A stretch of DNA of 64,000 bases from Arthrobacter jiangjiafuii (GTDB lineage Bacteria > Actinomycetota > Actinomycetes > Actinomycetales > Micrococcaceae), in the NCBI RefSeq assembly GCF_018622995.1, contig NZ_CP076022.1:1612001-1676000 (forward strand). Direction: 5' to 3'. Both the position numbers and the translations under genes were made by a program. Below, in pieces: positions 1 to 64,000 of this stretch (position 1 is its first letter; each line of letters begins with the position of its first letter). Below the pieces are notes generated by a model that saw only the letters and a list, made by a program, of their open reading frames with translations, was not told the DNA's origin and searched no databases.

Positions 1-88
1 CTGAAGTACACCGCGGAACGTTCCTCTCGTCCGCCGTGGGGCCAGCGCCGTCCCCTCCCACCGCTCGATCAGGGGGAAGGACTCTCTC

Positions 89-3000
89 ATGACTGAACTG
101 TTTCCGCCCGGCGGAGATTCCGCCGTTTCGCCGTTCACCCGCTTTGCCGCGTTTCCGCCGGACTCCGGGCTGTACCGTGCCGAGAACGAAAAAGACGCCT
201 GCGGCCTTGCCGTCATCGCCACACTGCGCGGAGAACCGGGCCACGACATTGTCGACGCTGCCCTGACCGCACTGCGCAACCTTGAACACCGCGGGGCCGT
301 GGGCGCCGATGAAGGCACCGGCGACGGCGCCGGCCTGCTCACCCAGGTCCCCGACGAATTCTTCCGGGCCGTCACCGGCTTCGAACTGCCCGCCCCCGGC
401 ACATACGCCGTCGGCACCGCCTTCCTGCCCACCGAGGGCCGGGAACAGGACACCGCCCGCGCCGGCGTGGAGGCCATCGCCGAATCCGAGGGCCTGACCG
501 TCCTGGGCTGGCGCGAGGTGCCGATCGTCGCCGACCTGGTCGGCGCCATGTCCCGGGCCTGCATGCCGTACTTCGTCCAGGTCTTCCTGGCACCGGCCGA
601 CGGCGACGCCTCCGACCTGGACGCCCGCGCCTTCCGCGTGCGGAAGCGCTCCCAGAACAAGTTCGGCGTGTACTTCCCCTCGCTGTCCTCCAAGACCATG
701 GTCTACAAGGGCATGCTCACCACCGCGCAGCTGGAGCCGTTCTATCCGGACCTGTCCGACCCGCGGTTCAAGACCCGGCTGGGCATTGTGCACTCCCGCT
801 TCTCCACCAACACCTTCCCGTCCTGGCCGCTGGCCCAGCCGTTCCGCGCCATCGCCCACAACGGCGAGATCAACACGGTCAAGGGCAACCGCAACTGGAT
901 GCGCGCACGGCAGTCCCAGCTGAAGAACCCGCTGCTGGGGGAGACCCCGGAAGAGCTGTACCCGATCTGCACCCCTGGCGCGTCCGACTCGGCATCCTTC
1001 GACGAGGTCGCCGAGCTGCTGATGCTCTCGGGCCGGCCGATCACCCACGCCATCATGATGATGATCCCCGAGGCCTGGGAAAACCACGCCACCATGGATC
1101 CGGCCCGCCGCGCCTTCTACCAGTACCACTCCATGCTGATGGAGCCGTGGGACGGACCCGCCGCGGTGTCCTTCACCGACGGCACCCAGGTCGGAGCGGT
1201 CCTGGACCGCAACGGCCTGCGCCCGGCCCGCTACTGGGTGATGGAAGACGGCCTGGTGGTGCTCGCCTCCGAGGTGGGCGTGGTGGACATCGACCCCGCG
1301 AAGGTGGTCCGCAAGGGCCGCGTCTCCCCGGGCAAGATGTTCCTGGTCGACACCGAGGCCGGCCGCCTCATCGAAGACGCCGAAATCAAGGCCGAAATGG
1401 CCGCCGCGAATCCGTGGGCGGACTGGGTGAAGGAAAACCAGGTCTCCCTGGAGGAACTGCCCGAGCGCGAACACGTGCTGCACACCAAGGCCTCCATCAA
1501 CCGGCGCCAGCGGACCTTCGGCTACACGCAGGAGGAACTGCGCATCCTGCTCGGCCCGATGGCCCGCACCGGCGCCGAACCCCTGGGCGCCATGGGCTCG
1601 GACACCCCGATTGCCGTGCTGTCCCAGCGCCCGCGGCTGCTCTTTGACTACTTTGTGCAGTCCTTCGCGCAGGTCACCAACCCGCCGCTGGATTCCATCC
1701 GCGAGGAACTGGTCACCTCCATGCGCGCCTCCATCGGTCCGGTGGGGAACCTGCTGGCCACCGGCCAGGTGCGCAACCACCAGATCGCCCTGAACTTCCC
1801 GGTGATCAACAACGACCAGCTCGCCAAGATCAGCAAGCTGACCAACGCCGACGGCGAGAAGGTCTCGCTGAAGGTCCGCGGCCTGTACCGGCCGCAGGGC
1901 GGCGAGGCGGAACTGCGCGCCCGGATCGCGGAAATCTGCGAGAAGGTCTCCGGCGCCGTGAACCGCGGGGTCGAGTACATCGTGCTCTCGGACCGCGACT
2001 CCACTGCGCAGTGGGCGCCGATCCCGTCGCTGCTGCTGCTCTCCGCCGTGCACCACCACCTGCTCAAGAGCGCCAACCGCACCAAGATCTCGCTGCTGGT
2101 CGAAGCCGGCGACGTCCGCGAGGTGCACCACGTCGCCGTGCTGATGGGTTACGGCGCCTCCGCCGTGAACCCGTACCTGGCGATGGAGAGCTGCGAGGAA
2201 CTGGTCCGCAACGGCGACATCACCGGCGTCAGCCGTGAAGAGGCCGTGGCCAACCTGATCAAGGGCCTGGGCAAGGGCGTCCTGAAGATCATGTCCAAGA
2301 TGGGCATCTCCACCGTGGCCTCCTACTGCGGCGCCCAGACCTTCGAAGCCCTGGGCCTGGGCCAGGAGCTGGTGGACGAGTTCTTCCACGGCACCCAGTC
2401 CCAGCTCGGCGGCGTCGGCCTGGATGTCATTGCCGCCGAAGCCGCCGCCCGGCACGCCAGTGCCTACCCCGACGACGAAATCGAGGATCCGCACCGGCCG
2501 CTGGAAAACGGCGGCGAATACCAGTGGCGCCGCGAAGGCCCGCCGCACCTGTTCAACCCCGAAACCGTGTTCCGGCTGCAGCACGCCACCCGCGAACGCC
2601 GCTACGACGTGTTCAAGGCCTACACCAACGGCGTGGATGACCAGTCCAAGTCGCTGATGACCCTGCGCGGCCTGCTCGAATTCAACACCGCCGGCCGCAC
2701 CCCGGTGCCGATCGACGAGGTGGAGCCGGTCTCCAGCATCGTCAAGCGCTTCTCCACCGGCGCGATGAGCTACGGCTCCATCTCGCAGGAGGCGCACGAG
2801 ACCCTGGCCATCGCCATGAACCGGCTGGGCGCCAAGTCCAATACCGGCGAGGGCGGCGAGGATGTGGAGCGGCTGCTCGATCCCGAACGCCGTTCGGCGA
2901 TCAAGCAGGTCGCCTCCGGGCGCTTCGGTGTCACCAGTCTGTACCTGACCAACGCCGACGACATCCAGATCAAGATGGCCCAGGGCGCCAAGCCCGGCGA

Positions 3001-4678
3001 GGGCGGCCAGCTGATGGCGCAGAAGGTTTACCCGTGGGTGGCCCGCACCCGGCACTCCACGCCCGGCGTCGGACTCATTTCCCCGCCGCCGCACCACGAC
3101 ATCTACTCCATCGAGGACCTCGCCCAGCTGATCTACGACCTGAAGCGCTCGAATCCCAGCGCCCGGGTCCACGTCAAGCTGGTCTCCGAGGCCGGAATCG
3201 GCACCGTGGCCGCCGGCGTGACCAAGGCCAAGGCCGACGTCGTGCTCGTTTCCGGGCACGACGGCGGCACCGGCGCCTCGCCGCTGAACTCGCTCAAGCA
3301 CGCCGGCGCCCCGTGGGAACTCGGCCTGGCCGAAACCCAGCAGACACTGATGCTCAACGGCCTGCGCGACCGCGTGGTGGTGCAGGTGGACGGGCAGCTC
3401 AAGACCGGGCGCGACGTCGTGATCGCCGCGCTGCTTGGCGGCGAGGAGTTCGGTTTCGCCACCGCTCCGCTGGTGGTTTCGGGCTGCATCATGATGCGCG
3501 TCTGCCACCTGGACACCTGTCCGGTCGGCGTGGCGACGCAGAACCCCGAACTGCGGGCCCGGTTCTCCGGCAAGCCCGAGTTCGTGGTGAACTTCTTCGA
3601 GTTCATTGCCGAGGAGATCCGCGAAATCCTGGCCGAACTCGGGTTCCGGAGCCTGGAAGAGGCCATCGGCCACACCGAACTGCTGGACACCAAGGCGGCG
3701 ATCGAGCATTGGAAGGCCGACGGCCTGGACCTGGAACCGATCCTGCGCGGGCCCGACGTCGTCGAGGCAGGCGCACCAATGCGCAACATGGTGCCGCAGA
3801 ACCACGACCTGGACTCGCACTTCGATAACAAGCTGATCGAAATGAGCGCCGACGCGCTGTCCAACCGGAACCCGGTGCGCATCACCCTGGACGTGGTGAA
3901 CACCGACCGCTCGGTGGGCACCATGCTGGGGCACACCGTGACCAAGACGTTCGGCGTCGACACCCTGGCCACCGACACCATCGACGTGACCCTCACCGGC
4001 CAGGCCGGACAGTCCCTCGGCGCGTTCCTGCCGGCCGGCATCACGCTGCGCCTGCTCGGGGACTCCAACGACTACGTGGGCAAGGGCCTGTCCGGCGGCC
4101 GGATCACGGTCCGCCCGGACCGCGCCAACGTGTTCGACGCCGCGCGGAACGTCATTGCCGGCAACGTGATCGGTTACGGCGCCACCAGCGGCGAGATGTT
4201 CCTGCGCGGCCAGGTGGGCGAACGCTTCCTGGTCCGCAACTCCGGGGCCACCGCCGTCGTCGAAGGCATCGGCGACCACGGCTGCGAGTACATGACCGGG
4301 GGACAGGCACTGATCCTGGGCCCCACCGGCCGCAACTTCGGCGCCGGCATGTCCGGCGGCACCGCCTACCTGCTGGACCTCAAGCCAGAGCGGATGAACA
4401 AGGACGCGCTGGAGAAGGGCGAACTGCGCCTGGAACCGCTGGACGCCGAGGACGCCGACATTGTCCGCGGCCTGCTGGTGCAGCACGTCGAAGAGACCGA
4501 ATCCGCGCTGGCCGCCGCCCTGCTGGAGGATTTCGACGCAACTGCCCGCCGCATGACCAAAGTGCTGCCGCGTGACTACGCAGCGGTGCTGGATGCCCGC
4601 GCTTCCGCCGCCGAAGCGGGTCTTGACCCCGACGGCGCCGAAGCCTGGACCCGAATCTTGGAGGTAACCGGTGGCTGA
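89..4678 (+). CDS. gltB: Glutamate synthase (NADPH) large subunit
   Basis: Catalyses glutamate formation from glutamine and 2-oxoglutarate in the cytoplasm, with GltD supplying electrons. The 1529-aa length is normal. An N-terminal propeptide of 37 residues precedes the Ntn-type amidotransferase nucleophile Cys38 (context [11 protein letters not shown]). The FMN-binding synthase domain carries the 3Fe-4S cysteines C1133, C1139 and C1144 ([15 protein letters not shown]), and the C-terminal glycine-rich GXGXG beta-helix domain is present. The ATG is preceded by AGGGGGAAGGA at 71-81, 7 nt away. The last 8 nt overlap gltD, so the pair is translationally coupled. Bases 1-88 are open in one frame and could be the tail of an upstream gene, but I do not recognise it. 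Confidence 0.98.
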
Positions 4679-6128
4679 CCCACGCGGATTCTTGAAAGTA
4701 CGCGAACGCCAGACCCAGCCGCGCCGGCCCGTACCCGTGCGCATCATGGACTGGAAAGAGGTCTACGAGGCCCAGGAAAAGGGTGTCCTGAAGGAACAGG
4801 CCGGACGCTGCATGGACTGCGGCATTCCGTTCTGCCACCAGGGCTGCCCGCTGGGGAACCTGATTCCGGAATGGAATGACCTGATGTACCGGCACAAGGG
4901 CCGCGAGGCCATTGAACGGCTGCACGCCACCAACAACTTCCCGGAGTTCACCGGACGGCTGTGCCCGGCTCCCTGCGAAGCCTCCTGCGTGCTGGGCATC
5001 AACCAGCCCGCGGTGACCATCAAGCAGGTTGAGGTTTCGATCATCGACCAGGCCTTCGACGAGAACTGGGTGACCCCGCACGCCCCCGAGCGGCTCACGG
5101 ACAAGACGATCGCCGTCGTCGGCTCCGGACCGGCCGGCCTGGCCGTCGCCCAGCAGCTCACCCGCGCCGGACACACCGTGGCGGTCTATGAGCGTGACGA
5201 CAAGATCGGCGGGCTGCTCCGCTACGGCATCCCCGACTTCAAGATGGAAAAGCTGCAGGTGGACCGCCGGCTGGACCAGATGCGCGCCGAGGGCACCCGG
5301 TTCCGCACCGGTGTCGAAGTGGGCCGGGACATCAGCTGGGAGCAGCTGCGGCGCCGGTATGACGCCGTCGTCGTCGCCACCGGCTCCACCGTTCCGCGCG
5401 ACCTGCCGATCCCCGGCCGCGAGCTGGATGGCGTGCATTTCGCCATGGAATACCTGGTGCAGGCCAACCGCGTCGTGGCCGGCGAGCAGGTCAAGCGGCA
5501 GATCAACGCCGAGGGCAAGCACGTGATCATCCTCGGCGGCGGCGACACCGGCGCCGACTGCCTGGGCACCGCCCACCGCCAGCAGGCCGCGTCGGTGACC
5601 ACGCTGGCGATCGGCAAGCAGCCGCCGGCCGAGCGCGCCGCGCACCAGCCGTGGCCGATGTACCCGACGCTGTTCGAAACCGCCAGCGCACACGAGGAAG
5701 GCGGGGAGCGGACCTACCTCGCGTCCACCGTGGAGTTCGTGGGGGAGAACGGGAAGCTGACCGGGGTGAAGATCGCCGAGACCGAGTTCGTGGACGGCCG
5801 GCGCGTGCCCAAGGCAGGCACCGAACGCGTGCTGCCGGCGGACCTGGTCTTCCTGGCCCTGGGCTTCACCGGCCCGGAACCGGCCGGGCTGGCCGAGCAG
5901 GTACAGGCCGAGTTCGACGAGCGCACCAACGTGGTCCGTGACGGCTACTACATGACAAAAACCCCCGGTGTCTTTGCCGCCGGGGATGCCGGCCGCGGGC
6001 AGTCCCTGATCGTGTGGGCGATCGCCGAGGGGCGGGCCTGCGCGGCGGCCGTGGACCAGTGGCTGATGGGCTCCACCCGCCTGCCCGCTCCGGTGGCGCC
6101 GAGCGACCGGGCGATTACGCCGCTGTAG
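4671..6128 (+). CDS. gltD: Glutamate synthase (NADPH) small subunit
   Basis: Takes electrons from NADPH through FAD and Fe-S clusters to GltB. The protein is 485 aa. N-terminal cysteine groups C47/C50/C55/C59 and C98/C102/C106 are the Fe-S ligand sets typical of the family. A FAD-binding GSGPAG lies at 151-156 and an NADPH-binding GGGDTG at 289-294. The start is GTG with GGAGGT at 4660-4665 inside the gltB end, and the genes overlap by 8 nt. The short spacer after the stop leads to a convergent TetR gene, so this operon appears to hold only the two subunits. Confidence 0.98.
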
Positions 6129-6170
6129 GGGCAGGCCTGCAGGTGTTGTGACCAGGCGCCCCCGCCCCGG

Positions 6171-6800
6171 TCAGCAGTGCCCGGTTTCCCGGCCCCGGTT
6201 CCCCTCATCGAGGGCTTCGAGGGCCCGGGCTGTCAGCGCCTGCAGACCGGCCGTGTCATCGCCCATCCAAAGATCCATGGCGACGGCTGAGGCCGCCCAG
6301 GTGACCGCCACCTGCACCCGTGCCGTCAGCGGGTCTGTGTCTCCCGTGTGCGAGAGATAGTGGGCGGTGACTTCGGCCAGCATGGAATCGGCGTGTTCGG
6401 CGGAGCTGGCCCGCAGGCCGCGGTCCTCGGACATGAGGTGGTGCAGCATCCGGAAATATGTCCGCCGGGACTCGAAATCCGCCGCGGCCTGCAGCAGCGC
6501 CCGGCGCAGTGCGTCCCAGGGCCCGCCGTCTGTGCAGCGGGCGTGGAAATCGTCCAGCATCCCGTCCAACGCCAGCCGCGAGTTGTGGAAGAGGGCGGCA
6601 TCCTTGGTGTCGAAGTAGCGGAAGAAGGTGCTGCGCGAAACACCGGCCGCGTCCACGATCTGATCCACGGTCACTGCGGCAAAGCCCTGTTCCGCGAATA
6701 GCCGTTGGGCCGTGTCCACCAGAAGCGCCTGAACCTGTGCCTTCTTGCGTTCCCGCAGCCCCGCGGGCGGACGGCTAGGGCACGACACGGTCTTGGGCAC
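6171..6800 (-). CDS. TetR-family transcriptional regulator
   Basis: A 209-aa DNA-binding repressor. The N-terminal HTH runs over about residues 20-65, with the family signature VDQIVDAAGVSRSTFFRYF; the rest is a helical ligand domain with a large C-terminal part (TetR_C type). The start is GTG, with AGGA about 7 nt upstream. It faces away from the OYE-family gene at 6917, and a perfect AGTTTC-T-GAAACT palindrome lies between them, so it probably controls that gene and itself. The ligand is unknown. Confidence 0.9.
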   Translation of the reverse strand: MPKTVSCPSRPPAGLRERKKAQVQALLVDTAQRLFAEQGFAAVTVDQIVDAAGVSRSTFFRYFDTKDAALFHNSRLALDGMLDDFHARCTDGGPWDALRRALLQAAADFESRRTYFRMLHHLMSEDRGLRASSAEHADSMLAEVTAHYLSHTGDTDPLTARVQVAVTWAASAVAMDLWMGDDTAGLQALTARALEALDEGNRGRETGHC

Positions 6801-6827
6801 GGTTGATCCTGACGATCGGAGAGCTAG

Positions 6828-6840
6828 AGTTTCTGAAACT
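6828..6840. promoter_or_regulatory. Candidate TetR operator palindrome
   Basis: AGTTTCTGAAACT is a perfect 6-bp inverted repeat with a one-base centre, in the divergent intergenic region between the TetR gene and the OYE-family gene. Its position and symmetry fit a repressor site for the neighbouring TetR protein. This is inference. Confidence 0.45.
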
Positions 6841-6916
6841 GGGTGTCACTTTTACCCCGCAGTGGCAATGAGGCTGTCTGCGGGATCCGGCTTCCCAGCC
6901 TACAAGGAGTCTTCGC

Positions 6917-8122
6917 ATGCCTGTTGATATCACTCTTGGTACCCGTCCGCCCGTTCCCTCGCCGCTGTCGCCGGCAAGCATCGGACCCGTCCAGCTGCGC
7001 AACCGCATCATCAAGGCAGCAACGTCCGAAGGCCGGTCGCCCGACGGGCTTGTTACCCAGGACCTGATCGATTTCCATGTTGGCTTTGCCCGGGGCGGGG
7101 TGGGTATGACCACCGTCGCGTACTGCGCCGTCGGCCAGGAAGGCCGAAGCGCGCCGGGGCAGATCATCATGTCCGCCGAGGCCGTTCCGGGACTGCTGCG
7201 CCTCACGGATGCGGTGCATGCTGAGGGTGCAGCCATTTCGGCCCAGCTGGGCCACGCCGGCGTCGTAGCCAGCCGTGCCGTCACCGGCGTCGCCGCACTC
7301 TCGCCGAGTACCTTCGTCAACCCCACCTCGTTCCAGCTCTGCAAGGAGATCAGCCGGAGTCAGATGCGCGACGTCGTCGACCAGTTCCGTGACGCAGCGA
7401 TCATCGCCGCCGACGCCGGGTTCGATGCCGTCGAGCTCCACTTCGGGCATCTGTACCTGCCCAGCTCATTCATGAGCCCTTGGATGAACAAGCGCAGGGA
7501 CGAGTATGGAGGCAGTATTGAGAACCGCACCCGGTTTGCCCGGGAGATCGCCGGGGCGGTGAAGAATGCTGTCGGGGACAGGGTCGCCGTGATGGCGAAG
7601 ATGAGCATGGATGACGGCATCAAGGGCAGTATCTGGCTCGACGAATCGCTGCAGTCGGCGCAGTTGCTGGACTCGGACAACGTGCTGGACGCCATAGAGC
7701 TGACCATGGGTTCTTCCGTGAAGAAGCAGATGTTCCTCTTCCGCGGTGACGTTCCGGTGGACGGAATGGCAGCGGTCATGAAGGAACCATTCAAGACCGG
7801 AGTGAAGGTCCTCGGCAAAAAGATCCTGGGGGAGTACCCGTACTACGACCTGTACATGCTTGAGGCCGCCCGGCAATTCCGGCCTGTCGTGCGCAATGCC
7901 AAGTTGATCCTGCTGGGCGGGATCAACAACATGGCCCATTTGGAGACCGCCATGGCAGAGGGATTCGAGTTCGCCGCCATGGGCCGGGCGCTGCTGCGCG
8001 AGCCGGACCTGATCAACCGGCTGGCTGAAGACTCGACCAAGCCCGGGCTCTGTATCCACTGCAACAAGTGCATGTTCACCGTCTACGGCCAGACCCACTG
8101 TGTGCTGGCAGAAGCCGTGTGA
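6917..8122 (+). CDS. NADH:flavin oxidoreductase, Old Yellow Enzyme family
   Basis: An FMN-dependent TIM-barrel ene-reductase of 401 aa. The barrel start QLRNRIIKAATSEGR, the AQLGHAG strand (113 region), the active-site H175/H178 in ELHFGH, and the phosphate-binding GG/MGRALLREPDL segments all fit the family. Unusually for a one-domain OYE, the C-terminus carries C379, C382, C385 and C395, a cluster like the 4Fe-4S ligands of 2,4-dienoyl-CoA reductase, but the FAD/NAD domains of that enzyme are absent. The ATG has AAGGAGT 9 nt upstream. It is divergent from the TetR gene, its likely regulator. The substrate is unknown. Confidence 0.88.
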   Translation: MPVDITLGTRPPVPSPLSPASIGPVQLRNRIIKAATSEGRSPDGLVTQDLIDFHVGFARGGVGMTTVAYCAVGQEGRSAPGQIIMSAEAVPGLLRLTDAVHAEGAAISAQLGHAGVVASRAVTGVAALSPSTFVNPTSFQLCKEISRSQMRDVVDQFRDAAIIAADAGFDAVELHFGHLYLPSSFMSPWMNKRRDEYGGSIENRTRFAREIAGAVKNAVGDRVAVMAKMSMDDGIKGSIWLDESLQSAQLLDSDNVLDAIELTMGSSVKKQMFLFRGDVPVDGMAAVMKEPFKTGVKVLGKKILGEYPYYDLYMLEAARQFRPVVRNAKLILLGGINNMAHLETAMAEGFEFAAMGRALLREPDLINRLAEDSTKPGLCIHCNKCMFTVYGQTHCVLAEAV

Positions 8123-8200
8123 GAGAAAAAACACGGGCCGTAGTCTCCTTCATAGTCGGATGCTGCGGCCCGTCTCCATGCGCAATCGAGGCAGGGCGAC

Positions 8201-8206
8201 TAGGCT
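8201..8206 (+). promoter_or_regulatory. Candidate -10 box for pyk (leaderless)
   Basis: TAGGCT ends 7 nt before the pyk ATG, so transcription would start at or next to the A of the start codon. The same hexamer sits before several other genes in this window at 6-7 nt. A weak GGAG also lies 3 nt before the ATG, too close for normal use. Confidence 0.4.
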
Positions 8207-8213
8207 GGAGTAT

Positions 8214-9725
8214 ATGAGACGCGCAAAAATTGTGGCCACTTTTGGCCCCGCAATCAACAGCTATGAAAACACCCTCGCGGTTCTGCGCGCAGGCGTGGAC
8301 GTGGCCCGCATGAACATGAGCCACGGCGATCACGATGTGCACAAGTCGGTCTACGACAACGTGCGCCGTGCTTCCGAGGAACTTGGCAAGCCCGTCGGCA
8401 TCTTCGCCGACCTGCAGGGCCCCAAGATCCGCCTGGGCCGTTTCATGGACGGTCCGCATTTCCTGAACAAGGGTGACGTCTTCACGATCACCATTGAGGA
8501 CGTGCCCGGCACCAAGGACATTGTCTCCACCACGCACACCGGCCTGCCGAACGACGTCAACGTGGGGGACACCCTGCTCATTGACGACGGAAAGGTTGCC
8601 GTTCGCTGCACCGCCGTGGACGACGTCAAGGTTGTCACGGAAGTAACGGTTCCCGGCGCCGTGTCCAACAACAAGGGCCTGAACCTCCCGGGCGTTGCCG
8701 TGAGCGTTCCCGCCATGAGCGACAAAGACGAGGCCGACCTCCGCTGGGCGATCCGCACCGGCGTGGACATGGTTGCCCTGTCCTTCGTCCGCAATGCCGT
8801 CGACGTCCGCCGCGTCCACGAGATCATGGACGAGGAAGGCCGCCGCGTGCCGGTCATCGCCAAGATCGAGAAGCCGCAGGCCGTTGCAGCCATCGAGGAA
8901 ATCATCGACGCGTTTGACGCGATCATGGTTGCCCGCGGCGATCTCGGCGTCGAACTGCCGCTGGAAGACGTCCCCCTGGTCCAGAAGAACGCCATTGAGC
9001 TGGCCCGCCGCTGGGCGAAGCCGGTCATCGTGGCCACCCAGGTCCTGGAATCCATGATCGAAAGCCCGCGCCCCACCCGCGCCGAGGCTTCCGACTGCGC
9101 CAACGCCGTCCTTGATGGTGCCGACGCCGTGATGCTCTCGGGCGAAACCTCAGTGGGTAAGTACCCGATCGAAACCGTGACCACCATGGCCCGGATCATC
9201 GAGTCCACCGAAGAGCACGGCCTGAACCGCGTGCCGGCCCTGGGCTCCAAGCCGCGCACCCGCGGCGGCGCCATTACCCGTGCAGCCGTGGAAATTGCCG
9301 ACCAGCTGGATGCGAAGTTCGTCTGTACCTTCACCCAGTCCGGCGACTCCGCCCGCCGGCTTTCCCGCCTGCGCCCGAAGAAGCCGGTCCTGGCCTTCAC
9401 CCCGGTGGAGCAGACCTACCGCTACATGAGCCTCTTCTGGGGAATCCAGCCGATGCTGGTCGAGTTCGCGGAGAACACCGACCAGATGACCGCCCAGGTG
9501 GACCGCACCCTGTTCGAGAACGACCTCGTGGAGCTGGACGACCTGGTGGTCATCGCCGCCGGTTCGCCTCCCGGACAGGCCGGATCCACCAACTCCATCA
9601 AGGTCCACAAGGTGGGGGATATCGCCGACGCCGGCCAGCGCCTTGAGGGGCAGATGCGGGTCAAGGAGAAGGTTGGCCCGTGGCCGATCAAGAGCGCCAA
9701 CAAGGGCAAGGCCAAACCCATCTAA
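8214..9725 (+). CDS. pyk: Pyruvate kinase
   Basis: Makes pyruvate and ATP from phosphoenolpyruvate and ADP, the last step of glycolysis. The protein is 503 aa from the ATG at 8214 (MRRAKIVATFGPA). Family motifs are NMSHGDH, the FADLQGPKIRLG strand, the catalytic AKIEKPQAV, MVARGDLGVELP and TQVLESMIESPRPTRAEASD, followed by the C-terminal regulatory domain. An upstream in-frame extension to 8100 is part of the open frame only and overlaps the preceding gene. A strong terminator follows, so it is probably monocistronic. Confidence 0.97.
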   Translation: MRRAKIVATFGPAINSYENTLAVLRAGVDVARMNMSHGDHDVHKSVYDNVRRASEELGKPVGIFADLQGPKIRLGRFMDGPHFLNKGDVFTITIEDVPGTKDIVSTTHTGLPNDVNVGDTLLIDDGKVAVRCTAVDDVKVVTEVTVPGAVSNNKGLNLPGVAVSVPAMSDKDEADLRWAIRTGVDMVALSFVRNAVDVRRVHEIMDEEGRRVPVIAKIEKPQAVAAIEEIIDAFDAIMVARGDLGVELPLEDVPLVQKNAIELARRWAKPVIVATQVLESMIESPRPTRAEASDCANAVLDGADAVMLSGETSVGKYPIETVTTMARIIESTEEHGLNRVPALGSKPRTRGGAITRAAVEIADQLDAKFVCTFTQSGDSARRLSRLRPKKPVLAFTPVEQTYRYMSLFWGIQPMLVEFAENTDQMTAQVDRTLFENDLVELDDLVVIAAGSPPGQAGSTNSIKVHKVGDIADAGQRLEGQMRVKEKVGPWPIKSANKGKAKPI

Positions 9726-9776
9726 ACCGGGTTTTTCCGGTGCGCTGAACCTGCGCACCACAGTCCTCGCGACATG

Positions 9777-9816
9777 AAGCTGCCCGGCCGGATCATCCGG
9801 CCGGGCAGCTTTTTCC
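9777..9816 (+). terminator. Rho-independent terminator of pyk
   Basis: A perfect 17-bp inverted repeat (arms 9777-9793 and 9795-9811) with a GATCATC-type loop, followed by a T-rich run. It lies 51 nt after the pyk stop. Confidence 0.92.
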
Positions 9817-10144
9817 CTTTTTGTTATCCGTTTCCATCCACTCATATCAAACTTTCTGGATATAACCCTGATTTCAAACCCAGGGGAGACTCGGGCCCCG
9901 ATCTTAAGGAACCTAACTTCCCACCCCAAAACCGCCTGGACCGGAGGGGTCTGGGAGGCGGCCGGCGCCGCCGGCGTCCCATCTCACCCTTTGAGGGTGA
10001 GGTGCCCGGGACCAGCCGGAATTCATAATTGAGTGGTAGCTGCGTGGAATTCCGTCTGTCATGTGCCGGCGCTGGGGGAGGCTGTGGCCTGGCAGGAGAT
10101 GCTCGTTTGAGCGCCGCGCCAACCGATGAAAGCAGGAGGCCTCC
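9817..10144. other. Intergenic region, regulatory only
   Basis: No convincing gene in about 330 bases. It holds a GC-rich imperfect inverted repeat around 9957-9976 and the CTCACCC palindrome listed separately. An SD (AGGAGG at 10134-10139) at the right edge serves the SHOCT gene. Confidence 0.6.
9983..10001. promoter_or_regulatory. Palindrome CTCACCC-N5-GGGTGAG
   Basis: Perfect 7-bp arms at 9983-9989 and 9995-10001, flanked by an outer GTCCC/GGGAC pair. It could be an operator or an RNA hairpin in the leader of the SHOCT membrane protein gene. No known regulator is recognised. Confidence 0.4.
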
Positions 10145-10534
10145 ATGGAATTCTGGGACGACTTTTGGAGCATTATCTGGTGGGTATTTGCCGCCACGGT
10201 TTTCTTTGCCTACCTGATGGCATTGTTCGCGGTGATCAGCGACCTCTTCCGGGACCGCGGGATGAGCGGCTGGGGGAAGGCTGTCTGGCTGATCTTCCTG
10301 CTGTTCTTTCCCGTCCTTACCGTCCTCGTGTATCTCATTGCCCGCGGCAAGGGAATGAATGAGCGGGCGCAGGAAAGCGCCGAGGCGAGCAGGGAATCCA
10401 CCGAGGCATACATTCGCCGGGTTGCCGGGGGAAGCCCCAGCGACGAAATTTCCAAGGCCAAGAATCTCCTGGACCAGGGAGCCATCACTCCGGACGAATT
10501 CGAAACGATCAAGCGCAGGGTGGTTCCCGCCTAA
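10145..10534 (+). CDS. Small membrane protein with PLDc_N-like and SHOCT domains
   Basis: A 129-aa protein. Two hydrophobic helices (about 8-32 and 42-68), with the conserved RDRGMSGWGKAVW loop between them, match the short PLDc_N-type membrane module. The C-terminus (SDEISKAKNLLDQGAITPDEFETIKRRV) is a SHOCT motif, a short oligomerisation module. A strong SD AGGAGG stands 5 nt before the ATG. The role is unknown; such proteins are common in actinobacteria. A LuxR-type gene converges on it. Confidence 0.85.
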   Translation: MEFWDDFWSIIWWVFAATVFFAYLMALFAVISDLFRDRGMSGWGKAVWLIFLLFFPVLTVLVYLIARGKGMNERAQESAEASRESTEAYIRRVAGGSPSDEISKAKNLLDQGAITPDEFETIKRRVVPA

Positions 10535-10569
10535 AGGTTCACCGCAGGACGGCGGGGCACCGTGCGTCC

Positions 10570-11463
10570 CTACAAAAGGCCATTATCGATGGCCTTGGAG
10601 ACAGCCGCAGCTCGGCTGGTAACGCCGAGTTTCTGGTAGAGCGACCTGATATGGGTCTTCACGGTATTGGGGCTGAGCTGTTGCCTCGCGGCGATGCTCT
10701 GCACGGTTTGGTACTGCGGCAGCTCATGCAGGATTTCCTGCTCTTTGGGCGTGAGCAGCTCGAACAGGCTGCCGGGTGGCGAACCGTAGTCCCGGTCCCG
10801 GTTGGCAGGGGTTGGCCGGTGGGAATCGTACCCCAGATACATCCCCGGCAGCAGCGTGAGGGCAGCAGCCCAGCCTCCGGTGAGAGCCTGGACGATGTCC
10901 AGGTCCTGCTGGATGAGATGAATGCCGCGGGCGCCCAGAAAAGCGGCTGTTTCCGCCGTCGTGAAGGCCAGTTCCTGCGTGCCGTACGTGAGCGTCGCGC
11001 CGCCGGACGGTGAATCCGCTGCCGGGGGAGCGGGCCGGGACCGGGCGCCGTCGTTGTAGGGGAGTTGGGGCGGATGGCGTCCGGCGAGGACAAAACGGAC
11101 ATTCCACGGCCGGGAAGCAATCAGGGCGGCCAGCCACCGGCCGCCGTCTGCGGCGGTGTCCAGGCAGTGGATGTCGTCGATGAGTACCGTCAGCCGCCGG
11201 CCGTCAGGACCCGGCAGGATCCGGGTTAGTGCGGCGAGCAAGGGGGCGGGTCCGCCGACCGCGGGAAGGCTGATCCAAGCAGTGGTTTCGCCAGCGGACG
11301 CCAGCTCGGATGCCCACATGGCCAGGAGCGTTGTTTTGCCCGTGCCTGCAGCGGACCATACCTCGGTGGTTCCGGTGCCGGTGGCAGGTACCAGCCGTGG
11401 CCGGGATAGTTCGCGGCCCATGAGTGGCGGCGGATGAAGCAGGCCGGCGGGGGAGACGCACAT
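10570..11463 (-). CDS. Small P-loop LuxR-family regulator (MalT-like, truncated architecture)
   Basis: A 297-aa protein with a Walker A AAGTGKTT at about 38-45, a Walker B LIDDIH near 93-98, and a C-terminal LuxR HTH (about 232-297, with LTPKEQEIL and LSPNTVKTHIRSLYQKLGV). This is the end-to-end layout of MalT/LAL regulators, which are usually about 900 aa, but the whole TPR sensor middle is missing. It may be a compact ATP-dependent activator. An AGGAG lies 11 nt upstream of the ATG. The target genes are unknown. Confidence 0.8.
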   Translation of the reverse strand: MCVSPAGLLHPPPLMGRELSRPRLVPATGTGTTEVWSAAGTGKTTLLAMWASELASAGETTAWISLPAVGGPAPLLAALTRILPGPDGRRLTVLIDDIHCLDTAADGGRWLAALIASRPWNVRFVLAGRHPPQLPYNDGARSRPAPPAADSPSGGATLTYGTQELAFTTAETAAFLGARGIHLIQQDLDIVQALTGGWAAALTLLPGMYLGYDSHRPTPANRDRDYGSPPGSLFELLTPKEQEILHELPQYQTVQSIAARQQLSPNTVKTHIRSLYQKLGVTSRAAAVSKAIDNGLL

Positions 11464-11623
11464 AGTTCATTTTCTCCTGCAAGAGGTGCCCTAAATATAG
11501 GCGTCGCGTCCGGCGCCGCATAAGCCGGGGCGGGTCCCGGGCTTTCAAAACCGGGAAATCTGCAGGCGGCAGGCCGGCCCGGTCACGTTTCGGACCCAAC
11601 CCCGCGCCGCTTCCGTATAACGC

Positions 11624-11662
11624 GCAAAGGCCCCGGCCGACGTCGTCGGGCAGGGCCTTTGC
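11624..11662 (-). terminator. Hairpin downstream of pdtaR
   Basis: Perfect 10-bp arms GCAAAGGCCC / GGGCCTTTGC (11624-11633 and 11653-11662) with further internal pairing. It lies 49 nt after the pdtaR stop. There is no clear T-run, so it may be a weak or bidirectional terminator. Confidence 0.6.
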
Positions 11663-11710
11663 GGTATCTTGCGTTGTGCTTCCGGAGCTGCAGCGCTCCG
11701 GGCGAAGAGC

Positions 11711-12316
11711 CTAGTTGACCTGGTTGATGATGGTCTCGGCGACTTCGCGCATGCTCAGGCGGCGGTCCATGGAGGTCTTCTGGATCCAGCGGAAGGCCTC
11801 GGGCTCGGTGAGGCCCATCTTCGTGGTCAGCAGGGATTTGGCGCGCTCCACCAGCTTGCGGGTGGCGAACTGCTCCTTGAGGTCGCTGACCTCTTCTTCG
11901 AGGGCCTTGATTTCCTCGTGGCGGGACAGTGCAATTTCGATGGCCGGGATCAGGTCGGCGGGTGTGAAGGGCTTGACCACGTAGGCCATGGCGCCGGCTT
12001 CGCGGGCGCGCTCCACCAGTTCCTTCTGGCTGAAGGCGGTCAGCAGGACCACGGGCGCAATCCGTGCCTTGACGATCTGCTCGGCTGCGGTGATGCCGTC
12101 CATGACGGGCATCTTGACGTCCATCAGGACGAGGTCGGGCTTCAGCTCGATGGCCAGGGCAACGGCCTTCTCGCCGTTGTCCGCCTCGCCGACGACGTCG
12201 TATCCCTCTCCGGTGAGGATTTCCACGATGTCGAGACGGATGAGCGTCTCATCCTCGGCGACGATGACGCGCCGCGCCGGTGCGTTGGACGGGGCGGACT
12301 CAGTTGACTCAGACAC
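11711..12316 (-). CDS. pdtaR: ANTAR-domain response regulator, PdtaR type
   Basis: A 201-aa two-component response regulator with an RNA-binding output. The receiver domain spans about 15-130, with acidic residues E21/D22, phospho-acceptor D66 (LVLMDVKMP), a conserved Thr (LLTAF) and Lys (VVKPF). After a coiled-coil linker (about 132-155), the ANTAR domain occupies the C-terminus (ERAKSLLTTKMGLTEPEAF to the end). In mycobacteria the family (Rv1626) acts with the kinase PdtaS by binding paired hairpins for antitermination. No kinase gene is next to it here. Confidence 0.93.
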   Translation of the reverse strand: MSESTESAPSNAPARRVIVAEDETLIRLDIVEILTGEGYDVVGEADNGEKAVALAIELKPDLVLMDVKMPVMDGITAAEQIVKARIAPVVLLTAFSQKELVERAREAGAMAYVVKPFTPADLIPAIEIALSRHEEIKALEEEVSDLKEQFATRKLVERAKSLLTTKMGLTEPEAFRWIQKTSMDRRLSMREVAETIINQVN

Positions 12317-12351
12317 AGGTGCTCCTCAGATGCGGTTGGACTGCCGTGTGC

Positions 12352-12378
12352 GAACTGACAGTTCACAGAAATAGCCTA
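12352..12378 (-). promoter_or_regulatory. pdtaR promoter with palindrome at the transcript start
   Basis: On the minus strand a -10-like TAGGCT lies at 12378-12373. Just downstream is GAACTG-A-CAGTTC (12352-12364), a perfect 6-bp inverted repeat that would fall at about +2 to +14. It could be an operator or a 5' RNA hairpin. No clear -35 box. Confidence 0.4.
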
Positions 12379-12443
12379 TCCGCATGTAGAGTAGATTCGC
12401 GCCCAACACGGATTGTGAACTTGTGATTCACACCGCAGGGCAG

Positions 12444-12525
12444 GCCCGAATGGCGGAATTGGCAGACGCGCTGCACTCAAAATGCAGTATCGAGAGGTGT
12501 GTGGGTTCGAGTCCCACTTCGGGCA
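12444..12525 (+). tRNA. tRNA-Leu (anticodon CAA)
   Basis: A class II tRNA. The acceptor stem GCCCGAA/TTCGGGC, the D-arm, the anticodon stem CTGCA/TGCAG with loop CTCAAAA (anticodon CAA), a long variable arm, and the TpsiC arm GTGGG-TTCGAGT-CCCAC are all present. CCA is not encoded. An IS481-family element begins 7 nt after the discriminator base, and the first terminator on this strand (12577-12609) lies inside the IS. Confidence 0.97.
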
Positions 12526-12550
12526 CTTTTGTGATGAGTCGAGACATCGT

Positions 12551-13759
12551 TCACGGATGAGTCGCGACATAGGTAACACCCCGGTCTTCGGACCGGGGTG
12601 TTTTCTTTTGTCTGGGTTGGTAATCGCGTGAGGGGTCCAGGGTCAGTTCGCGCAGGATCTCTCCGGTGGCTGTTTCGGTGATGACGATGTCCTGTTCGTG
12701 GATGAGCATGAGGATGTGTTTGCCGGCGTAGGCCCGTCCCAGCCCGATATGTCGCAGTCTGCCTGCGTAGCGCAGTGAGACCTTCCCGGTCATGTCGATG
12801 CGGTCCACGCGGACCCGCCAATGACCTCCCTGCCGGGCTGTCAGCGGTACCGCTTTGACGGTGGCGTTGTAGGCCTGGACGGGTGTTTTCCGGTCCAGCG
12901 CGCGGTGCGGACGTTCATGGTTATAGATATGGCGGAACTTTTCGAGCTGGGCGTTGAGGTCCTGCAGGGTCTCTGCCCGCGGCTGGCCGCTGAGCCATTT
13001 CTTCAGGGTTTGATGGAAGCGTTCAATCTTTCCCTGGGTTTGCGGGTGGCCCGGGGATCCGTTCTTCTGGGTGATCTTCAGGGCGTGCAGGAGGTTCTCG
13101 AAGCTGTTGCGGCCGCCTTTGCCGCCGGCGAAGCGGGAGGTATAGACCAGGCCGTTGTCGGTCAGGGTGGAGGCCGGCAGCCCGTACTGGTTGGCGGTTT
13201 TGAGGAAGGTCTCGCTGACGGCGGTTCCGGTGACGGGCCGGTATGCGGTGCAGGCGAGCAGGTAGCGGGAGTGGTCATCGAGGAAGTTCAGGATCTCGGT
13301 ATCGGTGCCGTCGGCCAGCGGCCAGTGGGTGAAATCGGATTGCCAGGTCTCGTTCGGTTGGGCGGCTTCGAAGCGGTGAAGTGAGGATTTGGGCCGTTTT
13401 CTGGGTGCTGGGGTGATCAGACCGGCGGCGTGCAGGATCCGGCGGATCGTTGAGGTGGAGGGCGCGGTGATGCCTTCCCTGGCGAGGTGCCAGGCGATGG
13501 TGACGGGACCGGCGTCCAGGCCCGCTGCGGTTAGGTCCCGGCGCAGGGACCTGATCCGGTCAGCGGTCGGGGGCGGGATGCGGTGTGCGTTGTTGTGCGG
13601 GCGGCGGGAGCGCTGTGCCAGGGCTGCTGTGCCGCCGTCCCGGTAGCGGCGGATCAGGACGTGGACCCAGCGGCGGCTCACGCCGTAGCGGCGGGCGGCC
13701 TCGGAGATGCTGAGGCCCTGCTCGGTGACGGACAGGACGATGACCTTCTGCTTTGACAC
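12551..13759 (-). CDS. IS481-family transposase
   Basis: Cut-and-paste DDE transposase of 402 aa from the GTG at 13759 (SKQKVIVLSVTEQG); the frame is open to 13804, but that extension runs into an end repeat. The N-terminal HTH SISEAARRYGVSRRWVH is followed by an rve/RNase H-fold catalytic domain with D (WQSDFTHWPLADG), D (LTDNGLVYTSRF) and E (GKIERFHQTLKKWL), and a C-terminal beta domain. No frameshift is seen, so it may be active. Confidence 0.92.
   Translation of the reverse strand: MSKQKVIVLSVTEQGLSISEAARRYGVSRRWVHVLIRRYRDGGTAALAQRSRRPHNNAHRIPPPTADRIRSLRRDLTAAGLDAGPVTIAWHLAREGITAPSTSTIRRILHAAGLITPAPRKRPKSSLHRFEAAQPNETWQSDFTHWPLADGTDTEILNFLDDHSRYLLACTAYRPVTGTAVSETFLKTANQYGLPASTLTDNGLVYTSRFAGGKGGRNSFENLLHALKITQKNGSPGHPQTQGKIERFHQTLKKWLSGQPRAETLQDLNAQLEKFRHIYNHERPHRALDRKTPVQAYNATVKAVPLTARQGGHWRVRVDRIDMTGKVSLRYAGRLRHIGLGRAYAGKHILMLIHEQDIVITETATGEILRELTLDPSRDYQPRQKKTPRSEDRGVTYVATHP
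12577..12609 (+). terminator. IS-borne terminator reading from tRNA-Leu
   Basis: CACCCCGGTC-TTCG-GACCGGGGTG (12577-12600), a perfect 10-bp stem with a UUCG tetraloop, followed by TTTTCTTTT. It lies within the 3' end of the transposase frame and points rightward. It would stop transcripts from tRNA-Leu and protect the transposase from antisense read-through. Confidence 0.85.
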
Positions 13760-13872
13760 GGCCGATTCTGGACCGGGGCCGGTATGAAGCATGTCGCAAC
13801 TCATCGGTGAAGTGTCATCTGTAAACGATGTCCCGACTCATGTGTGAACTATGTCGCGAGTCCCAGATACCA

Positions 13873-13883
13873 ACTTCGGGCAC
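13873..13883 (+). repeat. Duplicated tRNA-Leu 3' end
   Basis: ACTTCGGGCAC at 13873-13883 repeats the last bases of the tRNA plus one (12516-12526). A cGAGTCCCA just upstream (13857-13865) resembles the tRNA T-arm sequence with a small insertion between. The copy lies directly to the right of the intact IS and directly to the left of the decayed IS end. Confidence 0.7.
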
Positions 13884-13884
13884 C

Positions 13885-14020
13885 TTGTATGACGAGCAGA
13901 GGCAGTGTCCGCGGATGACGTTCGCTTGAGCCGCGACATACGTAACACCCAGTCGTCGGACCGGGGTCTATTCTTGTGTGTTTTGGTTGATAGTCGTGCG
14001 CGGTCCAGGCAGTTGGGTTC
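13885..14020 (-). pseudogene. Decayed IS481 left end and transposase C-terminus
   Basis: This stretch aligns by eye with the left end of the intact IS: the GAGCCGCGACATACGTAACACC unit, a degraded form of the terminator hairpin (GTCGTCGGACCGGGGT), and a translated DYQP-x-GVTYV-like tail matching the transposase C-terminus on the minus strand. Many substitutions suggest an older insertion at the same target. The rest of that copy is gone. Confidence 0.75.
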
Positions 14021-14183
14021 GGACCCGCTGCCGCCCCGCCCAGGCTGCAGATGTACACCCCAGCGGACGGCTGAAGAATCGGATCGGTTTTGCGGGAGGT
14101 GAAGCCCCACCTTCCAAACGCTGCGGCCGCTCAAGCTGACAGTGGTTCTTCTGCCTTCTGCGCCCGGGTAGGTGGGCTATTGC

Positions 14184-15002
14184 CTAGGGGATTCGAATAG
14201 TATGGATAGCGGGATCCGAGCCGCTCTTCTCAATACTAATCTTCAGCTGGCCTCCCTTTTGGCCGTTCGCGGCAACGTATAAACGCGTGGACTGTCCCAC
14301 GAGTAGTTGGGTATGACCGACCATATTGACATCTTGCTTATCATCCTGGTTGCCCACATAGGTGGCCGCTGGCTTAATCGATAAATCTGCATCACTGTTG
14401 TTGGTGACTTCTACAGAAAATCTGTAGCTGTCTGCATAAGCCAACTTATGTCCTCCCAGAAATTTTACTTTTAGGGGACCCACTAGTTGATCCTCATTCG
14501 AAGCGGGTGTCACAATCTGGGAGACTGGGATGCCATTAACCGTAAAATCGATCAGCCTATGATATTCGTCAAAGTTGAAGTTGGCATAGGTGAGACAGTT
14601 TGAGGAATTGTCTGTTGCACAAAGATTTACACGTTCAGAATTAGCGTCAATGTTGTAGGAGTCGTCGGAATATTCGACTTCCCTTGCCGGGTACGCGCTC
14701 CACATGCCTTGAAGGATGAGTATGAATTGCTCCGCCGGAGATCCGGGTGACGCATGCGTAAGTGCCTTACTCACTCCCGAGTCAGGGGTTCCCTCAGGTG
14801 CTGAAGAGTCAGAATATGCTGCATGGAAGTAGCTCGAAGCAGCAGATTCATTTGCCTTTTTATCCCCCGGCGTCGTCAGGCCAAAAAATGGATAGGCCCA
14901 GTCGAGCCCTGAAAGCACAAGTGCAACGATGGAGATCCCAGTTGCAATGAGTGACAGGACTGTAGTGCCCCGCCCGGCGGACGATTGGTCGGCCGACGCC
15001 AT
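14184..15002 (-). CDS. Hypothetical membrane-anchored extracytoplasmic protein
   Basis: 272 aa from the ATG at 15002 (GGAG 6 nt upstream; the open frame extends to 15095). One transmembrane helix at about 15-34 (VLSLIATGISIVALVLSG) is followed by a long hydrophilic region that should be outside. Two cysteines (LCATDNSSNC) may form a disulfide. AT-rich codons stand out from its neighbours and suggest acquisition, as does the adjacent IS debris. I do not recognise a family. Confidence 0.65.
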   Translation of the reverse strand: MASADQSSAGRGTTVLSLIATGISIVALVLSGLDWAYPFFGLTTPGDKKANESAASSYFHAAYSDSSAPEGTPDSGVSKALTHASPGSPAEQFILILQGMWSAYPAREVEYSDDSYNIDANSERVNLCATDNSSNCLTYANFNFDEYHRLIDFTVNGIPVSQIVTPASNEDQLVGPLKVKFLGGHKLAYADSYRFSVEVTNNSDADLSIKPAATYVGNQDDKQDVNMVGHTQLLVGQSTRLYVAANGQKGGQLKISIEKSGSDPAIHTIRIP

Positions 15003-15148
15003 CACATGCTCCGGCTGAGGCATCGGTGCCTGGCCGGACGCGGCGACACAGGACTGTGACCATTTCGATCCATGGTCGATGGTAGCGCGAAGCAAGTCGA
15101 CAAGACTGCTTGAAAATTACTCGTCCTCAAGGCATCACAGCAGGCCCC

Positions 15149-16084
15149 TCAGCCCAGCCGGTCAAAGGCCTCCAGCAGCCGCGTCACGGAGCCTCCCAGG
15201 TTCCACTCCTTGCCCAGCCCCTCCAATTCGGCACGCGCATCACCGGTGACCGGGTGCAGCTCCGCCCCGACCTGCCCGAGGCCGGGCAGGTCCAGATCGC
15301 GGACCACCTGGACCACGGTCGGTGCCACCTCCAGATAGTCGGCTGCGGCGGCCAGCTTGGACCGCACCGGCGACGAGAGCGGACTCTCCGGATCCGAGGC
15401 CGCAGCGAGCAGGGACTCGAGGCTGCCGTATTCGCCGAGCAGCGACGCCGCGGTCTTCTCGCCAATGCCGGAGACCCCGGGCAGGCCGTCGGACGCGTCG
15501 CCGCGCAGGGTCGCATAGTCCGCATACTGCTGGGGCAGCACGCGGTACTTCTCGACGATCGACGCCTCGGTCAGCACATCGAGGTTCTTCATCCCGCGCG
15601 CGGTGTAGATCACGCGCACCTCGCGGTCGTCGTCGATCAGCTGGAACAGGTCCCGGTCGCCCGTCACCACGTCCACGGGCAGGTCGGCGTGGCTGGCGTA
15701 GGTGCCGATCACGTCGTCGGCCTCGTGTTCCGGAGCGCCGACGACGGCGATGCCGGCCAGCTCCAGCGTCCGGAGGATCATCGGGATCTGCGCTTCCAGC
15801 GGATCGGGCACCACTTCGACGTCGGGACCGGCCACCACCACCTCGGCCACCCGGTGCGTCTTGTAGGTCGGCAGCAGGTCCACCCGCCACTGCGGCCGCC
15901 AGTCATCATCCCAGCACGCCACCAGATGCGTCGCCTCATAATCGGCGGTCAGCCGCGCAATCATGTCCAGCAGGCCGCGGACGGCGTTGACCGGAGTGCC
16001 ATCCGGGCGGCGGATGGTGTCGGGCACGCCGTAGAAGGCGCGGAAGTACAGGGACGCGGTGTCGAGCAGCATCAGGTGGGGCAT
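15149..16084 (-). CDS. 5'-3' exonuclease (PolI N-terminal domain family)
   Basis: A 311-aa flap endonuclease-like nuclease, the stand-alone version of the PolI 5' nuclease. The N-terminal LLDTASLYFRAFYG, the acidic metal cluster CWDDDWRP, EHEADDVIGTYA and VTGDRDLFQL, and the helix-hairpin-helix GDASDGLPGVSGIGEKTA are all present. It probably removes RNA primers or flaps in replication and repair. ATG start. Convergent with the IS-side hypothetical gene and divergent from the Nudix pair. Confidence 0.93.
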   Translation of the reverse strand: MPHLMLLDTASLYFRAFYGVPDTIRRPDGTPVNAVRGLLDMIARLTADYEATHLVACWDDDWRPQWRVDLLPTYKTHRVAEVVVAGPDVEVVPDPLEAQIPMILRTLELAGIAVVGAPEHEADDVIGTYASHADLPVDVVTGDRDLFQLIDDDREVRVIYTARGMKNLDVLTEASIVEKYRVLPQQYADYATLRGDASDGLPGVSGIGEKTAASLLGEYGSLESLLAAASDPESPLSSPVRSKLAAAADYLEVAPTVVQVVRDLDLPGLGQVGAELHPVTGDARAELEGLGKEWNLGGSVTRLLEAFDRLG

Positions 16085-16237
16085 AGGCCGATCCTTGCAT
16101 GAATAAACCGGCAGCGGGAGGACGCCCCGTTGGCGTGGCGACCGGGCAGGCGTACCGGCCCGGGACCGGGCCGGAGCCGGCTGCGGGCGTCCCCTAGGAT
16201 GGGGACCGTCCGTGAACCGTGGAAGGCTGGAGCCCCG

Positions 16238-16693
16238 TTGAGTGATCGATTTTCCCTAGTCCCGGCCAGCTACCTCATCTTCCGCCGCGGCGGACAGGTC
16301 CTGCTTCAGCTGCGGCGGGGGACCGGCTACATGGACGAGCATTGGGCGACGGCGGCTGCCGGCCATGTGGAGGCGGGCGAGTCCGCCCTCGAGGCGGCAC
16401 TGCGCGAAGCGAAGGAGGAACTTGGCGTCACTGTTGCCCCTGACGCCGTCGTTCCGGTGACCGCCATGCACCGCCGGCAGGGGGAGTTCCTGCCGGTCAA
16501 TGAGCGGGTCGACTTCTTCTTTGCCTGCACCGAGTGGGAGGGCGAGCCGCGGATCATGGAACCGGGAAAGGCCGCTGAGCTGCGCTGGTTCCGTCTGGAC
16601 TCCCTGCCCACCCCGATGGTGCCGCACGAACTGTCGGTCTTTGAACTCCTGGCCGGCGGCGTCCCGCCCATTCTCACGCACGGCTTTTCCTAG
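16238..16693 (+). CDS. Nudix hydrolase
   Basis: Hydrolyses a nucleoside diphosphate linked to another group. The Nudix box is intact: GHVEAGESALEAALREAKEE then LGV, matching GX5EX7REUXEEXGU. The chosen start is TTG at 16238 with GGAG 5 nt upstream (LSDRFSLVPAS, about 151 aa); a longer frame from 16130 lacks a good SD. It is followed 19 nt later by a second Nudix gene. Confidence 0.9.
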   Translation: MSDRFSLVPASYLIFRRGGQVLLQLRRGTGYMDEHWATAAAGHVEAGESALEAALREAKEELGVTVAPDAVVPVTAMHRRQGEFLPVNERVDFFFACTEWEGEPRIMEPGKAAELRWFRLDSLPTPMVPHELSVFELLAGGVPPILTHGFS

Positions 16694-16712
16694 ACGGCAC
16701 GAAGGAGCACGC

Positions 16713-17192
16713 ATGATTTCCAGTGCAGGAATCCTGCTCTACCGGAAGACCTCCGCTACCGGGACCGCCGGCCTCGAGGTATGGATCGGGCACATGGGCG
16801 GACCGTTCTGGGCCCGAAAGGACGAGCATGCCTGGTCCGTGCCGAAAGGGGAGTACCTCTCCGGCGAGGAGCCGCTGGCCGCAGCCAAACGCGAGTTTGC
16901 CGAGGAGATGGGTACCCCGGCACCGGCTGCGGACTACCTCCTGCTGGGCAGCTTCCGGCAGTCATCAAAGAAGACCATCATCGTGTTCGCAGCCGAGTCC
17001 GGCTTCGCCCCGGAGCAGATCAACAGCAACACCTTTTCCCTGGAATGGCCGCCGGGCTCCGGGAAGGTACGGGAGTACCCCGAGATCGACGACGCCGGCT
17101 GGTTCCCCGTGGCGGTGGCCCGGACCAAGCTGGTCAAAGGCCAGGTGCAGGTCCTGGACGCACTGCTGCGTGTGCTGGAACCCAAGAGTTAG
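16713..17192 (+). CDS. Nudix hydrolase, second of tandem pair
   Basis: 159 aa, ATG with GAAGGAG about 6 nt upstream. The Nudix signature is KGEYLSGEEPLAAAKREFAE then EMG; the PF-W-RKDEHAWSVPKGE context is typical of the group whose members act on dinucleoside polyphosphates or similar. It starts 19 nt after the first Nudix gene, so the two are likely co-transcribed. It is not a close duplicate of the first. Confidence 0.9.
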   Translation: MISSAGILLYRKTSATGTAGLEVWIGHMGGPFWARKDEHAWSVPKGEYLSGEEPLAAAKREFAEEMGTPAPAADYLLLGSFRQSSKKTIIVFAAESGFAPEQINSNTFSLEWPPGSGKVREYPEIDDAGWFPVAVARTKLVKGQVQVLDALLRVLEPKS

Positions 17193-17274
17193 CTGCCTGA
17201 AGCCGTGCAAGGCGCCTGCCGCCGTCGTCCTCCAGCGGGTTCCGGCCCTGGCCGGCCGGGCCCGGCACACCGGA

Positions 17275-17706
17275 TCAGCCTGTCGGCTGGTCCGAGCTGC
17301 CAAGGGACCGCGCATAGGTGCACAACGCATCCCGGACGTACTGCGCCCCCGACGCGAACTCGCGGGTGTAGTTGGCCGCAAACCGGTCATCGGCCACGTA
17401 CATCTCGGCCAGGCCGGTCAGCATCTGCGGATCCGGCTGCGCCTGCCGCGAGCCGGCGGTGATCCAGCCGGCATGACGCCGGGCAATTTCCTGGGCCTCC
17501 GCACTGTCTGCGGGCAGCCCGCTCCGCTGCGCGGCATCCCAGGCATCCTGCAGTGCGGCATGCTCGGCCTGGAATCCGCGCTTCTGCGCCTCATCCAGCG
17601 AGCGCCACCACTGGTCCGATTCTGCGTAGGCCTCCCGGCCCCAGCGCTGTTCCACCTCCTCCCGGTATTGGGTGTGGTCAAAACCGTTGAACATTTGTTC
17701 TGCCAT
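17275..17706 (-). CDS. Stand-alone TipAS antibiotic-recognition protein
   Basis: 143 aa, about the length of the short TipAS form made from Streptomyces tipA. It begins MAEQMFNGFDHTQYREEVEQ and contains the helical TipAS domain to the end; a GGAGG SD precedes the ATG. In the same frame upstream, a coiled-coil linker typical of TipAL-type MerR proteins is still readable (LLREEQDRLQARIGAV, 17710-17790), but the MerR HTH domain is absent and a MerR-type promoter sits immediately before it. The protein probably sequesters thiopeptide-like or other multidrug ligands without acting as a regulator. Confidence 0.8.
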   Translation of the reverse strand: MAEQMFNGFDHTQYREEVEQRWGREAYAESDQWWRSLDEAQKRGFQAEHAALQDAWDAAQRSGLPADSAEAQEIARRHAGWITAGSRQAQPDPQMLTGLAEMYVADDRFAANYTREFASGAQYVRDALCTYARSLGSSDQPTG

Positions 17707-17810
17707 GATTTCTTTCCCTCCTTCCAAAGCCTCCAGAGTGGCGCGCACCGCTCCGATCCGCGCCTGTAACCGGTCCTGTTCCTCCCGCAGGAGCGCTCCA
17801 CAACACCACC

Positions 17811-17841
17811 AGCCTAGAAGTTGACGCTGCGTCAAAGTCAA
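17811..17841 (-). promoter_or_regulatory. MerR-type promoter/operator with 19-bp spacer
   Basis: On the minus strand, -35 TTGACT (17841-17836), a 19-bp spacer holding the palindrome TTGACGC-A-GCGTCAA, and -10 TAGGCT (17816-17811). The over-long spacer with a central dyad is diagnostic of promoters twisted open by MerR-family activators. No MerR HTH remains in the gene it drives. Confidence 0.75.
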
Positions 17842-17963
17842 CTCCTGCCGGCACCGGGTGCGTAACGCCAGATTCCGGGACGGACCGTATCGGCCGGACC
17901 GGCCCGCGACTAGGCTCGAAACACCGCACTGCGCGACGATTCCGGCCCTGGAGGTAACGCCCA

Positions 17964-19415
17964 ATGCCCGCCCATGCCGCTGAAACCAATCCCACTGACT
18001 CCACTAACTCCACCGGCCCCACCGGCCCCGCCGATCCTGGACCCCGCCACACCCGCAGAACCCACCCCTACCGTTCCCCCCGGATGTGGCTGCTGCCGCT
18101 GCTGGTGCTCCTGCTGCTCGGCGGAGCCGGATCCGCGCTGTACATTGGCGGACTCGGCAATCCGGGCGGAAACCTGAACCATTTTCCGATCGCCGTGGTC
18201 AACTCCGACCGCGGCGCCCAGGCCCCCGACGGCAGCCAGCAGAACCTCGGCGCCACCATCAGCGACCAGATGCAGCAGGGATTCTCAGCGAACGATGAGA
18301 TCGACCTGCGGGTGCTGTCCTGGGACGAGGCGCAGGACCAGATGCGCCACGGGCAGATCCACGCCGCCGTCGTCATCCCGGAATCCTTCTCCTCCGACGC
18401 CCTGGGCCTGGTGAGCGGCGCCCTCACACAGCAGGACGTCACCCGGCCGTCCATCACTGCATACACCGCACCGCTGGCCGGGCCGCTGGCCAGCAGCCTG
18501 GCGACCTCCGCAGTCGATACCGCCCTGGACCGGGCCAACACCAGCCTGGGGGAGCAGCTCACCGAGTCGGCGCAGACAGCGCAGACCCAGGCGCAGGCAC
18601 AGCTGCAGGCGGAGCTTCGCCGTCTGGGTACCACCCTGCCGCCCCAGCTGGCCCAACAAGCGGAGCCGAAGATCGACGGCACCGCTGCGGACCTGCTGCG
18701 GGAACCGATCCAGGTGACCACCACCGCGTATCAGGAACCGCCGCAGGGCAGCGCCCTGGGCATGGGGGCCTTCTTCTATTCGGTGCTGTTGATGATCGTC
18801 GGGGTCGCCGGCTCGGTGGCGATTCACTTCCTGGTGGACTCACGGCTAGGCGTGGCGCCGGTGGAACTGGGCCCCCGGTTTGTCCTTGGCCGCCCGGTGC
18901 ACCCGCCCCGGTGGAGCACCTATTTCATCAAATGGGGCATCGTGGTCCTGGCCGCCCTGCCCACCGCCGGGCTCATGATGTGGGTGGCCGCCGCCGTCGG
19001 CATGCCCATTCCGCACGGCGGCTGGTATTTCCTGACCACGTGGTTGTCCATCGTCACGGTTTCCGCCGTGACCTTTGCCCTGATCACCGTCCTGGGCAGC
19101 GCCGGAATGATCCTGTCGCTGATCTATGTGGTGTTCATGGGGCTGCCCGCCGCGAGCGGCGTGGTGCCGCTGGAGGCGCTGCCGGGCTTCTTCCGGTTCA
19201 TCGCCCCCGGCGAACCGCTCTACCAAATGACCATGGCGAACAGGGCGGTCCTCTATTTCGATGCCGATGCCAGCGCCGGAGTGCAGAGCGGCATCATCGG
19301 GATGCTGGTCCTGATCCTGATCGCCGTGGCCGTGGCGATGATCTTCTCGGTGATCTATGACCGGGCGCTGGGGCGGCGGGACGCGGGCGGAATACCTGGC
19401 GGAGCTGGGCATTGA
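17964..19415 (+). CDS. YhgE/Pip-like ABC-2-type membrane protein
   Basis: 483 aa. After a Pro/Thr-rich cytoplasmic tail, TM1 lies at about 42-62, then a long external domain (FPIAVVNSDRGAQ and the PESFSSDAL segment are family hallmarks), and four or five C-terminal TM helices from about 265 to 470. The family includes the phage-infection protein Pip and the ESX/secretion-linked YhgE. It may export or anchor something across the membrane. It is near a TetR regulator and a related 754-aa protein. Confidence 0.8.
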   Translation: MPAHAAETNPTDSTNSTGPTGPADPGPRHTRRTHPYRSPRMWLLPLLVLLLLGGAGSALYIGGLGNPGGNLNHFPIAVVNSDRGAQAPDGSQQNLGATISDQMQQGFSANDEIDLRVLSWDEAQDQMRHGQIHAAVVIPESFSSDALGLVSGALTQQDVTRPSITAYTAPLAGPLASSLATSAVDTALDRANTSLGEQLTESAQTAQTQAQAQLQAELRRLGTTLPPQLAQQAEPKIDGTAADLLREPIQVTTTAYQEPPQGSALGMGAFFYSVLLMIVGVAGSVAIHFLVDSRLGVAPVELGPRFVLGRPVHPPRWSTYFIKWGIVVLAALPTAGLMMWVAAAVGMPIPHGGWYFLTTWLSIVTVSAVTFALITVLGSAGMILSLIYVVFMGLPAASGVVPLEALPGFFRFIAPGEPLYQMTMANRAVLYFDADASAGVQSGIIGMLVLILIAVAVAMIFSVIYDRALGRRDAGGIPGGAGH

Positions 19416-19460
19416 ACCGGTGGAGCAGTGGAGCCGCCATGGCAACGGCCGCCGCGTGAG

Positions 19461-20123
19461 CTAGGGCAGGTAGAGCGGGGCGGGCCGGGAGATGAAATCG
19501 CCGGGATGGGTGACCGGGGCGGAGAGCATGCCGGCGCAGGAATCGATCAGGAAATAGCCGACGCCGGTCCAATTGGCCGGCTCGGTGCCATCTTGGACTC
19601 TCGCTTCATACTCGGCGCACACTCCGAGGACCATGCTGCCCAGGATCCAGGACCGGCCGTAGAGCGCCGTCCGGGAGATGGTGCCGAGCTCGGCTTCGAT
19701 GCGCCCGACCAGGGTCTCGATGAGCGGATTGGCGACGGCGGAGCGGGAGAGGACCTCGTGCATCGAGGGAACCGTCCGCATCTGGTTGACGAACCGTGCC
19801 CGCCAGCTGGGCAGCGGCAGGGAGGCCAGGTGCTCGACCCACGGCAGAATCAGGCAGGCCAGCAGGTCATGCACCCCGGCGTCGTCGGCGAGGTTGGAAA
19901 CCAAGGCCTCCCGGCGGAGGGCGGTATCAGCAGCGTGCCGTCCAATGAGGGCATGGAGCAGTTCGTCGCGTCCACCGAAGTGGTACGCGACGGCGGAGTG
20001 GTTGGCTGTGCCGGCCCGCTCCGCGATGCGCCGGTTCGAGACCGCGTCGATGCCGTTGGTGGCAAAAAGCTCTTCGGCGGCATCCAGTAGGACTTCCCGC
20101 GCATGATCACCGTGCTGGCCCAT
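19461..20123 (-). CDS. TetR-family regulator
   Basis: 220 aa from the ATG at 20123, chosen because GGGGAGGG lies just upstream; the open frame reaches 20138. The N-terminal HTH (LLDAAEELFATNGIDAVSNR, then IAERAGTANHSAVAYHF) covers about 12-60. It is divergent from the large two-repeat membrane protein, with the palindrome TTACGCC-ACAT-GGCGTAA between them, so it probably represses that gene. Confidence 0.9.
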   Translation of the reverse strand: MGQHGDHAREVLLDAAEELFATNGIDAVSNRRIAERAGTANHSAVAYHFGGRDELLHALIGRHAADTALRREALVSNLADDAGVHDLLACLILPWVEHLASLPLPSWRARFVNQMRTVPSMHEVLSRSAVANPLIETLVGRIEAELGTISRTALYGRSWILGSMVLGVCAEYEARVQDGTEPANWTGVGYFLIDSCAGMLSAPVTHPGDFISRPAPLYLP

Positions 20124-20169
20124 GGACCCTCCCCTCATTTCCCCGCTGTGTTGCGTCGATTAACCCATT

Positions 20170-20187
20170 TTACGCCACATGGCGTAA
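20170..20187. promoter_or_regulatory. Candidate TetR operator TTACGCC-N4-GGCGTAA
   Basis: A perfect 7-bp inverted repeat in an AT-rich setting (ATTTTACGCC...GGCGTAATTTTA), midway between the divergent TetR gene and membrane protein gene. The best-formed operator candidate in the window. Confidence 0.65.
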
Positions 20188-20278
20188 TTTTAACGAGCTG
20201 GTCTCACCGGCCGCGCATTGGACCGTCGCGTTCATGCCTCTCGCATCACCCATCGATCCACAGCACAGGAGCACGACC

Positions 20279-22543
20279 TTGAGCCCCACGTCCCCCACGT
20301 CCACCGACTATCCGCCGGGCGAGGCTCCAACAGCGCCAGGCGAAACTGCGGCGAGCGCCGCCGTCCCCGGCGCACCTGACCGTGAAGCAGCAGCCCTGAA
20401 GCGGGCCAAGGCGGAAAAAATCGGGCGCTATGTCGCGATGTTCCTGATGCCGCTGATGATGGTGTCCATGCTGGTCGGCGGCTACCTTGCGGCCATGCAC
20501 GCCCCCACCCCGCATGACATGCCCATAGCCGTCACCGGCTCGACCGCGCAGGTGCAGCAGTTCACCGACGGACTGGAGTCCGGAAACCCGGATGCCGTCG
20601 ATGTGCGGGTCGTGGAATCCGAGCAGGAAGCCCGGCAGCTGATTCTGGACCGGGAAGCATCCGGTGCCGTTTCCCTGTCCGCCGGCAGCGCCACCGTCTA
20701 CACGGCCAGTGCCGCAGGTGCCTCCCAGTCCAGCAGCGTCACCGCGCTGTTGGCTCCGCAGGTCCTCGCGCAGGGCCTGGCCCTGACCACCGAAGACCTC
20801 GCGCCGCTGCCGGACAGCGACATGGCCGGCCTCGGTGCCATGTTCATGACGACGGCCCTGATGCTGGCCGGCTACATGCCGCTGAGCCTGATCCTGTCGA
20901 ACTCGCCGGAACTGCTGAGGTTCCGCCGCTTCGTTCCGCTGCTGGCGGGCTGGTCGGCGCTGATCGCCGCACTGGTCTGGACCGTCGTCGGGCCCATCAT
21001 GGGGATCGTCGAGGGCCACACCGCCGCCGTCCTGGGCATCTGCGCCCTCGCCGTGTTCGCCGTCGGCAGCGTCCAGCTGTTCCTCACCCGGATCCTGGGC
21101 CCCATGGCCGTGCTGGTGGGCATGCTGTTCCTGATGGTCCTGGGTGTTCCCGCATCCAACATGAGCATGTCGGTGCATACGATGCCGTGGATCTACCCCT
21201 ACCTGCACGGCTTCCTGCCGGCGGCCGCCACGGGCGAGTCGCTGCGTTCCGTGCTCTACTTTGATGGCAACGGAGCCGGGAGCCACCTGCTGGTCCTGGT
21301 CATCGGCGCCGTCGCCGCGCTGCTTCTCACACTCGGCATCGACGCCCGCAAGCGCCGCCGCAAGCCCAACGCCGCCCCGCCTGCCATCAACGTGGCCTCG
21401 CTGCATGGCGGCCCGCGCCCGAAGAGCCGTACCTGGCGCTACGTGACCCTGGCCTTCTTCCCGCTGACCATGGTGGTCATGATGCTCTCGCTCATGCTCG
21501 GTGCCATGCACCAGCCCGAACCGCGCGACATGCCCGTCGCCGTCGTCGGCGCCACCGCAGAGCAGGCGGAGCAGGCAGTGTCCGGCCTGGACGAACAGAT
21601 GTCCGGGCTCTTTGACCTGCGGGCCGTGGACTCGGCAGACGAGGCACGCGGGCAGGTCCGGGACCGCACGGTCGTGGCAGCGTTTGTGTTGCCGTCCGCC
21701 GGGAACCCCACCTCCACCCTGCTGACTAACGAAGCCGGAGGCATGAGCGCGCAGCAGGTGGTGCTGTCCGTCTTCGGCCAGGTTGCGGCAGGCCAGCAGG
21801 TGGAACTGGCCACCGAGAACCTGGCTCCGCTGAAGGATTCCGATTCAATGGGCATGGCCACCATGTACCTGGCCATGGGCTGGATCATGGCGGGCTTCAT
21901 GATCATTGTGGTTGGCTCCACAGCCGCCCCGGCCAGCCGGCCGCTGCGCAAGCTGGTGCCGATTGTCCTGGCCTGGGCCGTGGGCATCTCCGCGTTCCTC
22001 TGGGTAATTGCCGATGTCTTTGTCGGCGCCATCGACGGCCACTTCTGGCCGCTCCTGGCAGCAGGTACCGTGGCCGTATTCTGCGTGGCCATGTTCACCG
22101 CCGTCTTCGACCGGCTGATCGGCATGCTGGCCATCCTGCCGGTCATCGGCATCCTGATGTTCCTGGGCGTGCCGGCCTCCGGCGCGGCCATGTCGATCTA
22201 CATGGAACCGGAGATTTTCCGCTTCCTGCATGAGATCCTGCCGATGCCGGCTGCCGTGGAGTCCATCCGGTCGATTCTGTACTTCGACGGCGACACCGTC
22301 TGGACCCACATGCGGACGCTGGGCATCTGGGGAGCCGTGTCCCTGGTTACGGTGATGATCATCGACCGGTTCAAGCCGGTGCGCACCGAACCGCACCCGG
22401 CCGGGGAACCGGCGGGAGAAATCTCCGGCGCCTATGACGCTTCAACCGAGACTGCTGCGCCGTCCGGTGCTTCGGCCGAGGCCGGGACCGAGGCCGCTAC
22501 CGAGAGCGCTGCGCCGGCCGGAAAGCACGCAGCTTCCGTCTAG
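20279..22543 (+). CDS. Large membrane protein with internally duplicated YhgE/ABC-2-like halves
   Basis: 754 aa from the TTG at 20279, which has AGGAG 7 nt upstream; an ATG at 20234 (769 aa) lacks an SD. Two similar halves each have a signal-anchor-like TM, the motif HDMPIAV/RDMPVAV, a 130-residue external domain ending in TEDLAPL/TENLAPL, four or five TM helices, and the closing motif ESLRSVLYFDG / ESIRSILYFDG. This is a fused tandem duplication of one transporter-like unit. Regulation by the divergent TetR is likely, so an efflux or export role is plausible. Confidence 0.82.
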   Translation: MSPTSPTSTDYPPGEAPTAPGETAASAAVPGAPDREAAALKRAKAEKIGRYVAMFLMPLMMVSMLVGGYLAAMHAPTPHDMPIAVTGSTAQVQQFTDGLESGNPDAVDVRVVESEQEARQLILDREASGAVSLSAGSATVYTASAAGASQSSSVTALLAPQVLAQGLALTTEDLAPLPDSDMAGLGAMFMTTALMLAGYMPLSLILSNSPELLRFRRFVPLLAGWSALIAALVWTVVGPIMGIVEGHTAAVLGICALAVFAVGSVQLFLTRILGPMAVLVGMLFLMVLGVPASNMSMSVHTMPWIYPYLHGFLPAAATGESLRSVLYFDGNGAGSHLLVLVIGAVAALLLTLGIDARKRRRKPNAAPPAINVASLHGGPRPKSRTWRYVTLAFFPLTMVVMMLSLMLGAMHQPEPRDMPVAVVGATAEQAEQAVSGLDEQMSGLFDLRAVDSADEARGQVRDRTVVAAFVLPSAGNPTSTLLTNEAGGMSAQQVVLSVFGQVAAGQQVELATENLAPLKDSDSMGMATMYLAMGWIMAGFMIIVVGSTAAPASRPLRKLVPIVLAWAVGISAFLWVIADVFVGAIDGHFWPLLAAGTVAVFCVAMFTAVFDRLIGMLAILPVIGILMFLGVPASGAAMSIYMEPEIFRFLHEILPMPAAVESIRSILYFDGDTVWTHMRTLGIWGAVSLVTVMIIDRFKPVRTEPHPAGEPAGEISGAYDASTETAAPSGASAEAGTEAATESAAPAGKHAASV

Positions 22544-22557
22544 TAGGACCCAAACGG

Positions 22558-22593
22558 AGAAGGGCCGCGGCAATTGCCGGGGCCCTTCTTCGT
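22558..22593 (+). terminator. Rho-independent terminator
   Basis: AGAAGGGCC / GGCCCTTCT arms (22558-22566, 22581-22589) with a GC-rich inner hairpin, followed by TCGTT. It starts 15 nt after the stop of the large membrane protein. Confidence 0.85.
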
Positions 22594-22836
22594 TGGGGGG
22601 TGTCACAGGAAGCCTCGGTGGTCTCAGGCCATCGGCTCCCTCCTCGGGCCGGCTCCGGGAATCCCGGCACCGGACCAAAGGCATGCGGGCACAGCTGTCC
22701 CCGCATGCATACATTTTGCCCGGGTCACCTGCTGTTTTTCCGCAACATGGGCGCAGGATTGCCCCAAGACTGGTTCCCGTGCCCGCCCCGCCGCACGGCG
22801 TCATAAGTCGCCAATCACAGTCTGGACTGCCAGCAT

Positions 22837-23808
22837 ATGGTCATGTCGAACTCACTTCCCAGCTCGCCCCCGCGCAGCCTGACCGCCGAAGACCGCAGTG
22901 CCCGCATTGCGGTGACCGTTTTTCCACTGCTCATCCTGGCCGGGGGAGCAGTCGCGCTGTTTTTCCCGCAGCCGTTCACCGGGCTGTCCGCCTTCGTCAA
23001 TCCGGCGCTGATGGTGATCATGTTCGGCATGGGCCTGACCCTGACGCTGCCGGACTTTGCCCTAGTGGTTCGCCAGCCGCTGCCGGTGCTGTTGGGTGTG
23101 GTGGCGCAGTACGTGATCATGCCGCTGCTGGGCGTGGCTGTGGCCTGGGCGCTGCAGCTCAGCCCGGAGCTCGCTGCCGGCGTGATCCTGGTGGGCTGCG
23201 CCCCGGGCGGCACTGCTTCGAACGTCGTGACCTACCTGGCCAAGGGCAACGTGGCCCTGTCCGTGGCCATGACCTCGGTGTCCACGCTGCTGGCACCGAT
23301 CTTCACTCCGCTGCTGGCGCTGTGGCTCGCCGGCAGGTACATGGAGGTCGACGCCGGTTCCATGGCGATGTCCATTGTCCAGATTGTGCTGATTCCCGTG
23401 GTGCTGGGCCTGGTGATCCGGTACCTGATCCGCAAGCTGGTGGACCGGGTACTGCCGGTGCTGCCGTGGATCTCCGTTATTGCCATCACCTTTGTGGTCG
23501 TTGCCGTGGTGTCGGGCAGCTCGGCCGCCATCTTCACCGCCGGCTGGCTGATCCTGCTGGCCGTGGTCCTGCACAACGGGTTGGGCCTGGGGCTGGGCTA
23601 CGGCGTCGCCAAGGCCTTCCGGCAGCCCATTCCCTCACGGCGCACCATGGCCGTTGAGGTGGGGATGCAGAACTCCGGCCTGGCCGCAGGCCTGGCCCGG
23701 GAGTACTTCACCCCCGAGGCCGCGCTTCCGGCGGCGGTCTTCTCCGTGTGGCATAACGTCTCCGGTGCCCTGATGGCGGCCTACTGGCGGCGGCGTCCCA
23801 CCGCCTAA
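22837..23808 (+). CDS. Bile acid:sodium symporter (BASS) family transporter
   Basis: 323 aa with about nine or ten hydrophobic helices. The BASS signatures are visible: FGMGLTLTLPDF in helix 2, the CAPGGTASNVVTYLAKGN loop in the middle and EVGMQNSGLAAGLA near the C-terminus, the Na+/substrate-binding crossover segments of the family. The substrate is unknown (organic anions such as pantoate, pyruvate or sterols in relatives). ATG at 22837 or 22843; no clear SD. The 236 bases upstream hold no gene. Confidence 0.9.
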   Translation: MVMSNSLPSSPPRSLTAEDRSARIAVTVFPLLILAGGAVALFFPQPFTGLSAFVNPALMVIMFGMGLTLTLPDFALVVRQPLPVLLGVVAQYVIMPLLGVAVAWALQLSPELAAGVILVGCAPGGTASNVVTYLAKGNVALSVAMTSVSTLLAPIFTPLLALWLAGRYMEVDAGSMAMSIVQIVLIPVVLGLVIRYLIRKLVDRVLPVLPWISVIAITFVVVAVVSGSSAAIFTAGWLILLAVVLHNGLGLGLGYGVAKAFRQPIPSRRTMAVEVGMQNSGLAAGLAREYFTPEAALPAAVFSVWHNVSGALMAAYWRRRPTA

Positions 23809-23924
23809 CCGGCGGGGGCTGTTCCCCGGCGCAGCTTCCCGGGTAGCCTGAGGCGCCCGTGCTTCCTCTAGTGGAAGCGTCCATCTGGAGGCGGGCCAAC
23901 GGGTGAGCGAAAGGCGGGGAAACC

Positions 23925-24761
23925 GTGGCTTCGAAGACCATCGTGATCACCGGAGCGTCCGCCGGAATCGGCGCTGCCGCCGCGCGGCAGCTATCGGATG
24001 ACGGCCACCGCGTGGTCGTGGTGGGCCGTTCACCGGAAAAAACCGCAGCGGTCGCGGAAGACACCGGCGGGGAGTACATCCTGGCCGATTTCGCCGACCT
24101 TAACAGCGTCCGCAACCTGGCCTCGGAAATCCTGCAGCGTTATCCGCGCATCGACGTGCTAGCCAACAATGCCGGCGCGATGTTCGGAATGGAGCGGCAG
24201 ATGACCGGTGACGGGCACGAAAAAACGTTCCAGGTGAACTATCTGGCGCCGTTCCTGCTGACCCGTCTGCTCACCGACCGGCTCCTGGCCTCCCGAGGCA
24301 CTGTCATCAGCACCTCCAGTTCAGCGAACCGGTTCGGCCACGTGGACCTGGAGGACCTGGAACAGTACCGGGACTACAAGCCGTTCCGGGCCTACGCAAC
24401 CAGCAAACTCGAGCAGATCCTCTTCACCGGAGAGTTTGACCGGCGCTACCGCTCGCACGGTGCAACGGCGACGGCGTTCCATCCCGGGCTGGTGGGGTCG
24501 GCTTTCCTGAGCACCCAGAGTGCCTTCATTCGGGCCTTGTACCGCTCGCCGGTGCGCCGCCTGGCCCGGACTCCGGAAAAGGGGGCCCGGACGCTGGTCT
24601 ACCTGGCTGAGGGCACGCCCGGAACGGACTATCCCACCGGCAGGTACTTTCAGGGCCGCCGGGTGGGCCGCACCAACCGCCAGGCAGCAGATGGGCCGCT
24701 GGCGCTGGGATTGTGGAACCGGTCAGTGAAGATGCTGGAGGGGAGCCCCGGCTCGGCCTGA
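23925..24761 (+). CDS. Short-chain dehydrogenase/reductase
   Basis: 278 aa NAD(P)-dependent oxidoreductase, Rossmann fold. TGASAGIG cofactor motif at about 9-16, NNAG near 85, the catalytic Ser in ISTSSSANRFG and YATSK (Tyr and Lys) near 158-162. It resembles the retinol dehydrogenase/WWOX-like branch. GTG start. It converges with the SorC regulator with only 6 nt between stops. The substrate is unknown. Confidence 0.9.
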   Translation: MASKTIVITGASAGIGAAAARQLSDDGHRVVVVGRSPEKTAAVAEDTGGEYILADFADLNSVRNLASEILQRYPRIDVLANNAGAMFGMERQMTGDGHEKTFQVNYLAPFLLTRLLTDRLLASRGTVISTSSSANRFGHVDLEDLEQYRDYKPFRAYATSKLEQILFTGEFDRRYRSHGATATAFHPGLVGSAFLSTQSAFIRALYRSPVRRLARTPEKGARTLVYLAEGTPGTDYPTGRYFQGRRVGRTNRQAADGPLALGLWNRSVKMLEGSPGSA

Positions 24762-24767
24762 TGGGCA

Positions 24768-25778
24768 CTATTTCGCCGCCAGCCCCCGGGCCGAGTTCTC
24801 ATCCAGGATCAGGTCCGTCACCAGGCCGGCCCGCAGCGCGCCAAGCAGGCTGGCGGTCTTGGCCTCCCCGGACGCCACGCAGATCCGCCGGGGCACCTGG
24901 CGCAGCACCTCAAGGTCCGGGCCGGTGCTGCGGTCGTTAAGCCTGATGCCGTCCCAGGTCCCGTCGGCCCGGTAGAACATGGTGGCGACGTCGCCCACCA
25001 CTTTCTCGGCCATCAGATCCTCGAGGTCCTCTTCATCGAGGTAGGCGCCGTTGTAGACGTGGCTGGGGACGCCGGCCTCCATGGAGCCGACGCCGAAGAT
25101 GGCGGTGTTCATCCGGGCCTGCAGATCCAGCACCCGCTTGACCGGCCGTTCGCGCCACATCGCCTCCTTGGTTTCGGTGTGGTCGAAGAAGGCCGGCACC
25201 GGGAACTGCACCACGCGGGCGCCGTAGGCATTTCCGAAGCGCTGGAGGATCTCACTGGCATAGGTGATGCCCGAGGTCCGGAAGTTCCCGGCCCCGTTCA
25301 TCTGCACGATCGTGCTGTCGTGGGTGTTCTTCACCGACAGGTGCTGGCTGACCGCGGTCAGCGTTGAACCCCAGGCAACCCCCACTATCGCGTCGGAGTC
25401 GATCAGCGGGCCGATGAGGTGGGCTGCCTGCACGGCAACCCGCTGCAGGGTCTGTGCGGGGGAGACCCCCTCGGCAACCGGAACCACCTTGGCATGGATG
25501 CCGAACCGCGCACTGATTTCCTTCTCCAGGGCCGGCGCCCGGTCCGCAGCACTCTTGATCCTGATCTCCACGAGTCCGGTGCTGCGGGCGTAGGACAGCA
25601 GGCGGGAGACGGTGGAGCGTGAAATCCGCAGCTCGCGGGCAATCGCCTCCATGGTCAGGTTCTGCAGGTAGTACATCTGCGCCGCCCGCAGCGCATCCCG
25701 GTTGCGGGCTTCCCGTTCCGCTGCCGCCGGAGCCCCGCCGGCCTGCGTCCCCGTCCGGGAACTGACACCAATGTTCAC
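24768..25778 (-). CDS. SorC/DeoR-type sugar-binding transcriptional regulator
   Basis: 336 aa. The N-terminal HTH (MEAIARELRISRSTVSRLLSY, about 43-63) joins a C-terminal phosphosugar-sensing domain (GVAWGSTLTAVSQHL, NGAGNFRTSG, FGVGSMEAGVPSH, CVASGEAKTASLLGALRAGL). It is divergent from glpD, so it is a good candidate for control of glycerol-3-phosphate use. The start is GTG at 25778. Confidence 0.9.
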   Translation of the reverse strand: MNIGVSSRTGTQAGGAPAAAEREARNRDALRAAQMYYLQNLTMEAIARELRISRSTVSRLLSYARSTGLVEIRIKSAADRAPALEKEISARFGIHAKVVPVAEGVSPAQTLQRVAVQAAHLIGPLIDSDAIVGVAWGSTLTAVSQHLSVKNTHDSTIVQMNGAGNFRTSGITYASEILQRFGNAYGARVVQFPVPAFFDHTETKEAMWRERPVKRVLDLQARMNTAIFGVGSMEAGVPSHVYNGAYLDEEDLEDLMAEKVVGDVATMFYRADGTWDGIRLNDRSTGPDLEVLRQVPRRICVASGEAKTASLLGALRAGLVTDLILDENSARGLAAK

Positions 25779-25921
25779 AACAGGTCCATCGAAAGGGCTG
25801 GGTTGGTCATGAAACCATTATGTCAGGGTGCACGTTTGTGCATCGGGTCGATCCGCAGGGCCGGCGGCTCCGAACATTGAGTGATATGGCAAAGCCGCCA
25901 CAGAAGCGTTTGGAGATAGTC

Positions 25922-27658
25922 GTGGACAATTCCGTGAACCCCGCAGAGGGAACAACCGCCGCCCGCCCGGTGGTCCAGCAGCTGAAGGACCGCCCCCGGG
26001 CCTCAGTGCTGATCGTTGGCGGCGGCATCAACGGTGTAGGTACTTTCCGTGACCTGTCGCTGCAGGGCGTGGACGTTGTCCTCGTCGAGCGCGGGGATTA
26101 CTGCCAGGGTGCCTCGGGCGCCTCCTCGCACATGATCCACGGTGGTATCCGCTACCTGGAAAACGGCGAGTTCCGCCTCGTGCACGAGTCCGTCGTCGAG
26201 CGCAATGCGCTGCTCCGCCTGGCCCCGCACTACGTAAAGCCGCTGCAGACCACCATCCCCATCACGAGCACGTTCTCGGGCATCACTGCCGCACCGCTGC
26301 GCTTCCTGACGCACAAGCAGGGCAAGCACACCGAGCGCGGCGCCGTCCTGATCAAGGCCGGCCTGATGATGTATGACTTCTTCTCCCGCGGCGGCCGCGT
26401 CGCCCCGAGGCACAACTTTGTCGGCAAGAAGAAGTCCCTGCAGGAACTGCCGAAGCTGCGTCCGGACGTCAAGTACACCGCCACGTACTTCGATGCATCC
26501 GTGCACAACCCGGAGCGCCTCACCCTGGACGTCCTGCGCGACGGCCTCGAGGCCAACCCGCAGAACCGCGCCAGCAACTACGTCTCCGCCGTCGGCACCA
26601 CTGACGCCGGCACGATGCTGCGCGACGAACTGACCGGCGAAGAGTTCCTCTTCGAGGCCGACGTCGTCATCAACGCCACCGGCGCCTGGGTCGACGAGAC
26701 CAACGACTCCTTCGGCAAGCGCACGTCCTTCATGGGTGGCACCAAGGGCTCGCACATCGTCCTGGACCACCCGGAACTGCTTGAGGCCTGCGCCGGCCGC
26801 GAAATGTTCTTTGAGCACACCGACGGCCGCATCGTCCTGATCTACCCGATGGGTGACCGCGTCCTGGTGGGCACCACTGACATCGACGCCGACATCCGCG
26901 AGGCATCGGTCTGCACCGACGAGGAGATCGAGTACTTCTTCGAACTCGTTGCCCACGTGTTCCCGAGCATCGACGTGCGCCGCGACCACATCGTCTACAC
27001 GTTCTCCGGCGTCCGCCCGCTGCCCAAGCACGATGACACGCAGCCCGGCTTCGTGTCCCGTGACTACCGGATCGAAAAGCGCTCCGACAACCGCGGCGGC
27101 AAGAACGTCACCACGCTGTCCCTGGTCGGCGGCAAGTGGACCACCTTCCGTGCACTCTCCGAGACCCTCGCCTCCGAGGCGATGACCGCGCTGGGCATGC
27201 CGCGCAAGACGACGACGGCGGACCTCGCCATCGGCGGCGGCAAGGACTTCCCGCGCACCGAGGCCGAGGAACGCCTCTGGGTGAACCGCACCGCCAACGA
27301 GGTTGCCGACCGCGACCGCGTCCGCGTGCTGCTGACCCGCTACGGCACCCGGGCCACCGACGTGCTGGCGTTCCTGGCCCAGGGCGGGGACCAGCCGCTG
27401 GCCTCCACCGCTGAGCTGAGCACCCGCGAACTGACCTACATGGTGGAAAACGAGCAGATCACGCGTCTGGCCGACGTCCTGATCCGCCGCACCTCGCTGG
27501 CATTCCGCGGCCTGGTCACCGAGGACATGCTCAACGAAATGGCCGGCCTGCTGGCTCCGCAGCTGGGCTGGGACGACGCCGAAACGCGCCGCCAGGTCGA
27601 GTCCGCACGCGACCTGCTGGTGAACATGCACGGCATGAAGATCGCCGCTTCGGTCTAA
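25922..27658 (+). CDS. glpD: Glycerol-3-phosphate dehydrogenase (FAD, aerobic)
   Basis: Oxidises glycerol-3-phosphate to dihydroxyacetone phosphate and passes electrons to the quinone pool at the membrane. FAD-binding VGGGINGVGTFRDL, GASGASSHMIHGGIRYLE, the VNATGAWVDE strand, VGTTD and the C-terminal DAO_C domain are present. I prefer the GTG at 25922 (578 aa, GGAG 6 nt upstream); an ATG at 25886 and an open frame to 25820 also exist. Divergent from the SorC gene. A strong terminator follows. Confidence 0.95.
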   Translation: MDNSVNPAEGTTAARPVVQQLKDRPRASVLIVGGGINGVGTFRDLSLQGVDVVLVERGDYCQGASGASSHMIHGGIRYLENGEFRLVHESVVERNALLRLAPHYVKPLQTTIPITSTFSGITAAPLRFLTHKQGKHTERGAVLIKAGLMMYDFFSRGGRVAPRHNFVGKKKSLQELPKLRPDVKYTATYFDASVHNPERLTLDVLRDGLEANPQNRASNYVSAVGTTDAGTMLRDELTGEEFLFEADVVINATGAWVDETNDSFGKRTSFMGGTKGSHIVLDHPELLEACAGREMFFEHTDGRIVLIYPMGDRVLVGTTDIDADIREASVCTDEEIEYFFELVAHVFPSIDVRRDHIVYTFSGVRPLPKHDDTQPGFVSRDYRIEKRSDNRGGKNVTTLSLVGGKWTTFRALSETLASEAMTALGMPRKTTTADLAIGGGKDFPRTEAEERLWVNRTANEVADRDRVRVLLTRYGTRATDVLAFLAQGGDQPLASTAELSTRELTYMVENEQITRLADVLIRRTSLAFRGLVTEDMLNEMAGLLAPQLGWDDAETRRQVESARDLLVNMHGMKIAASV

Positions 27659-27672
27659 GCGGCAGCACCCCA

Positions 27673-27712
27673 AAAGGGGCCGGCCGGAGCATCTGCTCCG
27701 GCCGGCCCCTTT
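27673..27712 (+). terminator. Terminator of glpD
   Basis: A perfect 19-bp inverted repeat (27673-27691 and 27694-27712) starting with AAA and ending in TTT, directly after the glpD stop. It can also serve the truncated minus-strand gene that ends at 27725. Confidence 0.9.
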
Positions 27713-27724
27713 GCCGTTCCCGTC

Positions 27725-27826
27725 CTAGTCCGCTGCCGGGCGCGTGGTGAACGCGCCCACGTTGGGCAGTATCTGGAGGTGGGGCAGCAGTACCTGAACG
27801 ATCCGGCGGGGGAGGAGCACCAGCGT
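27725..27826 (-). pseudogene. C-terminal stump of an unknown gene cut by the recombinase
   Basis: On the minus strand an open frame of about 34 codons (RIVQVLLPHLQILPNVGAFT, ending RPAAD) runs to the TAG at 27727-27725, and it starts at the very point where the serine recombinase gene ends. It reads like the tail of a real protein. The recombinase or its carrier probably replaced the rest of that gene. Family unknown. Confidence 0.5.
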
Positions 27827-28408
27827 CTAGTTGAGAGTTGGGGTTCGTTGCACAATCCTGTAGACCGTGCTTCTGGCCACGCCGAATAGTTCAGCAATCT
27901 CAGCGGTGGTGTGTTGCCCTCCCCGATAGAGGGAGACCACATGGGCTTCCTGATTCTTGGAGAGTTTTGGTTGCTTGCCGCGGAGTCTGCCTTTGGCCTT
28001 GGCAACCTGCATGCCTTCCCTGGTGCGGGCGCGGATGAGGTCGGATTCGAATTCCGCGACCATGGCCAGGACGTTGAATAACAGCCGACCCACTGGGTCG
28101 GAGGGGTCATGGATGGATCCTCCGATACTCAGTTTCACGTTCTTCTTGGTGAGTTCTTCGATAATGTCCCGGGCATCGGGCAGGGAACGCGCTAGCCGGT
28201 CGAGCTTGGTGATCACCAGGGTATCTCCGTCCCGGACGGCGGCCAGTGCCTGGTTCAGGCCGGGCCGGTCCCGGTTCGTGCCGGTCAGCCCATGGTCGGT
28301 GTAGATCCGCTCCTCGGGTACGCCCAAGGTGTTGAGCTGATTGCGCTGGGCAGTGAGATCCTGCTGATTCGTGGAGACGCGGGCGTAGCCGACCATATAG
28401 GCGCTCAT
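27827..28408 (-). CDS. Small serine recombinase (resolvase/invertase family)
   Basis: 193 aa from the ATG at 28408. The N-terminal catalytic domain has the nucleophile Ser12 in GYARVSTNQQD, plus TKLDRLARS and the long E-helix AEFESDLIRARTREG; the C-terminal HTH is HTTAEIAELFGVARSTVYRIV. This is the resolvase/invertase class (Tn3-like), not a large integrase. A -10-like TACAGT (28421-28416) ends 7 nt before the ATG, pointing to a leaderless mRNA. No transposase is adjacent. Confidence 0.92.
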   Translation of the reverse strand: MSAYMVGYARVSTNQQDLTAQRNQLNTLGVPEERIYTDHGLTGTNRDRPGLNQALAAVRDGDTLVITKLDRLARSLPDARDIIEELTKKNVKLSIGGSIHDPSDPVGRLLFNVLAMVAEFESDLIRARTREGMQVAKAKGRLRGKQPKLSKNQEAHVVSLYRGGQHTTAEIAELFGVARSTVYRIVQRTPTLN

Positions 28409-28421
28409 GGCCTTCACTGTA

Positions 28422-28865
28422 GCGTTTGGGTCACCGTCACCGGGCGGTTTTGTGCACCGGGTATACGCGAATTCCGGGAATTTGAAGCGCTGCCAAAACT
28501 GTTAGTTTCCGAAGTCGACTGCACGGAATGTCCAAAGTCGTCTGCATAGCCCGCCCGTGGGGGATGGGCGGTGGTCCGCCTACGCCCGAGCTGTTCCTAG
28601 GTAGTGCCGGCGTGGGCTAGGTACCTTCAAAGTGCTAATTCTGGCCGACGATGCGAGGGCCAAGCTTCGGAAAAGTAGGCGTACGGCTCCCGTCCCATAG
28701 GACGACCGGCTTACGGACGTGCTACGGGACAGCTTTTTCTTCAATCAAGCATTATTGGTTGTGTTCCATTGGCGCGAACGCATCGTTCGAGTCCAAGGTG
28801 TCTCATTGGCACATATTTCGAGGCGAGTGTGCCCTTAAATGCAGGGGTCAACTCCAAACAGTGTT
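28422..28865. other. Gene-free region upstream of recombinase
   Basis: No convincing gene. It contains the direct repeat AGTCGACTGCA / AGTCGTCTGCA (28513-28523 and 28536-28546, 23 bp apart), which could be part of a recombination site for the neighbouring recombinase, and one copy of the 15-bp GACCGGCTTACGGAC motif (28704-28718). Confidence 0.5.
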
Positions 28866-28877
28866 TAAGATCAACTT

Positions 28878-29777
28878 ATGACTGAATCCGTTGACAATCG
28901 ATGGCTTCCTCTCGGCGTGGACACTGAGGAGCAGGTTGCTGAGTACGATGCGCTGCATGACGGCTTACCCGCTTGGATGACAACACCGTTCTGGTTATGG
29001 GTCCAGGAGAGCGTAACGGTATACGGCTCCTACCGAGATGGTAGCGGTCGGTTCCAGGTACTAGATGAACAACTTGTCGAAGAGATGTGTCAGACATTGG
29101 GGATCGTGACCCCAAACCTCCGCCGGCCCTCCATGAGCTCCGATGCTGGCGCCACCCAGTTGTTCTTAGCCATGCAAGTCTTGCGTAAGCATTCTGCGCC
29201 CCTGCAGATAGCTGACTATCTCCTGGCGTTCAACGGGCACGCAGACGCGAGTCAGCTGGATGCTCTGTTGCAACGGAGCAGGTCTCTTTACGAAGTAGGC
29301 ACCCGCGGGGAGCGCTCGGGACTCGTTCGGCGCGTTCCCCTTGGAGTGAAGGACAATGCTGACGCCTTATTCATACGAGCAGGCCAAGCCGGAGTCCGGC
29401 TAGCAAAGGCGTGGGAAGCGCTGTATGGAGTAAGCCCCGATGCAAGCAAGGCCTACGCCCTTGCGATCAAGTCCGTGGAAGATGCTGCTATTCCTCTTGT
29501 ATCTCCTTCAAATTCAAGGGCAACTCTTGGCACGTTGATTGGCCAAATGCGTGACCAAAGGACCTGGTCGCTACCAATGGCTCGAGAGAATGACGAAACG
29601 AAGTCGGGTGACGTCATCCTCGGCATGATGCGACTTCTATGGAATGGGCAGCATGACCGACACGGTGGTCAACCCTCCGCACCTGGTGATGTTTCATTTG
29701 ATGAGGCGCAGGTGGCCGTATCCTTAGCCGTCAATCTCGTACAACTATTCAATGCCGGCCTGGTCCAGCGCATCTAG
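28878..29777 (+). CDS. Hypothetical protein with Abi-C-like C-terminus
   Basis: 299 aa. The last 120 residues (AYALAIKSVEDAAIPLVSPS, later LLWNGQHDRHGG and a helix AVSLAVNLVQLFNAG) resemble the abortive-infection C-terminal (Abi_C) helical domain; this is recognition by pattern, not a search. The N-terminal 180 residues are unrecognised. The ATG follows TAAGAT (28866-28871) by exactly 6 nt, so it should be leaderless. It neighbours a recombinase and a zincin-like gene, the setting of a defence island. Confidence 0.6.
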   Translation: MTESVDNRWLPLGVDTEEQVAEYDALHDGLPAWMTTPFWLWVQESVTVYGSYRDGSGRFQVLDEQLVEEMCQTLGIVTPNLRRPSMSSDAGATQLFLAMQVLRKHSAPLQIADYLLAFNGHADASQLDALLQRSRSLYEVGTRGERSGLVRRVPLGVKDNADALFIRAGQAGVRLAKAWEALYGVSPDASKAYALAIKSVEDAAIPLVSPSNSRATLGTLIGQMRDQRTWSLPMARENDETKSGDVILGMMRLLWNGQHDRHGGQPSAPGDVSFDEAQVAVSLAVNLVQLFNAGLVQRI

Positions 29778-29980
29778 CCAACTACCCTAACCGCTTTGGC
29801 CTTGCCCGCAATCGCAGCGGTATCCTCACCAGAATGGCCGTGGCGACGAGCAGCTTCTGCTAAGTGGTGCTGGCAGTGCAGACGATGGTCCGAGTGTGTC
29901 CGTTATGGCGCTACGCCCCGGAGCATGCTCGAGTCGAAACGAGAGGCCTAGGACTCCTCCGCCGAGAATACAATTGATCC

Positions 29981-30895
29981 ATGATTATCCAGGCTGACGG
30001 ACTGACTCTGACCCCCCAGCAGCGCAAAGACATTGAAGCGGGATTAATCGCTATGGGAGATCCAGAAGGCACGATAGTTGCGACTACCGACTTCGACCAA
30101 GCTGTTCGCACTCGCACTGGGCTGAAGAAATACTCATCAGACCGAGGAAGTGGAGCAGTCGCTGCGAAGACCGTTGGCGATCACGTGATCATCAACGCAT
30201 CCGTGTTAGACGCACAGGGTCATGGCGGGCTTGAGCGCTTAGTAGCGCATGAATCTGGGCACGTGGTGATGAATAGCAGGGAAGAGAACGGCAGGAACTA
30301 CCACTACCTTGCAAGCACGCAATGGCAGTGGGAAGTCATTGGGCTCGCTGTGAAGGGGATGGAGGAATACCGCATCGAGCGGAAGCTGACGGAGCTCGGG
30401 TTTGCCCCCGCTTCTGCGGCTGGCCTTGATTATTGGGACGACGTTCTTTACGACACGAATGCCACGTTGGCGGAGTCAGTCTTGAAGGATCAGTCCGTCG
30501 ACGCTTTGACCGCCCAAATCATAGGAGGTGCGGACCTCCTGGTGACGACCTTGGCGTACTCGATTGGTGCGCTACGAAATAGTCCGAATCCATTCAACGC
30601 CGAAGAGCTTCCAAAGTACGGCCGCCAGAACTGGGATGACTTTGTTGCACCGACATGGGCTCAGCGCATCAAATTGTACGAGAGCCTTCCTGTCTGCACC
30701 GAGCCCGTTGCACCTTCCGCATGGGAAACCAAGATTAAGGAGGCGTGGTCGTTAGAGCAGGCACTTCTCGAGAGCTTCGGTTGGACATTGAGCGGGAACG
30801 GACAAGATCAACCAGAGTCATTTATGCGCACAGGCAGCGATGATCTTTTTCGGCATCGAATCGCCCGCCTTCAGCTTCAGGACGCCGAGGTGTAA
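29981..30895 (+). CDS. HExxH zinc-metallopeptidase-like hypothetical protein
   Basis: 304 aa. H90-E91-S-G-H94 in LVAHESGHVVM is a zincin motif, and E128/E129 or E133 in GMEEYRIERKL could be the third ligand. No signal peptide, so cytoplasmic. Overall fold and target are unknown. It does not have the HTH of ImmA/IrrE proteins. TACAAT (29969-29974) ends 6 nt before the ATG (leaderless). It lies 203 nt after the Abi-like gene with its own promoter. Confidence 0.65.
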   Translation: MIIQADGLTLTPQQRKDIEAGLIAMGDPEGTIVATTDFDQAVRTRTGLKKYSSDRGSGAVAAKTVGDHVIINASVLDAQGHGGLERLVAHESGHVVMNSREENGRNYHYLASTQWQWEVIGLAVKGMEEYRIERKLTELGFAPASAAGLDYWDDVLYDTNATLAESVLKDQSVDALTAQIIGGADLLVTTLAYSIGALRNSPNPFNAEELPKYGRQNWDDFVAPTWAQRIKLYESLPVCTEPVAPSAWETKIKEAWSLEQALLESFGWTLSGNGQDQPESFMRTGSDDLFRHRIARLQLQDAEV

Positions 30896-31148
30896 CAGCA
30901 AGTTCAATCAATGATGCCTCAGCCGTCCGACTGCACCAGTGTGGTCCGTTGTTGTGAACTGATCACACCTCGTTGCGGACGATCCGTGAAATGAGGTTTG
31001 GGCGGGGATCGTGTCGCGTATAAGAAGTCGAATTCCCGAGTTGTATACCCAAAGGGGTAGCGGTGAGGGATCCCTTAGCGGGCCGTGCACATAGGAGGTT
31101 ACGGATTTCGATCCGGTTCAAAGTCACAACGTCTAGTTAGGATTAGGG

Positions 31149-31811
31149 GTGACCAGCCTAGCCACCTTGTGGCCACCCTTTGGATTGATCCTCTCCACTC
31201 CACGTTTGGTTCTGCGACCGCTTCAAGACGCGGACTTGCCCGCTGCCGTGGAAGCCGCGGAGACCGGCATACATCCCCCAGGGCAGATGCCTTTTTCCCA
31301 TCCGTGGACCGAGGCACGCCCTGAAGATCTTCCCGCAAACACTGCACGACGAATTTGGCGTGCACGCGCAGAATCGACACCTGAGAAGTGGGCACTCCAC
31401 TTCGGAGTCTGGAGAGGCAACGACTTTGTCGGGTGTCAGGACTTGAGTGCCGAAGGGTTTGGCACTCTCAAGACCGTGTCAACGGGCTCCTGGCTCCGCC
31501 AAGATGCTCAGGGCCAAGGCCTGGGCAAGGAAATGCGAACGGCAGTCATCCTCTACGCGTTCGATTGGTTGAAGGCGGACACCGCTGTTTCCGAGGCAGC
31601 AGTCTGGAACTCGTCTTCTCTGGGTGTGTCAAAATCTTTGGGTTACCAGCCCAACGGGATTTTCAGGGAATCGTGGAAACCTTCGGAATTAACAGAGGTT
31701 CAGTACCTGCGCCTAAGTTCGGAAAGGTTTATACGGCCCGTCTGGAACCTAGACGTGAGAGGACACGTACGTTCCGCAGACTATCTCGGGATTCCTCTTA
31801 ACGACGGCTAG
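31149..31811 (+). CDS. GNAT N-acetyltransferase (RimJ/RimL-like)
   Basis: 220 aa. The start of the fold STPRLVLRPLQDADLPAAVE, the acetyl-CoA loop RQDAQGQGLGKEMR, and the SLGVSKSLGYQPNGIFRE end are typical of the RimL branch, which acetylates N-termini or small amines. GTG start; TAGGAT (31138-31143) ends 5 nt upstream. The 253 bases before it hold no gene. Confidence 0.85.
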   Translation: MTSLATLWPPFGLILSTPRLVLRPLQDADLPAAVEAAETGIHPPGQMPFSHPWTEARPEDLPANTARRIWRARAESTPEKWALHFGVWRGNDFVGCQDLSAEGFGTLKTVSTGSWLRQDAQGQGLGKEMRTAVILYAFDWLKADTAVSEAAVWNSSSLGVSKSLGYQPNGIFRESWKPSELTEVQYLRLSSERFIRPVWNLDVRGHVRSADYLGIPLNDG

Positions 31812-32008
31812 GTTCGGCTGCTGGGATCTTTGAGAAACCAGCCACACTCACAAGGCGACCCAAGTGCCCGTAAGCCGCGTTTTCTGAGACGCCCGTCCAA
31901 CGGGCCGCCAAGCCCACTCCAACCGCGGATTACAGGGGGGAATCCCCCAAAGAGCGCGGGGGATTATTGGGGGGGTTGGCTCCGAGAAGCAGTTCTCCTG
32001 CACAGAGA

Positions 32009-32045
32009 AGGGGCCCAGCCCGGACAACTGCCGGAACGGGCCCCT
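32009..32045 (-). terminator. Hairpin terminator downstream of the 107-aa gene
   Basis: AGGGGCCC / GGGCCCCT arms (32009-32016 and 32038-32045) with a second internal pairing. It starts 17 nt after the stop of the minus-strand gene at 32062 and could also end the GNAT transcript. Confidence 0.65.
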
Positions 32046-32061
32046 GGAGAATCTGGTATCG

Positions 32062-32385
32062 CTACCGCTGGCGGAAGAGCTTGCTGTGCTTGCGGATCAG
32101 AGCAATATGATTCGGGTGCAGCTCAGGGCTGCGCGGGCCGAGCAGGTTCACCACCGGCTCGTACCATCTCATGACGCAGACCGCGTTGAGCCGTCCGAAG
32201 GAGATGATGTCATCCTTGGAGAGGTCCTCGCCGTTAATGAGGCGAACAACGGCGTCTTCGGCTTGCGCAGTTTTGATTGCCAGGGTCAGGTCGGCGCCGG
32301 CGAGCTGGGTGTCCTCCCATGGGCGCAGAGGCTCGCCTGGGCGATGGTTGGAGGATACTTGAATGCCTTCAGGAAGATTATCCAT
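32062..32385 (-). CDS. Hypothetical protein
   Basis: 107 aa from the ATG at 32385. The frame is open further upstream to 32655, but that part overlaps the coding frame of the neighbouring broken gene. A polar, Leu-rich protein (TLAIKTAQAEDAVVRLINGE) without TM helix or known motif. It starts 8 nt after the stop of the gene upstream and ends at a hairpin, so it is probably the second gene of a small operon. Confidence 0.55.
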   Translation of the reverse strand: MDNLPEGIQVSSNHRPGEPLRPWEDTQLAGADLTLAIKTAQAEDAVVRLINGEDLSKDDIISFGRLNAVCVMRWYEPVVNLLGPRSPELHPNHIALIRKHSKLFRQR

Positions 32386-32393
32386 GCCTAATC

Positions 32394-32845
32394 CTAGCAA
32401 TCGTCCCAACCTTCCTGGGTGTAGCCGTTGACGGTGACGGTCACGTACACGCGGGTCCCATTGGGGCCAGCGTGCCCGGTCGAAGTACCGCTGGAACCGA
32501 TGCCATAAATTCCCGTAGTCAGGACTCCCGCATAGTGGGCAGCAGTGGTGCTGGCAAGGGGTCTGAGAAGGAGCCGCCGCCCCCGTCGAATCCGCCGCCT
32601 GTTTCATACCGGTAGTCAGCGTAGACCGCATATGTGGTCTCAGGGGCTCCGGCATTGTAATTCACATTCCATTGGTAATGCTTATCTTCATGGCAGGTGA
32701 CGTTTACCGACAAAACGTCGTCCGAAAGCGGCGCGACGGCTTCAGTCTCTGTGCCGGCCTGCGGTGTGGCTTGGGTCGGTGCTGCGGACGCACCCACTAC
32801 CGCGACGCTTCTGGTCCGGTCCTCAATTCGAAAATCTCCATACAT
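32394..32845 (-). pseudogene. Frameshifted hypothetical secreted-type protein
   Basis: The frame from 32845 reads a Ser/Thr/Tyr-rich protein (SVNVTCHEDKHYQWNVNYNA, then YRYETGGGFDGGGGS) and stops at 32519. A different frame continues the same kind of sequence from about 32560 to 32394 (AHYAGVLTTGIYGIGSSGTS, TRVYVTVTVNGYTQEGWDDC). The shift falls in a G/C-rich run. Either a pseudogene, a programmed slip, or a sequencing error. No clear signal peptide at the apparent start. Confidence 0.55.
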
Positions 32846-32985
32846 GTGGATCGCAGCGACAAACGGTGGCTTTTCTCATTGCTGGCAGATCGCACGATGA
32901 GGGACGGCCTCGTAGCCAATAACAGAACTATTGCTCGTTTGCATGGCCAGAAATCGACTGCGCCGTGTCGAGATAAACTCGCTTT

Positions 32986-33459
32986 ATGATTGCTAACGGA
33001 GTCGCACAGACGGAGCCCCTTCGTGCCCGAAAACCTCCCCACCATAGGATTCTGGCCCTCGCAGCCCTCGCCCTGGCTGTTCTTGGATTAAGCGCTTGCG
33101 CGCAGGAAGACCCATCGGTCGCAGAAGTCACTCAGCGATTCGATAATATGGTGCAAGTTGTTGGGGATTCGCAGGGGACGACAACAATCGAGGCTGAGTC
33201 CCCTGGCAGGCTGTGGGCAATGGTTCGACGCGATGATGTCGGCACTGTTTCGCCCAGCGACTGCTCCTTTGATCAGGCTGTGATGGATTCCCCATCGGAG
33301 GAATTGAACCTTCCGGAGCCTGAACATTTGGGCGCGCCGGGAACGCCACAAACCATGTTCGCCTTTGGGTCGTCGTCGGTGGAGGGTGAGGGCACATATG
33401 CAGTGCGCTGCTCAGCTGATGCAGATGCGCTGCTTTTCCTCTTCGAACCAGAGGGATAG
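32986..33459 (+). CDS. Hypothetical lipoprotein
   Basis: 157 aa. Positively charged N-terminus, hydrophobic stretch (ILALAALALAVLG) and lipobox LSAC with Cys38, so a membrane-anchored lipoprotein. The mature part is acidic with two more cysteines that could pair. TAAACT (32974-32979) ends 6 nt before the ATG. Function unknown. Confidence 0.7.
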   Translation: MIANGVAQTEPLRARKPPHHRILALAALALAVLGLSACAQEDPSVAEVTQRFDNMVQVVGDSQGTTTIEAESPGRLWAMVRRDDVGTVSPSDCSFDQAVMDSPSEELNLPEPEHLGAPGTPQTMFAFGSSSVEGEGTYAVRCSADADALLFLFEPEG

Positions 33460-33553
33460 TCGCCCTGGCGAGGTGATGCCGGTGAGTGCACGCCGATTCC
33501 CATTTGCGGATCGCTTGTGACACGTACGAGAATGCCGCGGTTAGGCTGTGCGT

Positions 33554-33763
33554 ATGACTGCATGGAGCCGCTATCTGTTTGGAGTCTCGATCGTTTTCGG
33601 GGTGGGTGCGATGCTACTTGCTGAACAGCTGCCGGATTGGTGGCGGCCGGCGTCGGTCCTCTTCATGGTCCTGGCCGCATCTGCGTTCGTCATCTGCTCC
33701 GTTCTTGAGTACCGACGCGGCCGCGCCGCAGCCGGCAGTTTGGATCATCAGCTCCACTCTTAG
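33554..33763 (+). CDS. Small two-TM membrane protein (copy A)
   Basis: 69 aa: MTAWSRYLFGVSIVFGVGAM, a short loop QLPDWWRP, TM2 and a basic tail EYRRGRAAAGSL. A close paralogue lies at 50572. The same upstream sequence, GCGGTTAGGCTGTG, precedes both, with TAGGCT (33542-33547) ending 6 nt before the ATG. An in-frame GTG at 33548 would be upstream of the expected transcript start. Function unknown. Confidence 0.7.
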   Translation: MTAWSRYLFGVSIVFGVGAMLLAEQLPDWWRPASVLFMVLAASAFVICSVLEYRRGRAAAGSLDHQLHS

Positions 33764-33896
33764 GGGCGCCACATGTACGACCGGGCGCCGACGCGATCGA
33801 TGACGGATCCCAGAACGGACGCCAGAGCGTCCGAGGAACCACCGCTGGACAGGGTTGCCCGTGGTTTTGGGAACTGGTCGAAGTTAGGCTTCGGAT

Positions 33897-34430
33897 GTGC
33901 CGTTGCTGAAAGGGGAGCACTTGTCTGAGTGGGTTCGCATACAGGCCAGATCCAAACGCAACTATGTGTGGCTCGACGTCTACGGACAAGGTAAGCCGAA
34001 GATCACCGGGGCGCCCTGGTACATGCCCGACGGGGTCACGAGTGTCTACCCGTTCATCGAGGACTGGCGTCCTGAAGAACTTCCATTCCCGGTATGGCTT
34101 GCTCCCTACAACGGAGGCAAGACATACGGTGACATGCTGTGGACCGGTGGGATCACGTTGAAGATAGCCTCCACTCGTTTCATCGAGGCGCTTTGCGCCG
34201 CTGAGGTCACCGGTTACCGAACCTTCGACGTCGAGGTTCGAGACCACGCCGGCTCGCCTGTCGAGGGATACATCGGCTTCGCGACCGATCCGTCCCCAGG
34301 CTCTGACATTCAGAACCTCTACGACCAGACGGGTCAGAACTACGCTTTCATCGCCACACGGCGTGTCGTCGAGGCATTGCACGATCACGGAGCTGACCAG
34401 TTGGACATCAGCCCCTACACCCCCGACTGA
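33897..34430 (+). CDS. Hypothetical cytoplasmic protein
   Basis: 177 aa, GTG start 6 nt after TAGGCT (33885-33890). No TM helices or signal peptide. Aromatic-rich (WLDVYGQGKPKITGAPWYMP, then FIEALCAAEVTGYRTFDVEV), reminiscent of immunity-type or DUF proteins found singly in actinobacterial accessory regions, but not assigned. Confidence 0.65.
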   Translation: MPLLKGEHLSEWVRIQARSKRNYVWLDVYGQGKPKITGAPWYMPDGVTSVYPFIEDWRPEELPFPVWLAPYNGGKTYGDMLWTGGITLKIASTRFIEALCAAEVTGYRTFDVEVRDHAGSPVEGYIGFATDPSPGSDIQNLYDQTGQNYAFIATRRVVEALHDHGADQLDISPYTPD

Positions 34431-34643
34431 CGGCATTTGGCTCGTAAACCGACCGGCTAACGGACATGGAGTGCCAAGCTGGGCGTCAACCCAGACAGCC
34501 AGGGACCGCGGTTGAACGTCGGCTCGGGGCCATTAGGTTTGTACTGTGACATTCGGAGATGAAGCTAGCCAACCTCGTTATTGGCGAGCGTTGTGAGTCC
34601 GCGATGGACGCCAAGGTGATTGAGTGAACAACAGGAGAATTGA

Positions 34644-35093
34644 ATGAGCATTCCAGCCGAGAGTATGGCGTCAGCGGATCGGCCAAAGAAACGACAACGA
34701 TCATTTTTGAGTAATTTGGTTTTCTGGGGAACAGTGTCCATATTCGGGGTAATCATCTTATTGATGTCGGTCGTTCCGTTGACCCTCGGTGCGTACGACG
34801 ACAACCACCGGGATAGAATCGAATGCAATGTAACCGATGCCAAAGGGGACGACAATAATCCCATGGGTCGTCGTTCCTGGTCCACGCCAGACGTAACGAT
34901 CAGCACGTCTGACTGCGGGACTTTATTGTATGTGCCTGGATCTGGCGAGGCGGCCAATGATGCCATAGCGGCAGAGCTGGCAGAGGGAGGGCGGTTCTCG
35001 TTTGAGATGGGGCAGGCGACCCGGGCATTGCAGGGAGTATTCGATGCCATCGGTATGACTCCGGAAGTTTTGTCATACCAGAAGATCGACTGA
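34644..35093 (+). CDS. Hypothetical single-TM membrane protein
   Basis: 149 aa. A basic N-terminus (DRPKKRQRS), one TM helix (NLVFWGTVSIFGVIILLMSV) and an external domain with two Cys (IECNVTDAK, TSDCGTLLYVPGSG). AGGAGA about 6 nt upstream of the ATG. AT-rich relative to the core genome. Unknown function. Confidence 0.6.
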   Translation: MSIPAESMASADRPKKRQRSFLSNLVFWGTVSIFGVIILLMSVVPLTLGAYDDNHRDRIECNVTDAKGDDNNPMGRRSWSTPDVTISTSDCGTLLYVPGSGEAANDAIAAELAEGGRFSFEMGQATRALQGVFDAIGMTPEVLSYQKID

Positions 35094-35259
35094 ATCAGCT
35101 GAATCGGACACCTCAGTCAGGCGCCGGCGTCGTAGTTCCACGTCGCAGTCTGAATGTTGTTCCCAGAGTCTTGGATCAGGTTCTCCCGGCTCGACGTTGC
35201 AGCGGTGAGGGATCGCGCTACGTGTGTTGATGAGGCCTACCTGAAGCTAATAACCCCGG

Positions 35260-35514
35260 TCAGCTACAGTCCGAGTCGGAGTAGACCTCGATAAGGCGGG
35301 TCGGAGCATCCGGATAGCCGGCAGCGTCCAGCTCAGACCGCACGTCCGCCCTGACTGCTTCGACATAGGCGTAGCTTTCTAACCGGTGGGTAGGAATTTC
35401 TTTGTTACTTGACTGGGACTCCAGGATGGTGGCTTTCCATTCCTCGAGCTCAGACGGGGATACCTCGGAATTGGTGAGGGCTTGGCTGGCAACGGAGGAC
35501 GCCCCATCCGGCAC
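35260..35514 (-). CDS. Hypothetical protein, possibly a fragment
   Basis: 84 aa, acidic, with plausible helix content (SELEEWKATILESQSSNKE) and an ending LIEVYSDSDCS. No signal or TM. It may be the C-terminal remainder of a longer protein, since the region just upstream is full of gene debris. Confidence 0.35.
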   Translation of the reverse strand: MPDGASSVASQALTNSEVSPSELEEWKATILESQSSNKEIPTHRLESYAYVEAVRADVRSELDAAGYPDAPTRLIEVYSDSDCS

Positions 35515-35749
35515 GTCGTCTGCGCGGCCGGCTCTTTGCCCCGGGGCGCCGTCGCAGAGCTCCGGACACCCGGGCCGATCTGTCTACGACGCTTTTTGCT
35601 GCTGTCCTTCGGATCATACGTGCCCGCTCCAGCCCGGCTAGCCCCTCCTCCGTCGGGGCCTGCGTACCGGAAATCTACCTACGGCGCTCCTTCGTCGCTT
35701 ATTCCCTTCGGAAATGTTCCGACCCTTGCCCTGCGGGTAGACAGGCTTC

Positions 35750-35934
35750 CGTCCGACTGCACCGTGGCCCACAGCTTCTCCTTCGCGAGCTCCCCGAGCG
35801 TGCGGCCCTGCCAGGAGCCGTAGTCGCACTCGGTCAGGTCCTCATCGACCGGGGTGTGCGGGCTTCCGGCCGGCCAGCAGCCCGGAGGCGTTCGCTGTGG
35901 TGCGGCCGTGCCGCACGAGGATTACTGTTGCCAT
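35750..35934 (-). pseudogene. Histidine phosphatase family pseudogene
   Basis: On the minus strand, MATVILVRHGRTTANASGLL (the RHG phosphohistidine motif) starts at 35934 with a GGAGG SD. It breaks after the AGRKP segment. The later family segment DLTECDYGSWQGRTLGELAK appears in another frame shortly after, and homology ends near 35750. Most of the middle and all of the C-terminus are deleted. Confidence 0.75.
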
Positions 35935-36036
35935 TCCTCCAGCCTAGCCGCGGGGTCCGACGGCGCGGCGGACGGGGCCTGGGAGCAACGCGGCATAGCT
36001 CTGCTCCTTCTTGGTTGCTGTCGCCGTTCTAGGTAA

Positions 36037-38095
<2,059 letters not shown>

Positions 38096-38213
38096 TACAG
38101 CGTTAGTTCCCCGAGCCAGAGCGACAGGCGCAGGGCTACAACCGTCTCTCCATCGCCTCCCACCACCCCGTGCCCGGGGCGAAGCGCCCCCTCACCCACC
38201 AACAGGAGCAGCC

Positions 38214-38860
38214 ATGACCCACGACGCTCTGAACTCCCGGGGACACCGCACCGTCCCCGGCCCTCCCCCCGATCTCGGAGAGCGCCTCCCATCATCACAA
38301 AGGACACCGGTGAGGCTGTACAGGCCCCTCAACTGCCCGCCGATGACCGCACCGGCGACGGAAACGACTGGATGGAAACCCTCACGGGCACCCCGTGGTC
38401 TGCCCTCGCCAACTGGGGTAGCGAAGGCTGGGAGGCCGGAGCATTGCCCCACATCATCGTCACCGCCGCCAAGCAGACCGATGCGGAGGGTCCGCTCTTC
38501 GGCTATGGCCTTTACAACGAAGGCGCCACCGAAACCCACTGGTTCCGCTCACAGGCCGTTTGCCACGAAGCCATCACCGAGGCAGTGTTCGACTTCTGGA
38601 AGTCCGGTCAGTCACGCGGACCGGAGGACCTGCCCGAGGCCGCCGCCGAACTGCCCAGCCGCTACCGGAAGCCCTACTTCGGTTGGATTCCAGGACGGGA
38701 ACCGTCGAGTAGCCCACCTGCTGGGCCGCGCCCAAGGAAGCACGCCCGGCCCTCGCTGAGCGGCGGAGTCCCCGGAATGAAGAAGAGCCGCATCCAACCG
38801 GATGCGGCTCTTCTTCATTCACGAATATCCGGGAACAGTCCTTCGGGCGGTTCGGTGTGA
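38214..38860 (+). pseudogene. Frameshifted hypothetical protein, plasmid/ICE-type
   Basis: A good SD (AGGAG) and ATG at 38214 open a frame (MTHDALNSRGHRTVPG), but the sequence that looks like real protein (METLTGTPWSALANWGSEGW to YRKPYFGW) is in another frame from about 38290 to 38700. That frame then runs through a terminator hairpin to 38860. A frameshift near 38285 and a lost natural stop explain this. It faces a DUF4913 gene, a family common on actinobacterial plasmids. Confidence 0.45.
38775..38820. terminator. Bidirectional terminator hairpin
   Basis: A perfect 21-bp inverted repeat (38775-38795 and 38800-38820) with loop AACC. It contains the stop codon of the DUF4913 gene on the minus strand. 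A/T-rich stem bases at both ends fit a bidirectional terminator between convergent genes. Confidence 0.85.
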
Positions 38861-39132
38861 GGCAGAGGGTCGCCCCAACCAGTTTCGGCGAGAGAGTCTC
38901 CGAACGGACCGTCGGCGTCCATCAACGCGTTCATATGGTGATCGGCATGATCCCGGAACCAGATACTGGTTCCGGTGGACGCATCCTGGCGAAGAAACTC
39001 CCAGGCGCGCCAGAGCGATTCCAACCGCACGACAGCCTCGTCCACACGCCACCACTCCGGATTCCAGCAGCGACTGTGGCCAACCCTTCGCTTGTAAACA
39101 TGTCGCAGGTAGTCCCGAAAAAACTCGTTCAC
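38815..39132 (-). CDS. DUF4913-family protein
   Basis: 105 aa. The pattern W-x-PEWW-x-VDEAVVRLESLWRAWE, a Gly-x-SIWFRDHADHHM block and a GPFGD turn matches DUF4913, a short family seen next to conjugation genes on actinobacterial plasmids and integrative elements. Start codon uncertain (TTG/GTG-type region at 39132). Function unknown. It suggests a plasmid-derived segment here. Confidence 0.7.
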   Translation of the reverse strand: MNEFFRDYLRHVYKRRVGHSRCWNPEWWRVDEAVVRLESLWRAWEFLRQDASTGTSIWFRDHADHHMNALMDADGPFGDSLAETGWGDPLPHTEPPEGLFPDIRE

Positions 39133-39308
39133 CGACCGGCTTACGGGCGCATGTCGAATACGCTTTCACACACCGATCACAACAGAGGCGAGGCCGGCAT
39201 CGAGGAAATGATTGCAGCTGGTGAGAAGCGAGTAACTTTGATAGTCGGGCCGCAGATCTCGCTAGCAGGGCGGGGTCCTGCCAAATGAGGTACGGAGGGA
39301 GCAACGCA

Positions 39309-39791
39309 TTGTCCTCTCAGGAAATGACAGATAGACCAGTCTTCGTAGAACGTGCACCTGATTGGCTTCGATGGGGTGGCGGTGTCTTTCTGCTTTTGAT
39401 AGCTGTACTTCTCGCGGTGACAGGCGGACTCGAGTCATCTTGGGAGCTCTACCTCGGAGCGGTCTTTTTCCTTGGTGTGGGTTTGTGGTGGTGCTTCCTG
39501 GCCCGGATCGCAGCGGTAGTCGATGAGGAGCAGGTCAAGCTCTCTGGACCACTTTGGAAGCACACAGTGCGACGAGGTGACTTGCACGATGTTTCTGTTG
39601 ATACGGACAGCGGGATGAATACTGGCTTGGTGAACTGGCCTGTAACCTCACACAAACGGGGTTCCCTCGTGCGGATGAACATGGGCGGCTCTGCGGTCGT
39701 TACCTTCTCGGAGAACAGTGGCCGCAGCTATCAGTTCGTCCTCGCGGAACGGAGCTCCGCAGAACGAATGGCACGAGCCATCACCGACTGA
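39309..39791 (+). CDS. Hypothetical two-TM membrane protein with PH-like tail
   Basis: 160 aa from the TTG at 39309 (GGAGGGA 8 nt upstream); a shorter ATG start lies at 39327. Two adjacent TM helices (about 20-65) are followed by a soluble beta-rich tail (DEEQVKLSGPLWKHTVRRGD) like the PH-like domains of small actinobacterial membrane proteins. The gene at 42049 has a similar layout. Confidence 0.65.
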   Translation: MSSQEMTDRPVFVERAPDWLRWGGGVFLLLIAVLLAVTGGLESSWELYLGAVFFLGVGLWWCFLARIAAVVDEEQVKLSGPLWKHTVRRGDLHDVSVDTDSGMNTGLVNWPVTSHKRGSLVRMNMGGSAVVTFSENSGRSYQFVLAERSSAERMARAITD

Positions 39792-39860
39792 GAAATTCTG
39801 TGCGGTAGCCGATGGGCTTTCGCTACGCCAAGGTGCTGCGTCTCGGAGTACGGTCGGTAG

Positions 39861-40151
39861 ATGCGAGCAGAACTCATTGATCCACGGGATCAGACCACGC
39901 AGGTCGATGATCCGACCTACAGGGTGTACTTCTGGGCGGACGACGGCGGGAACAAGGAAGAGTGGGAACTGTCAGGAGCAGACCTTCACGAGGTGCTCAC
40001 TTGGATACCCACCCGCGCCAGAGGCCGATCGCACAGCCTCTGGGCAAGCACACGATCTCTGGGCGAAGTTTGCCTTATCCGCCTGCAAGGGATCGATTTA
40101 GACACGGACGCCGATTCTTGGCCCTCCTGGTCTCACCAAACATATAGCTAG
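39861..40151 (+). CDS. Hypothetical protein
   Basis: 96 aa, no TM or signal. Polar and Trp-rich (YFWADDGGNKEEWELSGADL), with ARGRSHSLW in the second half. The ATG is exactly 6 nt after TACGGT (39849-39854), which supports a leaderless start. No family recognised. Confidence 0.6.
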   Translation: MRAELIDPRDQTTQVDDPTYRVYFWADDGGNKEEWELSGADLHEVLTWIPTRARGRSHSLWASTRSLGEVCLIRLQGIDLDTDADSWPSWSHQTYS

Positions 40152-40743
40152 GCGCACGCTGACCCATCCTTCAGCGCTCCAACCTGCTCGTACTCCACTC
40201 GTCGCGGCTGACGCGAAACTGCAGTTGGTGATGATAGTCGGGAATCTGGTCGTGGGAACTGTTTGGGAGCTGGGGAATTACCTGTCTCTCGCGGGGTTTG
40301 ATCCTGGGTGCAGCGTTCCTTGGTTTCCTTTTGTACGTTCGTCATCATGACGGCCATTTCTGGCAAGAGGAAGAGGAAGAGGAAGAGGAAGAGGAAGAGG
40401 AAGAGGAAGAGGCCAAGAGGGCCGATTGGGACCGGCGGGCGCGGGCACTCTGACCCCGGTGAAACCGCAGCGATCGACTGACCCTCGCTCGCCAGCATCT
40501 CGTTGATATCTCTTCGTCGAGGTAGCCGAACGTCTTGCGAGACCTGAACATAGAGATAGCTCGGGTGTCGTCGCCCATCCCATCCGATGCTGAGCTCTTG
40601 CATCGGGTTCTCGACTCCCCTGGCTAACGCTGCAGGTGTAAACACTGTGACGGTCTTGAGGAACAATTGTCGAATCGGGTGATCGCGTTCGTTGAAGTAG
40701 TGAAGCCGCCCCCAGAGGTGACTCGGAACAAGGGAGCAAGACC
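40152..40743. other. Gene-poor region with a hexanucleotide repeat
   Basis: No gene with convincing coding character in about 590 bases. The main feature is the (AAGAGG)8 tract at 40365-40412. A minus-strand frame (40148-40666) is open but would encode a Leu-Phe run over the repeat and low-complexity flanks. I treat it as non-coding. Confidence 0.5.
40365..40412 (+). repeat. Simple sequence repeat (AAGAGG)8
   Basis: Eight exact tandem copies of a 6-bp unit, 48 bp. In the plus frame beginning ATGACGGCC at 40349 it encodes a Lys-Arg repeat, (KR)8, in a peptide of about 45 aa. Unit loss or gain would not change the frame. Confidence 0.95.
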
Positions 40744-41343
40744 ATGAATCTCACGATCTCGATCCAGGTCAGCGTCGACGGCGTCATGCAGGCAAATGGC
40801 GGCAACAATGACGAGCTCGACCCCGGTTTTGCGCGCGGCGGCTGGGCCATCCCGACCGGCGACAAGGAGTCGGCCGCGTACATCGCTTCGACGTGGCAGC
40901 GCGCGGACGCGTTCCTGCTCGGCCGCAAGACGTACGGACTGTTCGCGAGCTACTGGGGTGGTCAGGCCGACGACTCGAACCCGTTTTCGGGCGCGATGAA
41001 TCCTCGGCCGAAGTACGTCGTGTCCAACACCCTGACCGACCCAGCGTGGAAGAACACGACGGTGATCTCGGGGGATATCGCCGCGGGCATCAGGGAACTG
41101 AAGGCACAGCCGGGAGGCGAGCTGGTGGTCGTGGGCAGCGGCGTGCTGGCGCGCTGGCTGCTCGAGAACGAACTCGTCGACGAGATCAACCTCATCGTGT
41201 GCCCGGTCATCGTGGGAGACGGCCTTCGGCTGTTCCCGCAGCAAGGCAAAGACTTCGGTCTCGAACTGGTCGAGACGCGGGCGTTCCCGACCGGTGTCCT
41301 CGCTCACACCTACCGGCTCACCGGCCGCCCCAACTACGCCTGA
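40744..41343 (+). CDS. Dihydrofolate reductase family protein (RibD C-terminal type)
   Basis: 199 aa. The fold markers are SIQVSVDGVMQANGG, FLLGRKTYGLFASYW, the VVSNTL strand, GGELVVVGSGVLARWLLE and LIVCPVIVGDGLRLF. Family members are NADPH-dependent reductases of mostly unknown substrate (YwjB/YyaP group). It begins a small operon with a YCII-domain gene and the remains of a sigma factor gene, a known conserved trio in actinobacteria. Confidence 0.88.
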   Translation: MNLTISIQVSVDGVMQANGGNNDELDPGFARGGWAIPTGDKESAAYIASTWQRADAFLLGRKTYGLFASYWGGQADDSNPFSGAMNPRPKYVVSNTLTDPAWKNTTVISGDIAAGIRELKAQPGGELVVVGSGVLARWLLENELVDEINLIVCPVIVGDGLRLFPQQGKDFGLELVETRAFPTGVLAHTYRLTGRPNYA

Positions 41344-41355
41344 GAGGACCAAGCC

Positions 41356-41688
41356 ATGCAATACCTGGTCAATGTCATCGACTACCGCAGCGAATCGGGC
41401 ACCGTCCAAGAGGCTGTCGCGATCGACGCCTTCAACGAGAAGCTGGTCACCGGCGGCCACTGGGTGTTCGCCGCCGGCCTCGCCGACCCGACGGTCTCGA
41501 CCGTGATCGACGGGCGCGGCGACGAGCCGGTCTTCACCGACGGACCGTTCGTCGAAGCCACGGAGTGGGCCGCCGGATTCTGGATCATCGACGCGCCTGA
41601 CCTGGACGTCGCCCTCAAGCTGATGTGCGAGGGCTCGAAAGCCTGCAACCGTCGGCTCGAAGTGCGGCCCCTCCTGTCGGATCCCTGA
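41356..41688 (+). CDS. YCII-domain protein
   Basis: 110 aa, 12 nt after the reductase gene, GAGAGGA SD. A ferredoxin-like fold YCII protein (MQYLVNVIDY, GGHWVFAAGLADP, VFTDGPFVEATEW with the usual GPF element). Usually encoded beside ECF sigma factors of the SigJ/ECF41-like type; here the sigma gene that follows is broken. Confidence 0.85.
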   Translation: MQYLVNVIDYRSESGTVQEAVAIDAFNEKLVTGGHWVFAAGLADPTVSTVIDGRGDEPVFTDGPFVEATEWAAGFWIIDAPDLDVALKLMCEGSKACNRRLEVRPLLSDP

Positions 41689-41900
41689 TCGACGCGCAGG
41701 ACGCCTTGACCCGCGCCCACCGAGACGAGTGGGCATGGGGTCGTGGCGACAACCGCCAGGCGGTTCGGGAATCTGGACACTGCCGAGGACACGGCCGCGG
41801 AAGCCTTCGCGATCGCCACGGAGCGCTGGCCGGTGGACGGCATACTGCCCAACCCTGGCGCCTGGCTTCCCCGCCTTCCCCACCAGCAGATAGCAGCACA
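41689..41900 (+). pseudogene. Truncated ECF sigma factor (DUF6596-type) pseudogene
   Basis: Immediately after the YCII gene, LIDAQDALTRAHRDEWA is read in one frame; VATTARRFGNLDTAEDTAAE and AFAIATERWPVDG continue in another after a one-base slip near 41730. Homology stops around WLPRLPHQQ (about 41885), so regions 2-4 of the sigma factor are missing. The reductase/YCII pair has therefore lost its partner. Confidence 0.75.
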
Positions 41901-42048
41901 GAGCTCTCGGATAGGAGACACATGCACCGCCCTGAGTGTTTATGCTGCCGACCGCGGGACGGACGCTCCCAGAGCCTAGTGAACGTCAAGGGCCCTCGGG
42001 GGCTGATGCTGGGAGTTGCTTCCCCTACCATCGTCGGCGGATGACACC

Positions 42049-42495
42049 CTATGGAACAGAGAGTTCCTGCAGTACCTTCTCCGGATCGTCGGAGGAAAAC
42101 ACGTATCTCTTACCTTGATGCACCAACTCGATCCCTTTACCGGATTTCATGATCAGACCGATTGTTCCAGGTGCGAATCGAAGACCTATGCCACCATAGG
42201 ATGCCGCGTTGATGGTAATCGGCTGAATGCTTTCCAGCTCAGAAAGATTGAAAACGTAGCGCTTCAAGGGATACAGATTCAAGACCAGCTGCTGTTTGTC
42301 AGTTGAGGTCTCGAGTTTGGGAAGAGCAACGATGGCACAGCTCAGTCCGATGACTAAAATTCCGGTTATAGATGTCACCAGAACCTCCCCCTCTGAGAGA
42401 CCCATGACGAAGATCGCACTTCCGATGACGATCCCCGCGCCAATGATCAAGGCCTTGAGAGGCCCCCGAAATCTCAGGGTCTCAACCTTGTGCAT
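42049..42495 (-). CDS. Hypothetical two-TM membrane protein
   Basis: 148 aa. Two TM helices (ALIIGAGIVIGSAIFVMGL and LVTSITGILVIGLSCAIVAL) and a soluble C-terminal beta-rich domain ending GKRYVFSSDDPEKVLQEL, similar in plan to the PH-like protein at 39309. AAGGA stands about 10 nt before the ATG. Unknown function; AT-rich for this genome. Confidence 0.65.
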   Translation of the reverse strand: MHKVETLRFRGPLKALIIGAGIVIGSAIFVMGLSEGEVLVTSITGILVIGLSCAIVALPKLETSTDKQQLVLNLYPLKRYVFNLSELESIQPITINAASYGGIGLRFAPGTIGLIMKSGKGIELVHQGKRYVFSSDDPEKVLQELSVP

Positions 42496-42758
42496 GTTCT
42501 AAAGTTCCTTCCATTGGGACTCCGAGACGTCTCGTCATACCATTGCTTCGCTTTGCAAAGGATCCCACCTCCGCAAACCGCTCCACGCACCTCTGGCTAA
42601 AAGTGCCATCGTCTGTGCTCCATGGTCACAGTGCCATATGTCGCTGCCACAATCGAGCCATTTATCGTTGTGACTCACATGGTCGAGATTCTCTGGACAG
42701 GGGAGTGGCTCAGGAGTGCCGCGCAGGAGGATCCTTCGGTGGGTCACAGATTCAAGGT

Positions 42759-43226
42759 CTAGAGGTGCTTCTTCATTTTCGTGGTCACTATTTCGTAACC
42801 CATCGATTCGTAGAGTCCTCGGGCGCCGTGGTTGAATCCGAAAACGCTGAGTCCAAGAGTGTGGGCGCCTTGGGAACGCGCGTAGTCTTCCGCTAGATTC
42901 ATTGCCTTCCGGCCTAGCCCTTTGCCGCGATGCTCCTCATCAACGACTATGTCCCACACCCACCAAGAGCGATTATCTTCAGAACTGTCGGTGCCAACCC
43001 AGAGGTAGCCAATGGTTGTGCCAGTACCGTCAAGAACATCGAACACGGCATTATCTATGGTTGGAATGTTCTCAGGAAACGCGGCATCGAGGCTCTCATA
43101 AGCGCGCCGATGTGCCTCTTGCGGGGATTCGCCTGTCGTAATGAGGTCGGATGCGTATTCATTGCGGCTTCGTTCCATCCAGGCAGGGAATTGTTGGGCG
43201 CTGAGTGGAATGAGCTGAACAGTCAT
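42759..43226 (-). CDS. GNAT N-acetyltransferase
   Basis: 155 aa from the ATG at 43226 (MTVQLIPLSAQQFPAW); the frame extends to 43364 but overlaps the DUF3060 gene. Acetyl-CoA-binding motif EEHRGKGLGRKAMNLAEDYA and the C-terminal NHGARGLYESMGYEIV are typical. Substrate unknown. Confidence 0.88.
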   Translation of the reverse strand: MTVQLIPLSAQQFPAWMERSRNEYASDLITTGESPQEAHRRAYESLDAAFPENIPTIDNAVFDVLDGTGTTIGYLWVGTDSSEDNRSWWVWDIVVDEEHRGKGLGRKAMNLAEDYARSQGAHTLGLSVFGFNHGARGLYESMGYEIVTTKMKKHL

Positions 43227-43338
43227 TTGATCAGCTTGACAGTAACATGCAGGAGCGGCAAAGGCCGTTGCCGACATCCTCACGGAGCCTTGAATGGAAC
43301 AGCCCGGTTCAGTCCCAAGGTAAACGTCACACCCGGGT

Positions 43339-43923
43339 TCATCGGGCCGAAACGGAGTTTGCACCCGTGGTTTCGACTAGGGGATCCCCCGAGGCATAGG
43401 TGACACTGTTGTTCTCCCCTTCGACGTCGATGTCACGGGTCTCCTCGGCACCGACCGTGTTCTCGGCTCCGTCGACATCAATTTCGGGCACATTCATGAG
43501 GTTGGCCTCGTTGTTGTTGCCGTCAATGTCGAGGCTTTCCGCGTCCTCACCGCTGACTGAGTTGTCATTGCCGCGGATATCGATGTCTTCACACTGACCG
43601 CTCGTCTTCACGCTGGTGCCATTGGCCTGGACGTTGATATCCCCACCGCCCGCGCACGTAATGGTGATGCTGGTGTTCGCTTCCGTAATTCTGTGTTCGT
43701 CACCGCGGTTGAGGGTGATCGCCGCGCCGGAACCACCTGGTGCCGCTGATGCGCTTGAGTCTGTCGGGGAGGCCGCCATGCTCTCCGGTGTTCCGGCACT
43801 GGCTGTTGATGGGGTTCCGGTTTCCGGGGGTGCCGGCGCCGGGCTGGCGGTGCATCCGGTGATGAGGGCCAGGCCCGCGAAGGCGGTGAGCACAGGTGCG
43901 GTGATACGGAAATTGCGGTACAT
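43339..43923 (-). CDS. DUF3060-type repeat lipoprotein
   Basis: 194 aa. Signal peptide and lipobox (LALITGC, Cys24), a Ser/Thr/Pro-rich linker (25-68), then a repeated beta-strand unit: DIDIRGNDNSV, SLDIDGNNNEANL, EIDVDGAENTV, DIDVEGENNSV. The spacing of about 16-18 residues suggests a small beta-solenoid outside the cell. SD GAGGAGAA before the ATG. Function unknown. Confidence 0.82.
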   Translation of the reverse strand: MYRNFRITAPVLTAFAGLALITGCTASPAPAPPETGTPSTASAGTPESMAASPTDSSASAAPGGSGAAITLNRGDEHRITEANTSITITCAGGGDINVQANGTSVKTSGQCEDIDIRGNDNSVSGEDAESLDIDGNNNEANLMNVPEIDVDGAENTVGAEETRDIDVEGENNSVTYASGDPLVETTGANSVSAR

Positions 43924-44158
43924 GCGGATTCTCCTCAGCTAGACGGGGACGGGTGCTGGATGGCCTGCCCTGAGGGAACCTGCAGCTCCTCAACCAATAC
44001 TCTTTTGGGGCCCTTCCGCTTGCCTGTCTATTCGCCGGCATGTTGAGCGGGACAGCCATGTTGACGCTCTTCATTGACCAAAGACGTGGCTGAAACGTCC
44101 TGCTTCAGGATCGCACTAAGGGACAGCCCGGAGAAAGGGGCTGGCTAGAATCGGGGGC

Positions 44159-44305
44159 ATGGCAACGGGGGATCGACGAACGAGAGCAGCAGCACGCACC
44201 GGCTGCTCTCTCATCACCGCCCCGGCACTCATCGCGCAGACGGTTGTCCTCTTCCGTTCGACCGCAGCCGCTAATCGCGCCGCGCGCGGTATCCGGGTGA
44301 TGTGA
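44159..44305 (+). CDS. Possible small membrane-associated ORF
   Basis: 48 codons. TAGAAT (44146-44151) ends 7 nt before the ATG, as for the leaderless genes around it, and CSLITAPALIAQTVVLF could be a short TM helix. It may be the front of a broken gene continued by the frame at 44349. Weak call. Confidence 0.25.
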   Translation: MATGDRRTRAAARTGCSLITAPALIAQTVVLFRSTAAANRAARGIRVM

Positions 44306-44348
44306 TGGCAGCGCCTAGTGGACAACCTGGCTGACAGGTCCAGCACTG

Positions 44349-44609
44349 GTGGACGTTGCCCGCTACCGCTACCGGGTCAGACTATTTGAGCCACGGATTT
44401 ACACCCTGCTGGGAGCGGAGGCACCCCGACGCTTACTCGACCTCGACGGCTGGAACAGGACCATCAAACAGATGCGTCGAACAGAGCAAGGAGCATCAGG
44501 GACAGCCCGCTTCCTTAGAGCGACCGAGCAGTCCGAAACCGGTCACCTTCGCGGCTTCTCCGCTACCGCAGTACTGGCCATCATGGCCGCGGCTACATCA
44601 CACCCGTGA
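44349..44609 (+). CDS. Possible C-terminal fragment of a small membrane protein
   Basis: 86 aa, GTG start. RLFEPRIYTLLGAEAPRRLL, a conserved-looking WNRTIKQMR and an ending SETGHLRGFSATAVLAIMAA with one TM helix resemble small actinobacterial membrane proteins with an acyltransferase-like (CrtO-type) tail. Together with 44159-44305 this could be one degraded gene. Uncertain. Confidence 0.35.
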   Translation: MDVARYRYRVRLFEPRIYTLLGAEAPRRLLDLDGWNRTIKQMRRTEQGASGTARFLRATEQSETGHLRGFSATAVLAIMAAATSHP

Positions 44610-44891
44610 GGTGCTGCACTGATTCTGCTTCTCGGGATGATCCTTCACTTGTATCCCGTCATGATCCAGCGCATCACCCGCTTTAGAATCACCAGCCGAC
44701 GAACCAACATCAACGGAAGCGGACGCTGAAGGATCCTCTGTCGTTATCTGGAAACGACTAGTTTCGAGTGATTGAGGAAACCTGCAAGGTCGGCTGCGTA
44801 AAGCCTGATCCGAGGTAGGTTTCTCCCCAGCGGGCACAACGTAGTGTGCGGACAGCAAGGTCAGAGCTGAGGGCCTCGTCGGGAGGAAATT
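44610..44891. other. Gene-free stretch
   Basis: No convincing gene; a minus-strand frame over 44598-44858 has no start signal or domain. The SD for the next gene (GGGAGGAA) lies at the right edge. Confidence 0.45.
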
Positions 44892-45122
44892 GTGATCAAG
44901 CGGGGGAAACGTCGTTTCATGTCGTTACTTGCTGCCATTGCGGCGTCGATTGCAGGCGTTGTGGCGATGGTTTCGCGGTCGGGAACCTGTACTGACTTTG
45001 TTGCCGTGGCGGGTGAATGCAGTCTTGAGCCGTCGCCGTCCACCATCATCTTGGCGGTACTCCTTTGGGGCCTGGCGGTGTGGCTTCTCTACGTATGGTG
45101 GAGGAACGACCGGCGAGCATGA
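44892..45122 (+). CDS. Small two-TM membrane protein
   Basis: 76 aa, GTG start with GGGAGGAA 4-5 nt upstream. TM1 (SLLAAIAASIAGVVAMVS), a loop with two Cys (GTCTDFVAVAGEC) and TM2 (TIILAVLLWGLAVWLLYVWW). Its 3' 78 bp recur at 50841-50916. Function unknown. Confidence 0.65.
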   Translation: MIKRGKRRFMSLLAAIAASIAGVVAMVSRSGTCTDFVAVAGECSLEPSPSTIILAVLLWGLAVWLLYVWWRNDRRA

Positions 45123-45531
45123 AGGCCTTGGAAAGCGGGGGCGCGGTTGCGAACCCGGCCAGAGCTTCAGGACAGCGGCCGTAGCTGAGTTGTTTGAGGA
45201 AACGGGCATCGTCGCCAAAGCAGAGGACCTCGAACCGTTCGCGAGCCTGTCTGATCCTTCAATTCACCCTCTGACCTACCCCAACGGCGATCAGGTTCAA
45301 GCCTTCGCTATATGTTTTGTGCTCGCTAACTGGGAGGGAAGCCTGTCAGCAGAAGAGTCCGAGGTCAGTGACCTTGGGTTCTTCCCGCTGGTTGATCCAC
45401 CGTCTCCCACACATGCCCCGACTACCGGCGTTTTCAAGCAAATGAGGCGTCGCCTCAGGGATCTCCAGCACAACAGCTCGCTAGTGCTCGCCTTCGAGAG
45501 CACGAATGTAGGCGGCATTACCGTTGATTGA
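45123..45531 (+). pseudogene. Truncated, degenerate Nudix hydrolase
   Basis: The C-terminal two-thirds of a Nudix protein with no start of its own. The box reads GCEPGQSFRTAAVAELFEET, where the usual first Gly, the first Glu and the Arg of the consensus are replaced. The remaining fold (YPNGDQVQAFAICFVLANWE) is intact. It joins directly to the end of the small membrane protein, so a deletion fused them. Confidence 0.65.
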
Positions 45532-45978
45532 CGGCTTGTACCGCTCGATGTCGGAAGAGCAAACGAACTTCGCCAGCAGTTCAAGCAATAACGCGATAGA
45601 TCCATTTGGGCGGCCCGCCGCATGCAAGGTGATGGCCTCGAATGCCCCCAGTGCCGGGGAGTCTGGAAATGAAGCACGAGCTGCTTTGAAGACTTCTAGC
45701 GACCTCTCGTATGCTCCCACGTTCCTCAGCGTTGATCCGTACTGGACATAGCACCGGCGCAGCAGATCACCTTCAAGCCCGGCAGCAAGAGCCTTCTCGT
45801 AAAAACCCAGGGCGATGTCTTCCTGTCCTGCCGTGTCGTACGCACCGCCGATTTCGTAGAGCACTCGAGCGTTCTCGGGATGGGCAGCGTAGTACGGCAA
45901 TAAAGCATCGATGGTTGGCTGCATGTTGTCGCGGTCTCGACGCTGGAATATGTGGTCGAGCTCATCGTTCAAAGTCAT
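45481..45978 (-). CDS. TPR-repeat protein
   Basis: 165 aa from the ATG at 45978. Helical TPR-like repeats (ARVLYEIGGAYDTAGQEDIA, LLRRCYVQYGSTLRNVGAYE, LGAFEAITLHAAGRPNGSIA) match the short Tetratrico_peptide_5 family found in many bacteria. Cytoplasmic. It overlaps the tail of the Nudix remnant on the other strand by 51 nt. Confidence 0.8.
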   Translation of the reverse strand: MTLNDELDHIFQRRDRDNMQPTIDALLPYYAAHPENARVLYEIGGAYDTAGQEDIALGFYEKALAAGLEGDLLRRCYVQYGSTLRNVGAYERSLEVFKAARASFPDSPALGAFEAITLHAAGRPNGSIALLLELLAKFVCSSDIERYKPSINGNAAYIRALEGEH

Positions 45979-46195
45979 GGCATCACTTTCACATATAAAA
46001 CCAACCGCATGCGCGTAAGCCCGTCGGTTGCGGGCAGTAGGCCACAAAGCACTGCGAAAACGTGCCATTTACGACTGCGCCTCACATATGAAGCTTTTCC
46101 GGAGTGCATAAGTGCACGGTGAGGGACCGGCTTACGGGCATCAATCTTGGGGTGTGTATCTTGCAGCTAGATTCCCCCTCGTTGGCCTGCTATCT

Positions 46196-46662
46196 TCAGC
46201 CGGCGCATGCTAGTTCATGGGTATCCGCGCTCAATGGCGTGTGCAGCGTCACTATGTCGCTCTGCTGCAGCAGATCATCCAGGGGAGCAAAGGTTGCGGA
46301 CGTTTTCGGGCGCCTGTCATAGGCCAGTGTTTTGCATCCAAACCCACGGAGTCTTTCTATGACGGCTGTGCCGATTCGCCCTGTTCCCACTACTCCGACG
46401 GTCAGGTCCCGAAGTTCTTTCCCGCGTACGTTGCTCAATCGGTAATCGTGAAGATCGCTGCGCTGGATGGTGGGTTTGGCTCGGCGTAGTCCACGTCGAT
46501 GTGGTCGTATCCAATGCTTCGGGTGGAGATATAACGAACGGCGGCCTCGCGTAGCGCCAAAAGCACGGGGTGCGGGATCCGGTGCTTATGGCCAGCACTG
46601 ATGTAGCGGTTCCCGGCGGCCAGTCCGATGTTTGCTTCACCAACCCTGATAAGACAGGACAA
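46196..46662 (-). pseudogene. VanH-like D-lactate dehydrogenase pseudogene
   Basis: Two adjacent frames carry pieces of a D-2-hydroxyacid dehydrogenase closest, from memory, to VanH. The first, near 46520-46610, reads RYISAGHK and REAAVRYISTRSIGYDHIDV; the second (46196-46438) reads VRGKELRDLTVGVVGTGRIG, with the NAD-binding GTGRIG, and QQSDIVTLHTPLSADTHEL. The segment between them is deleted and the C-terminal half with the catalytic His is gone. In VanHAX operons VanH makes D-lactate for glycopeptide-resistant cell wall precursors; no vanA or vanX is seen here. Confidence 0.75.
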
Positions 46663-46836
46663 GTCTTGGTGAGACGGGATGAAAGTAAGCCGCTAGACCA
46701 GTTCATTCCCCGATGGTCGCAAGAGCGGACGCCAGCACCAGGCCTCGGGGGGCGGGTGCAGGTGTGGTGGTCGCCGTCGATCAACTGGCCCGAGATGACA
46801 CGCCACCAGATGGGGCTTGGAAGTGCAGAACACCAA

Positions 46837-46868
46837 TGCAAAGAAAAGTTTGCAAATATATCTTTGCA
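46837..46868. promoter_or_regulatory. Double nested palindrome before the ArsR gene
   Basis: TGCAAA-N6-TTTGCA (46837-46854) and a second TGCAAA-N6-TTTGCA (46851-46868) share the central TTTGCAAA. Two identical 18-bp dyads overlapping by 4 bp, 16 nt upstream of the ATG, form a very good autoregulatory operator for the ArsR protein. Confidence 0.7.
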
Positions 46869-46884
46869 GTGGCATGCTGGGGCC

Positions 46885-47502
46885 ATGACCGCAGATTCAT
46901 CTCCTGAGCCGAGTCCAACCCAGGACGGCGACCGCATTCTCGAAGGCCCCGTCCTCAAGGCCCTCGCACACCCCCTCCGTGTGCAGCTGCTCCAGGTTCT
47001 CTCTCAGTACGGGCCCCAAACAGCCAGCAGCATTGGCAAGCGGGTGGGGGAGTCGAGCGGTGCTACGAGCTACCACCTCCGGCAGCTGGCCCGGCACGGC
47101 CTTGTCCGTGAAATCACGGATCGAGGTTCGGGACGCGAGCGGTGGTGGGAGCGCACGCGCGGCGCCCTGACCATCAATGCACCCACGAAACAGGATCCCG
47201 CCGTCCGGGAAGCGGTCCGGCAGGTCAGCCGGACCTTCGAACGCGGACGCGCAGAATTGCTGGCTGCGTTCATGGCGAACGACCTGTCTGCAATGCCGCC
47301 GGAGTGGGCTGAGGCCCCGGTGATCAGCACGTTCAACGCCCACTTCACCGCGGATCAGTTGGAGGCGTTTACCCGGGACATGGAAGCGGTCCTGCGCGAG
47401 AAGCTCGAGAGCTACCGAAGCGATCCAAAGACACCCGGGGCCCGCCCCGTTCAGCTGCATTTCAACGCCTTCCCACTCATCGATACACAGGAGCCGACAT
47501 GA
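46885..47502 (+). CDS. ArsR-family transcriptional regulator
   Basis: 205 aa from the ATG at 46885; the open frame reaches 46570 without start signals. Winged HTH (LKALAHPLRVQLLQVLSQYG, then GESSGATSYHLRQLARHGLV) over about 20-90, followed by a helical region like HTH_20/YfeP-type regulators rather than metal sensors: no Cys motif. The last codon overlaps the next ATG (ATGA), so that gene is coupled. The nested palindrome lies just upstream. Confidence 0.88.
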   Translation: MTADSSPEPSPTQDGDRILEGPVLKALAHPLRVQLLQVLSQYGPQTASSIGKRVGESSGATSYHLRQLARHGLVREITDRGSGRERWWERTRGALTINAPTKQDPAVREAVRQVSRTFERGRAELLAAFMANDLSAMPPEWAEAPVISTFNAHFTADQLEAFTRDMEAVLREKLESYRSDPKTPGARPVQLHFNAFPLIDTQEPT

Positions 47503-47720
47503 GTTCTTCCGCCCGCGGGTACTACCAGCCCGCCCCCACCAGCATCCAAGCAGGTTTCACCTCCCGTGCCCTGACCCGCCTTGGCACGGCTTTCATCGCA
47601 GCCGGTTCCCGGCTCGCCGATCAGGATCGCTCCGCCGAGGTGGCGCTCTTTAAACAGCATGTTGAGCGTCGAACCGATGCCTGTGCCATCGCACACAGCG
47701 GCGTCTACCTGCTGCTGTAG
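47499..47720 (+). CDS. Short coupled ORF, probably truncated
   Basis: 73 aa starting in an ATGA overlap with the ArsR stop. In such regulators the coupled partner is often an MFS transporter; here the frame (ALTRLGTAFIAAGSRLADQD) ends early without TM helices and may be a remnant of a small DUF-type protein. Function unknown. Confidence 0.4.
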   Translation: MSSSARGYYQPAPTSIQAGFTSRALTRLGTAFIAAGSRLADQDRSAEVALFKQHVERRTDACAIAHSGVYLLL

Positions 47721-47756
47721 AACACCAGGCACCACCCGAAGCAGAGATCCCTCAAA

Positions 47757-48178
47757 ATGATCCACATAGTCCGGCGCTTATGGCCGGACGACGCTGGAAA
47801 GTCGACCCTCGCTGATGCGCTTAGCGCAGCCGAACGGGGAAGTTATGCCGTCATCGGCCTAGACGCAATTCGCAGGCTAGTGGCTTGGCAGCCAATCCCG
47901 GTACGAACTGCGAGTCCGAGAACCCCGCCACCGGCTAGTACGCACGCCGGAACGCGATGTTCACATTCATCTGTACGAACGAGACGATCCTGCAATCGGG
48001 GAGTATCCACTTCTTCGCAATCATTTGCGTCGCTTTCGTCGAGGACCGTGTCCTCTGCGAAAGAACCAAGAGAACTCTGCTCGATACGCAATGGGACGAC
48101 ATGAATGACTATGCCGATGCCAAGACCAAAGTCATCCTGGCGATCAAGGCGCGGGCAAGGGCAGCCTGCCGGCGTTGA
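47757..48178 (+). pseudogene. Fused debris: P-loop kinase N-terminus and GrpB fragment
   Basis: MIHIVRRLWPDDAGKSTLAD keeps the end of a Walker A motif with a damaged front, followed by IGLDAIRRLV. From 47924 the sequence is a degenerate copy of the GrpB-family C-terminus (ERTKRTLLDTQWDDMNDYAD) with frame shifts. Neither part is complete. The second part is a repeat of 52849-53127. Confidence 0.6.
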
Positions 48179-48203
48179 CGCTTTGTGAAACTCGCGGGAG
48201 AGG
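47924..48203 (+). repeat. Dispersed direct repeat (copy 1), partner 52849-53127
   Basis: About 280 bp highly similar, by eye about nine bases in ten, to 52849-53127, both on the plus strand, from CACCGGCT to GCGGGAGAGG. Copy 1 has shifts that break the GrpB frame; copy 2 keeps it. The copies are 4.9 kb apart. Confidence 0.85.
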
Positions 48204-48311
48204 ATCCCGTAGGAAACGTGAGATTAACGCCTACGGTGGAGGTGCGACGATACCCCTGGCCGCGATGCCGATAGCAGCCCGGCAGGTGGGGTCAGGGCCG
48301 GCGGGAGCTGG

Positions 48312-49316
48312 CTACCCTCGGCCCGTTGAAGTGCTTGGCTTCCTGACTGCGTCGCGGCGCCCCGGCGTCGTCGTTGCCCGGTGGCGTGTTTCGGACCGTA
48401 GTCCCAGATAGGTGCCGGTGATGATGAGCGCGGCACCTACGATGCCCAGGGGCATGAGCGTTTCCCGGCCGATGCTGATTCCGATGAGGACGGCCCAGAT
48501 GGGCTCGGTTCCCATGAGGAGGCTGGCCCGGGATGCTGAGGTCTGTTGAATGGCCCAGGTCTGGACGAGGAAAGCGAACACGCTGCACGCCAGCCCAAGG
48601 TAGAGCACGCCGATCCATTCGCCAGCATCGAAGCTGTGCACGGCCTGGAGTACACCCTGGTAATCGGCGAGGGTATAGGCGACGGCGCAGACAGCGCTCT
48701 GGGTCAGGGTCAAAGTCAACGCGCTGTAACCGCGGCCCCGCGTGAGCGCGGAGACGGCGGTGACGTGGATGGATCGTACGGCCGCTGCGGCCAGGACGAG
48801 CAGGTCCCCAAGAGTCGGCGTGGCGAATCCGTCGCCGGAAACCAGAAGGCACACGCCCACCACCGCGACTACCCCCGCGATGAACACCATGCGCGGCAGC
48901 GGTACGTGGAACGCAACGCTTTCGGTGAAGGGGGTGAACACAATGACGAGACTGATGATCAGCCCGGCGTTCGTGGCGCTGGTGCCGGCGATCCCCTGGG
49001 TCTCGAGGATGAGTACCGCCGCCTGCGTGAAGCCCAGGACGACGCCGACTATGGTTTCGCGGCGCCCGGCCCTGCGGCGCTTCCAGACCAACCACATCAG
49101 GGCCAGTGCCAGCGTGGTGATCAGGAAACGCAGGGAGAGGAGGACGGTAACCCCAACCGTCTCGGTCAGGGTTTTGGCTGCAAGATAACTGCTGCCCCAT
49201 ACTACGGCGACCATGAGCAGCAATATGTCCACCCTGCGCGCAGCAAGAAGGGAGGTGAACGGGTTTCGTCGTTGAGTCCGGATCTGCGGCGTAGGACTCA
49301 GGGATGGAGTGGGCAT
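48312..49316 (-). CDS. EamA/DMT-family transporter
   Basis: 334 aa with ten predicted TM helices in two EamA repeats (VAVVWGSSYLAAKTLTETVG opens repeat 1; the second closes with LLMGTEPIWAVLIGISIGRE). Drug/metabolite exporter of unknown substrate. Divergent from a LysR regulator with a dyad between them, a standard exporter/regulator pair. Confidence 0.9.
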   Translation of the reverse strand: MPTPSLSPTPQIRTQRRNPFTSLLAARRVDILLLMVAVVWGSSYLAAKTLTETVGVTVLLSLRFLITTLALALMWLVWKRRRAGRRETIVGVVLGFTQAAVLILETQGIAGTSATNAGLIISLVIVFTPFTESVAFHVPLPRMVFIAGVVAVVGVCLLVSGDGFATPTLGDLLVLAAAAVRSIHVTAVSALTRGRGYSALTLTLTQSAVCAVAYTLADYQGVLQAVHSFDAGEWIGVLYLGLACSVFAFLVQTWAIQQTSASRASLLMGTEPIWAVLIGISIGRETLMPLGIVGAALIITGTYLGLRSETRHRATTTPGRRDAVRKPSTSTGRG

Positions 49317-49323
49317 TCGACAA

Positions 49324-49349
49324 GTCTTATGGCACTTGACCGATAAGAC
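49324..49349. promoter_or_regulatory. Candidate LysR operator GTCTTAT-N12-ATAAGAC
   Basis: Perfect 7-bp arms (49324-49330, 49343-49349) 12 bp apart in the 72-bp divergent region. The length and T-N-A-type symmetry fit a LysR binding site. Two GCACTTG words lie inside and beside it. Confidence 0.6.
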
Positions 49350-49388
49350 GAGAGGGCACTTGGTGAACTATTAGTTTAGATTTGCCTT

Positions 49389-50333
49389 ATGGATCTCCAT
49401 CAGTTGCGGCTACTTCGGGAGTTGGGCGAACGAGGCAGCCTTGCCGCCGTCGCCCGCGCGCTCCATGTCTCTGCGTCAGCTGTGTCGCAGCAGCTCACGG
49501 CGCTGCAGCGTCGGGTCGAGGTTCCTCTAACTGAGCGACGGGGACGGACCCTTGTCCTGACCGGTGCCGGCCAGGCCTTGGCCCGAGCTGCCGTCGATGT
49601 CAGCGTCGCGATGCGCTCGGCCGAGCAGGCTGTCAGCCAATACCTCCAAGATCCCCGGGCAGCAGTGAGTCTCTGCGCGTTCAACAGCGCGGGCCTGACG
49701 TACTTCGGCCCCCTGCTTCAAGACCTATCCGGTGATGGGAGTCCGCGGCTGATCTGCTACGACCAGGATGTGGGACAGGAAGACTTCCCTGCCCTGACTG
49801 CCGACTACGATCTGGTCATCGCGCACCGCCTTGAGCACAGTACGCCCTGGCCCGAAACAACCACCGTCCTGCCACTGGTGCGCGAACCGCTGGACGTCGC
49901 CATGTCAGACCGGCACCGCCTCGCCAACGCGCCGAGCGTCAGCATCGCCGACCTCATCGATGAAGAATGGGTGTCCGTCCACGATGGATTTCCGCTCATG
50001 CATGCTCTGCAAGCAATTGCCGTTCACTCCGGTCAACCCCTCAACGTCACGCACCGGATCAACGAATTCTTCATCGCGGCGGCGATCGTCTCCGCCGGCC
50101 CCGCCATCGCACTGATGCCCCGCCACACCGCGGCTCCACCGTCTGGCAGCGGAATCGTGCTCAAACCAATCCATGATCTACCGCTGGCAAGGCGCGTTGA
50201 CATCCTCTGCCGGCCGGAAGCCCTGCACCGGACCGCTGTCCTGCAGGTCATTGCCGCTCTTCGAAGGACGTCGTTTTCTTCAGGCGGGTCGGGGGCCGCC
50301 GGCCTTGCTGAGGAGGTGGACTCTGCCGAGTAG
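49389..50333 (+). CDS. LysR-family transcriptional regulator
   Basis: 314 aa. N-terminal winged HTH (MDLHQLRLLRELGERGSLAA, then ALHVSASAVSQQLTALQRRV) and a periplasmic-binding-like effector domain. TAGATT (49377-49382) ends 6 nt before the ATG (leaderless). It probably controls the divergent EamA exporter. Confidence 0.92.
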   Translation: MDLHQLRLLRELGERGSLAAVARALHVSASAVSQQLTALQRRVEVPLTERRGRTLVLTGAGQALARAAVDVSVAMRSAEQAVSQYLQDPRAAVSLCAFNSAGLTYFGPLLQDLSGDGSPRLICYDQDVGQEDFPALTADYDLVIAHRLEHSTPWPETTTVLPLVREPLDVAMSDRHRLANAPSVSIADLIDEEWVSVHDGFPLMHALQAIAVHSGQPLNVTHRINEFFIAAAIVSAGPAIALMPRHTAAPPSGSGIVLKPIHDLPLARRVDILCRPEALHRTAVLQVIAALRRTSFSSGGSGAAGLAEEVDSAE

Positions 50334-50571
50334 CCGCCCCGCCCGTGGGCAGGCGCGCCGCTCTGATGGATCCCTTTAGGAACGACCCATGATGCGGGCG
50401 AACTCGCGTGGCGACAGTACGAATGGAGCAACGGAGCCCGGATCTGGTTCTACGTCCATGACCGGTCAGTGGTCCTTACGCGCAAAACCGCCGTCTGAGG
50501 AGGGTATAGCAGTGAAGGATCGGCTTTCGGGTGCCTCATCTCAGAATCACTGCGGCGGTTAGGCTGTGGAT

Positions 50572-50781
50572 ATGACTGCATGGAGTCGCTACCTGTTTGG
50601 GGTCTCGATTGTTATCGGGGTGGGCACGATGATGCTCGCTGAGAAGCTGCCGGAATGGTGGAGGCCGGTGTCGATCCTCGTCATGGTCCTGGCTGCTTCT
50701 GCTTTCCTAACGTGCTCCGTTCTGGAGTACCGACGCGGCCGCGCGGCAGCCGGCACGTTGGAGCAGCAGCTCTCGCCGTAG
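50572..50781 (+). CDS. Small two-TM membrane protein (copy B)
   Basis: 69 aa, paralogue of the protein at 33554: MTAWSRYLFGVSIVIGVGTM, loop KLPEWWRP, second TM and EYRRGRAAAGTL. The upstream GCGGTTAGGCTGTG with TAGGCT 50560-50565 and N6 spacing is also conserved, so gene and promoter were copied together. Confidence 0.7.
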   Translation: MTAWSRYLFGVSIVIGVGTMMLAEKLPEWWRPVSILVMVLAASAFLTCSVLEYRRGRAAAGTLEQQLSP

Positions 50782-50840
50782 CCCCCTCTGAAGGTTGAGA
50801 CAAGTGCAACCGGGCGTCGCCGCCCGGCGTTCGCTGCCGG

Positions 50841-50916
50841 ATCATCTTGGCGGTACTCCTTTGGGGCATGGCGGTGTGGCTTCTCTACGTATGGTGGAGC
50901 GACGATTGCGAGCATG
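50841..50916 (+). pseudogene. Copy of the 3' end of the 44892 membrane gene
   Basis: ATCATCTTGGCGGTACTCCT and the following bases repeat 45045-45122 with few changes, encoding ILAVLLWGMAVWLLYVWWSD. The N-terminal part of that gene is absent. The frame continues to 51170 with unrelated sequence (NELYFSASGHSVPFDDAFW), whose nature I cannot tell. Confidence 0.6.
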
Positions 50917-51120
50917 GCGCCGGGCCATGGAAAGTGGGGAGTGGAAGCGTCCCTCTCAACGAGCTGTACTTCTCGGCGTCGGGTCACAGTGTGCCGTTCG
51001 ACGATGCCTTTTGGGCGGCTCGATTCGAACGCGGTAGGGTGATGCAAAATTGCACCGTCCGCAGCGTCAAGGAGCCCGACTTGGGCGCGACGTCCCGCCC
51101 CGCGATGGAAGGCCCCGCAC

Positions 51121-51966
51121 ATGGAATCATCCCTTATCCCGCTGCCGCCGCGTCAGATCGAAATCGGTGACGCGGCACAATTCGTTGGCACCACACCGGA
51201 AGCGATCGGTGGCTACCACGAGAATGGTCTGCTTCCCGAGCCCGAACGGGGCAGCGACGGCCACCGCCGATACGGCTACGAGGACATGATCCGGCTGCTG
51301 TGGATCCACAAGATGGTCGACGCCGGGATCGCCATGGACGACATTCGTGAAGTCCTTGCTGACGCGGCTCCTGCTGGTGTCGACAGCGGCCGCGAAACCG
51401 CCGTCGTACAGCGCATGCGCACCTTGGAGGGCCGGATGGGTCTACTCTCCGACCTCGTAGCCGGCCGCCTCAAGGGCCTGCCCGAGGGCTCACTGCGCCA
51501 GACGGACCTGGACAACCTGCTGGTCATGGAGCGGTTCTTCGGGCCACTCGGTGCGGCCGTCAATGCCGGCCGTTATATCGTCCTGGCCACTCACCCGGGT
51601 CTGCGGGAGGAGTCCGACCGCGTCGAGGCCGCCGAGGACGCACTCGATGACACGGTCGCCGCCGACGACCCCCGCGTGGCGCAAGCCGCTGCCGAACGGC
51701 ACGCCTTCGAGCTGAAGCTGGACGCCGCCATCAACAATTCCGGCCAGGCGCAGAGCGACAATGCGCTTTTTGATTCCTGGGATGCTCTGCACCCCGCCGG
51801 CGCTGAAATTGCGGACGGGGCCGGCGGCCAGGACGCTGGCAGCGGGGAAAAGTGCGTGAGCCTCATCGAGGCTATTGGAATGATGCCCTACGATTACTCC
51901 CCGGCCCGCCTGCGTTGCATGGAACTGACCGGAGAACTCGCCGCCAACGAGTTGCCCGCTTCCTAA
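51121..51966 (+). CDS. MerR-family transcriptional regulator
   Basis: 281 aa. MerR HTH at about 12-60 (IEIGDAAQFVGTTPEAIGGY, NGLLPEPERGSDGHRRYGYE), a helical effector region and a Cys-containing C-terminus (GEKCVSL, LRCMEL). No metal-binding CxxC arrangement. TGCAA-AA-TTGCA lies at about 51043-51054 upstream. No target gene is obvious; the next gene has its own promoter. Confidence 0.85.
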   Translation: MESSLIPLPPRQIEIGDAAQFVGTTPEAIGGYHENGLLPEPERGSDGHRRYGYEDMIRLLWIHKMVDAGIAMDDIREVLADAAPAGVDSGRETAVVQRMRTLEGRMGLLSDLVAGRLKGLPEGSLRQTDLDNLLVMERFFGPLGAAVNAGRYIVLATHPGLREESDRVEAAEDALDDTVAADDPRVAQAAAERHAFELKLDAAINNSGQAQSDNALFDSWDALHPAGAEIADGAGGQDAGSGEKCVSLIEAIGMMPYDYSPARLRCMELTGELAANELPAS

Positions 51967-52158
51967 ACAAGGACCGCCCGGGACAGCACCATTAGGACTG
52001 CAAACCGTACTGCCTCAATACTTAGACCCAGGAGCACCGTCTCAATTGTTCACCTCCCAACACGGGGCGGAACAGAAATATACAGCTCTATTTCGTGGCA
52101 TTGGGATGACTGTGCATGGACGTCGATCAGGACACACCCGCCCAGCTAGGATTTCAGG

Positions 52159-52779
52159 ATGGCCGAGGAAGGCACGGGTTTGGAAGAGTCAGGATGGGCC
52201 ACTCACGCGCGCGAGTTCATCCCCTCAACGCATCGTGGCCTATCGATGCTGCGCCTTTACCTTCCCTTTCGAGACCCCACTCTCGATGACGGCAACAACA
52301 TTGTGCGATGGTCCCGGTACGTCTCGGTAGAGGATCATTCTGCCTCGCTGGACTGGTTTGAAGCGACCGCAGGCATCGCCGAGGAACTGCCTTCCGTTCG
52401 CGGTCTCGTCTCCTGCATGGGCGTGTTGGATGAAGAAACCGCGAACGCCCTTCGTGATGCGATTGGCGCTGCCGAGCTCCAGTGTCTCCGTTGGATGGGC
52501 TACGGCGAAGCACCCCACACCAGCTCGCCCAGGCGCGTGTTCGGGGAGGAATACCTTCAGGCACGCCTCCGTCGTGAAGATGTGAAGGCCGGACGAACAA
52601 TCCCGGAGTTCGCGTGGGATGCCGAACGTCGTCTCGCATGGGGTGGTCGGCTATACCCGGACTCGTTGATCGTGGCCGCCGAGCAACCCGTCTTTCGGCA
52701 GCTGATTAACGATCCCCGACTCGACACTGTGTCGGTGAGAGCTGAACGAGATGATCTGCCGCCGAGCGCAGGCGACTGA
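52159..52779 (+). CDS. Hypothetical protein
   Basis: 206 aa, soluble. TAGGAT (52147-52152) ends 6 nt before the ATG. Trp and acidic-rich, with RWSRYVSVEDHSASLDWFEA near residue 50 and VFGEEYLQARLRREDVKAGR near 130. No recognised family. Confidence 0.62.
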   Translation: MAEEGTGLEESGWATHAREFIPSTHRGLSMLRLYLPFRDPTLDDGNNIVRWSRYVSVEDHSASLDWFEATAGIAEELPSVRGLVSCMGVLDEETANALRDAIGAAELQCLRWMGYGEAPHTSSPRRVFGEEYLQARLRREDVKAGRTIPEFAWDAERRLAWGGRLYPDSLIVAAEQPVFRQLINDPRLDTVSVRAERDDLPPSAGD

Positions 52780-52784
52780 CGAGT

Positions 52785-53102
52785 TTGCCCGCTGACGGGT
52801 CCTCCGTATATGGGATGCTCCAGGTGCGTACCAGCCGGGTCCGGGAACCACGGCACCGGCTGGTACGTACCCCGGAACGCGATGTTCACGTTCATCTCTA
52901 CGAACGAGATGATCCTGCAATCGGCGAGTATCTGCTTCTTCGCAATCATTTGCGTCGCAACGTAGACGACCGTGTCCTCTACGAAAGGACCAAGAGAACT
53001 TTGCTCGATAAGCAATGGGGCGACATGAATGACTATGCCGATGCCAAGACCGAAGTCATCCTGGCGATCAAGGCCCGGGCCAGGGCAGCCTGCAGGCGTT
53101 GA
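52785..53102 (+). pseudogene. GrpB-family C-terminal fragment
   Basis: The last 75 residues match the C-terminus of GrpB (UPF0157) nucleotidyltransferase-like proteins: HVHLYERDDPAIGEYLLLRN, ERTKRTLLDKQWGDMNDYAD, KTEVILAIKARA. The N-terminal half with the catalytic G-S-x-AR element is missing. It is a repeat of 47924-48203. Confidence 0.7.
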
Positions 53103-53127
53103 CGCTATAAGAAATTAGCGGGAGAGG
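52849..53127 (+). repeat. Dispersed direct repeat (copy 2), partner 47924-48203
   Basis: See copy 1. This copy keeps an open GrpB frame through the repeat. Confidence 0.85.
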
Positions 53128-53187
53128 GTCAGCGGGCGCCCACCTGCCGGCGTGGGCCGGTTTCGGGGCGGGTAGGAGGAATTGTCC

Positions 53188-53625
53188 CTAGGTGCCGTCA
53201 TAACTGGATAGAGCGATGATCAGCAGGATAAAGAAAGCCGAGACCACTCCCTGCCAGATCAGGGACGGAATGATGTAGAGGCGGGCGGCGAGTCTTTTGT
53301 TCCCCGTGGCGAGCGCCACGATGAATCCCGTTACTCCTCCAAGCAGGGCGGTCAGGCCCGCAAACGCGAAGAAGTCATAGAAAGAAAAGTCGTTGCGCCA
53401 GAGCAGGTAGGAGGAGAGATGGTCAGTCAGGGGGCGGAAGGCGATTGCCCAGCCGATCGACGCGAGCACCATTCCCGTTATGGCTGCGGCACTGAATCGT
53501 GTCTGTTTGGGGTCGGTTACAGGAGGTACTTGGCCCGGATCTGCTGGCCGCACGTCCTGCACATCTGGATTCCGGTGCGGTCCAGGCTCCTGCCCGTTAA
53601 ACGGTGTCTTGCCCTCTGCTGTCAT
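53188..53625 (-). CDS. Hypothetical membrane protein
   Basis: 145 aa from the ATG at 53625 (MTAEGKTPFNG); the frame reaches 53841. A Pro/Asp-rich N-terminus followed by three TM helices (TGMVLASIGWAIAFRP, FFAFAGLTALLGGVTGFIVA, WQGVVSAFFILLIIALS). Unknown function. Confidence 0.65.
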   Translation of the reverse strand: MTAEGKTPFNGQEPGPHRNPDVQDVRPADPGQVPPVTDPKQTRFSAAAITGMVLASIGWAIAFRPLTDHLSSYLLWRNDFSFYDFFAFAGLTALLGGVTGFIVALATGNKRLAARLYIIPSLIWQGVVSAFFILLIIALSSYDGT

Positions 53626-53770
53626 AACCGGCCCCATCCGATGAGTTTTGCCTGGACTTAGGCATCCCTGCACCGCATCCAGTTGTTCGGAAACAGTCTG
53701 CCCCATATGTTTCTTTGCAGCCCGGACGACGCGCCCGCGCCGGAAAGATACGCCGGAAGCGGCCGCACGA

Positions 53771-53806
53771 ATTGAACAACGGAGGCCGGATCTGGTTCTA
53801 CGTCCG
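53771..53806 (+). repeat. Dispersed 36-bp repeat, partner near 50428-50462
   Basis: The core GGATCTGGTTCTACGTCC with flanking CAACGGAG and GACCGG occurs here and at 50428-50462. In the plus frame it encodes NG-R-IWFYV-DR. Probably the end of a once-common coding sequence. Confidence 0.6.
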
Positions 53807-53900
53807 CGACCGGGCGGCGCCGCGTCGAGATCTGTTCGCAACGTAGAACAGTCGCCGCCATTAACATCCGAGCAATCCGCGTATTCTGCCGGCGTCAGGA

Positions 53901-54353
53901 TTACCTGAGGGCCTTGGCGAACAGCACATAATCGCCGTCCTGCCCCGTGGTCTCATAGCCAGCACCCTGGTAGAGCAGGCGTGCCTGGTTGGTTCGGTGA
54001 ACGCCAAGCTCCGCAATCCGGGCTCCGCTTGGGCGGGCCCGCTCTTCGAACGCATCAAGGAGGAGCCGCCCGAGTTCCTGGCGACGACGGCTGCCGAGAA
54101 CATTGATCGAGACCAGCGTTGCAGCGTCACCGTCCAGACTCCACATGGCGTACCCGAGTGGGTGCCCGTCTGTATCGATGCAGAACAGCGTGTGGGGAAG
54201 GCAGTCGATCCAGAACGCGAGGTTCAGGTCCAGAGCCGCCATCCACCCCTGGTGCGCATCCGGCTCGATCGTCTCCATGTACTCCCGCTCTTGACGGAAG
54301 ATAAAGGGCAGATCACTGACTTCTGCGAGGCGAAGGCGTGTTGGGGCGGTCAT
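53901..54353 (-). CDS. GNAT N-acetyltransferase
   Basis: 150 aa from the ATG at 54353 (two other ATGs lie within 12 nt upstream). LRLAEVSDLPFIFRQEREYM opens the fold; SRRRQELGRLLLDAFEERA is the acetyl-CoA loop; the end LLYQGAGYETTGQDGDYVLF fits. Substrate unknown. Confidence 0.86.
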   Translation of the reverse strand: MTAPTRLRLAEVSDLPFIFRQEREYMETIEPDAHQGWMAALDLNLAFWIDCLPHTLFCIDTDGHPLGYAMWSLDGDAATLVSINVLGSRRRQELGRLLLDAFEERARPSGARIAELGVHRTNQARLLYQGAGYETTGQDGDYVLFAKALR

Positions 54354-54452
54354 GGGCATGAGCATCTCACATCAGGTTTATTTGATTGGTCATGTGTGGA
54401 CCGTAGGCGCCGGAGGTGTCGATGTGGGGGCTGAGCCGTGGTCCAGCCCGGT

Positions 54453-55736
54453 TCAGACCGTACCCGTGTGCCGCCGCCGTACGGTGAGCACGGCGAGCGG
54501 AAGCAGGACCGCAGTGGCGAGGACCGAAAGTGCCGGGAAGCTGCTGGCGGCCAGCAGCGGGCCGGCGGCAAAGGCCGCTACGGCGCCGCACAGGTTCGCG
54601 AGGGCGTCGACGCCGCCCTGCGATGACGCACGGGTCTCCGCCGAGACGACCTTGCTGAACAGTGCGGATCCGGCAACATTAACGAAGGACCAGCCGACAC
54701 CCAACAGGAACAGCGACACCATGATCCAGCCCGTGTCCGAGGGCCGGAGGGCGCCGACGGCCGCGGAGGCCGCGAACACCAGGATCCCTCCCACGATGCT
54801 GGGTCTGTGCCCATAGCGGTCCACAATAAATCCGACCAGGGGCGCCAGCGCGTACATACCGGCGATGTGCAGGCTGATCGTGATGCCGATGACCGTAATC
54901 GATCCGCCCTGGTGCGCAAGGTGCACCGGGGTCATCGTCATGATCGAAACCATCACCACCTGGGCGGAGAGGATCGCGATCACGGCGAAGCGCGCCGGCC
55001 GGTTGATGCGCAGTTCGGCCAGGATGCGGCGGACCGGGGCACGTTTCTTACCGGCCGGTGCCGTGGGGGAGGGTGCACTGGCTTGCAGGATCAGCAGCGG
55101 GTCGGGCTTAAGCCAGAGGAACACGATGACGCCCGCCAGGCCCAGGCAAGCGGCGGCGACCAGGAACGCCCCGGCGAACACGGAGAGCCCGGTGGTCCGG
55201 TGGATGATCTCGCCCGGCACCCCCAGGTTCGGGCCGAGCACGGAACCGATGGTGCCCACCCACACCACAAGGGCCAGGGAACGGCCCTTGTGGTGTGGTT
55301 CGGCGAGGTCGGTCGCGGCGAATCGGGCCTGGAGGCTGACGGCGGACCCGGCGCCGATCAGCAGCAGACCGATGAACAGTGGCACCACGAGGCTCCATTG
55401 GGCCGCCGCGACCAGGATCGCCGCGCCGGCGGCGGCGGTCCACCACCCGGTGGCCAGGGCGATCCGGCGGCCGCGGCGGGCGGCAAGGTTCCCCAGCGGC
55501 AGGCCGAGCAGCGCCGCCCCGAGCGTGCTGGCCGTCCGCGCCAACCCCGCCCAGGCTTCGCTGTCGGTGACTTCGCCGGCCAGCAGCACACCGATCGAGG
55601 GGGCAACGCCGACGCCGACGGTGCCGATGATCTGCATAAACACAAGCACGTGCATGGTGCGCCGCTGCACCAGGCCCAGCGGATCCGGTGCGACGGCGGA
55701 ATACGGTCCGCGGGCGGGCGGCTGGGGGTCTGGCAC
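54453..55736 (-). CDS. MFS transporter
   Basis: 427 aa, twelve TM helices. Motif A variants GNLAARRGRRIALATG after TM2 and DRYGHRPSIVGG in the second half identify the major facilitator superfamily; efflux type. GTG start. Divergent from the APC permease gene. No adjacent regulator. Confidence 0.9.
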   Translation of the reverse strand: MPDPQPPARGPYSAVAPDPLGLVQRRTMHVLVFMQIIGTVGVGVAPSIGVLLAGEVTDSEAWAGLARTASTLGAALLGLPLGNLAARRGRRIALATGWWTAAAGAAILVAAAQWSLVVPLFIGLLLIGAGSAVSLQARFAATDLAEPHHKGRSLALVVWVGTIGSVLGPNLGVPGEIIHRTTGLSVFAGAFLVAAACLGLAGVIVFLWLKPDPLLILQASAPSPTAPAGKKRAPVRRILAELRINRPARFAVIAILSAQVVMVSIMTMTPVHLAHQGGSITVIGITISLHIAGMYALAPLVGFIVDRYGHRPSIVGGILVFAASAAVGALRPSDTGWIMVSLFLLGVGWSFVNVAGSALFSKVVSAETRASSQGGVDALANLCGAVAAFAAGPLLAASSFPALSVLATAVLLPLAVLTVRRRHTGTV

Positions 55737-55953
55737 TGGCGTCCTTCGTCGTGGGGATTCGAGGCGGCTTGCCGCGCACGGCCGTCGGCTGGCGTACCCG
55801 CACTCACAGCCTCACCCTATATACACGCTCGGGCTCCCTGTACGCACATCGCGACACGGTAATTTGTGCCCGCCTCCGGGCCTGAACGCTTTTTGTGCAC
55901 TGTATTTCGCCCAAGTGGTTGCGCAGGGACGGCAAACGAATTCCAATAGCCCA

Positions 55954-57294
55954 ATGACAAAAGATTCCGGCCCGACTACATCAAAACCACAAACCGGGCT
56001 CAAGCGGGCAATCGGTGCGCCGCTGCTGTTCGGGTTTATCGTGGGCGACACCCTCGGCGCCGGCATCTACACCCTCGTGGGGACCATGGCAGCCGATGTC
56101 GGTGGCGCCATCTGGATACCCCTGCTGATCGCACTGGTGGTCGCGCTGCTCACTGCGGCAACCTACGCGGAACTGATCACCAAATACCCGCACGCCGGGG
56201 GAGCAGCGCGTTATGCGGACCGGGCTTTTGGCATCCCCTACGTGTCATTCCTCGTCGGCTTCCTGATGATGGCCTCAGGAATCACCACAGCCGCCGCTCT
56301 CGCCAACGCCTTCGCGGGCGATTACCTCACCGCGCTCATTGATGTGCCAGCCGCCCCCGCGGCGGTCGCGTTCATCATCCTGCTGACCCTGATCAACCTT
56401 CGCGGCGTCAAGGAGTCCCTCGCCGCGAACCTCGTAGCTTCTGTAATCGAGGTCACCGGTCTCGTCATCGTCATCGTCGTCGCCGCCATCGTCTTCGCCT
56501 CCGGCAACGGGGAACCGTCCCGGCTCCTTGAGTTCGCACCGGATGTACCGCCGTTCCAAGGCGCCTTCGCGGCATCGATCGTCGCGTTCTTCTCTTTCCT
56601 GGGCTTCGAGGCCGCAGCAAACATGGCCGAGGAAGTACGTAACCCATCCAAGGCCTACCCCCGCGCACTCTTCGGCGCTATCTGCAGTGCCGGGCTGGTC
56701 TATCTCCTCATCGCTCTCGGTGCGGTCATCGTCATGCCCCCGGCCGAACTGGCTGACTCCACCGGACCCCTGCTCGACGTCGTCGCCGCCAGCGGTGTGG
56801 GAATCCCGCCCGGACTATTCAGCATCATTGCCCTGATCGCCATCGCGAACGGAGCACTGCTGTTCATGGTGATGGCCAGCCGTGTCGGCTACGGGTTGGC
56901 GGAAGCAGAACTGCTCCCTCGGGCCTTCGCGCGCGTGCTGCCAGGCCGACGCACTCCCTGGGTCTCCATTGTTGTTGTTGCCGGATTGACGATCGTCCTT
57001 ACCCTCACCGGAAATGTCGCCACACTGGCCGAAACCACCGTGCTGCTCCTGCTCCTGGTGTTCCTTTCGGCCAACGTCAGCGTCCTCGTCCTCAAGAAGG
57101 ACAAAGTCGACCACGACCACTTCAGCGCCCCCAGAATCCTGCCGGTCCTCGCGATCATTGCGAGCATCGCGCTCCTCACACAACAAAGCGCGACCGTCTG
57201 GCTCGGTGCCGCTGCCTACATTGTGGTCGGATCCTTACTGTTCCTAGCTGCCCGGGCCGGACGCAAACGCGGGGAACGCTTGAGTGCCAGCTAA
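55954..57294 (+). CDS. APC-family amino acid permease
   Basis: 446 aa from the ATG at 55954; the long open frame before it (to 54865) is the shadow of the MFS gene. Twelve TM helices. The TM1 break GDTLGAGIYTLVG, the TM6 region FFSFLGFEAAANMAEEVRNP and a cytoplasmic AEAELLPRAFARV loop are APC hallmarks (CAT/YfnA-like). Substrate unknown, probably an amino acid. Confidence 0.92.
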   Translation: MTKDSGPTTSKPQTGLKRAIGAPLLFGFIVGDTLGAGIYTLVGTMAADVGGAIWIPLLIALVVALLTAATYAELITKYPHAGGAARYADRAFGIPYVSFLVGFLMMASGITTAAALANAFAGDYLTALIDVPAAPAAVAFIILLTLINLRGVKESLAANLVASVIEVTGLVIVIVVAAIVFASGNGEPSRLLEFAPDVPPFQGAFAASIVAFFSFLGFEAAANMAEEVRNPSKAYPRALFGAICSAGLVYLLIALGAVIVMPPAELADSTGPLLDVVAASGVGIPPGLFSIIALIAIANGALLFMVMASRVGYGLAEAELLPRAFARVLPGRRTPWVSIVVVAGLTIVLTLTGNVATLAETTVLLLLLVFLSANVSVLVLKKDKVDHDHFSAPRILPVLAIIASIALLTQQSATVWLGAAAYIVVGSLLFLAARAGRKRGERLSAS

Positions 57295-57480
57295 CTCGCG
57301 GGGCACGCCCACAGGTTGTTGGGCAAGTACTCACCGCTGACGGCGGGTTCGGACTCTAACCGCCTCCGACCCCCCCGATGCCGCCCCCGGAGCCGGCGCT
57401 TAGGGCATGTGCCGTCCGGGATAGGCTACTTACCGTCGCGGCGAATCCGCCGCGGAACCTTTCAGCTTTATGGGGGAAGC

Positions 57481-58026
57481 ATGTCCGAGAAATTGGCGCA
57501 GGACGCCAGTCATAGTTCAACAGGTGTCCAGCCGACAGCCACCAAGGCGGCTCCGGCCCGACCCAAGAGCGTGGAGACCGCCTTCTGGCTGCTGGTCGCC
57601 GCAGCGGTTTTGGTCCTGGTCAGGATTGCGGTGGGGATCGCGGTGGTGAACTCCGCGGGGCACAAGGAAACCATCGGGGAGGCCCTGGGGGAGGCCAACA
57701 TACCCTTCTGGGTCGAGGAGCAAATCTCCGGCTACGTGTGGCCGGGCATCATTACCGCCGTCATTCTCGTGGCGATCGCCCTATTGTCCCGAGTGGGATA
57801 CGGCTGGCCCCGGATAGTGCTCATTGTTGTCACGGTCTTTACAGCGTTGAATACACGGGTGCAGTTCTTCGCCAGCATCATCACGGTCTACGAGACGGCC
57901 TGGGTGACCCTGGTGTCTGTCCTCTTGACCTTGGCCGCGGCGGTCCTGCTGTTCCTGACCCCGTCTGGGGCCTACTTCAAGTCGATGCGGCAGTACCGCA
58001 AAGGTAAGAAGCTCAGCCAGGCCTAG
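57481..58026 (+). CDS. Hypothetical four-TM membrane protein
   Basis: 181 aa from the ATG at 57481 with GGGGGAAG about 4 nt upstream. A polar N-terminus (about 30 residues), four TM helices, and a basic tail (KSMRQYRKGKKLSQA). A common small actinobacterial membrane protein type, unassigned. A strong terminator follows. Confidence 0.75.
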   Translation: MSEKLAQDASHSSTGVQPTATKAAPARPKSVETAFWLLVAAAVLVLVRIAVGIAVVNSAGHKETIGEALGEANIPFWVEEQISGYVWPGIITAVILVAIALLSRVGYGWPRIVLIVVTVFTALNTRVQFFASIITVYETAWVTLVSVLLTLAAAVLLFLTPSGAYFKSMRQYRKGKKLSQA

Positions 58027-58048
58027 GGGCTAGTCCACGCACGGCACG

Positions 58049-58093
58049 AAACACGGAAAGACGCCTTTGACTCAAAGGCGTCTTTCCGTGTTT
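58049..58093. terminator. Bidirectional terminator hairpin
   Basis: A perfect 22-bp inverted repeat (58049-58070 and 58072-58093), with AAA at the left and TTT at the right, between convergent genes. Confidence 0.92.
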
Positions 58094-58128
58094 CAGCCGT
58101 GTTCAGCCGGGCAAAGGTTCAAGGGCAC

Positions 58129-59244
58129 CTAGAGCGTTGAGGCCACGAAGATCTGGGACGGTCCCGTGAATGTGGCCGTTGCCGGCTCCCCGGCGTACAG
58201 GATCTTCGCTTCGGGCTTCATATCCACCGTGAACTCATCCACGGTGATGCAAGCGGGTTCTATCGCGGCCAGCGCTACGCTCAACGGTCCCACGCGGACG
58301 GCCTTTGGGCCATCGCCTACGACCACCCGCCGCAGGTCCAGATCGTCGCTCCAGAGCGGAATGCGCTGCTCGCCGTCGCCGACGTCGAGCAGGGGCAGGG
58401 GAGAAGGCTGCGGCTGTCCGTGGCCCGTCAGATCCTGCAGTTCGCAGAGATCGACGTACTCCTTGGTCAAGCCGGCCTGCAGCGCATTATCGGAGATGCC
58501 CATAATGAGCACTGCCTGGCCGGACAGGTAGGTATGCAGGCAGCCGGGAGGAATAACTGCCGCATGCCCAGGGTCAAGCTGGATCAGCTTCATGCAGACT
58601 GCCAGCAAGATGCCCCGGTCATGTGGAAACTGCTGCTGCAGCTGGCGTACGACGGCGACCACCTCGGCGGCCGGCCCTTCAACGTGCCCGATCCGGTCCA
58701 CGGCCTCGGCTGTCTCCCGCAGTGCAGCTGCGGTTTCGTCAGCCGTCATGCGCAGTACGGAGTGGATGGCGGTCTCATGGCGGAAGGAAAGGTAGGAACG
58801 CAGCCACGGCAGTTCCAGCCCGGCAGCGACGGCCTGAAGTTCTTCCGTGGTCCGTTCTCCGGCCAGCACGCGCAGGGGTGTGAGGGCTATGGCGACCTCG
58901 CACTTCGGGTGGCGGTCCTTGTAGTTACGGTTTTCGGCGCCCAGCGGCAGGCCCCGGGCCTGTTCCCGTATGAAACCCGCCAGCGCCTGCTCCCAGTGCG
59001 GGTGCAGCATGATGGGCGGCGGAACATCGGCGTCCAAGACTCTGAGGCGGAAGGGAAACGGAGAGCCCGTTTCGGATTCTGGATGGGGGAGTGCCACCGC
59101 TCGGTCGCTAGCAAACCGCTCCAGCGTCTGCCGGTAGGTCGCGGGATCCCAGTCAATGAGCAGGCCACGGGAGGGCACGGGCGAAGGTTGGCGAACGGTT
59201 GCTACGGACCTTGAGAAAGCGGAATCAGTACGCACGGCAGTCAC
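58129..59244 (-). CDS. Mannose-6-phosphate isomerase-like protein, class I, divergent
   Basis: 371 aa. Class I PMI interconverts mannose-6-P and fructose-6-P with a zinc. HPHWEQALAGFIREQ, NYKDRHPKCEVAIAL, PPGCLHTYLSGQAVLIMGIS and SDNALQAGLTKEYVDLC follow the family order. However, the N-terminal HYxWG-type segment is absent, and the zinc ligand Gln of the usual I-Q-V-H-P is Met79 here (IMLHPH), leaving H81, E116 and H237. It may have lost or altered activity. GTG/ATG region at 59244; no partner gene. Confidence 0.75.
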   Translation of the reverse strand: MTAVRTDSAFSRSVATVRQPSPVPSRGLLIDWDPATYRQTLERFASDRAVALPHPESETGSPFPFRLRVLDADVPPPIMLHPHWEQALAGFIREQARGLPLGAENRNYKDRHPKCEVAIALTPLRVLAGERTTEELQAVAAGLELPWLRSYLSFRHETAIHSVLRMTADETAAALRETAEAVDRIGHVEGPAAEVVAVVRQLQQQFPHDRGILLAVCMKLIQLDPGHAAVIPPGCLHTYLSGQAVLIMGISDNALQAGLTKEYVDLCELQDLTGHGQPQPSPLPLLDVGDGEQRIPLWSDDLDLRRVVVGDGPKAVRVGPLSVALAAIEPACITVDEFTVDMKPEAKILYAGEPATATFTGPSQIFVASTL

Positions 59245-59836
59245 TTACATCACCAGAGTGGAACAGAGACGGAGCGGATAGGGACCGGATGGCCGGACAC
59301 TCACACAACCGGATCATTTAATTTTAGTCCTTCCAGCCGCAAAGTGAATGGGGAACCAGGGGAGCTCGCTGTGACTTTGACCATCGACGCCGTCGCGAGC
59401 CTACGCGCCCGTGAGCAGGGCCCCGGTGCCAGTGGCAGCGGTCAGCAGATCCGCCGGCCACAGGGCGCTGACTGCGCCTGGCATGCAGGTCACCGCGAGG
59501 CACCCTGTCCGGCGGCCTAACCTGGGGCGGGGCCGATGTTTCGTCCAGCATCTTCGGAGTCGAGGTTTATTCCGGCGAAGCGGGTTCGAACGTTGAGAGA
59601 GCAGATCTGGCGGTTTCGGCCTATCCACAGTGCAGATCTGGCGACATAAAAGTGCTCGAGGCCGCCGTACCTGAACTCTCGCTGGCTGGTCGGGTGGTAA
59701 ATGTGCGGATACTCGCCGTACCTGTACTCTCGCTGGCGGATCGGCGGCGGATCGGCGGCGGATCGGCGGCGGATCAGCGCTGGTAGCGGCGGGTGGCGGC
59801 GCCAGCATCACCACCGCAGGGATTTCGGCAGGAGCG
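59245..59836. other. Gene-free region with repeats
   Basis: No convincing gene in about 590 bases. Direct repeats: GCAGATCTGGCG at 59601-59612 and 59632-59643; CGTACCTGNACTCTCGCTGG near 59667 and 59719; and the 11-bp tandem repeat listed separately. The long minus-strand frame across it is Arg/Pro-rich and looks like a GC shadow. Confidence 0.55.
59738..59781 (+). repeat. Tandem repeat of GGATCGGCGGC
   Basis: Three exact copies of an 11-bp unit (59738-59770) and a fourth degenerate copy (GGATCAGCGCT), 56 bp before the AraC-type gene. Confidence 0.9.
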
Positions 59837-60343
59837 ATGAGCATGGATGCTTTGGAGGCGCTGGTTGAGGGCCCGCGGGCCCGGGGCGCGTTTGTGCTGC
59901 GCCTGGAACTGGACAGTGACTGGTCCATCCGGGTGGCCGATGAATCCCTGCTGACGGTGATGCCGGTCCAAGCCGGCAGCTGCACCGTCACCACGGAATG
60001 GGCCGCGGCGCATGCCTCGGCGGGCGACGTCGTCGTAGTGCGCGGTCCCGGCGCCTATTCCGTCGCCTCGGACCCGGACCGGCCGCCGGACTTCATCATT
60101 GAGCCGAACCAGGTGTGCATCGATGTCGACGGCAACCGCCTGGTGGAATCGATGCGCCGCGGCATCCGCACCTGGGGTACCACGGCAGAGGGGGTGGACC
60201 GGATTCTGGTGGGCACGTATGCCCGGCCCCTGGAAGTCGGCCGGCTGTTGGTGGAGCTGCTGCCACGGAATGCGGAAGTGACGCAGGCCAGGGATAGGAT
60301 CCAGAGCGTTGAGTCCGGCGCCGCCCGAGGAGGAACCCTGTGA
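59837..60343 (+). CDS. AraC-type cupin domain, truncated before the HTH
   Basis: 168 aa. MDALEALVEGPRARGAFVLR, SWSI-type core, GDVVVVRGPGAYSVASDPD, and VDRILVGTYARPLEVGRLLV match the N-terminal cupin of AraC regulators with the Cupin_6 domain. These normally continue into two HTH motifs; here the match stops after about residue 150 (VELLPRNAEV) and a short unrelated tail ends in the overlap with the dehydrogenase gene. Either a pseudogene or a cupin-only protein. Confidence 0.7.
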   Translation: MSMDALEALVEGPRARGAFVLRLELDSDWSIRVADESLLTVMPVQAGSCTVTTEWAAAHASAGDVVVVRGPGAYSVASDPDRPPDFIIEPNQVCIDVDGNRLVESMRRGIRTWGTTAEGVDRILVGTYARPLEVGRLLVELLPRNAEVTQARDRIQSVESGAARGGTL

Positions 60344-61566
60344 ACAGCACCACCCCCGTGAATGCCGAAAACCTTGCGGCCGCAACCGTCGAGCCCGACA
60401 CTGATCCGCTGGCCACCTCGGACGTGTTGAATCTGGACGGGCTGCTGAGCGCCCAGGAACTTGAGCTGCGCGACGTCGTCCGCGGTTTTGTCCGCGACAG
60501 GATCAAGCCCAACATCAAGGCCTGGTACGAGGACGCGCACTTCCCGGTGGAGATCGCCCGCGAATTGGGGGAGCTGGGCCTGCTGGGCATGCACCTGCAG
60601 GGCTACGGCTGCCCCGGCCGCTCCGCGGTGGAGTACGGCATCGCCGCGATGGAACTGGAAGCCGGTGACTCGGGGCTGCGCACCTTCGTGTCCGTCCAGG
60701 GTTCCCTGGCGATGAGCGCCGTTCACAAATGGGGCTCGGAGGAGCAGAAAAACACGTACCTGCCGGGCATGGCGAAGGGCGAAATCATCGGCTGCTTCGG
60801 GTTGACCGAGCCCACGGCCGGTTCGGATCCGTCCAGTATGCAGACCACGGCAGTGCGCGACGGCGACGGCTGGGTCCTCAACGGTGTCAAGCGCTGGATC
60901 GGGCTGGCGTCCATCGCGCAGATCGCGGTGATCTGGGCGGCCACCGACGAGGGGGTGCGCGGCTTCCTGGTTCCGACCGACAGCCCCGGCTTCACTGCGG
61001 TCCCGATCGAGCCGAAGCTCTCGATGCGCGCCTCTATCCAGTGCGACCTCACCTTCGAGGACATCCGGCTGCCCGATACCGCCCGGCTGCCCGGGGCCAA
61101 GGGCCTGCGTGGACCGTTCTCCTGCCTGAATGAAGCCCGGTACGGCATCATCTGGGGTTCCATGGGCGCGGCCCGCGACAGCTATGAGGAAGCCCTGAAG
61201 TACTCGCTGCAGCGGATGCAGTTCGACAAGCCGCTGGCGGCCTACCAGCTGACCCAGGAAAAACTGGTCAACATGCTGCTGGAAATCCAGAAGGGCACCC
61301 TGCTGGCCATCCACACCGGGCGGATGAAGGACGCCGGCACCCTGCAGCCGGTGCAGATCTCCGTGGGCAAGCTGAACAACTGCCGCGAGGCGATAACCAT
61401 CTGCCGGGAGGCCCGCACCATCCTGGGCGGCAACGGCATCACACTGGACTACTCGCCGCTGCGGCACGCGAACAACCTGGAATCGGTGCGCACCTACGAA
61501 GGCACCGATGAGGTGCACACCCTGATCCTGGGCCAGCACATCACAGGCTCACCGGCGTTCCGGTAG
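60340..61566 (+). CDS. Acyl-CoA dehydrogenase, glutaryl-CoA dehydrogenase-like
   Basis: 408 aa FAD enzyme. FGLTEPTAGSDPSSMQTTAV, KRWIGLASIAQIAVIWA and the catalytic base E387 in TYEGTDEVHTLILG are hallmarks; the GCDH-type position of the Glu and the R-rich substrate pocket residues (RAARDSYEEALKYSLQRMQF) point to dicarboxylyl-CoA use such as glutaryl-CoA in lysine/tryptophan breakdown. GTG start with AGGAGGA 6 nt upstream; overlaps the truncated AraC gene by 4 nt. Confidence 0.9.
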   Translation: MNSTTPVNAENLAAATVEPDTDPLATSDVLNLDGLLSAQELELRDVVRGFVRDRIKPNIKAWYEDAHFPVEIARELGELGLLGMHLQGYGCPGRSAVEYGIAAMELEAGDSGLRTFVSVQGSLAMSAVHKWGSEEQKNTYLPGMAKGEIIGCFGLTEPTAGSDPSSMQTTAVRDGDGWVLNGVKRWIGLASIAQIAVIWAATDEGVRGFLVPTDSPGFTAVPIEPKLSMRASIQCDLTFEDIRLPDTARLPGAKGLRGPFSCLNEARYGIIWGSMGAARDSYEEALKYSLQRMQFDKPLAAYQLTQEKLVNMLLEIQKGTLLAIHTGRMKDAGTLQPVQISVGKLNNCREAITICREARTILGGNGITLDYSPLRHANNLESVRTYEGTDEVHTLILGQHITGSPAFR

Positions 61567-61604
61567 GGGGCGGGCATGGGATGCGAAACCATCCCGGCCG
61601 AGGT

Positions 61605-61730
61605 CGGGGTCTTCTCGGCACCATCAACATCAACCGGCCGGAAGCCCGCAACGCGCTGAGCAAAACCGTACTGCGGGAAATCCGGGCTGCGCTGGAGGAC
61701 TTCGCGGTCCGTGAGGACGTCCACCTATGA
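61605..61730 (+). pseudogene. Enoyl-CoA hydratase N-terminal fragment
   Basis: RGLLGTINIKR-like start reading INRPEARNALSKTVLREIRA, the N-terminal beta-strand and first helix of the crotonase fold, to a TGA. Nothing else of the family is present. It runs directly into the acyl-CoA dehydrogenase tail in another frame. Confidence 0.75.
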
Positions 61731-61800
61731 GGGCACCGATTCCGTGCAAACGTTGCTGATTGGACGGGCCATTACTGGCATTTCCGCCTTCAGCCAGTAA
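61723..61800 (+). pseudogene. Second acyl-CoA dehydrogenase C-terminal stump
   Basis: TYEGTDSVQTLLIGRAITGI then SAFSQ to a TAA matches the same tail (YEGTDEVHTLILGQHITG) of the intact dehydrogenase just upstream, but it is not an exact copy. It is the tail of a second, deleted paralogue. Confidence 0.8.
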
Positions 61801-61981
61801 TACCCGGCGCATAAGCACGCTGTGGCTGTTGGCTAATAGCACCGTCCCACGGAGGCTAACAGCGGCACATTGTCTTGGTTTTACTGTGGATTTATGGCAG
61901 TGGTGTTGATAGCGTCACCCTCGTCCGGTTGCCGACTATTACTTCGGCGAAGAAACAGCTTTCACAAATGGGGGAATCTAT
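61801..61981. other. Short intergenic region before WXG100
   Basis: No gene. GCTGTTGGC...GCTAACAGC (about 61826-61865) is an imperfect inverted repeat. GGGGGAA 9 nt before the WXG100 ATG is its SD. Confidence 0.5.
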
Positions 61982-62263
61982 ATGTCACGCGTGTTGTCTA
62001 CTGAGCAGGCCAAGTCAGCCATCCAGCAGGTCCAGTCCATCGTTAATGGTGGTTTCACCGATCAGATCTCGGCGCTTGATGCGCAGGGCAAGCTCTTGTC
62101 GGATCCGAACGTCTGGGATGGCCCGCTGGCAGCTCAGTTCCGTGGTTCAACATGGCCTGAAACGAAGGCTGCCCTGGACAAGGCCCGGGAAGAACTGGAA
62201 CAGCTGCGCACGCAGTTGGACAAGATCTCGCAGAACATTTTCTCCGCCGGCGGCGGCGCGTAG
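61982..62263 (+). CDS. WXG100-family protein
   Basis: 93 aa, mostly helical with the turn motif W45-D46-G47 (NVWDGPLAAQFRG) between two helices, ending in GGGA. WXG100 proteins are exported by ESX/type VII systems and often pair with toxins. GGGGGAA SD. A hairpin terminator lies between it and the next gene. Confidence 0.85.
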   Translation: MSRVLSTEQAKSAIQQVQSIVNGGFTDQISALDAQGKLLSDPNVWDGPLAAQFRGSTWPETKAALDKAREELEQLRTQLDKISQNIFSAGGGA

Positions 62264-62295
62264 TCGGGTTCATTCCTGACTGATTTCTCGTGTGA

Positions 62296-62340
62296 CAGCC
62301 GGGTAGCCGCTCCGCTCCTGAGCGGACGGCTGCCCGGCTG
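62296..62340 (+). terminator. Attenuating terminator between WXG100 and toxin gene
   Basis: A long hairpin with arms CAGCCGGG-AGCCG-CCGCTC / GAGCGG-CGGCT-CCCGGCTG (62296-62317, 62320-62340, two single mismatches), then TTGCACTATCTTGTCTTAG. It would make WXG100 the more abundant product. Confidence 0.7.
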
Positions 62341-62390
62341 TTGCACTATCTTGTCTTAGTTCTTTTCTTGTCCAGTGGGGGGCATTTGTT

Positions 62391-63050
62391 GTGACCGATT
62401 ACGTTGAAGTGCCGTTGTTGTCGCATGATTCCAGGGGCCGGTTTGAATACGGCGTTGCGGGGGCAATGAAAGCCGGGTTTGAGTCGGCGGCGGCACAGCT
62501 GGACGAGCAGGGCGGTTCCCGGACGTCAATCGTATCCGCAGCCAAAGAGGACTTCACGGGACGTTTCTCGGAGATATTCCAAGACAACGCTACGACTGCG
62601 GCCTACGACGCCAAGGCGCTGGCAGACGCGTTGCGGGACGTCGCCGGTTTTGTAGGAACAATGATCGAGGCCGGACGTAAGGAAGACGAGCGCCGTCGGC
62701 AGAACAATGAATGGGTCTGGCGGCATAACAACCGCACTTGGCTGGAGGAGATCGGTGATTGGTTCGGGGGAGAGGAACCACGGCCGACCGACCAGCGCGA
62801 ACCGGCACCGAGCTTTCCCCAAGCTACAGCTGCCTCCGGCCCCCGGCAGACCCAGCCCGGCGCTGGGGGCAACGGTCCCATCGACAGTGCTTTTAAGGTC
62901 CGTTTCCCCGCGGGAACCGCTGTTTATGAAGGAGCCGTTGCCCCGCAGACAGCGGCTGATGGAAGGATCTATCCAGGCGGTACTCCTCAGGTTCATATCA
63001 AGGAGTCGTGGAAAAAGGGTGAAGTCATCGATACATGGAGATTGGAGTAA
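62391..63050 (+). CDS. Putative type VII-linked polymorphic toxin
   Basis: 219 aa, GTG start. A helical N-terminal region (about 1-110, with LSHDSRGRFEYGVAGAMKAG) like LXG/WXG-type domains, a Pro/Gly-rich linker (about 130-165), and a compact tip FPAGTAVYEGAVAPQTAADG followed by IYPGGTPQVHIKESWKKGEV. The tip reads like the catalytic end of a secreted ADP-ribosyltransferase-type or related toxin. Unusually, no RHS repeat lies between the N-terminal part and the tip. The stop is 2 nt before the next gene, the presumed immunity gene. Confidence 0.6.
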   Translation: MTDYVEVPLLSHDSRGRFEYGVAGAMKAGFESAAAQLDEQGGSRTSIVSAAKEDFTGRFSEIFQDNATTAAYDAKALADALRDVAGFVGTMIEAGRKEDERRRQNNEWVWRHNNRTWLEEIGDWFGGEEPRPTDQREPAPSFPQATAASGPRQTQPGAGGNGPIDSAFKVRFPAGTAVYEGAVAPQTAADGRIYPGGTPQVHIKESWKKGEVIDTWRLE

Positions 63051-63052
63051 AC

Positions 63053-63355
63053 ATGGCAGACAACTTGGACAGTGTGGTGCGTAACATGTCCAGATTCGCT
63101 GAATTACTTTCGCTAGTAGGCCTCCCCGAGTTGGGTCAAGGCTATAAGGAAGAAGCGAAAAAGCTGGATTGCGACAAGTCGGAGCCAGCCGTTGCCGCAA
63201 CCCGAGATTGGATTAGAGAAACCTTCACGTACCAAGGCAGTGGCAGCATTCCGGATCGATATGTCGCAAAAAAGGATGGTTCAGCGGACCTTCCCCTGAC
63301 CACCGAATATCACGAATTAATGCATGCTCTCGGTGCTTTTGTCGCGGACCGCTAA
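63053..63355 (+). CDS. Putative immunity protein
   Basis: 100 aa from the ATG at 63053, 2 nt after the toxin stop. Small, acidic, soluble helical protein (SRFAELLSLVGLPELGQGYK, TRDWIRETFTYQGSGSIPDR). A-rich and unlike surrounding codon use, as is common for immunity genes. No family recognised; the role is inferred from position only. Confidence 0.55.
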   Translation: MADNLDSVVRNMSRFAELLSLVGLPELGQGYKEEAKKLDCDKSEPAVAATRDWIRETFTYQGSGSIPDRYVAKKDGSADLPLTTEYHELMHALGAFVADR

Positions 63356-63631
63356 TGTAGATGACCAGTCCCGGCGTATTCAGAACCCTGCCTGCCGAAC
63401 AGTTATGTGAAGCCTTAGGATTGAATCCCAAGTGAACCGAGTAATGACTTGCAGAATGCCGGCGATGGACTTTTCGCTACCGAATCCGGTCCTATCGTCG
63501 AGATCGCTAAGGGAGGAATTAGCGAATGAGTGTTCGGTAGGCGGCGCCTTTCCGGGTAGTCCTGTCGGCGTCACATTGGCGCCCTCGCCGGTACTTCTCC
63601 TGCGCGCAGAACTGTCCGCGGCGGGCAGGGT

Positions 63632-64000
63632 ATGTCGTGGTCCTATGACGCTGACGGGCACCGCACCGGGTTCACCGACGCCACCGGAACCACCACGATC
63701 TACGTTCGCGACGCCGTCGGCCGGGTGAAGGCCGTTCGCAATCCGCGGCTCGGGGAGGCTGTGTTCACGCATGACGCGGCCGGGCGTTTGACGTCGGCAA
63801 CGGCAGGGGAGCTGGTGCAGGAATGGGTGTACCGCTACGGGTATCTGTCCGAGCACAGCCGCACCGACCGTTCAGCCCCGGATGCCTCCGCCGATATGAC
63901 CTTGATTGGCCGGGATGAGGACGGCCGGATCACCGGGCTGACCCGGGCTGGCACGGTGACCCGGTACGGGTATGACGGGGCGGGTCAGCTCGTTGCTGCA
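63632..64000 (+). CDS. RHS/YD-repeat protein, partial at the window edge
   Basis: The frame is open from 63560 to the end of the window. YD-repeat units: SYDADGHRTGFTDATG, YVRDAVGRVKAV, THDAAGRLTSATAG, YGYDGAGQLVAA. The first ATG (63632) lies inside a repeat-like context (MSWSYDADG) and has a poor SD, so the N-terminus is probably missing and this is the core of a displaced RHS cassette or a gene that lost its front. The rest of the gene lies beyond 64000. Confidence 0.75.
   Translation, partial: MSWSYDADGHRTGFTDATGTTTIYVRDAVGRVKAVRNPRLGEAVFTHDAAGRLTSATAGELVQEWVYRYGYLSEHSRTDRSAPDASADMTLIGRDEDGRITGLTRAGTVTRYGYDGAGQLVAA

Follow-up and report, generated by a model that had tools for sequence, protein, structure and literature searches.

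The tipA gene of S. lividans has two in-frame starts, one for the protein TipAL and one for TipAS (PMC7762955), and albA of K. oxytoca likewise gives rise to a long and a short form (PMC12531866). The short forms of both organisms sequester drug (PMC7762955, PMC12531866). With respect to the residues involved, the S. lividans TipA paper mentions only 'an active cysteine' (PMC7762955). A search of the open-access literature returned no paper on natural TipAS genes devoid of the HTH, which does not exclude that one exists. The window, a 64,000-nucleotide stretch of the Arthrobacter jiangjiafuii genome, contains such a gene (Table 1).

Table 1. The reduced tipA locus; positions are those of the window.
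Feature	Position	Strand	Details and basis
TipAS-only gene	17275..17706	-	143 aa, ATG start; ORF and Pfam PF07739
Shine-Dalgarno AAGGAGG before the TipAS ATG	17717..17723	-	counterpart of the relatives' internal TipAS ribosome site
TipAL coiled-coil remnant	17707..17787	-	27 in-frame codons, read 17787-17707: REEQDRLQARIGAVRATLEALEGGKEI; gapless alignment to the relatives' TipAL
Deletion junction region	17788..17810	-	placed to a range only; length comparison with the five nearest relatives
MerR-type promoter TTGACT-N19-TAGGCT	17811..17841	-	-35 TTGACT at 17841-17836, -10 TAGGCT at 17816-17811, spacer 19 bp; same promoter precedes the relatives' full-length TipAL genes
Central dyad TTGACG-CAG-CGTCAA (predicted operator)	17821..17835	-	genome-wide operator search

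TipAS was the sole Pfam match of the product (PF07739, E = 5.7e-30, 104.7 bits with a gathering cut-off of 23.8, profile positions 1-117 of 117 covered). The Pfam search detected no MerR domain even in the 188-aa in-frame extension to 17841. The protein belongs to the TipAS domain family and not to the MerR regulators. Its ATG is located ten bases downstream of the AAGGAGG. The earlier note had described this ORF with in-frame remains of a TipAL coil upstream, a MerR promoter with a 19-bp spacer and central dyad, and a missing HTH, and all three were found as described. No ATG, GTG or TTG occurred in frame in the stretch that separates promoter and coil remnant. A chance occurrence of promoter and dyad was rejected because they are unique in the 3.59-Mb genome and recur upstream of nearly all full-length TipAL genes of the relatives. 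The genome consists of one complete contig, is 100% complete and has a single TipAS gene. Of the traits of TipAL, the locus thus has the upstream 19-bp-spacer promoter with its dyad and the internal TipAS start with its own ribosome site; the MerR HTH, which in TipAL forms the N-terminus and is fused to coil and TipAS, is gone with the deleted segment.

The AlphaFold model of the 143-aa protein had a pLDDT of 85 with nine disordered N-terminal residues. It superimposed on S. lividans TipAS with Z-scores of 13.7 (1ny9; 94 aligned residues, rmsd 1.9) and 13.6 (2mbz; 132 aligned), and on AlbA with a Z-score of about 8. All invariant TipAS positions are retained, and the lid-region phenylalanines, as read off the alignment, coincide with those of S. 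lividans TipAS. The S. lividans motif MHTCLGEMYV, whose Cys we take to be the covalent thiopeptide-attaching residue, aligns with MLTGLAEMYV of the window protein, i.e. Cys is replaced by Gly. This cysteine, which is not required for PF07739 membership, is absent in the relatives, too. Because the attaching position is a Gly in the window protein and its relatives, thiopeptides are, judged by sequence, doubtful as ligands. The product, if expressed, would work like the short isoform of TipA, and it probably sequesters drug.

A TipAS match was present in 23 of the 29 genomes of the genus. The nine closest relatives (G008, G009, G019, G020, G021, G015, G025, G026 and G013) possess an intact MerR HTH-coil-TipAS fusion preceded by a promoter of the same type. 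A synteny check of G009, G020, G015 and G025 located tipA between a NUDIX gene and an ABC2-membrane/TetR/ABC2-membrane set, and because of these conserved neighbours the window gene and the fusion genes are considered orthologous. In the window itself, two ABC2-membrane (DUF3533-like) genes flank a TetR gene at 17964-22543, a set that is conserved beside tipA in relatives and is possibly a linked drug-export unit. The distance from the -35 element to the TipAS start was 258-262 bp shorter in the window than in the five nearest relatives. The lost segment comprises the ribosome site and start codon of TipAL together with the HTH and the first half of the coil.

When the family was queried with full-length TipAL, the window match was the only one among the matches listed to start at query residue 85; all others listed started at residues 1-4. 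Since ranking by score would keep distant truncated copies out of sight, this search was followed by one with only the TipAS domain as query. In a gene tree the window gene nested among full-length genes. A natural deletion of the HTH, as suggested in the earlier note, is therefore supported by the fusion in nine relatives, by the roughly 260 missing bp and by the single complete contig, and alignment with the relatives' TipAL placed the loss (Table 1); yet it is not confined to the HTH. As counter-evidence the earlier note had named related genomes that have the same short gene with an intact HTH gene elsewhere in the operon, and sequencing errors that would restore a full MerR frame. No HTH gene was found in the operon, and frame restoration was rejected for lack of MerR sequence in any frame from promoter to TipAS; in a genome assembled into one complete contig, sequencing error is also unlikely. 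The window gene is a natural, lineage-specific truncation of TipAL to TipAS by a deletion of about 260 bp in a soil-type bacterium.

The internal ATG of TipAS is conserved in this clade. In a set of 44 genes, i.e. the window gene and its relatives, the mean Shine-Dalgarno match at the TipAS start was 5.09 compared to a synonymous expectation of 4.07, and none of 2000 simulated means was as high; as the genes are related, the result is indicative. Because TipAS already had its own conserved internal ribosome site, its start outlived the deletion, and the part that remained still forms a unit from which the short form can be expressed.

In a branch codon model the omega of the window TipAS branch was 0.084 (profile interval roughly 0.03-0.18) against a background of 0.13, and neutrality was rejected (2dlnL 31.7). 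As a control we took the coil remnant, for which no translation is expected after the deletion. It had an omega of 0.105 on the window branch and neutrality was rejected as well (2dlnL 9.7). Because this remnant also looks constrained, the most straightforward interpretation is a deletion that is young relative to the branch. The constraint on TipAS thus mostly, maybe entirely, predates the deletion. With the control being equally constrained, dN/dS was set aside as proof of present function.

Among 149 Micrococcaceae genomes, ORFs too short for the fusion were seen in G000, G125, G158, G166, G079, G080 and G062, the first six of which were read in detail. G158 and G079 had each lost the HTH independently, with TipAS intact, through a deletion that lies behind a promoter of the same type. 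Another independent loss with intact TipAS was found in a different clade (G125), where the promoter was partly degraded. G166 had a frameshift in tipA, and G080 a decayed copy. Elsewhere the promoter and half of the HTH were lost (G007), a stop interrupted the TipAL coil (G192), or one-base frameshifts occurred that may be sequencing errors (G129, G183). In G297, near G079, the loss had proceeded to part of TipAS. The lesions in the 149 genomes amounted to three deletions (G000, G158, G079) and one frameshift (G129) on the HTH/coil side and one frameshift (G166) on the TipAS side, numbers that are too small for a conclusion on selection for HTH loss and include frameshifts that may be sequencing errors. 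In G192 the stop in the coil is an amber codon; the HTH ORF before it and the TipAS after it, which has its own start, are both intact, so that the regulator is split (L116). G192 and G287 additionally have TipAS-only paralogues (L124 and L123) about 1.4 kb from the TipAL gene, which is full-length in G287 and carries the coil stop in G192. A RelE-like toxin-type gene lies directly upstream of both paralogues; TipAS may be the third member of a toxin-antitoxin unit there.

Across the class, several genomes contained TipAS-only genes without an HTH upstream. In a genus with genomes of 1.3-1.4 Mb they were present in five of six sampled genomes. These short genes (L126-L130) were well conserved while their upstream neighbours mostly differed; the drug-binding domain was retained through genome reduction. 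Seven distant matches were obtained in a plasmid search, with no short orthologue among them. The parallel losses and the TipAS-only genes of the class demonstrate that the end state is of a known kind and was reached more than once. TipAS-only versions are already established in other actinobacteria, and the window case is clear but fairly ordinary. Because TipAS has its own internal ribosome site, a change from sensor to buffer would be possible in one step. That HTH loss with retention of promoter and TipAS was repeatedly selected in Micrococcaceae, turning an inducible sensor into a constitutive low-level drug buffer, appears rather unlikely to us. The parallel cases nevertheless make the question an evolutionary rather than an anecdotal one.

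The remaining regulatory equipment was inspected genome-wide. Six MerR HTH genes are left, by sequence presumably of HspR, SoxR, GyrI-linked and other types; none of their HTH sequences is TipAL-like, and no match to the N-terminal half of TipAL (TipAN) was obtained in the genome at 1e-15. Relocation of the HTH within the genome was rejected on these grounds. A search of the 3.59-Mb genome for the degenerate operator with up to two mismatches retrieved only the tipA site and its overlapping match on the reverse strand. Because the dyad occurs nowhere else, no other regulator visibly uses it, and further users of the operator were rejected. A scan of 17200-18000, of a type that covers actinobacterial promoters poorly, found no additional sigma-70-type promoter or terminator. 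One of the six MerR HTH genes lies in the window at 51121-51966 (+) and has no recognised effector domain; upstream of it, at 51061-51070, one GCAGCGTCAA half-site is found, the same as in the tipA dyad. The simplest model would be an orphaned promoter with basal activity.

Our preferred reading, with a probability of about 0.58, is that tipA was cut down by a natural deletion and that the short form is made at a basal level as a drug buffer. The ancestor would have had one tipA gene for two proteins, TipAL (MerR HTH, coil, TipAS) and TipAS alone. Ligand-bound TipAL would have activated its own 19-bp-spacer promoter, and TipAS would have been translated separately via the internal ribosome site. 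The deletion of about 260 bp presumably fused the transcript start to the middle of the coil, with loss of the TipAL start and HTH and preservation of promoter, dyad and internal TipAS start. Because the TipAL start and HTH were taken and the TipAS start was spared, the gene can yield the short form alone. The genome would thus retain the drug-binding short form and a promoter without its activator. TipAS is most likely produced at a low, ligand-independent level and has most likely kept its binding of hydrophobic drug-like molecules; it would then act as an uncoupled buffer, from which the cell may benefit. The constraint on the coil remnant, the lack of another promoter-like site in the scan of 17200-18000 and the decay after HTH loss in related lineages, as in G297 beside G079, speak against a buffer. 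Indeed, the same deletion may have left a TipAS remnant without present function, i.e. the regulator was lost by chance and the ORF has not yet decayed. We take this possibility seriously but do not favor it: the coil remnant is constrained as much as TipAS on this branch, hence the deletion is young, the only known activator of the promoter is lost, and the family has many copies of tipA that have decayed (G080, G023, G297, G180); on the other hand, the TipAS ORF is intact, as are its ribosome site, the promoter and the invariant residues, and TipAS-only genes persist elsewhere, e.g. in the genome-reduced genus.

The suggestion of the earlier note that another MerR protein drives the promoter, which would keep TipAS inducible in trans, lost ground. 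The dyad is intact and six MerR HTH genes are at hand, including the one with the half-site upstream; yet with no TipAL-like HTH, no TipAN match and a dyad confined to tipA we regard such control as very improbable. An assembly or sequencing artefact is even harder to sustain. Although the species is represented by one genome, this is a complete single contig, a clean junction with about 260 bp missing is atypical of sequencing error, and relatives display parallel independent deletions. Least credible is an ancestral short gene to which the relatives added the HTH by fusion, as the TipAS-only genes in the class might suggest. Every one of the nearest relatives has the fusion, as does most of the family, the tree nests the window gene among full-length genes, and the coil fragment and TipAL operator make sense only as remnants.

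Taken together, deletion has naturally knocked out the regulator half of tipA at the window locus, with operator, promoter and binding half remaining. The gene is a minimal autoregulated drug-resistance gene, and the locus offers a direct test of the role of the short form without the activator. The TipAS isoform of S. lividans (PMC7762955; PDB 1ny9, 2mbz) is the same domain with a similar boundary and an in-frame start situated after the coil, and its gene has a MerR-type promoter as in the window and is autoregulated. S. lividans, however, also makes TipAL while the window genome can make the short form only, and its thiopeptide-attaching Cys is a Gly in the window and relatives. K. oxytoca AlbA/AlbAS (PMC6078987, PMC12531866) resembles the window form in that a TipAS-type region alone acts as an antibiotic-sequestering short isoform, but AlbA has tandem TipAS-like domains, binds albicidin, and its long form is still encoded. 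Independent effector domains of the Cass2 type (PMC3048380) are likewise drug-binding domains of MerR/AraC-type regulators without a DNA-binding domain, yet with an unrelated GyrI-like fold, in an integron cassette and without an orphaned operator. The actinobacterial loci L126-L130, L134 and L137 share the short TipAS and, like the window gene, lack a MerR HTH both in frame and upstream; in contrast to the window, no remnant coil or TipAL promoter was recognised there. The TipAS-only state is a lineage trait in one actinobacterial genus, whereas in the window it is a single-species deletion.
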